Positions 1 through 36,568 of a stretch of 36,568 bases of DNA are shown one piece after another. Position 1 is the first letter of the stretch. Every line of letters begins with the position of its first letter. The stretch is from Chloroflexota bacterium. Lineage in GTDB: Bacteria; Chloroflexota; Dehalococcoidia; JACPQF01. Under the pieces are notes generated by a model. It was not told the DNA's origin. It searched no databases and worked only from the letters and a program-made list of their open reading frames with translations. Position numbers and translations under genes: made by a program. The stretch spans positions 1 to 36,568 of the forward strand of contig JACPQF010000095.1 of the NCBI GenBank assembly GCA_016190625.1, written 5' to 3'.

Positions 1-16
1 CCCCCCACATAGTGCC

Positions 17-47
17 AAAAAGCGGATGCGATTCCCCACCGCTTTTT
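17..47. terminator. Hairpin with A/T tails, possible bidirectional terminator
   Basis: AAAAAGCGG (17-25) is exactly complementary to CCGCTTTTT (39-47) around a 13-base loop. A GC core with A-rich and T-rich outer arms is the form of an intrinsic terminator usable in both directions. The genes it would end are outside the window or are the minus-strand protease beginning at 1617. Confidence 0.5.
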
Positions 48-104
48 CAAAAGGGGCTTTTCGGCTGCGCTTCTAGAACTTAGAATTGCCTGCGTTTCCG
101 GCTG

Positions 105-137
105 AAGCCTCCACTCCTACCGTGGGAGTCGAGGCTT
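105..137. repeat. Imperfect palindrome, AAGCCTC type
   Basis: AAGCCTC (105-111) pairs with GAGGCTT (131-137) and the inner ACTCC (113-117) with GGAGT (125-129), leaving one C-C mismatch and a 7-base loop. The same outer sequence recurs as a wider inverted repeat at 351-414, so this is probably a dispersed repeat and not a regulatory site of one gene. Confidence 0.5.
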
Positions 138-227
138 TGGTCTTTTGGAGAGTCCCCAAATCCAAGCCATTTAGGTGACACGTTTTGCGCCGTAGGTCGC
201 GTAATGCACCGACATGCGAATGTCCGA

Positions 228-265
228 GTAGGGGCGAATCTTTCCGCCGAAGGATTCGCCCCTAC
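228..265. repeat. 38-bp palindrome of the GTAGGGGCG family
   Basis: GTAGGGGCGAATC (228-240) is the exact reverse complement of GATTCGCCCCTAC (253-265), and the centre is also partly self-complementary. A nearly identical 38-bp copy lies at 19210-19247, with shorter or decayed relatives at 1749, 2638, 22414, 22449 and 29474. The rest of 1-492 contains only the hairpins listed; no gene or gene remnant was recognised there. Confidence 0.85.
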
Positions 266-350
266 GGGATTGGACCACCCCGTACCGTGGGACTACTGCG
301 TAGGTTCAGTTAGATGAGTGCAATCGCAGCAGCCCAAGCACCTGGACGAT

Positions 351-414
351 GAGGCTTCAGCCGGTTAGTCCGGTCGAGCCACCAGCTCCATCGAGTGTCA
401 CCGCCTGAAGCCTC
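351..414. repeat. Inverted repeat GAGGCTTCAG / CTGAAGCCTC
   Basis: Perfect 10-bp arms at 351-360 and 405-414 are separated by 44 bases. The arm sequence is related to the hairpin at 105-137. No function is visible. Confidence 0.5.
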
Positions 415-492
415 GACCCCCGGACTTGGTTTTCCAGAGCCTCGGCTCACCTGAACCTGACGGGGAGCAAGTGCTTCGGCACGCGCAGCTTG

Positions 493-1617
493 TCACGCCC
501 GCAAGCCGAGCTCCTCTCTGATCTTGAGAAAGCGGATCAGATTGCTCCGAGTCAGCATGCCTACGAGGCTTCGCCCCCGGACCACGGGCAACTGATTTAG
601 GTCTTCTTCAGCCAGCGCCTGTACCGCCTTGCTCAGGTCGTCCTCCGGCAAGATGGTCTTGAGCTGGCCGGCCCCGCTCATCACCTCGCCGACGGTAACC
701 ATATCCCACTGCTCCTGCGGTACGTGTCTGATGTCGCTCAGCGTTATCATCCCTACCAACTGGTCCCCCTCCACCACCGGCACGGCTCGCAGGTTCCGTT
801 GGAGTACGAACTCCTCCACCAGGTGGCGCAGAGAAATGCTGGGTGAAACCGTCGTGGGGTGGGAGTTCATTATCTCACCCACTCTGATACCCCGAAATCG
901 CTCCTGAAACTCAACCTGCCTGACGCTCATGTCGGCGGCGTTGCTGAGAAACCAGCCTATGACCATGATCCAAATGCCGCCGATGAAGTTGCCGCGAAAG
1001 ACCATGTACAGCCCGCCAAAAATGAAGAGGTAGGCAACGCCCTGGCCCACCGTGCCGGCGATCTTAGTGGCTCGCCGCATGTTTCCCGTGATGTACCATA
1101 CGATGGCCCGAAACACCCTTCCGCCGTCTAGCGGAAAGCCGGGTATCATGTTGAAGACCGCAAGCAAGATGTTCACGGCAGCCATGTACTGGAGCAAAAC
1201 AAAAAGCTGCTCGCTGATTCCCGCTGCCACGATGGCAGCCCCATAGAAGGCGAAGCCCAGAACCACGCTGGAGCCGGGCCCGACGACCGAAACGATGAGC
1301 TCGTCGAACGCGCTTTCGGCCTCCTTCTTGATGTTAGACACGCCGCCGAAAATAAACAGCGTGATGCTCTCCACCGGCATTCCCCGGTGGATTGCCACCA
1401 GCGAATGGGTCAGCTCGTGGACGAGCACCGATGCGAATAACAGCAGGCTGGCTGCCGCTGCCACAACCCAGCGATCCTGAGAGGACCAGCCCGGGAATTC
1501 CTGGCGAAAGTAGCCCAGTGCTAGAGTGGCTGTGACCAAGGCGAAAACGATCAGCCAGGAATAGTGGATTCCAATTTCGACTCCAAACAACCTTCCAAGC
1601 TTTACAGAGCTGTGCAA
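493..1617 (-). CDS. Site-2-type (M50) zinc metalloprotease with two CBS domains
   Basis: An integral membrane protease of the S2P/SpoIVFB family, which cuts transmembrane substrates inside the bilayer. The N-terminal ~230 residues are hydrophobic with several membrane segments. HELTH at 67-71 is the HExxH zinc motif, and NMIPGFPLDGG at 156-166 holds the third zinc ligand (Asp164). Two CBS domains follow (about 245-300 and 308-366), the usual build of the CBS-containing subgroup, where they are thought to sense adenylates. The start is TTG at 1617, preceded on the minus strand by a GAGG Shine-Dalgarno. The gene stands alone. Substrate unknown; regulation by nucleotide binding is inference from the family. 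Confidence 0.92.
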   Translation of the reverse strand: MHSSVKLGRLFGVEIGIHYSWLIVFALVTATLALGYFRQEFPGWSSQDRWVVAAAASLLLFASVLVHELTHSLVAIHRGMPVESITLFIFGGVSNIKKEAESAFDELIVSVVGPGSSVVLGFAFYGAAIVAAGISEQLFVLLQYMAAVNILLAVFNMIPGFPLDGGRVFRAIVWYITGNMRRATKIAGTVGQGVAYLFIFGGLYMVFRGNFIGGIWIMVIGWFLSNAADMSVRQVEFQERFRGIRVGEIMNSHPTTVSPSISLRHLVEEFVLQRNLRAVPVVEGDQLVGMITLSDIRHVPQEQWDMVTVGEVMSGAGQLKTILPEDDLSKAVQALAEEDLNQLPVVRGRSLVGMLTRSNLIRFLKIREELGLRA

Positions 1618-1748
1618 GCTACCTCACCTCCCTACCCGTCTCCTAAAGTGCTCAGAACCGATCCCACATTGCTTTGCATATTTCATGCCTCAGTTGTTGG
1701 GGTGACGAGTGGGGTCCGGTTTGCGACGTCCGCTGTGGCGCGCCCATC

Positions 1749-1788
1749 GTAGAGGCGGGTGCCCTCGGGGCGCGCCGTTTGCCCCTAC
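1749..1788. repeat. Decayed GTAGGGGCG-family palindrome
   Basis: It begins GTAGAGGCGG and ends GCCCCTAC, with a GC-rich, no longer symmetric centre. It lies between the protease gene and the PAP2 gene. Confidence 0.45.
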
Positions 1789-1874
1789 GACGTCTGTGAT
1801 CCTGAGAATGCACCGCTCCTGAACCCGCTTTGGAATCGATCCCCGCTGGCACCATAGTTGCAGACGAGAAAACG

Positions 1875-2618
1875 ATGAGGTCCGCACAACCGAGCGCCGC
1901 AATGAGGAAAACACCTATTTCGATGCGAACATCCCCAGGGCGTCTTGTCTGCAAGAGCCGCTTCTTGCCTGCCGTCGCCATGCTCTCTCTGTTTGGTTTC
2001 GTCGCCATCCTCTTCTGGGTGCGAGTGATCAAGCCGATCGGCATCGACCGAAGCACCACTCTGGTTTTTCAGCGGGTCAGCAATCAGGGCTTCTATCGTT
2101 CGATGTCGCTGGCCAGTTCTTTGGGCTACCCTCCCACCATTCAATTGCTATGGCTGGCAGCAACCGCCGTCATGGCCCTGCGCCGCCGGTGGCTGGAGGC
2201 GATCTTCACCCTCGCCAGCGCCGGCGCCGCAGCATCGGTCATCCTGATCAAAGCGCTGGTGGGACGACCCAGGCCGGCGGGCGAGAGAATTCGCGTGGCG
2301 ACCGTCCTCCCCGACTTTGGCTTCCCCAGCTCTCACACGGCCCACTACGTTAGCTTCTACGGCTTCCTCGCCTATCTTGGCGCCACTCAGCTCAGGCCAG
2401 GTCTACGCCGCCGGCTTTCCGTCGCCTTGCCCCTCTTTCTTGTCGCCCTGGTCGGCCCATCGCGCGTCTACCTCGGCCAGCACTGGCTATCGGACGTCAT
2501 CGCCGCCTATCTCTTCGGTCTGGCCTATCTAATCGGACTCACAAGGGCCTATCGCCGGCTCAAGGCCATGAAGTTGGATGACTCATCGCCACGGTTGCCG
2601 TTGGAGAAAAGAATCTAG
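1875..2618 (+). CDS. PAP2-superfamily membrane phosphatase
   Basis: Probably a lipid phosphatase such as an undecaprenyl-pyrophosphate or phosphatidic acid phosphatase; the exact lipid cannot be told. All three signature motifs of the family are present: KALVGRPRP, PSSH followed by T, and SRVYLGQHWLSD with the catalytic His and the Asp. About five hydrophobic segments surround them, and the motif loops should face outward. The frame is open back to a TTG at 1830, which would add 15 residues. ATG at 1875 is preferred here, but neither start has a convincing ribosome site and ATG at 1902 or 1923 is also possible. No partner gene is adjacent. Confidence 0.88.
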   Translation: MRSAQPSAAMRKTPISMRTSPGRLVCKSRFLPAVAMLSLFGFVAILFWVRVIKPIGIDRSTTLVFQRVSNQGFYRSMSLASSLGYPPTIQLLWLAATAVMALRRRWLEAIFTLASAGAAASVILIKALVGRPRPAGERIRVATVLPDFGFPSSHTAHYVSFYGFLAYLGATQLRPGLRRRLSVALPLFLVALVGPSRVYLGQHWLSDVIAAYLFGLAYLIGLTRAYRRLKAMKLDDSSPRLPLEKRI

Positions 2619-2637
2619 GGCGGTCGGCCAGAAACGC

Positions 2638-2664
2638 GTAGGGGCGATCCTTCCGCCGAAGGAC
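2638..2664. repeat. Truncated GTAGGGGCG-family repeat
   Basis: GTAGGGGCGATCCTTCCGCC followed by GAAGGA matches the left half and centre of the 38-bp palindromes at 228 and 19210; the right arm is lost. Confidence 0.6.
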
Positions 2665-2874
2665 GTTGGCTGTGACCACCTATGTTCTTCTTGAACCGGA
2701 CCCGCTTCGTCACCTCATGGCACAGTCCTTGCGCCCCAGTTGGGATCGGCCACCGGAGCGAAGGATGAGAATGTTTTCACCGCGAGGCACGCCGCGGACA
2801 GGGAGAGAGACAATACGCTCTCTCCGCCATCTCCGCGCCCTCGGCAGTGAAGCATCATAGAACGGAGGAACGGA

Positions 2875-3069
2875 ATGGAAGAAGATGTAGCCGGACCAGA
2901 GGAAGAGATAATCGGTGAGACCTACACTACCTGCTCCCGCTGTGGGAGACCGGTGCCGCGTAAGCAAACCATTCTAACCTGCCAGCCCGAGTCGGAGGAA
3001 ACCCGCTCCGAGCAGGAGGAGCTCTGCCCCCAATGCCGGGAAGAGTTGCAGCGCGAGGAACAGGGCTAG
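2875..3069 (+). CDS. Small acidic Cys-rich protein, zinc-ribbon-like
   Basis: A 64-residue protein with CSRC at about 20-23, a single Cys near 36 and CPQC near 52-55, so it has two CxxC knuckles that could bind one zinc. It is very acidic (runs of Glu at both ends). The start is supported by GGAGGA about 8 bases upstream of the ATG. I do not recognise the family. Such mini zinc ribbons may bind proteins or nucleic acids, but no role can be assigned. It sits between the PAP2 and DedA genes, without overlap. Confidence 0.6.
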   Translation: MEEDVAGPEEEIIGETYTTCSRCGRPVPRKQTILTCQPESEETRSEQEELCPQCREELQREEQG

Positions 3070-3088
3070 TCGGTAGCTATCGGTTATC

Positions 3089-3116
3089 AGTCCTTCGTCA
3101 GAAGGACCGTCAGCTT
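3089..3116. repeat. Hairpin repeat AGCTGACGGTCCTTC...GAAGGACT, copy 1
   Basis: On the minus strand this reads AGCTGACGGTCCTTC, a 4-base loop, GAAGGACT. The same unit with a different loop lies at 11751-11777, so it is a dispersed repeat. Flanking DNA (3160-3200) has further GCTGAC-type words. Confidence 0.6.
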
Positions 3117-3284
3117 CCGACCACTGGCTCCTGGCTGTTTCCCTCCAAGCTATATCCGTTGGCGCAGCCTGAAAGCTGACCGCTGACGGCTGGCAGTTCG
3201 CCTCGTTGACGCTCAATCCTGATTCTGCTAAACTCCACCGCGAGTGTGCGGCATGAGCGACGCTTTTGGTTAGGAGAAGGACTC

Positions 3285-3923
3285 TTGGGTCAGATCGAGG
3301 CACAGATTCTCCACTATATCGAGGTCATCTATAACACTATTGGCTGGTATGGCGTGGTGCTGCTGATGGCCATCGAAAGCGCCTGCATACCCTTGCCCAG
3401 TGAAGTGATCATGCCATTAAGCGGTTGGATGCTTATTCAGGCCAAACGCCTGAGCATCTGGTGGACCTTGCTCGCCGCGTTTTACGGCGCCCTCGGCTGT
3501 ACTATTGGCTCGGTAGTGGCCTACTGGGTGGGTGCGTTGGGGGGGAGGCCCCTCGTCGAAAGGTACGGCAGGTTCTTCCTCGTCTCCCACCATGATCTGG
3601 CGGTGGCCGACCGCTGGTTTGCCAAATACGGCGATTGGGCTGCCTTCCTCTCTCGCCTATTGCCCGTCGTCCGCACCTTCGTCAGCTTTCCCGCCGGAAT
3701 AGCCCGGATGAACTTCCCCAAGTTCGTCATCTACTCCTTTCTCGGCTCCTTCCCCTGGTGCCTTGCCTTAGCCATCGGCGGCTTCTATTTGGGGTCGAAT
3801 TGGGAGAGCCTGCGCAGCGCGATGCGGCCCTTTGACATCCCGATCATCCTCGTCTTCGTCATTCTGGTGGGAATCTACATCTATCGCCATCTGAGGAAGG
3901 CCCGGGAAATGGTCGCCGATTGA
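3285..3923 (+). CDS. DedA-family membrane protein
   Basis: A polytopic inner-membrane protein of the DedA/VTT family; relatives act in lipid recycling (undecaprenyl phosphate or phospholipid transport) and envelope stress resistance. Typical features are an amphipathic first segment, ESACIPLPSEVIMPLSGW near the N-terminus, the Arg-rich loop FLSRLLPVVRTFVSFPAGIA in the middle and the repeated small-residue membrane segments. The frame is open to GTG at 3246, but TTG at 3285 has a strong ribosome site (AGGAG at 3272, 8-base spacer), giving 212 residues. The gene converges on the subtilase gene with only 32 bases between stops and no obvious terminator. Confidence 0.92.
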   Translation: MGQIEAQILHYIEVIYNTIGWYGVVLLMAIESACIPLPSEVIMPLSGWMLIQAKRLSIWWTLLAAFYGALGCTIGSVVAYWVGALGGRPLVERYGRFFLVSHHDLAVADRWFAKYGDWAAFLSRLLPVVRTFVSFPAGIARMNFPKFVIYSFLGSFPWCLALAIGGFYLGSNWESLRSAMRPFDIPIILVFVILVGIYIYRHLRKAREMVAD

Positions 3924-3955
3924 CGGAGACAGAGAAAAGGTCGCCCGTAACGCGC

Positions 3956-6900
3956 CTACCACCCACCCGCATAGCCGTTCTGGATCAGGGGCAGATAAAC
4001 GGCGAAACGGACGGAAGTGGTGACCGTCCGGGTGAAGACCCCATCGCCGGCGCGGTCGAACACGGCAGTGTTGCCGATTGCCCCACTCGCGCCGGGCAGC
4101 ACCCTTACCATATAGGCAAATTGCTTGGCCTCACCTGGCGCCAGGGATCCGCTCCACAATACCCGGTTGGCCCCTTCGTCGAAGGTGGCGCCGCCCTCGG
4201 ATGAGCCGGGGACGAAGGCCGTGAAGGTGGGCAGAGGATTGGTGATGGTCCAGTTGGCCGTCACGCTGCCGGGATTGAAGATGGACACCTCATATCGCTG
4301 CTCGTCCCCGGCCCAAACCCGGGACCGGCCGCCCTTGAAGTCGGTGGACAGGGCTCGCCCGACGATCCGGTCCATCACCAGCCTGCCAGAATCGGGGGCC
4401 AGACCCTCGAAGGGAAACGAGAAGAATACCGTGCGCCCCCGTCCCGCCCCGTCTAGATTGGTTAGGCCGGTCGGCACGCCATGAATATTTAGAAACGACG
4501 CGGCGGCGTGCGGACGGGGCGCGATCTCGTCGCTCCACTCCTGGAATCCGGCGAAAGGCAGGCTGAGAGTGTAGGGACCCAGACCACTTCCCACGATATC
4601 GCCCGGTACACCGCTTACCTGTACGGCTGTTATGTCGTCGACATAGCTGAATATCCCCAGATAGTTGGCGCCGAAATCGTCCAACCTGCGAGTATAGAGG
4701 TAATCCTGCGAGGACAAGAAAAGCTGTCCCCCACGGTCCAGATAAGCGGCAAGACTGGCCTCATCCTGGGCCGTCAGGGGCTGGTACCAGTCATAGCCGG
4801 TAAACCAGATCGTGATGGAGTACAGGCCGAGGGTGGAAATGCCCGGCCCCGCTCTCCCCTGGGTGTCGAACACATCGTAAGGGTACCCCGAGTCGAATAG
4901 GGCGTTCTTGTAACGGGACTCGACGTCATACCAGCGATCGTCGTCGACCAGCAGGACATAGGCCGGCGTTTTGACGGTCGCAGTCGCCGTTTGTTGGAGG
5001 GTGGGGTCGCCCAGCGAGGTCAGCGAGACCGTCGTCGAGTTGGAGACGTTCTTGCCCACGTCGGTTGGCACTTCGGTTCTCACGCCGACGTTGATAGCCT
5101 GGCAGGCCGCAAGTTGACCCGTCGAGGTCAGCGGGCTGGAGAACGATTCGTCCCAGAGCGTGCCAGCCCAGCCGCCGCCCGAGGGTGCGATGGCGTAAGC
5201 ATCGGTCAGCGCTCCCGTGTTCCATATCGTCATGGTAGTGGTCGCCACCATGCCGGGCGCCTGAATCTGGCGCTGAGCGGCTGGCAAGACCCGCACTTCC
5301 CTGGCAGGCGCCTGAGCAACTAACCAATCGATTGACCTGCTCAGCCACGCCACTCGATTGGCCGCCGGCCCCGCTCCTTCCAGGCCAAAGCCCAGGTAGA
5401 TCACGCGATAGGGCAGGCAAACGTCGGCCTCGATCCCGCCGACTCCGTCCCGCTCGTAATCGACGACCGGGCCGGACCGCACCCCATCGGGAGCGACTAT
5501 GTCAGGATATCGCTGGTTTTGGGCCGAGTCCGCAGTGTTCAGGGTGAGTGTGATGCCGGAGAACGCGCTGCCCGTCACTCCCACGAGGTTGCTGATTCCG
5601 GCGTCGTCGGATACCAGGCTGGCGCGAAGGTGGGTCCGGAAGTAGGGGGCATCGATGGGCAGAGAGGTGCCTCCCCCGTCGTAGTAGCCGACATCCTGGC
5701 CGGTGAGCAGAAGCTTACCACCCTGGTCTAGATAGAGCGCCAGAACGCCGTCGGCGCCAATGTAGCCGGGCGAATCGAGAGGACTGGACCAGATCACCAT
5801 GTCATACGGCGACAGGTTGGCAAGGGTGGGAATGATGCGGGTGTCGGTGATGGTGTGTACCGCATAAAGGTATTCGAGCTGGTCGAGAGCCGAGGTGAAG
5901 TAGCCGACCTGACTATCTGCGTACCAGGCGCCGCTGTCCACCACCAGAATGGAGGGGGCGCTGGGAAGGGCAAACGTCAGGTACGTGGTAGAGCTAATGC
6001 CGACGACCACGGCTTGAGTGCTAAGGCGATGTCTATCGCTGGCGGCCCTGACGTCATAGGCGCCCACCGGCGCCGTAATGGTAAAAGCTCCCGTGCTTGC
6101 CTGGGTTTGAACGCTGACCGGTGTACCAACCAGGCTAACGGTGGCCGCAAGAGGCCGGCCGCTGCCATCTTCGACCACCAGGCCAGCGATCACGCCGGCC
6201 GGCAACGCGGCCAGGCTGAAGTCCTCCGTCACGGTTGTCCCTGCATCGACGGCGACCCGCATCGTCGCCGATTCGGCGTAGCCGAAAGCGCCCGCCCGGA
6301 CGTCGTAGAAGCCCGCCGACAAAGCCAGCGAATAGAAGCCATCCTGCCCAGCTCTAGCCAGAACCTGAGCGCCCGTATTTTGGTTGGTGACCGTTATGGT
6401 GGCGCCGGCCACCAAGGATCCCCCCGACCCGCTGACGGTCCCACGCAGTAAGCCGGCCTGCATGGCCAGGGCTACGGCGCCATAGGCGTCCACCCTGCCC
6501 CAGCCATAGTCGTTGTTGGGCTGGCTCGCCCCCCATGGCTGCGCTGTGGAAGTGATCAGACTGAGGGCTTCAACCGGCAGCAGGTTGGGCTTGGCTTGCT
6601 CGAGGAGGGCGAGAATACCGGAAACGTGGGGCGTGGCCATACTTGTTCCACTCATGTAGGCATACGACCCCGGATAGCTGCTCCGGATGGAAACCCCGGG
6701 AGCGCTGACCTCCGGCTTTGTCCGGCCCGTCGGCGAGGGACCGCGACTGCTAAAGGAGGCGACGACATCGGCCGAGTCGGTTGCCCCCACGGCGAAGGCG
6801 ACGTCCAGGCTGCCAGGAGAGTTGACCGTGCCAGCGCCGGAGCCGCTGTTTCCGGCGGCAAACACGGGAATGATGCCGGCGGCGAGGAGGGCCTCGACAT

Positions 6901-7921
6901 CAGGTTGGAAGGTCTGGTCGGTGCCATCCGTGCTGCCCCAACTGGCGTTTACGATATCGGGAGCGAGGTCGGGATTGCCCTCGGGCTGGAGTATCCACTG
7001 GAAGGCGGAGTGAATCCAGCTATCTTGCGCCTCCCAAACATTGGTTTGAGGATTCCTGTAAAACACCTTGGCGGCGATCCATTTGGCGCCTGGAGCCACC
7101 CCTATTTCATTGTTGTCGTCAGACCCCACCATGATCCCAGTTACGTGTGTGCCATGTCCATAAGGGTCGAACGGGTACTGAGAGGCGTCCGTGGTGAAAT
7201 CGCGCCAGTTTCCCTCGTGGGTTATGATTCCCCTGCCCGAGTTGCCGCGATACTTCTCGATCAGGGCCGGATGCTGCCAGTCCACACCCGTATCCACGCT
7301 GGCGACGACAGCGCCGGTACCCGTGATGTTCAGACTCGCCCAGACGAGATCGGCGCGGATCTTGTGCAAGTTCCATTCTACGCTTTGAAGCTGCTCGACG
7401 CCGGCTGCTGGCGAGCCGCCGTTCTCCGGACCAGACGTCGCCGGCAAGTCGAGGTGCCTGACCCTGTCGGCCCTGATAGCCACCACGTCAGGCCTGGCCG
7501 CCATGGAGAAGAGGCTCTCCCGGTTTCCACGCACGGCCGCGCCGTTGATTAGCCACAGGCTTTGGTATTCCTCTACGTCGCCGCGCTGACGGCCTTGCTC
7601 CAGCTTCGCCAGCGCCGGCCGCTGAATGCGCTCGGCGGTTGACCGCAGGGCCTCCACCACCGCCCGGCGGCGTGCCGCCTTATCGTTCTGCTGCCTCGCC
7701 GCGCTCAGGTCGGGGCTCCCTTCGAATTGGACGATGAATCTTGCCCGCCCATCTTTGGCGGCGAGGAGCTCTTTTAGCACCTGCGGCTCGATCTTGCGAA
7801 GGGAGGACCGGTCGAAGCCGTCGACATCGGGGGGGGCAGTGAAGAGGCTAGTGGGAAACAGGATTAACAGGAGCCAGCCGAAAATGGCGAGCAACAGCGT
7901 CCGGGCCGCGTGTTTCACCAA
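3956..7921 (-). CDS. Large secreted subtilisin-like (S8) serine protease
   Basis: A 1321-residue exported protease. Residues 1-29 form a signal peptide; 60-150 resemble an inhibitor-type propeptide. The catalytic domain has Asp210 (VASVDTG), His256 (GHGTH), oxyanion Asn358 (AAGNSG) and Ser427 (SGTSMATPH). Two carboxypeptidase-regulatory-like beta domains follow (~490-650). Next come two similar amidotransferase-like modules, beginning LVVDSGAWY and LLVDDDRWY, then a C-terminal DUF11-like beta domain. The end, VYLPLIQN plus a few residues, resembles a tail seen on many Chloroflexota exported proteins; its role is not known to me. Expected job: extracellular protein or peptide degradation. A good promoter lies upstream. 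Confidence 0.93.
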   Translation of the reverse strand: MVKHAARTLLLAIFGWLLLILFPTSLFTAPPDVDGFDRSSLRKIEPQVLKELLAAKDGRARFIVQFEGSPDLSAARQQNDKAARRRAVVEALRSTAERIQRPALAKLEQGRQRGDVEEYQSLWLINGAAVRGNRESLFSMAARPDVVAIRADRVRHLDLPATSGPENGGSPAAGVEQLQSVEWNLHKIRADLVWASLNITGTGAVVASVDTGVDWQHPALIEKYRGNSGRGIITHEGNWRDFTTDASQYPFDPYGHGTHVTGIMVGSDDNNEIGVAPGAKWIAAKVFYRNPQTNVWEAQDSWIHSAFQWILQPEGNPDLAPDIVNASWGSTDGTDQTFQPDVEALLAAGIIPVFAAGNSGSGAGTVNSPGSLDVAFAVGATDSADVVASFSSRGPSPTGRTKPEVSAPGVSIRSSYPGSYAYMSGTSMATPHVSGILALLEQAKPNLLPVEALSLITSTAQPWGASQPNNDYGWGRVDAYGAVALAMQAGLLRGTVSGSGGSLVAGATITVTNQNTGAQVLARAGQDGFYSLALSAGFYDVRAGAFGYAESATMRVAVDAGTTVTEDFSLAALPAGVIAGLVVEDGSGRPLAATVSLVGTPVSVQTQASTGAFTITAPVGAYDVRAASDRHRLSTQAVVVGISSTTYLTFALPSAPSILVVDSGAWYADSQVGYFTSALDQLEYLYAVHTITDTRIIPTLANLSPYDMVIWSSPLDSPGYIGADGVLALYLDQGGKLLLTGQDVGYYDGGGTSLPIDAPYFRTHLRASLVSDDAGISNLVGVTGSAFSGITLTLNTADSAQNQRYPDIVAPDGVRSGPVVDYERDGVGGIEADVCLPYRVIYLGFGLEGAGPAANRVAWLSRSIDWLVAQAPAREVRVLPAAQRQIQAPGMVATTTMTIWNTGALTDAYAIAPSGGGWAGTLWDESFSSPLTSTGQLAACQAINVGVRTEVPTDVGKNVSNSTTVSLTSLGDPTLQQTATATVKTPAYVLLVDDDRWYDVESRYKNALFDSGYPYDVFDTQGRAGPGISTLGLYSITIWFTGYDWYQPLTAQDEASLAAYLDRGGQLFLSSQDYLYTRRLDDFGANYLGIFSYVDDITAVQVSGVPGDIVGSGLGPYTLSLPFAGFQEWSDEIAPRPHAAASFLNIHGVPTGLTNLDGAGRGRTVFFSFPFEGLAPDSGRLVMDRIVGRALSTDFKGGRSRVWAGDEQRYEVSIFNPGSVTANWTITNPLPTFTAFVPGSSEGGATFDEGANRVLWSGSLAPGEAKQFAYMVRVLPGASGAIGNTAVFDRAGDGVFTRTVTTSVRFAVYLPLIQNGYAGGW

Positions 7922-7959
7922 ATGGGGCCTCCAATTCGGCAGGCTAGGGTCTTGCTACT

Positions 7960-7988
7960 ATCCTACGGTTTAGCTTGGCAAAAGTCAA
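7960..7988 (-). promoter_or_regulatory. Sigma-70-type promoter of the subtilase gene
   Basis: On the minus strand: TTGACT (7988-7983), 17-base spacer, TAGGAT (7965-7960). Transcription would start near 7953, about 30 bases before the subtilase start codon. Confidence 0.7.
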
Positions 7989-8020
7989 TAATCAATCGGT
8001 CCTGCACGGAAGACGAACGA

Positions 8021-8050
8021 TTGTGTTATTTGTCAACTTCGTGGTATAAT
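8021..8050 (+). promoter_or_regulatory. Extended -10 promoter of the 8088 gene
   Basis: TGGTATAAT at 8042-8050 is a perfect -10 with the extended TG. The best -35 is weak (TTGTGT, 8021-8026, 18-base spacer). It is divergent from the subtilase promoter. Confidence 0.7.
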
Positions 8051-8087
8051 ACGCCGACCCGAACGTAGGGAGGAGTAACAACGAACT

Positions 8088-8576
8088 ATGGAAATACCTT
8101 TCGTCAACGCCACAAGACGCAATCACGCATTGGAACACGCCACGATTGCCGTGCTACTTCACCGGCTCGGACCCGCTCTGCGTCTCATGGGAAGGTCGAC
8201 CGCCAAGGGATTCTACATCTACGGCGACATACCCACCGATGAGGTCGTGCAGGCGGCAAAAGAAGGCCTAACCAGGCTCAAGAACGGAGAGTCCGAGCTC
8301 GCCGTGTCCCCCCTTTGTGGCACAAACCTCGCCGTCGGCGGCATTCTCGCAGGGGTAGCCTCTCTACTTGCCCTTGGCGGAAAACAGCGCAACGACCGCC
8401 TGAGCCGCGCCATCCTCGCAGCCACAGGAGCGCTAGTTCTGGCGCAGCCATTGGGAAGACTCGTGCAGAAGCACGTGACGACCAGCGCCAAGGTGGATGG
8501 GGTGAAGATCTCCCGCATTCTCCGCAACGGCAACAGCCGTTGGGTAATTCACAAGGTGGAGACGTCCGAGAAGTAA
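8088..8576 (+). CDS. NHALEHATI-motif membrane protein (DUF6391-like)
   Basis: A 162-residue protein of unknown function. The N-terminus carries NHALEHATI at about residues 13-21, which I associate with the DUF6391 family of Chloroflexota and cyanobacteria; that naming is from memory. Two short hydrophobic stretches (~84-100 and ~122-140) suggest membrane association. The conserved His-Glu-His cluster could bind metal, but this is a guess. The start has a strong ribosome site (GGGAGGAG) and the promoter above. Its TAA (8574-8576) directly abuts the stop codon of the opposing gene (8577), with no bases between. Confidence 0.75.
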   Translation: MEIPFVNATRRNHALEHATIAVLLHRLGPALRLMGRSTAKGFYIYGDIPTDEVVQAAKEGLTRLKNGESELAVSPLCGTNLAVGGILAGVASLLALGGKQRNDRLSRAILAATGALVLAQPLGRLVQKHVTTSAKVDGVKISRILRNGNSRWVIHKVETSEK

Positions 8577-9365
8577 TCACGGGGACAGGAATCGCGTTTC
8601 GAGGCCTTGGAGAAAACCGTCTCCAGCCAGCGCCCCCAGGATGGCGTCGATCTCTTTTAGAAGAGAGCGGCTGGACTGGCGCGCGGCCATCACGTACGGT
8701 TCGTCGGTGAACGGACCGCCGGCGATGCGGAGATCTCTTTTGTTCTGAGTCAGCACGGCGGCCGTCACGCGGTCGGCGATCAGGGCATCGAGCTGGCCTG
8801 TAGACAGAGCCGCGGCTCCGGCTTCGAGCGACTCGAAAGGCCTGAGGGACAGGCCCGGCTGCGCTCTTGCCATTTTCCTCGCTTCCAACTCGGCGGCAGA
8901 GCCGATTTCAACGCCCAGCGTGCCCGACTCCAGATCTTGGGGGCGGGTAATCTGTCGGGAGCCGCTTCGCACCATGAACACCTGGCCGGCGTTGAAGTAG
9001 CTACGAGAGAATCCTATCTCCTTCCCGTGCTCCCAGGCAGGGCTGATGGCGGCGACCGCCACGTCGGCTTTGCGGGCAACGAGGGCGTCGAACACGCTGG
9101 CAATGTCAATTCCCACGAAGGTCGCGCCGGCTCCTAGCCGCCTTGCCAGCTCGCGTCCTAGCTCGACGTCGTAGCCTGCCGGTTGTCCTTCGCCGTCGAG
9201 GTAAGAAAAGGGCGGGTAGGAGGGATCCGTAGCGATCCGCAGCACCCCTCCTTGTCTCACCCGGTCGAGGCTATCGTCGGCTCTTGCCCTGCCGCCGCAG
9301 CCCGCCGCAACGATGGCCACGCCCAGGAAAATCAAGCTGAGTCTCAAGGGGATACTTCTTACCAT
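8577..9365 (-). CDS. Solute-binding lipoprotein, family 3 (amino-acid type)
   Basis: Periplasmic-type ABC transporter binding protein anchored as a lipoprotein. The first 23 residues form a signal ending in the lipobox VAAGC (Cys23). The mature part follows the SBP_bac_3 pattern: GVLRIATDPSYPPFSY, then GYDVELGRELARRL, DVAVAAISP and a final LDALIADRVTAA region. The frame is open to 9524, but ATG at 9365 is chosen because the signal peptide starts there and GGAG lies 9 bases upstream. No permease or ATPase gene is nearby, so it is an orphan component. Ligand unknown, probably a polar amino acid. Its start region is shared with the M28 peptidase gene (see repeat). Confidence 0.9.
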   Translation of the reverse strand: MVRSIPLRLSLIFLGVAIVAAGCGGRARADDSLDRVRQGGVLRIATDPSYPPFSYLDGEGQPAGYDVELGRELARRLGAGATFVGIDIASVFDALVARKADVAVAAISPAWEHGKEIGFSRSYFNAGQVFMVRSGSRQITRPQDLESGTLGVEIGSAAELEARKMARAQPGLSLRPFESLEAGAAALSTGQLDALIADRVTAAVLTQNKRDLRIAGGPFTDEPYVMAARQSSRSLLKEIDAILGALAGDGFLQGLETRFLSP

Positions 9366-9399
9366 GAGGGAATGCTCCGATCCGTTACCTTGGCTTATG
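9323..9399. repeat. 77-bp start-region cassette, copy A
   Basis: Matches 11621-11697 at 72 of 77 positions with no gaps. It covers upstream DNA, ribosome site, start codon and signal-peptide codons of the binding-protein gene. Similarity fades within the lipobox region and stops abruptly on the upstream side, where copy A joins the CoA-transferase remnant. Confidence 0.9.
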
Positions 9400-9401
9400 T
9401 C

Positions 9402-9512
9402 GCCGACCAGGCCAGCCTCGCGATGGGCCAGCACAACGGTTACGTCCTTGGCGAGCTTGGTCTGACGCCCGGGGAGATCGGCGCTCTGGAGAACGACGGG
9501 ATCCGCTACTAG
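9402..9512 (+). pseudogene. 3' remnant of a CaiB/BaiF (family III) CoA-transferase
   Basis: Plus-strand translation gives MGQHNGYVLGELGLTPGEIG followed by ALENDGIRY and a stop. This closely resembles the normal C-terminus of family III CoA-transferases (G-x-H-N-x-x-V-L-x-E-L-x-G-L). Nothing upstream in any frame continues the enzyme: the match begins just after the shared 77-bp cassette ends. It lies antisense to the open 5' extension of the binding-protein frame, which argues that this extension is not translated. Identified from motif only. Confidence 0.6.
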
Positions 9513-9588
9513 GCAGCGCGCCATGCCGGCTGCTCACGCGGCCTGGTAATCTTCAATCCATACGGCTAGAGGAAAGCGCCCACCGAGG

Positions 9589-9834
9589 CTACGAAGCGAC
9601 CGAGGCATCGAGAACGTACTCCGGGACCTCAACCACGCCTCTCGGCCTCCTCGCGACCAGCCGAATGATCTCACTCGCAGAGATGTCCATTGGCTTCATG
9701 TGTTCGCGCAACTCCATCATGTGATCGTAAATTGCTCGCCGTCTCTCAATTTCCTTTTGCGAGGGCGGGTGTGGCTTAGGCACGACGATGCGCGGGATCT
9801 GGCCGGTTGAGGGTATGTCTCTTTCCTGTTCCAC
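9589..9834 (-). CDS. VapB-like antitoxin fused to a PIN-domain stub
   Basis: 81 residues, GTG start with AAGGAGGAGG just upstream. The middle (RRRAIYDHMMELREHMKPMD, then ISASEIIRLVARR) resembles the charged helical antitoxins placed before PIN toxins. The last residues, EYVLDASVAS, look like the first strand of a VapC PIN domain (hydrophobic-LDASVA with the first acidic active-site residue), after which a TAG ends the frame. No PIN continuation is visible in any frame downstream. Most likely a toxin-antitoxin pair whose toxin was deleted, leaving its first codons fused to the antitoxin. Whether the product is made or functional is unknown. Confidence 0.5.
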   Translation of the reverse strand: MEQERDIPSTGQIPRIVVPKPHPPSQKEIERRRAIYDHMMELREHMKPMDISASEIIRLVARRPRGVVEVPEYVLDASVAS

Positions 9835-10002
9835 TTTCCTCCTCCTTCTCGTTCCGTCGAGGCATTTTACCCTACTCAGAGCATCTTCTCAAGCTGTGCT
9901 GGTTTGATGCCGACAAGAGCCTCCGATGGCGATCGGTGCAAGACCATCCAAATGTTGAGTGGACCCGCAAATAGTGGACTGCCTCCGGCGAAACCTTCCA
10001 TA

Positions 10003-10011
10003 TGCTATAAT
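10003..10011 (+). promoter_or_regulatory. Extended -10 element TGCTATAAT
   Basis: A perfect extended -10 with no convincing -35 at 17 bases. It would start a transcript near 10018 running into the AT-richer stretch at 10079. Between 9835 and 10078 nothing else was recognised. Confidence 0.45.
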
Positions 10012-10078
10012 CCCACTCCAAGGGAAGACACAAGGTTCTTGCCGTTCAAGCGCAGGCGAAGGGATGTGACGGATAAGT

Positions 10079-10287
10079 ATGATCACAGCCTGTGAGATTA
10101 GAAAGATACTTGAGCTACCAGAATTTCGACGGGATTTGGGCGAATTGAGTTCCTTTGCCGCCAGTACTTTAGCATTCTTGACGCTCAGCAATCTCTCGTC
10201 AAGGTGCATTGCCTCAAGGGAAACGAGGCGATCGGCATTCAGATTAGCCCCGTCAGCGGTCGGGGACGGGGACTCGCACGATCTTGA
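10079..10287 (+). pseudogene. Possible frameshifted small gene, unidentified
   Basis: From ATG 10079 the frame reads MITACEIRKILELPEFRRDL, then GELSSF. About there a second frame takes over as RQYFSILDAQQSLVKVHCLK, then GNEAIGIQISP, ending at TGA 10285-10287. Both halves look protein-like, and the stretch is visibly less GC-rich than its neighbours. Together with the extended -10 at 10003 this suggests a small gene broken by one frameshift, or a sequencing error. I do not recognise the family. It is antisense to the zinc ribbon gene at its 3' end, so at most one is likely to be intact there. Confidence 0.3.
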
Positions 10288-10396
10288 CCACGAGCTCGCC
10301 GCCGCATTGAGGACATCGGGCGGCGGCGAGGGGCAAATCAACGCGGCAGCGCGGACACCAGAGCCGCTTCTCGTTGATCCATTGCGGTGTTTTCAC
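10253..10396 (-). CDS. Mini zinc-ribbon protein, 47 aa, overlapping the M28 gene
   Basis: A hidden reading frame: GTG start at 10396, stop at 10253. The product has CPRC near 14-17 and CPQC near 29-32 with a GGELVVKIVRV strand after, the spacing of a small rubredoxin-like zinc ribbon. AAGGAGGGAG lies about 9 bases before the GTG. Its first 59 bases overlap the end of the M28 peptidase gene in another frame, so it should be translationally coupled to it. Function unknown; stand-alone ribbons of this size often bind nucleic acid or protein. The motif pair makes chance unlikely, but no homologue was checked. Confidence 0.55.
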   Translation of the reverse strand: MKTPQWINEKRLWCPRCRVDLPLAAARCPQCGGELVVKIVRVPVPDR

Positions 10397-11663
10397 CCTT
10401 CGCCTCTCCCTCCTTGGCCAATCTCTCCAACATGCCTAACGCTATTTTGCCCGCTATCTCCAGGCGGTCGGGCTTGACGAACTCGGGCAGATCGTTCTTG
10501 GTGTGGTAGTTGGGGTCCTCCTGCCAGTAGACGAACAGCGTCGGTATCCCCGCGTCGGCAAAGCTAGCGTGGTCGCTGGCCGAGGAAAGGTGCTCGTCGA
10601 GGTCCCCCGCCTCGACTTCCAGGTCCTTGGCGATGGCCTTGGCTTCGTCCACCAGCTTCCGGTCGCCGCCGAACCTCAAGTCGTCGCCTACGCCTACCAT
10701 GTCGAAGTTGATCATGGCGACCATCCTATCCCGTTCCTCTTTCTTGAGCGACTCCACGTAGCGCCGGCTGCCGATTAGCCCCAGCTCTTCGGCGCCAAAG
10801 GCCACGAACCGCAGCCCGAAGGGGTAGGCCCTCGTCGCCGTTACCCTGGCCAGCTCGATCACCGTGCCCACTCCCGAGGCGTTGTCGTTGGCTCCCGGGC
10901 CGGCCTCGACCGAATCGCAGTGAGCGCCGAAGATGACGAGCTTCTGATTTTTGGTCGCCCTGGTGCCCACCACGTTCTCGCTCGACTTGGCGGCCATCTC
11001 GGCGTCCACCAGCAGGCGCACCGCGGTCGCTCCCTGCCCGAGGAGAGCGCGGAGGCGCTGACCCTCTTCCAGGGTGACCGACACGGCCGGGATGGTCGAG
11101 GGATTGGCCAGGCTGCCTCTAAGCTCGCCGCCGACGTTGTTGTAGACGATTACTCCCACCGCTCCGGCGTCGGCCGCGTTGGCCACTTTGCCGCCGAAGG
11201 TGATCTCGCCCCGCTTGATCAGGGCGATCTTGTCCTTTACGTCGATCCGCCCGAAGTCCTCCTTGCTGCCCCCACCGGCGTCGACCAGCTCGGCAGCTCT
11301 CTCGCCCGAGGCGGAGAAGGTCAGCGCCCTGGCCTTGAAAGTCGCCGACACCGGCCGGGTAACCTCGAGCTCGACCTGCTTTTCCATGTAGGTGCGGTAG
11401 TCGAACCGGGGCTTTTCCACCTGCAGCCGCTGGGAGCGAAACTGGTCGGCAATGTAATTGGCCGCCATCTCGGCCTTTTCGGTGGAGGCCGGGCGGGAGC
11501 CGACGTCCGTCGCCAGATAGCGAACGTGTTGATACGCCCGCTCGCCGGAGAACGGCTCCTCCCTCTGCTGCCCGGAGCCGCCGGGCACGGCGCTGCAGCC
11601 CAACGCGACGGTGGCGACGGCCAGGAAAATCAAGCTGAGTCTCAGGGGGATACTTTTTACCAT
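10338..11663 (-). CDS. M28-family zinc aminopeptidase lipoprotein with PA domain
   Basis: A 441-residue exported metallopeptidase. The signal ends in lipobox VALGC (Cys23). A PA (protease-associated) insert spans ~125-215. The catalytic domain shows the two-zinc set of the M28 aminopeptidase Y/S group: His248 (AHCDS), Asp260 (GANDNASG), Glu292-Glu293 (AEELG), Asp321 (NFDMVG) and His387 (NYHTKND). Likely role: release of N-terminal amino acids from peptides outside the cell, complementing the subtilase. The frame is open to 11720, but ATG 11663 starts the signal peptide and has GGAG upstream. It overlaps the 47-residue zinc ribbon at its 3' end. Confidence 0.93.
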   Translation of the reverse strand: MVKSIPLRLSLIFLAVATVALGCSAVPGGSGQQREEPFSGERAYQHVRYLATDVGSRPASTEKAEMAANYIADQFRSQRLQVEKPRFDYRTYMEKQVELEVTRPVSATFKARALTFSASGERAAELVDAGGGSKEDFGRIDVKDKIALIKRGEITFGGKVANAADAGAVGVIVYNNVGGELRGSLANPSTIPAVSVTLEEGQRLRALLGQGATAVRLLVDAEMAAKSSENVVGTRATKNQKLVIFGAHCDSVEAGPGANDNASGVGTVIELARVTATRAYPFGLRFVAFGAEELGLIGSRRYVESLKKEERDRMVAMINFDMVGVGDDLRFGGDRKLVDEAKAIAKDLEVEAGDLDEHLSSASDHASFADAGIPTLFVYWQEDPNYHTKNDLPEFVKPDRLEIAGKIALGMLERLAKEGEAKGENTAMDQREAALVSALPR

Positions 11664-11697
11664 GAGGGAAAGCTCCGATCCGTTTCCTTGACTTATG
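11621..11697. repeat. 77-bp start-region cassette, copy B
   Basis: The second copy of the 9323-9399 repeat, covering ribosome site, start codon and signal-peptide codons of the M28 gene. Differences are five substitutions without indels. Upstream of 11697 the two loci are unrelated. Confidence 0.9.
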
Positions 11698-11738
11698 AGG
11701 CAGGCAAGGGTATGATGCACCAGGCTGATAACCTGCGC

Positions 11739-11777
11739 CCGTCAGACACAAGCTGACGGTCCTTCCAAAGAAGGACT
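11739..11777. repeat. Two consecutive hairpins, including GACGGTCCTTC repeat copy 2
   Basis: CCGTCAG (11739-11745) pairs with CTGACGG (11753-11759); directly after, GTCCTTC (11759-11765) pairs with GAAGGAC (11770-11776). The second part plus AGCTGACG matches the minus strand of 3089-3116. It lies between the divergent M28 and comEA genes, so it could affect either transcript, but dispersed copies suggest a repeat. Confidence 0.6.
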
Positions 11778-11823
11778 ATTTCCACTATAGCAGAAACGCC
11801 CCGCGAGGGAAAGGAGGCGGACC

Positions 11824-12387
11824 TTGGCCGATCTGCTCAGAAGACTGGGCCTCCCTGTTCTTGCCGGTCTCCTCTTGTCTATCGCCGGCGCCGCCACCGT
11901 CATAGTCATGCGACTGCCGAGCACCGGCGAGACCATCGAGATCGACCGGCCGGCTCCGGCGGCGACGGAGAGCAAGGAGATCGTGGTCTACGTCACCGGC
12001 GCCGTGGCCCGACCGGGCGTGTACAGCTTGCGCGGTGGGAGCAGGATGGAGGACTTGGTGAAGGCGGCGGGCGGCCTCACCGCCGAGGCCAACGCCGAGG
12101 CCATCAATCTGGCGGCCAGAATGCGGGACGAGATGCACGCGCACGTGCCGAAGGTAGGTGAAGTCTCGGCCAGCCCGGGGACCGACCTGCTGGCCCAGAA
12201 GTTGAGCGTCAATGCGGCCAGCGCCCGCCAGTTGGAGGACCTTCCCGGCGTTGGCGAAGTTACGGCCAAGCGCATAGTCGACTATCGCAGCAAGAACGGG
12301 CCGTTCAAGAGCGTCGAGGAGCTAAAGGACCTCAAGCTGGTCAATGCCTCGACCTTCGAGAAGATAAAGGACCTGATCGCGCCTTGA
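11824..12387 (+). CDS. comEA: ComEA-type competence DNA receptor
   Basis: Membrane-anchored DNA-binding protein that holds incoming double-stranded DNA for transfer to ComEC. Residues 9-29 form the membrane anchor. An SLBB domain occupies about 53-110 (VVYVTGAVARPGVYSL) and a helix-hairpin-helix pair 127-187, with LSVNAASARQLEDLPGVGEV typical of ComEA. It starts at TTG 11824 behind AAGGAGG. The order comEA-comEC is the standard competence arrangement; 130 bases of GGGTAGAG-like short repeats lie between them. Competence in this organism is inference. Confidence 0.93.
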   Translation: MADLLRRLGLPVLAGLLLSIAGAATVIVMRLPSTGETIEIDRPAPAATESKEIVVYVTGAVARPGVYSLRGGSRMEDLVKAAGGLTAEANAEAINLAARMRDEMHAHVPKVGEVSASPGTDLLAQKLSVNAASARQLEDLPGVGEVTAKRIVDYRSKNGPFKSVEELKDLKLVNASTFEKIKDLIAP

Positions 12388-12517
12388 CGGGGAGAAGGGT
12401 TGAGGGTAGAGGGTCGAGGGTAGAGGACTGGGCAGCCGTGCTGGTCGGACCTGTCAGATAAGGTAATCCATACCCGGCGTCCTCCGGCGGAATCTGCGGT
12501 TCATAGATATTCTTTGT

Positions 12518-14962
12518 TTGGTGGCGAGTATGCCCTTGCTATTTGTCGCCGCGGCGTTCCTTGCGGGCGTCTTCATGGCGTCGACTTGGCAGCCTGCCAC
12601 TTTGGTGGAAATGGGCGGACTGGGCGTCGCGGTGGCGGCGCTCGTCGCCTCTCGCTGGATCGGTGGCTTCAGGCTTCCCGCCGTTATGCTTCTCGCCCTC
12701 GTCGTGGGAGTGTGGCGCTACGACGCGGCGGTGGAGGCCAGCGGCAGCAGCCCTGCCCTCGCGGCCGAGGTGGACAGGGGCATGGTGGAGCTGAGGGGCG
12801 TGGTGGACGCGCCGCCCGAGGTGCACGAGCTGAGACAGAACGTTCGCCTACGGTTGGCGGCAATGGGGGAGGCCGGCCGGTGGGAGGCGGCTCAGGGGAC
12901 GGTTCTCCTCTATGCTGCCATCACGCCGAAGCTCGCGTACGGGGACTCCCTGGAGGTGGCAGGCGAGCTGGAGTACCCACTGGTCTTCGAGGGCTTCGAC
13001 TACCGGGGGTATCTTGGTTTGCAGGGAATCCAATACGTGATGCAGCGCCCCAAGGTCCGCTTGCTGGGTCAGGGGCAGGGCTTCCCGCCTCTGGCCTGGA
13101 TGCACCGCCTGCGCGGCCGCCTCTCCGACGTTCTGGGCTCGACGTTGCCCGAGCCGGAGGCTTCCATTGGTCAGGGCGTTCTCCTCGGATCTCGCAGCGC
13201 CATTCCAGGCTATCTGGCCCAGGCCTTTGCCGTAACCGGCACCACCCACATCCTCGCCATCTCCGGTTATAATATCACTCTCATCGCCGCTGCCATCTTC
13301 GCCGTCGCCACCCGCTTCTTTGGCCGGAACCGGGCGACCTACGTGGCGGCGCTGGGAATCGGCCTCTACGCCATCCTGGCGGGAGCGTCGCCCTCGGTCC
13401 TGCGGGCGGCCGTCATGGGCGTTTTGGTGATCGTGGCCTATCGTCTCGGCCGGCAGAACGTGGTTCTCAACGCCCTGGCCGTTTCGGCTGCCGGCCTGGT
13501 GCTGGCCCAGCCGTTTTGGCTCTGGGACGCTAGCTTTCAATTGAGCTTTCTCTCTACCATCGGTTTGATATTTCTGGCCCGCCCGCTGGCCGCGGCCCTG
13601 CTGGAAGCGGCCAGTCGGACTGGGGTCCTCTCTATCCCCTTGTTGGGAAAGGCCGCTGGCCTTCTTGCTGAGAGCGTCGCCATCACGCTGGCGGCGACCA
13701 TCTACACCTTACCCCTCGCCGCCTTCAGCTTCCACCAGATCTCGCTGGTCACCCTTGTCGCCAATCTCTTCGCCGTGCCCTCTCTGCCCCCCATAATAGC
13801 CGTCTCTGCCGCCATCGCCGCCGTGGGCCTGATCTACCTGCCTCTGGCTCAGCTTGTCGCCTACGCTTCCTGGCCGATAATCGCCTATCTCGTGGGCGTG
13901 GTCGGCCTGTTCGCCGGTGTTCCCGGTGCCGCCGTGGCCCAGCCGCCGTTCAGTCCGGCGTTGGTCTGGGGCTGTTACGGCCTGCTGGCCGTCCTTACCC
14001 TGGCGCTCCATCTGGGCTGGAGCGGCCTCGGGGCGCTCTGGCAGGGCCTGGCGGCTGGATGGCAGTCAGTCGGGCAAGGCCTGGCGGGATTTGGTTCCAG
14101 CCGCTTTGTCGGATGGGCGATTCTTCCCGCCCTGATCGTCGCCGTGGCGGCCTGGGCCGTTGCCCTGTCCCTGCCGGACGATAGATTGCAGGTCACTTTT
14201 CTCGACGTTGGGCAGGGAGACGCCATTCTCATCAAGACGCCCGGCAACCGGAAGCTGCTGGTGGATGGAGGGCCGAGCCCCCAGAGGCTCCTCGATCAAC
14301 TGGGAACGGGCTTGCCCTTTTGGGACCGCACCGTCGACGTTCTGATTCTCTCTCATCCCCACGAGGACCATCTCGCCGGTCTTCTCGGCGTGTTGGAGAG
14401 GTACGATGTTCACCTCGTGCTCGAGAGCCCGATCTCCCGGCCGGGCGCCACCTACCGCGGTTGGGAAGAAGAGATAGCCCGCCGGGGCACGCGCCGGCAG
14501 GTTCTCGGACCCGAAGACCGGCTCAAGATCGGGGATCTGGAGGTCACCCCGGTCTTCGTTCCGGCGGCCCGGGCGCCCTCCAGGCGCGGAGGCTCCGACG
14601 AGCAGCCCAATGATTCCCTCGTTCTGAGGCTGAAGATCGGCGACGCGTCTTTCCTTCTGCCGGGGGATACCCCCGCCGAGGCCCAGGCGCAGTTGCTCGA
14701 CTTTGCCGGTGGGCTGGAGAGCACGATTCTCAAAGTGCCTCACCACGGGGCCGGAGACGCTCTCGACCCCCGCTTTCTCGCCGCCATCGCCCCCCGGCTG
14801 GCGGTGATCTCGGTTGGCGCCGACAACCCTTTCGGCCATCCGGCGCCGGAAACTCTGGCTCTGCTATCCAGTACTCGCACTCTGCGGACCGACGAAAGCG
14901 GCTCCGTTCAGGTGACCACGGATGGGAAAAGGGTTTGGGTAAAGACGTGGAGGCGGAAATAA
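12518..14962 (+). CDS. comEC: ComEC/Rec2 DNA-uptake channel
   Basis: An 814-residue polytopic membrane protein forming the pore for single-stranded DNA entry. The N-terminal DUF4131-type region is followed by the Competence domain with many membrane segments (ILAISGYNITLIAA is characteristic). Past residue ~555 is a metallo-beta-lactamase-type domain (FLDVGQGDAILI, then LILSHPHEDHLAG) proposed to degrade one DNA strand. The length is normal for the full three-domain form. Start codons TTG 12518, GTG 12521 and ATG 12530 are all possible and no clear ribosome site decides. The gene runs almost to the promoter of rph. Confidence 0.95.
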   Translation: MVASMPLLFVAAAFLAGVFMASTWQPATLVEMGGLGVAVAALVASRWIGGFRLPAVMLLALVVGVWRYDAAVEASGSSPALAAEVDRGMVELRGVVDAPPEVHELRQNVRLRLAAMGEAGRWEAAQGTVLLYAAITPKLAYGDSLEVAGELEYPLVFEGFDYRGYLGLQGIQYVMQRPKVRLLGQGQGFPPLAWMHRLRGRLSDVLGSTLPEPEASIGQGVLLGSRSAIPGYLAQAFAVTGTTHILAISGYNITLIAAAIFAVATRFFGRNRATYVAALGIGLYAILAGASPSVLRAAVMGVLVIVAYRLGRQNVVLNALAVSAAGLVLAQPFWLWDASFQLSFLSTIGLIFLARPLAAALLEAASRTGVLSIPLLGKAAGLLAESVAITLAATIYTLPLAAFSFHQISLVTLVANLFAVPSLPPIIAVSAAIAAVGLIYLPLAQLVAYASWPIIAYLVGVVGLFAGVPGAAVAQPPFSPALVWGCYGLLAVLTLALHLGWSGLGALWQGLAAGWQSVGQGLAGFGSSRFVGWAILPALIVAVAAWAVALSLPDDRLQVTFLDVGQGDAILIKTPGNRKLLVDGGPSPQRLLDQLGTGLPFWDRTVDVLILSHPHEDHLAGLLGVLERYDVHLVLESPISRPGATYRGWEEEIARRGTRRQVLGPEDRLKIGDLEVTPVFVPAARAPSRRGGSDEQPNDSLVLRLKIGDASFLLPGDTPAEAQAQLLDFAGGLESTILKVPHHGAGDALDPRFLAAIAPRLAVISVGADNPFGHPAPETLALLSSTRTLRTDESGSVQVTTDGKRVWVKTWRRK

Positions 14963-14969
14963 GGGAGAG

Positions 14970-14978
14970 TGGTATAAT
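14970..14978 (+). promoter_or_regulatory. Extended -10 TGGTATAAT before rph
   Basis: Identical to the -10 before the 8088 gene. Transcription should begin near 14985, giving a leader of only ~11 bases that contains little more than the AAAGGAG ribosome site. No good -35 is present. Confidence 0.65.
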
Positions 14979-14995
14979 GGGGGAAAGGAGCGCTT

Positions 14996-15727
14996 ATGCC
15001 AAGGTCTGATGGTAGGGCGGCCGACGGGCTTCGCCCGGTTCGAGTGGTCCCCGATTTCCTCGAGTTTGCCGAGGGCTCGGCGTTGATCGAGATGGGGCGG
15101 ACGCGGGTTCTCTGCGCCGTGAGCGTGGAGGAGCGAGTGCCACCCTTTCTTCTCGGCAAGGGCAAAGGCTGGATCACCGCCGAGTATTCCATGCTGCCGC
15201 GCTCGACCCAGACCCGCATGCAGCGGGAGGCGGTGGCCGGACGCATCGGCGGGCGGACGCAGGAGATCCAGCGGCTTATCGGGCGCTCACTGCGAGCGGC
15301 CGCCGACCTCAAAGCGCTGGGAGAGCGAACCTTCATCGTGGACTGCGACGTGATCCAGGCCGACGGCGGCACTCGCACGGCGGCCATCACGGGAGCCTAC
15401 ATCGCCCTGTCCCTCGCGGTCAAGAAACTAAGGGAAACCGGCCGGCTGCCGGCCAATCCGCTCCGCTGCGCTGTGGCGGCCACCAGCGCAGGTGTGGTGG
15501 ACGGCGATGCCTTGCTCGATCTTTGCTACGAGGAGGACAGCCGGGCTGAGGTGGATTTCAACCTGGTGATGACAAGTAGGGGCGAGTATGTCGAAGTGCA
15601 GGGTACGGCCGAGGGGGAGCCGTTCTCGAAGGAGACCATGGATGCCCTGCTAGCTCTCGCCGGCAAGGGGATAGGCTACTCGAAATTCAGAGGCGCATAC
15701 TGGGAGGTCTGCCGTAGAGCGCCCTGA
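14996..15727 (+). CDS. rph: Ribonuclease PH
   Basis: Phosphate-dependent 3'-5' exoribonuclease that trims tRNA 3' ends. The 243-residue length is standard and the protein is colinear with the family: an N-terminal [44 protein letters not shown], an [19 protein letters not shown] block, and [20 protein letters not shown] near the phosphate-binding site. An RNase PH dimer assembles into a hexamer in characterised members. AAAGGAG precedes the ATG. The usual partner gene rdgB is not next to it. Confidence 0.97.
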
Positions 15728-15841
15728 AAGCGGTGGTTGCGCACAAGCGGAGGCCCTCACCCTAGCCCTGTCCGCGCCCAGAGGGCACCCGGGCGGGAGA
15801 GGGGATCGCACTTTCGCAGTGGAGGCTCTGACCCAACGCTT

Positions 15842-16041
15842 GTAGGGGCGAAGCGTTCGCAGGACCGGTCTATTCGGAGATTCTAACATCTTTGCGAATG
15901 CTTCGCCCGCCCGGTTAGTTGCGACGCCCGGCTTCATCGTAGGGAACAGGCGTGGGCGTGTTGCGATGGTGGGGTGGGCGAAGCATTTGCGAACTAGCAT
16001 AAAAGCCGACCCGAGGCCCAGCGCAAACGCTTCGCCCCTAC
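15842..16041. repeat. ~200-bp MITE-like element, copy 1
   Basis: Ends are inverted: GTAGGGGCGAAGCGTTCGC at the left and the complement of GTAGGGGCGAAGCGTTTGC at the right (18 of 19 match). Inside, TTTGCGAATGCTTCGCCC near 15891 and GGGCGAAGCATTTGCGAA near 15976 form a second inverted pair, so the single strand folds into two successive hairpins. A related 201-bp element is at 27759-27959. No coding frame inside is convincing. It occupies most of the 383-base gap 15728-16110; the remainder shows nothing else. Confidence 0.8.
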
Positions 16042-16110
16042 GACCTACGAACGGGGGCACGCCCGGTCTGCGTTCTCCGTGCCCCTTACCGCACAGCGCT
16101 CCGTGCAATC

Positions 16111-17274
16111 CTAATGCTCCCCGCCCTCGCCGTTTAGCTCGTTGTAGATGAGCATCAGCTCTTTGTCGAAGAGCGGACGCTTCAGGGTAACGGCCATATG
16201 GCGGGCGCGGGCGAGAATGGCGTGCGCCGTCTCGGTTGGCAGATCTATGCCGAACTCGCGGGAGAACTTGAAAGAGACGGTATGGGAGCCGCTATGCTTG
16301 CCGACGAGGATCTGCCGCTGCAACCCGACCTCCTCCGGCGTAAAGGCCTCGTAGTTCCGCGGGTCCTTGATGACGGCGTCGGCGTGAATGCCCGATTCGT
16401 GGGCGAAGATGTTGGTGCCGACGATGGCTTTCCAGATGGGCACCGCCCGGGCCGAGGCCTCGGCTACGTACTCGGCGACTTCCCGGAACCGCTGGGTGGC
16501 TATCGGCAGTCTAACGCCCTCGACGTGCCTGAGCGCCATCACCACTTCTTCCAGCGCCGCGCTGCCGCTGCGCTCACCCAGACCGCCGATGGTCACGGTG
16601 ACGCAGTTGGCTCCGCCCTTTAGCCCGGCGATGACGTTGGCCGTCGCCATGCCGAAATCATTGTGGGTGTGCATCTCGACCTCGCCTTTGAGTCGCTTGG
16701 TAAGATCGCTGATAACCAAGCCCGCCGACAGGGGGTCGAGGATGCCGAGGGTATCGCAGAACCGTACGCGGCAGGCCCCTTCATCGAAGGCGGCGTTGAA
16801 GTAGGTAGCGAGAAAATCTATTCCCGAGCGGGATGCATCTTCGGCACTGACCACGAAGTTCAGGCCCAAACGATGAGCCTCGCGCGCCGCCTCGATCATC
16901 TTGGTGAGCACCCAGCCGTGAGTCTTGCCGAACTTTCGCTGGACGTGAATATCAGAGGTGGAGATGGAGATGGTTACGGTGGAGAGTCCGCACTTCGCCG
17001 CCCAGCCGATGTCCTCGACGTTGGCCCGGCAGAAGCCGATAGCCTCGTCTTTGAATTCTCGCGCCACCGCCGCCAGTATCTGGCGCTCCTCCTCGCAGAG
17101 CCAGGGGCAGCCCACCTCGAACTGGTTGACGCCGATCTCTTTCAGAAGCCGGGCGATCTGCAGCTTCTCCTGCTGGCTGAAGATAACGCCAGCTTCCTGC
17201 TCTCCGTCTCGCATGGTGAGGTCGATGAGCTTTATGTCCTCGGCCCGAAGGGTTCTGGTGCTTAGAACTTCCAC
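16111..17274 (-). CDS. Homocitrate synthase-family enzyme (second of tandem pair)
   Basis: An acyl-CoA condensing enzyme of the isopropylmalate/homocitrate synthase (DRE-TIM) family, NifV branch. Key residues: Arg22-Asp23-x-Glu25 (TMRDGEQEAG), the STSDIHVQRK segment, RFCDTLGILDP, and the metal ligands His202 and His204 (MHTHNDFGMA), followed by GGLGERSGSAALEEVV. 387 residues, without the C-terminal LeuA regulatory domain. GTG start at 17274 behind AGGAGG; the start overlaps the end of the upstream paralogue by 13 bases. Product could be homocitrate, (R)-citrate (Re-citrate synthase) or citramalate; sequence reading alone does not decide. No nif genes are present. Confidence 0.88.
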   Translation of the reverse strand: MEVLSTRTLRAEDIKLIDLTMRDGEQEAGVIFSQQEKLQIARLLKEIGVNQFEVGCPWLCEEERQILAAVAREFKDEAIGFCRANVEDIGWAAKCGLSTVTISISTSDIHVQRKFGKTHGWVLTKMIEAAREAHRLGLNFVVSAEDASRSGIDFLATYFNAAFDEGACRVRFCDTLGILDPLSAGLVISDLTKRLKGEVEMHTHNDFGMATANVIAGLKGGANCVTVTIGGLGERSGSAALEEVVMALRHVEGVRLPIATQRFREVAEYVAEASARAVPIWKAIVGTNIFAHESGIHADAVIKDPRNYEAFTPEEVGLQRQILVGKHSGSHTVSFKFSREFGIDLPTETAHAILARARHMAVTLKRPLFDKELMLIYNELNGEGGEH

Positions 17275-18404
17275 TTGCGTCCTCCTGCAACCTTACTTTC
17301 GTACAGCTCGAGCACTTCTTCATCGTAGAGGGCCCGCTTGAGATCAATACTGCGCGACTGGAGAAGCGGGAGAAAGCGCGAGGCCTCTTCGAAAGGAAGG
17401 AAATAGCGGTATTGAGCCAGCTTGGCCTGCACGCAGGCGACGCCGCTGTACTTGCCGATTATCAAGCGCCGCTCGAGGCCGACATCCTCCGGCGAGAACA
17501 CCTCGTAGGAAGCGGTATCGGTGAGCACCCCTTCTGCCCGCCCCTGCGACTCGTAGGTGAAAACGTTGGACCCTGTGATCGGTTTCGACGGCGGCAGAGA
17601 GCGGTGAGAGGCGCGCGCCACGTACTCGGACAGCTCCCGAAACTTGGTGGTGTCGATTCCGAGGTCCGTTCCCACAATGCATTTCATGGCCATCACCACC
17701 TCTTCCAGACAGGCATTCCCCGCCCGCTCGCCGAGGCCGTTAATCGTGGTATTGACGTAGGTGGCTCCAGCTCTGACCCCGGCGAGGGAGTTGGCCGTCG
17801 CCATGCCGAAGTCGTTGTGGGTGTGCATCTCTACTTCGAGACTGGTCTTGTCGATCAGCCTACTGATGCGGTTGTAAGTGATGAACGGGTCCATGACTCC
17901 TACCGTGTCGCAGTATCGCAGCCGGTCGGCGCCGGCTTCCTTCGCTGCCAGAGCATACTCCGCCAGAAAGTCCTGGTCTGCTCTCGACGCATCTTCGCCG
18001 TTGACCGAAACGTACAAGCCGTTGTTCTTGGCAAACTCCGTAGCGGTGCGAATGTTATCGAGCACCCACTTTCTGGTCTGCCGCAGCTTGTGCTGGATGT
18101 GGATGTCCGAGGTCGAGATGCTGAGCGCAACCGCTTTGACCCCGCACTCCAAAGATGTCTTGATGTCGCTAATCACCGGCCGATTCCAGGCAATGATGCT
18201 GGCTTTCAGGCCAAGGTCCATGATGGCACATATGGCCTCCTTCTCGTCGCCGCCCATAGCCGGGATACCGGCCTCGATCTGGTGGACGCCGATGGCATCC
18301 AGCATCTTGGCAATGGTGATCTTCTCCTCGTTGGTGAAAACCACGCCGGCCGTTTGCTCACCGTCCCGCAGGGTAGTGTCGTCAATGAATACTTTCTTAG
18401 TCAT
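17262..18404 (-). CDS. Homocitrate synthase-family enzyme (first of tandem pair)
   Basis: A 380-residue paralogue of the next gene. It has Arg13-Asp14-x-Glu16 (TLRDGEQTAG), STSDIHIQHK, YCDTVGVMDP, His194 and His196 (MHTHNDFGMA) and NGLGERAGNACLEEVV. All catalytic and metal residues of the family are present in both copies, so neither looks like a dead subunit. Frame is open to 18467 but ATG 18404 has GAGGAGGG four bases before it, and the excluded part is an intergenic palindrome. The two genes overlap and must be co-expressed. Possible roles: homocitrate for a lysine-type pathway or cofactor, or Re-citrate synthase as reported in Dehalococcoides. Assignment open. Confidence 0.88.
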   Translation of the reverse strand: MTKKVFIDDTTLRDGEQTAGVVFTNEEKITIAKMLDAIGVHQIEAGIPAMGGDEKEAICAIMDLGLKASIIAWNRPVISDIKTSLECGVKAVALSISTSDIHIQHKLRQTRKWVLDNIRTATEFAKNNGLYVSVNGEDASRADQDFLAEYALAAKEAGADRLRYCDTVGVMDPFITYNRISRLIDKTSLEVEMHTHNDFGMATANSLAGVRAGATYVNTTINGLGERAGNACLEEVVMAMKCIVGTDLGIDTTKFRELSEYVARASHRSLPPSKPITGSNVFTYESQGRAEGVLTDTASYEVFSPEDVGLERRLIIGKYSGVACVQAKLAQYRYFLPFEEASRFLPLLQSRSIDLKRALYDEEVLELYESKVAGGRKWKF

Positions 18405-18422
18405 GAATCCCTCCTCGTGTTG

Positions 18423-18470
18423 GGGGTGAGGGGTCAGGGGCCGGGGGACAGTCCCCTGACCCCTCACCCC
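18423..18470. repeat. Perfect 18-bp-arm G/C-rich inverted repeat
   Basis: GGGGTGAGGGGTCAGGGG (18423-18440) is exactly complementary to 18453-18470, with a 12-base loop that itself contains GGGGGA and TCCCC. It lies 19 bases upstream of the first synthase start, within the ribosome-site approach, after the HD gene. In mRNA it would be an extremely stable hairpin, able to block read-through or pause polymerase. The arms also carry G-runs able to form a quadruplex. No T tract, so not a standard terminator. Confidence 0.8.
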
Positions 18471-18489
18471 TGTCCCCTGAACCCTATCG

Positions 18490-19158
18490 CTACAAAAGCT
18501 TGACTTTGTTGATCAGCAATTCGAAGCTGCAGTCCAGATACTTTGCCGCTCTCCGACTGGCGAGCATGCGCGAAAGAAATATCTCGAAATAATCCATCAG
18601 CGCGCTGATCTGCGTGTCGATAGTCAACTCCAGCGTGATAGTCTTTTGGAGTTCGTCGACTCGCAGAAAGCTATACTGAGCGGCGTAGTTGACGCGATCG
18701 TGGATGTCGAAGGTATTCATGTCCTGATTACGCACCCTGCTCCGATGGACGTCGGCCTTGTCCGCAAGGATCAGGGCGGCAGCCACGTCGTTGAGGGGAT
18801 CGCCGACTTCCACTTCGTGGTTGCCGATGGCGGCCATAATGGGGGCGATCTCCCGCGCATCCAATCGTACGCTGCGGAGAATGTCCCAGGCGATAAGGGC
18901 GCCGGTTTGCCCGTGATCAACTCTGTTTATCATATTTCCCACGTCATGTAAATACCCAGCCATTGCCGCCAATTGAGCCCGGCGCTCTCCCCGGCCCAGC
19001 CGCAGCAAGACGTTCTCCGCCATGTGGGCCACCAAGTTTGCATGTCGCTCGCCATGCTCGGTGTATCCCAACTGGTAGAGGCTCTCATCTGCTGCCTCAA
19101 TACATGCCTTAGCATCGTAGTTCTGTTTCAGGTCGTCCAGGGTAACCACTTTGTTCAT
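18490..19158 (-). CDS. HD-domain phosphohydrolase
   Basis: A 222-residue metal-dependent phosphohydrolase of the HD superfamily. His39, the His71-Asp72 pair (GYLHDVGN) and a later Asp in LILADKADV make up the usual metal site. The C-terminal third (~150-220) is less conserved and may be a dimerisation or sensing part. Relatives cleave nucleotides or cyclic dinucleotides, but the substrate is not evident. GAGAGG precedes the ATG. It is the first gene of a probable transcript with the two synthases, separated from them by the large inverted repeat; a functional link is not established. Confidence 0.82.
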   Translation of the reverse strand: MNKVVTLDDLKQNYDAKACIEAADESLYQLGYTEHGERHANLVAHMAENVLLRLGRGERRAQLAAMAGYLHDVGNMINRVDHGQTGALIAWDILRSVRLDAREIAPIMAAIGNHEVEVGDPLNDVAAALILADKADVHRSRVRNQDMNTFDIHDRVNYAAQYSFLRVDELQKTITLELTIDTQISALMDYFEIFLSRMLASRRAAKYLDCSFELLINKVKLL

Positions 19159-19209
19159 TGGTTCGCCTCTCTAGTCGGGAATCTACATCGCTCCAGAACT
19201 GTCACTTCG

Positions 19210-19247
19210 GTAGGGGCGAATCCTTCCGCAGAAGGATTCGCCCCTAC
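19210..19247. repeat. 38-bp palindrome of the GTAGGGGCG family
   Basis: Perfect arms GTAGGGGCGAATCCTTC and its complement surround a 4-base centre (CGCA). Nearly identical to the copy at 228-265. It lies between the HD gene and the end of the Thr/Pro-rich gene. Confidence 0.85.
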
Positions 19248-19281
19248 GATCACGATTGACTGACGCATGCGCCGTTCGCCC

Positions 19282-19923
19282 CTATGGTGTGGCGGTCCTT
19301 GCCGGTGTGCTCGCCGTTGTGGGACTGCCGGCCGGCGTGCTGGCGGTGGTCGGCGAAGGGGCCGGCGTGGGCGTCCTTACGGGTGTCGGCGTGTTAGCCG
19401 GAGTCTGGGTCGGAACCGGTACGGTCGCCGTCGGAACCGGAATGGTCGCCGTCGGAACCGGTATGGTCGCCGTCAAACTAGGTAGCGCCGGTGCCGTCGT
19501 CGCCGACGGCATCGGGGACGCCGGGACCGAGGTGTGACTGGCCGTTGGGACGGCGGGAGGCGTCGAGCCTGATGTGCCGCTAACGGTTGGGCTACCCGTA
19601 ACAAAGCCCGTGACGGTAGCCGTCACGCTTACCATTGCCGTCTCAGTAACCGTCGGCGTAGCCGTAGGCCGCGGCGGTGGCGGCGGCGCCTCGGTTGGCG
19701 TGGGAATCAGCGTCTCGGTCGGCGCTGGCGTGGTCGTGGCCGTCGACGTGGCCGTTTGGGTCGCCGTCGCCGTCGGCAACACCCGAAAGCCGGGCGCCAA
19801 GAAAAGACTCGAGATCCCCAAGCAGTAAAGGAGAGTGGAAGCCATAAAGATCGCTCCCAGACTAGCGTATAGACCGCGACGAAGACCGGACAGGCTCTCC
19901 CACCACTCCCTTAGGTCCCCCAA
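19282..19923 (-). CDS. Membrane-anchored Thr/Pro-rich protein, twin 2
   Basis: 213 residues: a charged N-terminus (LREWWESLSGLRRG), one membrane helix (~18-45) containing YCLG, then ~165 residues of almost pure Thr, Pro, Ala, Val and Ser with no folded domain. The tail includes three exact ATIPVPT-type heptads encoded by 21-bp DNA repeats. The tail should be outside the cell and extended, a plausible stalk or O-glycosylated mucin-like segment; that is inference. The upstream neighbour has the same plan. I recognise no named family. Low-complexity tails make the exact end reliable only by the stop codon. Confidence 0.7.
   Translation of the reverse strand: MGDLREWWESLSGLRRGLYASLGAIFMASTLLYCLGISSLFLAPGFRVLPTATATQTATSTATTTPAPTETLIPTPTEAPPPPPRPTATPTVTETAMVSVTATVTGFVTGSPTVSGTSGSTPPAVPTASHTSVPASPMPSATTAPALPSLTATIPVPTATIPVPTATVPVPTQTPANTPTPVRTPTPAPSPTTASTPAGSPTTASTPARTATP
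19412..19474. repeat. Three 21-bp tandem units
   Basis: GGAACCGGTACGGTCGCCGT plus C, repeated three times (19412, 19433, 19454) with one or two changes. They encode the heptads of the Thr/Pro tail and could vary in number by slippage. Confidence 0.85.
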
Positions 19924-19959
19924 TTTTGCTCCCTATCGAATTAACTATTCACCGGCGCC

Positions 19960-19979
19960 GGCCGACCCGGGGGTCGGCC
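19960..19979. repeat. 9-bp-arm perfect hairpin GGCCGACCC/GGGTCGGCC
   Basis: Arms 19960-19968 and 19971-19979 with a 2-base centre lie between the twin Thr/Pro-rich genes, upstream of the second on the minus strand. No T tract follows, so it is not a clear terminator. Confidence 0.5.
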
Positions 19980-20026
19980 AACGCTGCAAAAGACCGGATT
20001 ATGTAGGGTCAGCTCCCGAACCGCTC

Positions 20027-20560
20027 CTACTGACCCCTCTGTCTCGTCGGACTAGGAGAAGGCGTGACGGCGGGCGGACTGGTCGGCGTGCCGGCGACCG
20101 TCGTAGCCGTCGCCACCGGAGAAGTCGTGACCACCGGCGTAGCGGTAGGCGGCGCCTGAGTGGCGGTAGGCGGCGCCGGCGTGGCGGTCGGTGGCGCCGG
20201 GGATGCAGTCGGCGTCACTGGGGCCACCTTTGGCGTTGGCGTCGGCGATTTCATTGGCTCGGGAGTCGGCGAACGCGTAGGCTCCGCTGGCGTGGCCGTG
20301 GCCGGAATGCTGGTTGCCGTCGGCTTGCTCGTAGGTGTTCGTACTGGCGTCGGCGTGCTTGCCGGCGGCTCAGGTGTCGGCGTTTGAATTGCCGGCGCGG
20401 TCGGGATGCCAAACGTGCCGGCGAATTCGCTGCTCCGCGCTATCGCCACCAGGCCCGTGAATCCCAGGCAATAGAAAGGTAGCGTCGCCAGAATTATCCA
20501 GATGAATGCCCTTGCCAGCCTTCGCTTCCCGGGCGTAAGGCTGTCGTACCAGTTTCGCAT
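20027..20560 (-). CDS. Membrane-anchored Thr/Pro-rich protein, twin 1
   Basis: 177 residues from ATG 20560 (the frame is open 6 codons further to 20578). It has the same plan as the gene at 19282: MRNWYDSLTPGKRRLARAF, a membrane helix with FYCLG, then ~130 residues of Thr/Pro/Ala/Ser. The N-terminal pattern W-x2-SL...RR...YCLG is shared, so the two look like an old tandem duplication whose tails have evolved freely. The tail has three APPTATP heptads from 21-bp repeats. No enzymatic domain. Probably a surface stalk; partner unknown. Confidence 0.7.
   Translation of the reverse strand: MRNWYDSLTPGKRRLARAFIWIILATLPFYCLGFTGLVAIARSSEFAGTFGIPTAPAIQTPTPEPPASTPTPVRTPTSKPTATSIPATATPAEPTRSPTPEPMKSPTPTPKVAPVTPTASPAPPTATPAPPTATQAPPTATPVVTTSPVATATTVAGTPTSPPAVTPSPSPTRQRGQ
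20139..20201. repeat. Three 21-bp tandem units in twin 1
   Basis: GTGGCGGTAGGCGGCGCCGG plus one base, in three diverged copies from 20139, 20160 and 20181. The period equals that in twin 2 but the sequence differs, so the expansions arose separately. Confidence 0.75.
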
Positions 20561-20823
20561 ATATGCTAAGTACACCATTTCATAGATTCGGCCACGTATT
20601 CCTTACAGCGGGTAGGCTGGGCAGGTACGTTAGTGTATTTGTGAAAAGCTGTACTAAGTCCTCATCCGGGCCCCGACCGGATGCCATTGCCGGGGGCCAA
20701 TCGACTCCAGAGTCCGGGCCAACTGGTTCTCCGAACGTTAGCTATCAGGCGATCGATAGAATGCAGCTAGCCACTGCCCGGTTGCAACGGGCTGACAGAT
20801 ACAGGCTGATTGTTGATAGCTTG

Positions 20824-22398
20824 TCAGAGTTTAACCACCTTGGCGGTGGTGATGTCGGGGATCGCCAGAATCCCCTTGCGCTGCTCCTCAGGTATCTCTT
20901 CATCCAATCCGAGAACCATCAGCGCCGGACCCCGTGACCTCATGCGCCCCAGTTGCATGAAGCTGATGTTGATGTCGGCGCGCCCCAGCAAAGTCCCCAC
21001 AGCGCCGATTATTCCCGGCCGGTCACGGTGGTGGCTAAACAGCAGGTACGGCTCCGAGGGAACGACGTCGAGCCAGTAGCCATCTACCTGAACGATGTGC
21101 GGTTCTCCCCGCATCACCGTTCCGGCGACGGTGCTCACGCCGGAGCTGGTGGTGATCTTAAGGGTAACCAGTGAAGTGTAGTTCTCGCAGGTTGTCCCTT
21201 TCTGCTCGATAATGTGAAGCCCCCGGCTATTGGCTATGACATTGGCGTTGACCAGGTTGACCACTTCTTCGCTGACCGGCTCGAGCAGTCCCTTTATCAG
21301 GCCCGCCTTGAGTAGTCCAGTGTCGTAGTTCGCTATGTCGCCGTTGTACATCACGCCAATGTTGCCAAGCTGTCCTTCGGCCAGTTGAGTTCCCAGCCCT
21401 CCCAGGAGCTCCGCCAGTCTCATATAGGGGGTGAGCACGGACAGGGTCTCGGGCGGAATGAGGGGAACGTTGACCGCATACTTGGCAGATTGGCCGTTCA
21501 GGACGGCGATGATCTGCTCGGCTACGTCGAGGGCCACGCCAACCTGCGCTTCGGCGGTGGAGGCGCCCAGATGGGGGGTTACCACGACCTTGTCGCTCTT
21601 CAGCAGAATGTTGTCGACCGCCGGCTCAACGCTAAAGACGTCGATCGCTGCCCCGCTGAGCTTCCCGTCCTCCAGCGTCTTGAACAGGGCCTCCTCGTTG
21701 ACTATTCCACCGCGGGCGCAATTGATGATGCGGGCCGACGGCTTCATCAGGGCCAGCTCGCGCTCGGTGATCAGACCGCGCGTGCCCTGAGTGAGAGGAG
21801 TGTGAACGGTAACGAAGTCCGACTGCTGCAGGAGCTCGTCGAGGCCGAGCATCTCGATGCCAAGCTTCCTGGCGCGATCGGGCGCAACGAAGGGGTCGAA
21901 GGCGATCACCTTCATCTCGAGGCCTTGCGCTCGCTTGGCAACCTCAGTGCCGACTTTTCCCAGGCCAATCACGCCGAGAGTCTTGTTCCTCACCTCCACG
22001 CCCACGAACTTACTTCGCTGCCATTGCCCCGCCTTGAGCGAGCCGTGGGCAATCGGGATGTGCCGGGCGAGTGACAGCATGAGAGCGATGGTATGTTCGG
22101 CAGCGGCAATGTTGTTGCTCGTCGGCGCGTTGACGACCGCGATGCCGCGGCGCGTCGCCGCGTCGACGTCGATATTATCGACGCCGACGCCCGCCCTGCC
22201 GATAACCTTCAGGTTGGTGCCGGCGTCGATGACCTCGGCCGTCACCTTCGTCTCGCTGCGAACCACCAGGGCATCGTACTGGTCAATGATGGATATCAGC
22301 TCGGCGGGTTTGATACCTATCTTCTCATCTACCGCCACTTTGCTCTTGAGCATCTCCACCCCATCGGCGGCGATGGGGTCAGTTATGAGAACCTTCAA
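20824..22398 (-). CDS. serA: D-3-phosphoglycerate dehydrogenase
   Basis: First enzyme of serine synthesis: oxidises 3-phosphoglycerate to phosphohydroxypyruvate with NAD. 524 residues, the long form. The NAD loop GLGKVG is at 145-150; the catalytic Arg (NCARGGIVNEEAL), Glu and His (VVTPHLGASTAEAQ) are present. The ASB intervening domain (~320-440) and a C-terminal ACT domain (~452-524, DRPGIIGAVGTLLG) suggest control by serine. It follows the class V aminotransferase on the same strand, 77 bases away, the gap being filled by GTAGGGGCG palindromes. Confidence 0.97.
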   Translation of the reverse strand: MKVLITDPIAADGVEMLKSKVAVDEKIGIKPAELISIIDQYDALVVRSETKVTAEVIDAGTNLKVIGRAGVGVDNIDVDAATRRGIAVVNAPTSNNIAAAEHTIALMLSLARHIPIAHGSLKAGQWQRSKFVGVEVRNKTLGVIGLGKVGTEVAKRAQGLEMKVIAFDPFVAPDRARKLGIEMLGLDELLQQSDFVTVHTPLTQGTRGLITERELALMKPSARIINCARGGIVNEEALFKTLEDGKLSGAAIDVFSVEPAVDNILLKSDKVVVTPHLGASTAEAQVGVALDVAEQIIAVLNGQSAKYAVNVPLIPPETLSVLTPYMRLAELLGGLGTQLAEGQLGNIGVMYNGDIANYDTGLLKAGLIKGLLEPVSEEVVNLVNANVIANSRGLHIIEQKGTTCENYTSLVTLKITTSSGVSTVAGTVMRGEPHIVQVDGYWLDVVPSEPYLLFSHHRDRPGIIGAVGTLLGRADINISFMQLGRMRSRGPALMVLGLDEEIPEEQRKGILAIPDITTAKVVKL

Positions 22399-22413
22399 AG
22401 CTTACCTCCAAAG

Positions 22414-22476
22414 GTAGGGGCGAACAGGGATTCGCCTATCTCTCCATCGTAGGGGCGGACGGCCGTCCGCCCCTAC
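22414..22476. repeat. Two GTAGGGGCG palindromes between aminotransferase and serA
   Basis: The first (22414-22436) is truncated: GTAGGGGCGAACAGGGATTC then GCC. The second (22449-22476) is a perfect 28-bp palindrome with arms GTAGGGGCGGACGG and no loop, and its last base is also the last base of the aminotransferase stop codon. In mRNA the second would be a 14-bp hairpin exactly at the end of the upstream gene. Confidence 0.8.
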
Positions 22477-23588
22477 TAGCTGCCAGTCGTTTTCACCGCT
22501 TCTGCCCGACCGGAGCCGGCGGCGCGCAGAGCGTGAGGCAGAGCGGACATGACGTCGTCTATGTCTTTGGTGCTTACGTAGCCCAAATGCCCGATGCGGA
22601 AGATCTTGCCCTCGAGGGATGCCTGGCCGCCAGCTAGCACGATTCCGAATTGCTCGCGCATGACCTTCGTGAGGGCCTTCCCATCCACGCCGTCCGGAAC
22701 CTTCACGGCCGTCACGGTGTTGGAGGCGTAGCGAGGGTCGGCGAATAGCTCGAGGCCCAGAGAGCGGACGCCGTCCCGGGTGTATTGCCCCATCTTGACG
22801 TGCCTGGCGAAGATGCTCGCCAAGCCTTCTTGCTCCATTAGGGCGAGAGCGGCATCAAGGGCGTAGAAAAGAGACACGGCCGGCGTGAAAGGCGTTTGGC
22901 CGCGTTCCAGATACTTCTTGGCGGAGCCGTAGTCAAAGTAGAAGCGGGACATCTTGGCCTTGGCCGCTGCATCCCAGGCTTTCTTGCTTACGCTGACCAT
23001 CGCCAATCCGGGTGGGATCATCCAGCTTTTCTGCGAGCCGGCCACCACCACGTCGCAATTCCAGGCGTCGACCGGCAGATCGATGGCAGCGAGGCCGCTC
23101 ACCGCATCCACCAGCAAAAGCTTGTCGAATTCCTTGATCACTGAGCACAGCGCCTTCATGTCGTTGGTTACGCCAGTTGAGGTCTCGTTTTGGGTAAGAA
23201 GAACCGCCTTGACAGACGGGTCGGCCGCGAGAGCCCGGCGGACCTCGACCGGGTCGGCAGCGCCGCCCATAGTGAACTTGAGCCGGGTTACATCCGCTCC
23301 GTATGCCTCGGCGATCTGGGCAAATCTGTCGCCGAACACCCCGACGGTGACCGCCAACACTTTGTCGCCGGGGGAGAGCGTATTCACAACCGCGGATTCG
23401 AGCCCGCCGCTGCCTGCTGTAGTCAAGATAAGGACGTCTTCTTTGGTTTGGAAGAAAGACTGCAGATTAGCAGTCGTTTTCTCTAACAGTTTGGCGAACT
23501 CCGGCCCGCGATGGTTGATCATCTGCTGTGTCATCGCCTGAAGTACTTCAGGTGGGCAGGGGGTTGGCCCGGGAATACGTAGATTCAC
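22476..23588 (-). CDS. Class V aminotransferase (serine/alanine-glyoxylate type)
   Basis: PLP enzyme of 370 residues. RIPGPTPCPPEVL opens the protein as in alanine/serine-glyoxylate aminotransferases. Asp161 (VDAVSGLA) and the Schiff-base Lys187 (GSQKSWMIPPG) are in place, and GHLGY near the end is typical. Being directly upstream of serA on one transcript, it most likely makes phosphoserine or serine from the SerA product, replacing classical SerC; this role for the family next to serA is known in some archaea and Chloroflexota and is inferred here. AGGAGG precedes the start, with a promoter upstream. Confidence 0.92.
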   Translation of the reverse strand: MNLRIPGPTPCPPEVLQAMTQQMINHRGPEFAKLLEKTTANLQSFFQTKEDVLILTTAGSGGLESAVVNTLSPGDKVLAVTVGVFGDRFAQIAEAYGADVTRLKFTMGGAADPVEVRRALAADPSVKAVLLTQNETSTGVTNDMKALCSVIKEFDKLLLVDAVSGLAAIDLPVDAWNCDVVVAGSQKSWMIPPGLAMVSVSKKAWDAAAKAKMSRFYFDYGSAKKYLERGQTPFTPAVSLFYALDAALALMEQEGLASIFARHVKMGQYTRDGVRSLGLELFADPRYASNTVTAVKVPDGVDGKALTKVMREQFGIVLAGGQASLEGKIFRIGHLGYVSTKDIDDVMSALPHALRAAGSGRAEAVKTTGS

Positions 23589-23617
23589 ATGGCGCCTCCT
23601 CGAAGATAATTGACGAT

Positions 23618-23646
23618 AATATACTCGAAATAGAAAAACTGGTCAA
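23618..23646 (-). promoter_or_regulatory. Sigma-70-type promoter of the aminotransferase-serA transcript
   Basis: On the minus strand: TTGACC (23646-23641), 17-base spacer, TATATT (23623-23618). The leader before the ATG is ~22 bases and holds the AGGAGG site. Confidence 0.75.
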
Positions 23647-23660
23647 GAGCTTGAGGAAGC

Positions 23661-23690
23661 TTGATGCAACGCCTCCCTATATGGTAGGAT
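23661..23690 (+). promoter_or_regulatory. Promoter of selA
   Basis: TTGATG (23661-23666), 18-base spacer, extended -10 TGGTAGGAT (23682-23690). Transcription would begin near 23697, only about 3 bases before the selA ATG, so the message may be leaderless. Confidence 0.55.
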
Positions 23691-23699
23691 GTCCTAGCT

Positions 23700-25064
23700 A
23701 TGGCTGACGGATATCGGGCTCTGCCAAGTGTAGATCGAATATTGAGCGACCAGCGGCTGGGGACGCTGCGGCAGACGCTTTCCCACGAAGCGTTGGTGGA
23801 CCTGGCCCGACGGGAATTGGAGGGGGCGCGCGCTGCCATCGCCGCCGGGGCGACGACGGCCAGCTATGATTCCCTCGTCGAGGGTGTTCTCCGGCGGGCA
23901 GAAGAGGAGTGGCGGCCCAGCCTGCGCCGGGTCATCAACGCCACCGGCGTGATCATTCACACGAACATCGGTCGCGCTCCGCTGAGCAAGGAGGCTATCG
24001 CGGCGGTGGAGATGGTCTCCCGGGGCTACTCCAACCTCGAATTCGACCTGCCAAGCGGCGGGCGCGGGTCGAGGCATCGCCACGTCGAGGAATTGCTCTG
24101 CCGGCTGGCGGGAGCGGAAGCGGCCATGGCCGTGAACAACAACGCCTCCGCCGTGCTCATCGGCCTTTCCGCCCTCTGCCAGGGCCGGGAGGTCGTCATC
24201 TCCCGGGGGCAAGCCGTGGAGATCGGCGGCGGCTTCCGCATACCCGACGTCATGGTCCAAAGCGGTGCCAGACTGGTCGAAGTAGGGACCACGAACCGCA
24301 CCTATGCTCGCGATTATGAAAGGTCCCTGACCGAGTCGACTGCGGCGTTGCTTCGGGTGCATGCCAGCAACTTCCGGGTCATAGGCTTCACCCATCAGGC
24401 CACCCTCGAAGAGATGGTGGAGGTGGCCGACCGGCACGGCATCTTCGTGCTCGACGACCTCGGCAGCGGTTGCCTCATCGATCCCACACGATTCGGACTT
24501 GTGGCGGAGCCGCTAGTTCAGGAGAGCGTGGCCGCGGGCGCGGGCGTCGCCTGCTTTTCCGGGGACAAACTGCTCGGCGGGCCACAGGCCGGCCTCCTCG
24601 TCGGCAAGAAGGCCCTGATCGACCGAATTAAGTCCCATCCGTTGGCCCGGGCTGTGCGCATCGACAAGATGACCCTGGCCGCTCTCTCGGCCACCCTCCT
24701 CCATTACCTGAAGGGCGAGGCGCTGGCCAAGATCCCGGTGTGGCAGATGATCTCGACGACACAAGAAGCGCTGGCCCGTCGCGCCCAGCGCTGGGCCGAG
24801 GAGATCGGCCCTCGAGCCCGCGTCGTCGATGGCGAATCGGCCATAGGCGGCGGAAGCCTGCCCGGCGAGACGTTGCCCACGAAGCTGGTCGCCATAACCC
24901 CCGCGGGGGAAGGTCCCAGCGTAGACGAGCTAGCCCGCAGGCTGCGAATGGAAGACCCCGCCATCCTTGCTCGTATCGACAAGAACGCCCTGCTCCTCGA
25001 CCCCCGCACCGTGCTACCGGACGAAGACGTCGAGCTTCTCAAGGCTGTCCAACACGTGGTTTAG
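23700..25064 (+). CDS. selA: L-seryl-tRNA(Sec) selenium transferase
   Basis: PLP enzyme that converts Ser-tRNA(Sec) to selenocysteyl-tRNA(Sec) using selenophosphate. 454 residues, normal for bacterial SelA. Typical segments: LPSVDRIL at the N-terminus, RRVINATGVIIHTNIGRAPL (78-97), EFDLPSGGRGSRHRHVEELL and the Schiff-base Lys290 (FSGDKLLGGPQAG). Its presence implies that the organism makes selenoproteins. selB, selC and selD are not in the window, whereas selA and selB are often adjacent. No ribosome site is visible before the ATG, in line with the leaderless reading. Confidence 0.97.
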   Translation: MADGYRALPSVDRILSDQRLGTLRQTLSHEALVDLARRELEGARAAIAAGATTASYDSLVEGVLRRAEEEWRPSLRRVINATGVIIHTNIGRAPLSKEAIAAVEMVSRGYSNLEFDLPSGGRGSRHRHVEELLCRLAGAEAAMAVNNNASAVLIGLSALCQGREVVISRGQAVEIGGGFRIPDVMVQSGARLVEVGTTNRTYARDYERSLTESTAALLRVHASNFRVIGFTHQATLEEMVEVADRHGIFVLDDLGSGCLIDPTRFGLVAEPLVQESVAAGAGVACFSGDKLLGGPQAGLLVGKKALIDRIKSHPLARAVRIDKMTLAALSATLLHYLKGEALAKIPVWQMISTTQEALARRAQRWAEEIGPRARVVDGESAIGGGSLPGETLPTKLVAITPAGEGPSVDELARRLRMEDPAILARIDKNALLLDPRTVLPDEDVELLKAVQHVV

Positions 25065-25072
25065 CTTCTTGA

Positions 25073-25260
25073 TGGAGGCTCGAACTAAGCCAGAATCTTC
25101 GCCAAGCCATCTGCCGGAATACAGGCGGAAGGTAGAGGCGAGATGGCGGCGGCACGGACCCGGGCTCGGAGATTGCCAAGCTGATTGCCTGGCCTGCCCG
25201 TCGGCCATCTGCTCCGCGCTAGTCGTCCGCCACGCTAAGGGGCACGGGAGTCCGCGGTGA
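25073..25260 (+). CDS. Possible small Cys-rich protein after selA
   Basis: 62 residues, ATG 8 bases after the selA stop. The middle reads YRRKVEARWRRHGPGLGDCQ, then ADCLACPSAIC, with four Cys in C-x3-C-x2-C-x4-C spacing, which could hold a metal. No convincing ribosome site, and its last 26 bases overlap the end of the convergent S51-like gene. The composition looks more like a real protein than a shadow frame, but I recognise no family. Confidence 0.3.
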
Positions 25261-26071
25261 ATCCCCGGCTGCCGCTGCGCAGGGCGCCGATGGGAAAGCT
25301 CTCCCCACTTCGGAAAATCGCTTGGCCGCCCCCGGCCAGCACGGTGACGGTTCCTTTCCCCATCACGTGGCATGTCCCGGAGGCGAAGTCGAAGATGCAG
25401 GCCGTATGCTCGTCGACGCCGAGGACGGTGGCCGTGGGTGGGAGCAGGGCATGCAGCCGCTGGAATCTGTCCTCGCCCACGTAGCAGTGGCTGGTGTCCA
25501 GCTCGGCGCCGCCCTCCCGGTTATCCCAGTGTGTGACGATGGCCAGCTCGAGGCCATGCTCGCCAAAAATGTCGAGCCCGGCGGCCCAGTGCAAATCGTG
25601 GCCGGCCTTGAAAATCTCGTAAACGGGCAGCGTGTACCTGCCGCTGGCGATGGCGGCAGCGCTGGCCAGTGCGAGGATCGCCCCAGCGCGGTGGCGCTCG
25701 ACCAGATTCGCCAATGCACGGGTGCCGTGCAACTGGCGTGCGGCATAGGTTGGGCTGCCGGGCCCGGCGAAGATGTAGGCGGCGTCGAGCAAGGCATCGA
25801 CCAGTATGGGATCGTCCGGATCGAAGGTGTCGCCTATGCCGCGAGCCTTGATGATGTACACCTCCGGGTGGAAATTCTGGAGGTGGTGCTCAAAGAAGCG
25901 GGCGATCTTCTCGGCCACCGCATCGGCGTTGGGTTGAAAGCCCGCGGGCGTGTCGAGGATGGCGATCTTCGGCGGCGCGGGTAGCCTGGCGAGCAGGTAT
26001 TCGTGCGCCTTGCGACCGGAGGGGGCCGTCTCGCCCGAGCCGAACAAGACTATCACGCCAGGCTGATGCAC
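25235..26071 (-). CDS. Peptidase S51 / cyanophycinase-like protein
   Basis: 278 residues with the class I amidotransferase-like fold of the S51 family (cyanophycinase, dipeptidase E). It opens GVIVLFGSGETAPSGRK; the AYIFAGPGSPTYAARQL segment and the elbow LALASAAAIASG (Ser137) align with the family's nucleophile region, although the usual G-T-S-A-G is replaced by L-A-S-A-A. DEHTACIF later may give a further active-site residue. Whether it is a peptidase is uncertain because of the altered elbow. The frame is open to 26203, but the family fold begins at GTG 26071, behind GAGGTGG. Confidence 0.8.
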   Translation of the reverse strand: MHQPGVIVLFGSGETAPSGRKAHEYLLARLPAPPKIAILDTPAGFQPNADAVAEKIARFFEHHLQNFHPEVYIIKARGIGDTFDPDDPILVDALLDAAYIFAGPGSPTYAARQLHGTRALANLVERHRAGAILALASAAAIASGRYTLPVYEIFKAGHDLHWAAGLDIFGEHGLELAIVTHWDNREGGAELDTSHCYVGEDRFQRLHALLPPTATVLGVDEHTACIFDFASGTCHVMGKGTVTVLAGGGQAIFRSGESFPIGALRSGSRGFTADSRAP

Positions 26072-26358
26072 AGTCGGTCCACCTCTACCTCGTGAATGGG
26101 GGCAAGCTGCGCCAGCCGCGATCGCGACGTGCTGCCTGCAGTGCGGCGGCTGCGACCGATAGATCGGATTCCGAGTTGCACACCGTCCGGCTGCCGATGG
26201 CACCCCGCATCGGTTTCGGGGTACCGTTCAATGCCGGCTTTATGGCAGCGGATGGTCCGAATCGAAAGTGCCAAGAGCGGAGCCGTTTCATTGATCCTGA
26301 GATTGGGGGACGCCTACACAAGTCCACCAGCAACAAGCGAATCGAAAGCTCTGGTGCG

Positions 26359-26387
26359 ATTATATACCTCGAGTCAACCACTTGCAA
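26359..26387 (-). promoter_or_regulatory. Sigma-70-type promoter toward the S51-like gene
   Basis: On the minus strand: TTGCAA (26387-26382), 17-base spacer, TATAAT (26364-26359). The -10 is perfect and the -35 matches 4 of 6. Confidence 0.6.
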
Positions 26388-26496
26388 GCATCCGCAACGT
26401 ATGCCTCGGCCAACTGCTAAGATTCCCAAGGCTGAACAATCACCGCTGCAAGAAGACCAGCGCCAACCAGCCGAAGGCGCGTCGAATGAAATCACG

Positions 26497-26526
26497 TTGC
26501 GATTTCTGTTCCCGAAGGTATATAAT
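26497..26526 (+). promoter_or_regulatory. Promoter of the histone-deacetylase-like gene
   Basis: TTGCGA (26497-26502), 18-base spacer, TATAAT (26521-26526). The start codon at 26587 follows after ~50 bases. Confidence 0.6.
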
Positions 26527-26586
26527 CCCCATCATTGGCAGGCATACCAAGGCTGGATATATAGCATGCCTGCGTTGGAGTGGGAC

Positions 26587-27702
26587 ATGAGCGGTAGGTT
26601 CGCGTTTCTGCACAAGGACGAGTTCGTCCAGTTTGATTTCGGCGGCGATCATCCCCTGAACCCGATGCGGGTGATTCTGTTCTATGAGCTGGCGAAGCAG
26701 GCGGGAGTCCTTGATGTGCCAATCGTCAAGGCGCTGTGTCCCCCGGCTGCCACTATCGACGACCTCTGCCTTTTCCACACCCGCGAATACGTGGACTTCG
26801 TGGCGCGCACGTGTGAGCGGGGAACGGGGTATCTGGACATGGGTGACACGCCCGCCTTCAAGGGCTGTGTGGAGGCGTCGTTGCACGTCGTCGGCGCTTC
26901 GCTGGAGGCGGTGAACAGGGTGATGGCGGGGAAGGCGGAGCACGCCTGCAACTTTGCCGGCGGCCTGCACCACGCCCATCCCGACCGGGCCTCCGGCTTC
27001 TGCGTGTTCAACGACCCAGCCATCGCCATCGCCCACCTGCAGAAGAACCTGAACGTCGGCCGGATAATGTATCTCGACGTCGATGCCCACCACGGCGACG
27101 GCGTCATGTACGGGTACTACGCCGACGGCAGGCTGCTGGACGTCGACTTTCACGAAGACGGCCGCTATCTCTTTCCCGGCTCAGGCGGCGTCCGCGAGTT
27201 GGGAGACGGCCCGGGAAAGAACCTCAAGGTCAATATCCCGTTGCCACCACGTTGTAACGATGCCTCGTTTCTCTCCGTCTTCGACAGCCTCGTGCCAAAG
27301 CTGGTCCGCTGGTACAGGCCGGAGATCATTCTCTGGCAATGCGGCGGGGATGGGCACGCCGGCGACCCTATCACCCATCTGGAGCTGACGAACCGGACCT
27401 ACAGGACGGTGGCCGAACGGATCCACGCGCTAGCCCACGAGGTCTGTGACGGCAGGCTGGTCGTGTTTGGTGGGGGCGGCTACAACCTGGCCAACGTGAC
27501 CCGCATCTGGGCTTTGGTCGCCGCCACCGTGGCCGGGGCGAGCGTAGACGACGAGCTGCCTACCAACTGGCGGACCCTCTTCCAAGGCATGACCGGCATG
27601 GTGGCGCCGACCCGCTTCTCCGACGATCCTGGGGCGGACGATTTGGCTCCCGGTGTGAGCGATATCGTCGATTTTCTGCAGAGAACGCTGCCGGTCTTCT
27701 GA
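26587..27702 (+). CDS. Histone deacetylase-family (AcuC/acetylpolyamine-type) amidohydrolase
   Basis: 371 residues, zinc amidohydrolase removing acetyl groups from lysines or polyamines. Motifs: DHPLNPMR (21-28), GGLHHA with His128-His129 as the catalytic dyad, GFCVFND, DVDAHHGDG (164-172) and QCGGDGHAGDP giving the remaining zinc Asp, and GGGGYN with the transition-state Tyr. In bacteria, AcuC acts on acetyl-CoA synthetase; acetoin or polyamine roles are also known, and nothing nearby decides. The frame extends to 26092, but ATG 26587 with GGAG six bases before matches the family start; ATG 26566 is an alternative. Confidence 0.93.
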   Translation: MSGRFAFLHKDEFVQFDFGGDHPLNPMRVILFYELAKQAGVLDVPIVKALCPPAATIDDLCLFHTREYVDFVARTCERGTGYLDMGDTPAFKGCVEASLHVVGASLEAVNRVMAGKAEHACNFAGGLHHAHPDRASGFCVFNDPAIAIAHLQKNLNVGRIMYLDVDAHHGDGVMYGYYADGRLLDVDFHEDGRYLFPGSGGVRELGDGPGKNLKVNIPLPPRCNDASFLSVFDSLVPKLVRWYRPEIILWQCGGDGHAGDPITHLELTNRTYRTVAERIHALAHEVCDGRLVVFGGGGYNLANVTRIWALVAATVAGASVDDELPTNWRTLFQGMTGMVAPTRFSDDPGADDLAPGVSDIVDFLQRTLPVF

Positions 27703-27758
27703 ATCAGTAACAGGACTCACGCGGTGCTGTGGCCCAGTAGGCAATTTGCCGCATTGGC

Positions 27759-27959
27759 GTAGGGGCTAAGCATTCGCAGAACCAGTTACTTCGGAGCTGC
27801 CAATAAACTTTGCGAATGCTTGGCCCGCCCGGTGTGTTGCTGCGTCAAGACTGTTCGCGTTAAACAGGCTTCGTGGAAGAACAGGCGCGGGGCGGGCGAA
27901 GCACTGGCGAAGAGGGTGAAGGGCTAGTCCAAGGTCCGGCGCCAATGCTTCGCCCCTAC
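27759..27959. repeat. ~200-bp MITE-like element, copy 2
   Basis: Left end GTAGGGGCTAAGCATTCGC, right end complement of GTAGGGGCGAAGCATTGGC; inside, TTTGCGAATGCTTGGCCC and GGGCGAAGCACTGGCGAA repeat the internal pair of the copy at 15842. The ends and internal arms are conserved, the connecting parts have drifted. It fills about half of the 437-base gap 27703-28139; the remainder holds the promoter at 28080 and nothing else recognised. Confidence 0.8.
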
Positions 27960-28079
27960 GGACGACGGATAGGCCGCTCTCACCGTGTGAGCCACCGCGT
28001 AAGTCCTATCATTAAGGGCCAACGCATCCAAATGCCCTGCAAGAACCAGGCATCCGGTTCGCCTCGCGGGCGGAGAATG

Positions 28080-28088
28080 TGATATACT
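28080..28088 (+). promoter_or_regulatory. Extended -10 TGATATACT before the YrdC gene
   Basis: Transcription would start near 28095, after the GTG at 28092, which supports ATG 28140 as the true start of the next gene. No -35 is evident. Confidence 0.5.
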
Positions 28089-28139
28089 AAGGTGACATTT
28101 CGGGCCAGAGATGGCGTTTGGCCCTATGTTTCGGAACTT

Positions 28140-28790
28140 ATGGACGCATCCAGGCTGGCCACCAGGGTAATCAGGGCAACCCCAGCGGCGATAAGAGACT
28201 GTGCTGAGGCAATCAAGAGGGGCGCCCTCGTCGCGTTTCCCACCGACACCGTTTACGGCGTGGGAGCCGATGCGTTTGACGAGAGGGCGATCCAAAGGCT
28301 GTACGAGTCCAAGCTGCGGCCCTGGGGGAAAGCCATTCCCCTCTTGCTGTATAGCGTGGAAGGGATGGCCGGCGTGGCCGTGGATATACCGGACCTGGCC
28401 TGGCGGCTTGCCAAAGCGTTTCTGCCGGGAGGTCTCACTCTCGTCCTCCGTAAGGCGCCGCGACTATCCGAAATCCTGACGGCGGGGACCGGTTCGGTGG
28501 CGATCAGGATTCCCGACCATCCGGTTGCTCTGGCCCTTATCGCCGCGGTGGGCGAACCTCTGGCGGTGACCAGTGCCAACCTATCCGGTCAGCCCAGCCC
28601 GGTTACGGCCAGAGAGGTGCTTCGGCAATTGGGTGGACGGATCGACATCGTTCTCGACGGGGGACCATGTCCGGGAGGGCAGGAATCGAGCGTCCTCGAT
28701 CTGACGGGCGCCAGTCCGCGCCTTCTACGGGCAGGAGCGGTAGCCAAAGCAGACCTGGAGAAGATAGCCGGCAGGATAGATGGGGGTTAG
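28140..28790 (+). CDS. Threonylcarbamoyl-AMP synthase (YrdC/Sua5 family)
   Basis: Makes threonylcarbamoyl-adenylate from threonine, bicarbonate and ATP for the universal t6A37 tRNA modification. About 216 residues: the YrdC domain alone, without the Sua5 C-terminal domain. Segments FPTDTVYGVGADAF, KLRPWGKAIPLLLYS, VAIRIPDHP and TSANLSGQPSP are typical and line the substrate cleft. A GTG at 28092 would add 16 residues but lies before the expected transcription start. Partners tsaB, tsaD and tsaE are not in the window. Confidence 0.93.
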   Translation: MDASRLATRVIRATPAAIRDCAEAIKRGALVAFPTDTVYGVGADAFDERAIQRLYESKLRPWGKAIPLLLYSVEGMAGVAVDIPDLAWRLAKAFLPGGLTLVLRKAPRLSEILTAGTGSVAIRIPDHPVALALIAAVGEPLAVTSANLSGQPSPVTAREVLRQLGGRIDIVLDGGPCPGGQESSVLDLTGASPRLLRAGAVAKADLEKIAGRIDGG

Positions 28791-28921
28791 CTCTCGCCGC
28801 GGAGGTCGTCGGGTGTCGTTTGGGCGCGCGGAGAGAAGAAATCGATATTTTGCCCCCTTCGCGTTCTCCGCGACCTCGATGGTCGATAGACGTCCTATGG
28901 ATTTGTGGGAGGAAGTTAGCG

Positions 28922-29383
28922 ATGCGCATTGCGGTTGGCAGCGATCATGCAGGAGTTGGATTGAAGGCAGAAGTGGTGTCGTTCCTCAAAGAGTGGGGGC
29001 ACGAGGTGGAGGACTTCGGCACCCACGATACGAGGTCAGTCGATTTTCCCGACTACGCCATACCGGTGGCCCGGGCGGTAGCTGCCGGGCAGTTTGACCG
29101 GGGAGTGCTTGTATGCAGCAATGGGGTTGGCGTCTCCATCGCCGCAAACAAAGTCGCGGGAGCGAGGGCAGCGCTGTGCGGTGACACGTTCAGCTCTAGG
29201 CGAGCTCGCGAACACACCAAGGCCAACGTACTGTGTCTGGGTGAGCTCGTGACCGGCAAGGGCCTCGCTAGAGACGTGGTGGAGGCATGGCTGACGGCCG
29301 AGTATCTGGGCGAGAAGCCCGGCGGCGAAAAGTACGCCAGACGGCTGGCGAAGATAGATGCTCTGGATGAGGATAGACGGTAG
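28922..29383 (+). CDS. rpiB: Ribose-5-phosphate isomerase B
   Basis: Interconverts ribose 5-phosphate and ribulose 5-phosphate. 153 residues, RpiB/LacAB fold. GSDHAG (7-12) holds the ring-opening region; Cys65 in VLVCSNGVGVSIAANK is the usual catalytic base; His98 and Asn102 (REHTKAN) bind phosphate and substrate. The loop reads C-S-N-G-V-G where many relatives have C-G-T-G-x-G. ATG 28922 is preceded by GGGAGGA; the longer open frame upstream overlaps the end of the YrdC gene and is rejected. Ribose 5-phosphate supply fits the nearby apt gene through PRPP, a loose link. Confidence 0.95.
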   Translation: MRIAVGSDHAGVGLKAEVVSFLKEWGHEVEDFGTHDTRSVDFPDYAIPVARAVAAGQFDRGVLVCSNGVGVSIAANKVAGARAALCGDTFSSRRAREHTKANVLCLGELVTGKGLARDVVEAWLTAEYLGEKPGGEKYARRLAKIDALDEDRR

Positions 29384-29384
29384 A

Positions 29385-29583
29385 TAGCTTTCAGCGGTCA
29401 GCACACAGCTATCAGCAATCAGCCGTCAGCAGTCAGCTAGTGCTCTGTTTCAGATTAGTTGATGATGCCCGAAGGGCGACTGCCAGTCGCCCCTACACAT
29501 TGTACTCGCCAAACGAAGAGAAACAAAGCACTGGTGGGTTGATAGCCGCTAACTGATAGCTGATGGCTGACAGCTAATGGCTG
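29385..29583. repeat. Clustered GCTGA/TCAGC short repeats with an embedded half palindrome
   Basis: From 29385 to ~29440 and again from ~29538 to 29583 the DNA is made of words such as GCTATCAGC, CAGTCAGC, GCTGATAGC and GGCTGACAGC. Between them, 29474-29496 is a GTAGGGGCG-family fragment (GGGCGAC TGCCA GTCGCCC CTAC). Similar words appear at 3070-3200 and 20740-20825. The block lies just upstream of the dxs promoter. Confidence 0.65.
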
Positions 29584-29609
29584 TCATAACATGGCGCTCC
29601 CTTGTCAGT

Positions 29610-29638
29610 TTGACAAGCAGACCTCTTGCTGTTAAGAT
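29610..29638 (+). promoter_or_regulatory. Consensus promoter of dxs
   Basis: TTGACA (29610-29615), 17-base spacer, TAAGAT (29633-29638) with an extended TG (29630-29631). The start codon at 29672 follows at normal distance. Confidence 0.85.
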
Positions 29639-29671
29639 TTGCCCGGTTTGAGTGGGGCGCAGGAGAGGAAG

Positions 29672-31570
29672 ATGTCGCGCGTATTGGATAGAGTTTCACA
29701 GCCAAGTGACCTGAGAGGTCTGACCCAAGACGAGTTCCGCCAGTTGGCACGGGAAATTCGCGAGCTGCTGGTGAACACGGTAAGCTGCACCGGCGGTCAT
29801 TTGGCATCAAATTTGGGGGCCGTCGAGCTCACGCTGGCTCTACACAGCGTCTTCGATAGTCCCAAAGACAAGCTCATTTGGGACGTCGGCCATCAGGCCT
29901 ACGTCCATAAGCTTCTGACGGGCAGGAAGGATCGCTTTTCGACCCTCCGCCAGTACGGCGGTCTGGCAGGCTTTCCCGCGCGAGAAGAGAGCGAGCACGA
30001 CGCCTTCGGGACAGGCCACGCCAGCACCTCCATCTCGGCGGCGCTAGGCATGGCCACCGCCCGCGACCTGTGCGGCGAGAGCTTCCACGTCGTGGCGGTA
30101 ATTGGCGATGGCGCCATGACGGGTGGTATGGCCTTCGAGGCTCTCAATCACGCCGGGCATACAGGGACCAGAATGATCGTCGTCTTAAACGACAACGAGA
30201 TGTCCATCTCACCCAACGTCGGCGCCCTGTCCCGGTCTTTCAGCCGTCTGAGGTCCGATCCCCGCTACTGGCGAGCGAAGGAGGGAGCCGAACGGGCCGT
30301 GCCGAGGCTGCCCCTCGGCCCACAGGTGTGGGAGGCCGCTAGACGCTTCAAGAAAGCCTTCAAGGGGCTACTGATCCCTACTCTCCTTTGGGAGGAGCTG
30401 GGGTTCAACTACCTCGGTCCTTTCGACGGGCACGACGTCGAGACCCTCCAGCTTGCGCTGAATTGGGCCAAGGAGCACCGGGACAAGCCGACCATCGTCC
30501 ACGTCGTCACCAAGAAGGGCAAGGGCTACAGTCCGGCGGAGGTGGACGCCATCGCTTTCCACGGCGTATCGCCAAGCGGATCGAAGGTCCGCTCGGCTCC
30601 CAGTTACTCCAAGGTCCTTGGCCAGACGGTGGCCCGCCTGATGCGCGAGAACCCCAAGATCGTCGCCATTACCGCCGCCATGCTCGAGGGGACGGGGCTC
30701 GCGCCGGTGGCGCGGGAGTTTCCCAAGCGGGTGTTCGACGTGGGCATCTGCGAACAGCATGCGGTGACCTTCGCCGCCGGCCTGGCCAGCCGCGGGATGA
30801 TTCCCATCGTCGCCATTTACTCGACTTTTCTCCAACGGGGCTACGATCAGGTTCTCCACGACGTCTGCATGCAAAACCTGCCAGTGGTGTTTGCCCTGGA
30901 TAGGGGAGGCATCGTGGGCGACGACGGGAAAAGCCACCAAGGCACCTTCGATCTAAGCTATCTCAGGACGATCCCCAACATTGTGCTGGCCGCTTCGCGA
31001 GACGAAAACGAGCTTCGGCAGCTCGTATATACGTCCGTGGCTGCCGGGAGGCCAATGGCCATTCGCTACCCGCGGGGATGCGGGTTAGGAGTGCCCCTGG
31101 ATGATGAGCTAGTGGAGGTGCCCATCGGCACCGGAGTGTGCCTGAGAGAGGGCACCGATCTGGCGTTGCTGGCGCTCGGCGTCACCGTGGCCCCAGCCGT
31201 CGAAGCGGCCAGGCGGCTGTCCGAAGATTACGGTGTGTCCTGCTCGGTCGTAGACGCTCGATTCGTGAAGCCGCTGGACTGCGAGCTCATATCGCGCGTG
31301 GCGGCTCGCTGCCGGCGGGTGGTGACCATCGAGGAGAACAACCTGGTAGGTGGCTTCGGGAGCGCTGTGCTCGAGCTGCTCTCGTCTCGCCTCGACAAGG
31401 TGCGGGTGTGCCAGGTCGGCATCCCCGACGAGTTTGTCGAGCATGGATCACAAGAGAGAATGAGAGCCAAGTACGGTCTCGACGCCGATGGCATTGTCGA
31501 GAGGGTCATGGCCGCCTTCCCCTCGCTATTTGAGCCAGCCAAGGCGCTATCCAGCGCTCATGCGAGTTGA
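29672..31570 (+). CDS. dxs: 1-Deoxy-D-xylulose-5-phosphate synthase
   Basis: Thiamine-diphosphate enzyme joining pyruvate and glyceraldehyde 3-phosphate, the entry step of the MEP isoprenoid pathway; DXP also feeds thiamine and pyridoxal. 632 residues, normal. Visible: GGHLASNLG (42-50), GTGHASTSIS, the ThDP motif GDGAMTGG (145-152) to LNDNEMS, and CEQHAVTFAAGLA around 360 with the catalytic Glu. The frame opens at 29639, but ATG 29672 behind GGAGAGGA is the family start and follows the promoter. The last 11 bases overlap the prenyl transferase gene, so the two are coupled. Confidence 0.97.
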   Translation: MSRVLDRVSQPSDLRGLTQDEFRQLAREIRELLVNTVSCTGGHLASNLGAVELTLALHSVFDSPKDKLIWDVGHQAYVHKLLTGRKDRFSTLRQYGGLAGFPAREESEHDAFGTGHASTSISAALGMATARDLCGESFHVVAVIGDGAMTGGMAFEALNHAGHTGTRMIVVLNDNEMSISPNVGALSRSFSRLRSDPRYWRAKEGAERAVPRLPLGPQVWEAARRFKKAFKGLLIPTLLWEELGFNYLGPFDGHDVETLQLALNWAKEHRDKPTIVHVVTKKGKGYSPAEVDAIAFHGVSPSGSKVRSAPSYSKVLGQTVARLMRENPKIVAITAAMLEGTGLAPVAREFPKRVFDVGICEQHAVTFAAGLASRGMIPIVAIYSTFLQRGYDQVLHDVCMQNLPVVFALDRGGIVGDDGKSHQGTFDLSYLRTIPNIVLAASRDENELRQLVYTSVAAGRPMAIRYPRGCGLGVPLDDELVEVPIGTGVCLREGTDLALLALGVTVAPAVEAARRLSEDYGVSCSVVDARFVKPLDCELISRVAARCRRVVTIEENNLVGGFGSAVLELLSSRLDKVRVCQVGIPDEFVEHGSQERMRAKYGLDADGIVERVMAAFPSLFEPAKALSSAHAS

Positions 31571-32675
31571 GCGGATCGTGGTTGATGGAAACGCCCGTTC
31601 CCTTTTCGCTAAGACCCTTGCCGAGCGCAAGGAACGGGTCATGTCCTACATCTTTTGCCGGCCTGAGATCGCTCTCCTCCAGCCGCCGCATCTTCGCGAT
31701 GCTTCCCTCCACTATCTTCGACTAAGCGGAAAATCCCTGCGCCCGGCGATCCTGTTGTTCGCCTGTGGCGCCGCCGGCGGCGACGAGCAAACGGCCCTGC
31801 CCGCGGCGGCGGCAGTGGAGGTCTACCACACGTGGACCCTCGTCCACGACGACATAATAGACCGCGACGTGAAGCGACGGGGGCAGACGACCGTCCACGA
31901 GGAGTTCAGGCGGCGGGCCGAGACCGAGCTCCGCTATCCCCCCGCCGAGGCCGCCCATTACGGCGTCTCGATTGCCATTCTGGCCGGAGACGTCATGCAG
32001 GGTTGGTGCGCCTCTATCCTAAGCGACTTGGCTCTCCAGCCCGGCTGCGACCCCCGGCTTGTCCTGTATCTTGTCAAAGACCTCATGATGGACACGCAGG
32101 CGCGGCTAGCGGCAGGCCAGACCCTCGATGTGCAGTTCGAACAAACGCCGGTAGAGGAGGTCGACGAAGCGGACATACTCGACATGCTTTCGGGCAAGAC
32201 ATCCGCCCTGTTGGAGTTCTGCGGGCGCGCCGGCACCCTCATCGGCCTAAACGCCGTCGAGCCAGAGCATCCGCAGGTCCGGGCTCTGGCCTCTTTCGCC
32301 AGATTCTGCGGCCTGGCGTTTCAGTTGCAGGACGACGTCCTCGGCGTGGTCGGGGACGAGACTCGGCTCGGTAAGACCGTGGGGTCCGACATCAGAGAGG
32401 GCAAGAAGACCCTGATCATTTACCACGCGCTTCGCCACGCCGACGCCCGCCGCCGCGCTGCCATCCTCAAGGCGTTGGGCAGCAGCGCCGCTTCTCCCGC
32501 GGAAGTCCAGGGCGCCGTGGCCGCCTTGGCGGAGCTCGGCAGCATAACCTACGTTCAGGACAAGGCCCTCGCCTACGTGCATCAGGCTATGGCTTGTCTG
32601 CAAGACATCCCCCCTTCGCCTTACAAGGATCTTCTCCTCGCCTGGGCCAATCAGATGGTGGATCGCAGCTCGTAG
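31560..32675 (+). CDS. Polyprenyl diphosphate synthase (FPP/GGPP type)
   Basis: Condenses isopentenyl units into C15-C20 or longer diphosphates. 371 residues. The first Asp-rich motif DDIID is at 97-101 (LVHDDIIDRD) and the second, QDDVLGVVGD, near 257-265; GKSLRPAILL and GKKTLIIYHAL are also typical. The residues just before the first motif (VYHTWTLVHDD) are of the sort that set chain length, but I would not read a product from them. ATG 31560 overlaps dxs by 11 bases. The pair dxs plus synthase supplies quinone, undecaprenyl or carotenoid precursors. Confidence 0.93.
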   Translation: MRVERIVVDGNARSLFAKTLAERKERVMSYIFCRPEIALLQPPHLRDASLHYLRLSGKSLRPAILLFACGAAGGDEQTALPAAAAVEVYHTWTLVHDDIIDRDVKRRGQTTVHEEFRRRAETELRYPPAEAAHYGVSIAILAGDVMQGWCASILSDLALQPGCDPRLVLYLVKDLMMDTQARLAAGQTLDVQFEQTPVEEVDEADILDMLSGKTSALLEFCGRAGTLIGLNAVEPEHPQVRALASFARFCGLAFQLQDDVLGVVGDETRLGKTVGSDIREGKKTLIIYHALRHADARRRAAILKALGSSAASPAEVQGAVAALAELGSITYVQDKALAYVHQAMACLQDIPPSPYKDLLLAWANQMVDRSS

Positions 32676-32778
32676 GCAGCTAGCCCCAAGCCAATCGCTA
32701 GGAACGCGACATGCCTAGATTTAGCTACTACGATGGATTATACTCAATTGGAAATGATACAAAGGAGACGCCCCGACG

Positions 32779-33045
32779 ATGGAGAGAGCGAAGGACAGAC
32801 GAGTGCAGGCGATGTTCACCGTCGACGAGTTCGAGCTGCTGGCCGACCATGCAGCACGCACCGGCAAGTCGATATCGTCCATCGTGCGCGAGGCTGTAGA
32901 GGAGCACTTGATCAAGGAATTGCGACGACGGCATCGCTTGGAGGCAGCCCAATGGCTGTGCTCCGGGGGTGACGAGTTTGCCGCCAAGGATTGGGCCGAG
33001 ATGGAGGCCGACTTGGAAAAGAGCCGGTATGAAGGATGCCGGTGA
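32779..33045 (+). CDS. Ribbon-helix-helix antitoxin-like protein
   Basis: 88 residues. The N-terminal half has the ribbon-helix-helix pattern: a beta strand (RRVQAMFT), then VDEFELLADHAARTGKSISS, then IVREAVEEHL. The C-terminal half is charged and ends DWAEMEADLEKSRYEGCR, the kind of toxin-binding tail found in VapB proteins. AAAGGAG precedes the ATG, and a TATACT box is at 32739. Immediately after it, overlapping, is the remnant of a PIN toxin. Probably an orphan antitoxin that may still regulate its own promoter. Confidence 0.75.
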   Translation: MERAKDRRVQAMFTVDEFELLADHAARTGKSISSIVREAVEEHLIKELRRRHRLEAAQWLCSGGDEFAAKDWAEMEADLEKSRYEGCR

Positions 33046-33149
33046 ATCCCATCCATGGAATATCGGAGATACTGTCGGCCGATGCCCACTTCGACGGCGT
33101 GCAGGACGTCAAGCGAATTGACCCTCTCAACTTCGCTCGCCTGACCTAG
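33036..33149 (+). pseudogene. Collapsed VapC (PIN) toxin
   Basis: A frame from ATG 33036 reads MPVNPIHG and then ISEILSADAHFDGVQDVKRI followed by DPLNFARLT and a stop. The second part is a good match to the C-terminal strand of PIN toxins (L-S-A-D-x-H-F-D-x-V...R-I-D-P). The first ~90 residues, including most acidic active-site positions, are missing. The 10-base overlap with the antitoxin is normal for vapBC, so the deletion is internal to an otherwise intact operon. It cannot encode a working nuclease. Confidence 0.7.
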
Positions 33150-33243
33150 CGCCAAGTTGGAGTCTACGTGCCCTTGGTGATGAGATGAAGCGACGCGGGA
33201 ATAAATGGAAACCGACGAACCTCCGTAACCCCACCACTCGTCC

Positions 33244-34074
33244 CTAATCGACGCTGACGAGGCGATAGTTCGGCCCGGCCTTCTCTACCCGGCAGATAAG
33301 GGGCTGATGCACGGCGATCACGATGGCGTTTCGCTGGATGGCCCAGTCCATTAGCCCTCGCTTCGTCTCTAGGGACACCAGCGGCTCCAGGTCGAAGGAG
33401 GATATCCAGGCCAATCGCTCAAATTGGACCTTGTATTGGGCGATGTCGCCCACGAAGACGGCGGCGTGGCTGATCGAGTCGACGACCACGCTTTGGTGAT
33501 GGCGGGTGTGGCCCGGACTCAGGACGCACTTCACATCTGGTGTGACTTTGGTGTCGCCGTCCAGGAGCCTGAGCTGACCGCTTGCTTCGACGGCCTGGAA
33601 GTTATCCGCGAGATAGGTGGCTCTAGTGCGCTCGTTGGGATGAGTGGCGTCCTGCCACTCTCCTCGCTGGATCCAGTACTCGGCGTTGGGAAAAGTGGGC
33701 ACGGCCTGTCCGGCCGCGAGCGTGGTGTTACCCCCGCAATGGTCGGCGTGAAGGTGGGTGTTGATGACGATGTCCACGTCTTTGGGGGAGACGCCGCGGG
33801 CGTCCAGATCCTCGACCAGCCCCCGTTCCCGCTGAAGGCCAAACATCTCCGCCTGCCTTGGCGTCAGCTTCGAGCCGTAACCGGTCTCCACCAGTATAGT
33901 TTTCCCGGCGGAGCGTATAAGGAGGCTCTGCAGGTAGAGGGGAATGCGATTCAAGTCGTCCGCTTTCACCTCTCGCTGCCACAGCACCTTGGGCACGACG
34001 CCGAAGACGGCGCCGCCATCCATCATAAATAGCCCGTCGCTCAAGACCTCAAGCTCAACTTGCCCTAGACGCAT
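33244..34074 (-). CDS. MBL-fold metallo-hydrolase (lactonase-like)
   Basis: 276 residues with the metallo-beta-lactamase fold. HLHADHCGG (His107, His109, Asp111, His112) is the main metal site; a later GHTRHHQSV and GDIAQ give further ligands. The N-terminal pattern (VELEVLSDG...) and length resemble the AHL-lactonase/quorum-quenching-like branch, but most members have unknown substrates. The frame is open to 34362, yet ATG 34074 suits the family start and the promoter at 34192 would leave the longer form without a start. The gene is divergent from apt. Confidence 0.9.
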   Translation of the reverse strand: MRLGQVELEVLSDGLFMMDGGAVFGVVPKVLWQREVKADDLNRIPLYLQSLLIRSAGKTILVETGYGSKLTPRQAEMFGLQRERGLVEDLDARGVSPKDVDIVINTHLHADHCGGNTTLAAGQAVPTFPNAEYWIQRGEWQDATHPNERTRATYLADNFQAVEASGQLRLLDGDTKVTPDVKCVLSPGHTRHHQSVVVDSISHAAVFVGDIAQYKVQFERLAWISSFDLEPLVSLETKRGLMDWAIQRNAIVIAVHQPLICRVEKAGPNYRLVSVD

Positions 34075-34191
34075 GCTTCGATCACCGCAGTCTCCTGACC
34101 TCCACCGGTGTTTTGACCCGCCCGCTCCGAGTAAGGGTGGTGTCATTCGCCTCATATCCGCGCCCTTATTGCGCATCGTTCTATGCACCCA

Positions 34192-34220
34192 AGCATAGAG
34201 CTTTCGTTGATGGTTGTCAA
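34192..34220 (-). promoter_or_regulatory. Consensus promoter of the MBL gene
   Basis: On the minus strand: TTGACA (34220-34215), 17-base spacer, TATGCT (34197-34192). The leader to ATG 34074 is ~110 bases. The 314-base space between the MBL and apt starts holds this promoter, the apt promoter and nothing else recognised. Confidence 0.8.
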
Positions 34221-34291
34221 TCATCACCACTGGGCTGATTAGGATGTTCTGAAAGTCGCTGCGACATTTCCCAAAAACGTGCTTTAGGCCG

Positions 34292-34320
34292 TTGACATGG
34301 GTGGGTGGGAATAGTATACT
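34292..34320 (+). promoter_or_regulatory. Consensus promoter of apt
   Basis: TTGACA (34292-34297), 17-base spacer, TATACT (34315-34320): one of the best sigma-70 promoters in the window. Confidence 0.88.
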
Positions 34321-34388
34321 GTGTCCGGTCCCAGACGAGGAAACTGGACCAACCTTAGTCAATGCCCCATAAATTCAGGAGGTTTGCT

Positions 34389-34901
34389 GTGCGACTCGAA
34401 GATAAGATTCGAGACATTCCCGATTTCCCCAAGGAAGGGATCATCTTCAAGGATATCACGACCCTCCTCAAGGATGGCGAGGCTCTCAAGATCGTAATCG
34501 ACAACTTGACCGAGAAGTTCTCCAGCAAGAAGGTCGATAAGGTGGTGTGCATGGAGTCGCGTGGCTTCATCTTCGGCGCACCCCTCGCCTACAATTTGGG
34601 CGCTGGCTTCGTTCCCGTGCGGAAACTGGGCAAGCTTCCGGCCGAGACCATCAGCGTCGAGTATACTCTGGAGTATGGCACCAACACCCTCGAGATGCAC
34701 AAGGACGCCATCCAACCCGGCGAGCGGGTTCTCGTGGTCGACGACCTGCTGGCGACCGGCGGAACTGTGAACGCGACCATCAACCTGGTCGAGCAACTGG
34801 GCGGCAACGTCGTGGGCATTGCCTTCCTGATCGAGCTGACTTTCCTCGACGGGCGGAATTCGCTGAAGGACTACGAAGTAGTATCTTTGATCTCTTACTA
34901 G
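34389..34901 (+). CDS. apt: Adenine phosphoribosyltransferase
   Basis: Salvages adenine to AMP with PRPP. 170 residues, standard. [20 protein letters not shown] opens the protein as in all Apt; ESRGFIFG, the flexible-loop region and the PRPP loop [13 protein letters not shown] (114-126) follow. ATG 34362 is in frame, but GTG 34389 has AGGAGG six bases before it and begins exactly where Apt proteins begin, so it is preferred. Adenine released by MtnP in the next operon is its natural substrate, which makes the neighbourhood a salvage cluster. Confidence 0.97.
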
Positions 34902-34921
34902 TCAAACTGGGCGTTTGGCTC

Positions 34922-34951
34922 TTGACAAGCCTAATTGGCCTGTGCTAAGAT
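34922..34951 (+). promoter_or_regulatory. Promoter of the SAM-riboswitch transcript
   Basis: TTGACA (34922-34927), 18-base spacer, TAAGAT (34946-34951) with an extended TG. Transcription near 34958 begins ~20 bases before the aptamer. Confidence 0.82.
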
Positions 34952-34976
34952 TCCGCTGAAAACTGAATAATAGCTG

Positions 34977-35149
34977 CTCTTATCCAGAGAGGTGGAGGGA
35001 CTGGCCCCGTGAAGCCCGGCAACCTACGAACGGCGGGGACGTAGCAGGCGGTAAATGGTCTGTCCTTGGACAGGGTATCACGCCTTAGCGCTTCGCTCAG
35101 TAGTCAGGTGCCTATTCCGACAGGAAGTACGCGTCCTGAGAGATGAGAG
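34977..35149 (+). promoter_or_regulatory. SAM-I (S-box) riboswitch aptamer
   Basis: The conserved core is clear: CTCTTATCCAGAGAGGTGGA, then GGGACTGGCCC, GAAGCCCGGCAACC, AGGTGCC, ATTCC and a final AGATGAGAG. P1 pairs CTCTTATC (34977-34984) with GATGAGAG (35142-35149). It binds S-adenosylmethionine and would shut off the methionine-salvage genes when SAM is plentiful. The stretch between CAACC and AGGTGCC, about 80 bases, is much longer than in usual SAM-I RNAs and holds at least one extra hairpin (GTCTGTCC/GGACAGGG). Confidence 0.95.
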
Positions 35150-35164
35150 TGAAGCCAACCTGCT

Positions 35165-35196
35165 GACTTCTCTCATCGCGGAGAAGTCATTTTTTT
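35165..35196 (+). terminator. Riboswitch-controlled intrinsic terminator
   Basis: GACTTCTC (35165-35172) pairs with GAGAAGTC (35181-35188), followed by seven T. CTCTCATC (35170-35177) overlaps the hairpin and is the exact complement of GATGAGAG, the 3' strand of P1. So without SAM the P1 strand can pair here and open the terminator; with SAM, P1 closes and transcription stops. Confidence 0.92.
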
Positions 35197-35206
35197 GCTC
35201 CAAATC

Positions 35207-35316
35207 GTCATTCTGAGCGACCATAGGGAGCGAAGAATCTCGTCGCTATGTGTCGGCTAACGCCAGATTCTTCGTCGCTCCGCTCCTCAGAATGGCAGAG
35301 CGACGTCATTCTAATC
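35207..35316. repeat. GTCATTCTGAGCG palindromic repeat
   Basis: GTCATTCTGAG (35207-35217) pairs with CTCAGAATGGC near 35285-35296, and GAGCGAAGAATCT with AGATTCTTCGTCGCTC, forming a ~90-base hairpin; a partial extra copy GTCATTCTAATC ends it. Repeats with these words occur widely in environmental bacterial genomes. It has inserted between the riboswitch terminator and mtnA. Confidence 0.8.
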
Positions 35317-35330
35317 TGCGTGAGGTCTAG

Positions 35331-36395
35331 ATGAAAACGATTGAGTGGTTCGATGGCAAAGTTCGATACATCGACCAGACCAAACTCCCACTCGAGGAGA
35401 TCTTCATTGAAACTAACGATTATCGGGTGATGGCCGCGGACATCAAGCAACTGGTGATTCGGGGAGCACCCTGCATCGGCGTCGCCGCCGGTTTCGCCGT
35501 GGCTCTCGGCGCTCTGGAGATCCAGGAAAGGGAGCGCCCGCGGTTTCTGGCGCGGCTCGAGGAAGTGGCAGGCGAGATCAAATCGACCCGGCCCACGGCG
35601 GTGAATTTGTTCTGGGGCGTCGAGCGGGTCATGGAAGTGGCGCGGGTGGGCGTCGGCGTGGACCAGATCAAGCGAAGCGCGCTGGCCGAGGCGAAGCGAA
35701 TGGCCGCGGAAGACGAGGACATCTGCCGGCGGATCGGCGCTCACGGGTCGGAGCTCATTCAGGACGGGTTCAATATCCTAACCCACTGCAACGCCGGGGC
35801 GCTGGCCTGCGTGGACTACGGCACGGCGCTGGGCGTCATTCGGGCTGCCCACGAGCAGGGCAAGAAGATCCACGTGTTTGTCGACGAGACGCGCCCGCTG
35901 CTTCAGGGGGCGAGACTGACGGCGTTCGAGCTCACGAAGGCCGGCATTCCCATGACCCTGATAACCGACAACATGGCCGGACATATCATGCGGACCCGCA
36001 AGGTGAACTGTGTGGTCGTGGGGGCCGACCGGATCGCCGCCAACGGCGACACCACCAATAAGATCGGCACCTACAGCGTGTCAATCCTGGCCAAGGAGCA
36101 CGGCATTCCCTTTTATGTCGCAGCGCCTACCAGCACCATCGACCTCAAGATCGCCAAGGGCGACGACATCGTCATCGAGGAGCGCAAGGAGGATGAGGTC
36201 ACGACCATTCAGGGCAAGCGCGTGGCTCCCTTCGGCGTGAAAGTCGCCAATCCGGCGTTTGATTTCGCGCCGAGCAAATACGTTTCGGCGATCATTACCG
36301 AGCATGGCGTGGTGAGGCCGCCTTTCGAGCAGGGCCTGCGGTCGGTGGTGAGCACCGCCAATCAGGCGATTCGTCAGGCGAGACAGAGTGGGTGA
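35331..36395 (+). CDS. mtnA: Methylthioribose-1-phosphate isomerase
   Basis: Converts 5-methylthioribose 1-phosphate to the ribulose form in methionine salvage. 354 residues, aIF2B-like fold. VIRGAPCIGVAAGFAVALG is characteristic; Cys153 (THCNAGALAC) and Asp233 (GADRIAANGD) keep the 80-residue spacing of the catalytic pair Cys160/Asp240 of the Bacillus enzyme. The ATG has GAGG upstream. It is controlled by the SAM-I riboswitch and followed 129 bases later by mtnP. The rest of the pathway (mtnB, C, D) is not visible, so the end product here is unproven. Confidence 0.96.
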   Translation: MKTIEWFDGKVRYIDQTKLPLEEIFIETNDYRVMAADIKQLVIRGAPCIGVAAGFAVALGALEIQERERPRFLARLEEVAGEIKSTRPTAVNLFWGVERVMEVARVGVGVDQIKRSALAEAKRMAAEDEDICRRIGAHGSELIQDGFNILTHCNAGALACVDYGTALGVIRAAHEQGKKIHVFVDETRPLLQGARLTAFELTKAGIPMTLITDNMAGHIMRTRKVNCVVVGADRIAANGDTTNKIGTYSVSILAKEHGIPFYVAAPTSTIDLKIAKGDDIVIEERKEDEVTTIQGKRVAPFGVKVANPAFDFAPSKYVSAIITEHGVVRPPFEQGLRSVVSTANQAIRQARQSG

Positions 36396-36524
36396 GCTGA
36401 TGCTGTAGTGGCCGACCCTCTGTGGCGGCCACGGGGACGGGGGCGGGCATCCTTCTCGGAAGGACGCCGCTCTACGAATTCCTAGTCCGCGCTACTTTAC
36501 AAAAGTCATGAAAGGACAGCGAAA

Positions 36525-36568
36525 ATGGCGGAAGCGAAGATTGGCGTGATCGGCGGCAGCGGCCTGTA
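36525..36568 (+). CDS. mtnP: S-methyl-5'-thioadenosine phosphorylase, 5' end
   Basis: Only 14 codons and two bases fall in the window: MAEAKIGVIGGSGL. IGVIGGSGL is the phosphate-binding start of MTA/purine nucleoside phosphorylases, and the position after mtnA behind the riboswitch points to MtnP, which splits methylthioadenosine to adenine and methylthioribose 1-phosphate. AAAGGAC precedes the ATG. The gene is cut by the window edge. Confidence 0.82.
   Translation, partial: MAEAKIGVIGGSGL

Follow-up and report, generated by a model that had tools for sequence, protein, structure and literature searches.

A near-identical start segment shared by two unrelated lipoprotein genes meets a probable deletion scar in a Chloroflexota genome

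Two lipoprotein genes lie on the minus strand of the window, by which we mean the whole 36,568-nucleotide stretch of Chloroflexota DNA that was analyzed. One encodes a solute-binding protein (SBP) and the other a PA-domain M28 peptidase (M28). The mature proteins had been described as unrelated, which Pfam bears out: SBP matches SBP_bac_3 (PF00497), whereas M28 matches PA (PF02225) and Peptidase_M28 (PF04389). By Pfam both are ordinary members of their groups, the SBP_bac_3 amino-acid binding lipoproteins and the PA/M28 aminopeptidase-like lipoproteins, and the start that they share is their sole oddity. The signals of both proteins are Sec/SPII-type lipobox signal peptides, and neither protein is a type III effector. 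SBP is flanked by a convergent DUF6391 gene on one side and by the end of a family III CoA-transferase gene on the other (Table 1).

Table 1. Features of the locus and their positions in the window.
Feature	Position	Strand	Remarks
DUF6391 gene	8088..8576	+	PF19928, E 2.5e-43; convergent with SBP; synteny anchor; same pair in G003, G043 and G064
Solute-binding lipoprotein gene (SBP), SBP_bac_3, 262 aa	8577..9365	-	PF00497, E 5.8e-27; putative recipient
Copy A of the shared start segment	9293..9399	-	SBP leader of 34 nt with GGAG, ATG at 9365, signal-peptide codons, lipobox Cys
End of family III CoA-transferase gene, ~36 codons and stop	9400..9512	+	Abuts copy A; candidate deletion scar
PA-domain M28 peptidase lipoprotein gene (M28), 441 aa	10338..11663	-	PF02225 and Peptidase_M28 PF04389 (E 2.6e-40); putative donor
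Copy B of the shared start segment	11591..11697	-	M28 leader, ATG at 11663, signal peptide, lipobox; putative donor
Divergent M28-comEA intergenic region	11698..11823		Outside the repeat; dispersed 25-28 bp repeat at 11750-11777

The initial annotation had reported a near-identical start of 77 bases in the two genes. This was confirmed, with 72 of 77 bases identical without gaps, and the match proved to be longer. When the window was compared with itself by blastn, copies A and B agreed over 107 bp without gaps (88.8% identity, E 2e-31). The two copies form a direct repeat with a spacing of 2298 bp, and each runs from a leader of 34 nt (beginning at -34) through a GGAG ribosome site and the ATG into the signal peptide as far as the lipobox Cys. 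The 30 bp beyond the 77-bp core, of which 23 are identical, specify the remainder of the signal peptide together with this cysteine. Counted by codon, SBP and M28 agree at 40 of 42 bases in codons 1-14 and at 21 of 27 in codons 15-23, up to the lipobox Cys. For codons 15-23, a set of 41 other lipoprotein starts reached at most 19/27 against SBP and 17/27 against M28, and the anchored extension past the core outscored all of 300 shuffles. The similarity of the two start segments is genuine, and it is sharply limited on both sides: the mature codons of SBP and M28 show no significant similarity past the lipobox Cys, and upstream of 9399 the similarity between the copies is not significant (p about 0.2). 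A gapped extension upstream of 9399 that was suggested by MAFFT was rejected as not significant. Two separate events, or a partial convergence at the lipobox, might explain why the core (93.5%) agrees better than the edge (77%).

We compared the surroundings of SBP with those in three genomes (G003, G043 and G064) of a single genus that belongs to another family than the genome of the window. Their SBP orthologues are convergent with DUF6391 and 42-44% identical to SBP, a distance too great for these genomes to show the ancestral start regions directly. In all three the gene order is DUF6391> <SBP asd> CoA-transferase>, with asd (Semialdhyde_dh/dhC) and a two-domain CoA-transferase family III gene of 750 residues on the strand of DUF6391, and M28 does not adjoin SBP. 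When the best 30 DUF6391 loci in the class were compared, this SBP adjoined DUF6391 only in these three genomes and in the window, and the DUF6391-SBP block is therefore specific. The window reads DUF6391> <SBP, then the shared segment and then the CoA-transferase tail, oriented as in the relatives. The SBP start is about 35 bp from the tail in the window, compared with about 3.3-3.4 kb in the three relatives. Neither asd nor any more CoA-transferase sequence was found in the window. A search of the rest of the genome, a 65%-complete assembly, returned no asd, a result that is uninformative at this completeness and had no positive control.

The tail (ADQASLAMGQHNGYVLGELGLTPGEIGALENDGIRY*) matches a CoA-transferase open reading frame of its own genome at 59% and the C-terminus of the syntenic gene in G064 at 51%, and a strict class-wide search yielded a single weak match. 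It is only ~36 codons long, and its family has many paralogues in the genome; by its position and orientation it would correspond to the asd-linked CoA-transferase. Judged by synteny, ~3.3 kb that held asd and the greater part of the CoA-transferase gene have most likely been lost from the window, and a CoA-transferase tail beside the SBP start is most simply read as a deletion scar. It is less likely that an independent fragment of this abundant family landed there with the order and orientation of the relatives. The earlier suggestion that the CoA-transferase fragment marks the junction is thus upheld by synteny in three relatives, and the junction has the appearance of a deletion scar.

The repeat ends at this CoA-transferase remnant. 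Homology to the CoA-transferase starts at 9402-9411 and none is detectable inside copy A, so that no more than about 10 bp separate the end of the repeat from the scar. In an ungapped comparison, the nine codons ending at 9398 score no better than shuffles, and the conserved motif of the CoA-transferase family is absent from copy A. A gapped match to a paralogue from the same genome (SKTPGYV-DRAS), which would extend the CoA-transferase into the repeat and reverse the direction of copying, was rejected because the conserved residues are absent and the scores are not significant. The shared segment accordingly sits precisely between SBP and the CoA-transferase tail, sequences that are 3.3-3.4 kb apart in the three relatives. 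Such a coincidence is expected if a patch was inserted at the scar, whereas a copy made in the direction from SBP to M28 would have produced it only by chance.

The N-terminal signals of the relatives bear on the direction of copying. The syntenic SBP orthologues (n=3) carry an N-terminal hydrophobic segment without a lipobox Cys (MERLLRAVGAVAFTSLVAALLVGASIRPP), whereas the M28 relatives, which are up to 47% identical, mostly have lipobox-like signal peptides. A scan of genome contigs with the M28 protein gave one distant match only. The type of signal peptide agrees weakly with a transfer from M28 to SBP. Lipobox status alone leaves the direction unfixed, since two SBP relatives from another family of the phylum (f103) do possess lipobox cysteines.

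It had been proposed that one gene gave the other its expression and export signals. Copying or recombination is supported, but the 'expression signals' amount to the ribosome site, the start codon and the 34 nt leader. The similarity stops with this leader, and no shared promoter was identified. Upstream of M28 the DNA continues for about 125 nt past the repeat to comEA, and since this region has no counterpart in front of SBP, a transfer of the promoter is not shown. That the M28 leader forms a riboswitch or other structured RNA was rejected (no Rfam match, z only -1.4). The M28 leader also holds one of ~17 genomic occurrences of a short dispersed repeat (AGTCCTTCTTTGGAAGGACCGTCAGC) that is REP-like and includes a small hairpin; in the window it stands at 11750-11777 and 3089-3116.

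The initial annotation further raised the idea of a reusable export cassette, with additional copies in front of other lipoproteins. We found no such copies. The assembly (3.18 Mb, 160 contigs, 64.9% complete) contains the shared segment twice only, whether searched by DNA or by protein including the reading frame of the leader, and a DNA search at E <= 10 added just chance matches of 15-23 bp. Sixty genomes of the same class, none of them more closely related, gave weak matches of 26-29 bp and no copy beyond chance. The segment was likewise found in neither plasmids nor viral contigs, no repeats specifically bound it, and no mobilising gene is present among the annotated parts of 8.0-12.5 kb. 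A genome-wide cassette was rejected on these grounds for the available 65%-complete assembly.

We consider it fairly probable that the deletion took away the start of SBP and that a copy of the M28 start, located 2.3 kb away, re-headed the gene. The ancestral order would have been the one retained in the three relatives (DUF6391> <SBP asd> CoA-transferase>). A deletion of ~3.3 kb would have removed asd, nearly the whole CoA-transferase gene and the original SBP start together with its N-terminal signal. The junction would have been filled with, or resolved into, a ~107 bp copy of the M28 start reaching from -34 to the lipobox Cys. With this patch fused in frame, translation of SBP would begin at a ribosome site and start codon of M28 origin, and the re-headed protein would be exported via the lipoprotein signal peptide. 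Repair may have proceeded by a templated patch during end joining, or by a duplication of the M28 start followed by fusion through deletion. The direction from M28 to SBP, the combination into a single event and the repair mechanism are what we infer from this arrangement. More tentatively, and with somewhat less than an even chance, one break-repair event may have both deleted the SBP start and inserted in frame a templated copy of the complete M28 module for translation initiation and lipoprotein export, so that a protein lacking a lipobox became a lipoprotein.

Several other histories might account for the shared start. If it was native to SBP and was copied onto M28, a separate deletion of asd and the CoA-transferase gene must by chance have stopped 34 bp ahead of the SBP ATG. 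Some SBP relatives are indeed lipoproteins with a lipobox of their own, and neither gene has a relative near enough to reveal its ancestral signal peptide. We nevertheless regard this direction as unlikely, as the 5' end of the tract would have to meet the deletion junction by chance and it is the syntenic SBP orthologues that lack a lipobox and most M28 relatives that have one. Both genes might also have received the start from a third source, either another lipoprotein gene or a small export cassette present in several copies, hidden in the part missing from an assembly that is 64.9% complete; as neither DNA nor protein searches of this assembly yielded a third copy, and none turned up in the 60 class-level genomes, in viral contigs or in plasmids, we hold this to be very improbable.

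Rated lower still is a two-step variant of the re-heading, in which a larger piece of M28 was duplicated next to SBP, in tandem or dispersed, before a deletion fused its 5' end in frame. The direct orientation of the copies, 2298 bp from each other, would suit it, as would the small orphan open frames in 9513-10337 that resemble remnants, yet no further M28-derived sequence is detectable beside copy A. An origin of the repeat in misassembly, or in chance or convergent likeness of two lipoprotein starts, is barely credible even for a window taken from a fragmented draft genome of 160 contigs. An ungapped match of 107 bp with an E value of 2e-31 that includes 34 bp upstream of the start codon speaks against both, the null comparison among lipoprotein starts against chance. 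An artefact is unlikely because 12 mismatches are spread over the 107 bp, with a longest exact run of about 24 bp, and scattered mismatches are not something that an assembler would create.

Signal sequences diverge so fast that one can rarely see where unrelated secreted proteins obtained theirs. At this locus a stretch of 2.4 kb displays the putative donor and recipient, the limits of the tract and the apparent deletion scar together. If copying did run from M28 to SBP, the capture of a start and signal peptide rescued a beheaded gene, and did so outside the type III effectors that are usually discussed. The closest known idea is terminal reassortment, in which type III effectors carry a transferred N-terminal export signal on unrelated proteins (Stavrinides et al., 2006, as cited in PMC6460904). 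As there, unrelated mature proteins carry a near-identical N-terminal export signal that appears to have been acquired by recombination. Unlike there, the signal is of the Sec/lipoprotein and not the type III kind, the proteins are a transport-binding protein and a peptidase, and the segment includes a 34 nt leader only, without a shown promoter, exists in two copies and lies at a deletion junction. Strictly, SBP and M28 fall outside this class, since neither is a type III effector. Templated insertions at repaired breaks, by MMBIR or end joining, are well described in eukaryotes (PMC8421209, PMC11724301). These resemble our case in that formerly separate sequences are joined at a short patch whose template lay elsewhere; they differ in that the patch in the window is deduced from one fixed, diverged bacterial junction and is an apparently functional gene start. 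We regard the well-delimited copy of a start segment with its deletion scar as real and as an interesting example, but not as a new kind of element.

Some further features of the window were observed. In the remnant-rich interval separating the two lipoprotein genes, an orphan frame of 81 aa (9589-9834, minus strand) has no Pfam or NCBIfam match; over 45 residues it resembles, at 56% similarity, a sequence close to the beginning of contig C25 of genome G000. A zinc-ribbon-like frame of 47 aa (CPRC...CPQC; 10253-10396, minus strand) overlaps the end of the M28 gene. Outside this interval, a direct repeat of ~83 bp with 82% identity, for which there is no obvious reason, occurs at 15842-15922 and 27759-27840, and a second short palindromic repeat (GTAGGGGCGAATCCTTCCGCAGAAGGATTCGCCCCTAC) is present in two copies in the window (228-266 and 19210-19248). 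Finally, two neighbouring genes on the minus strand at 16111-18467, which by eye resemble homocitrate/isopropylmalate synthases, have a stretch of 87 bp in common at 84% identity.
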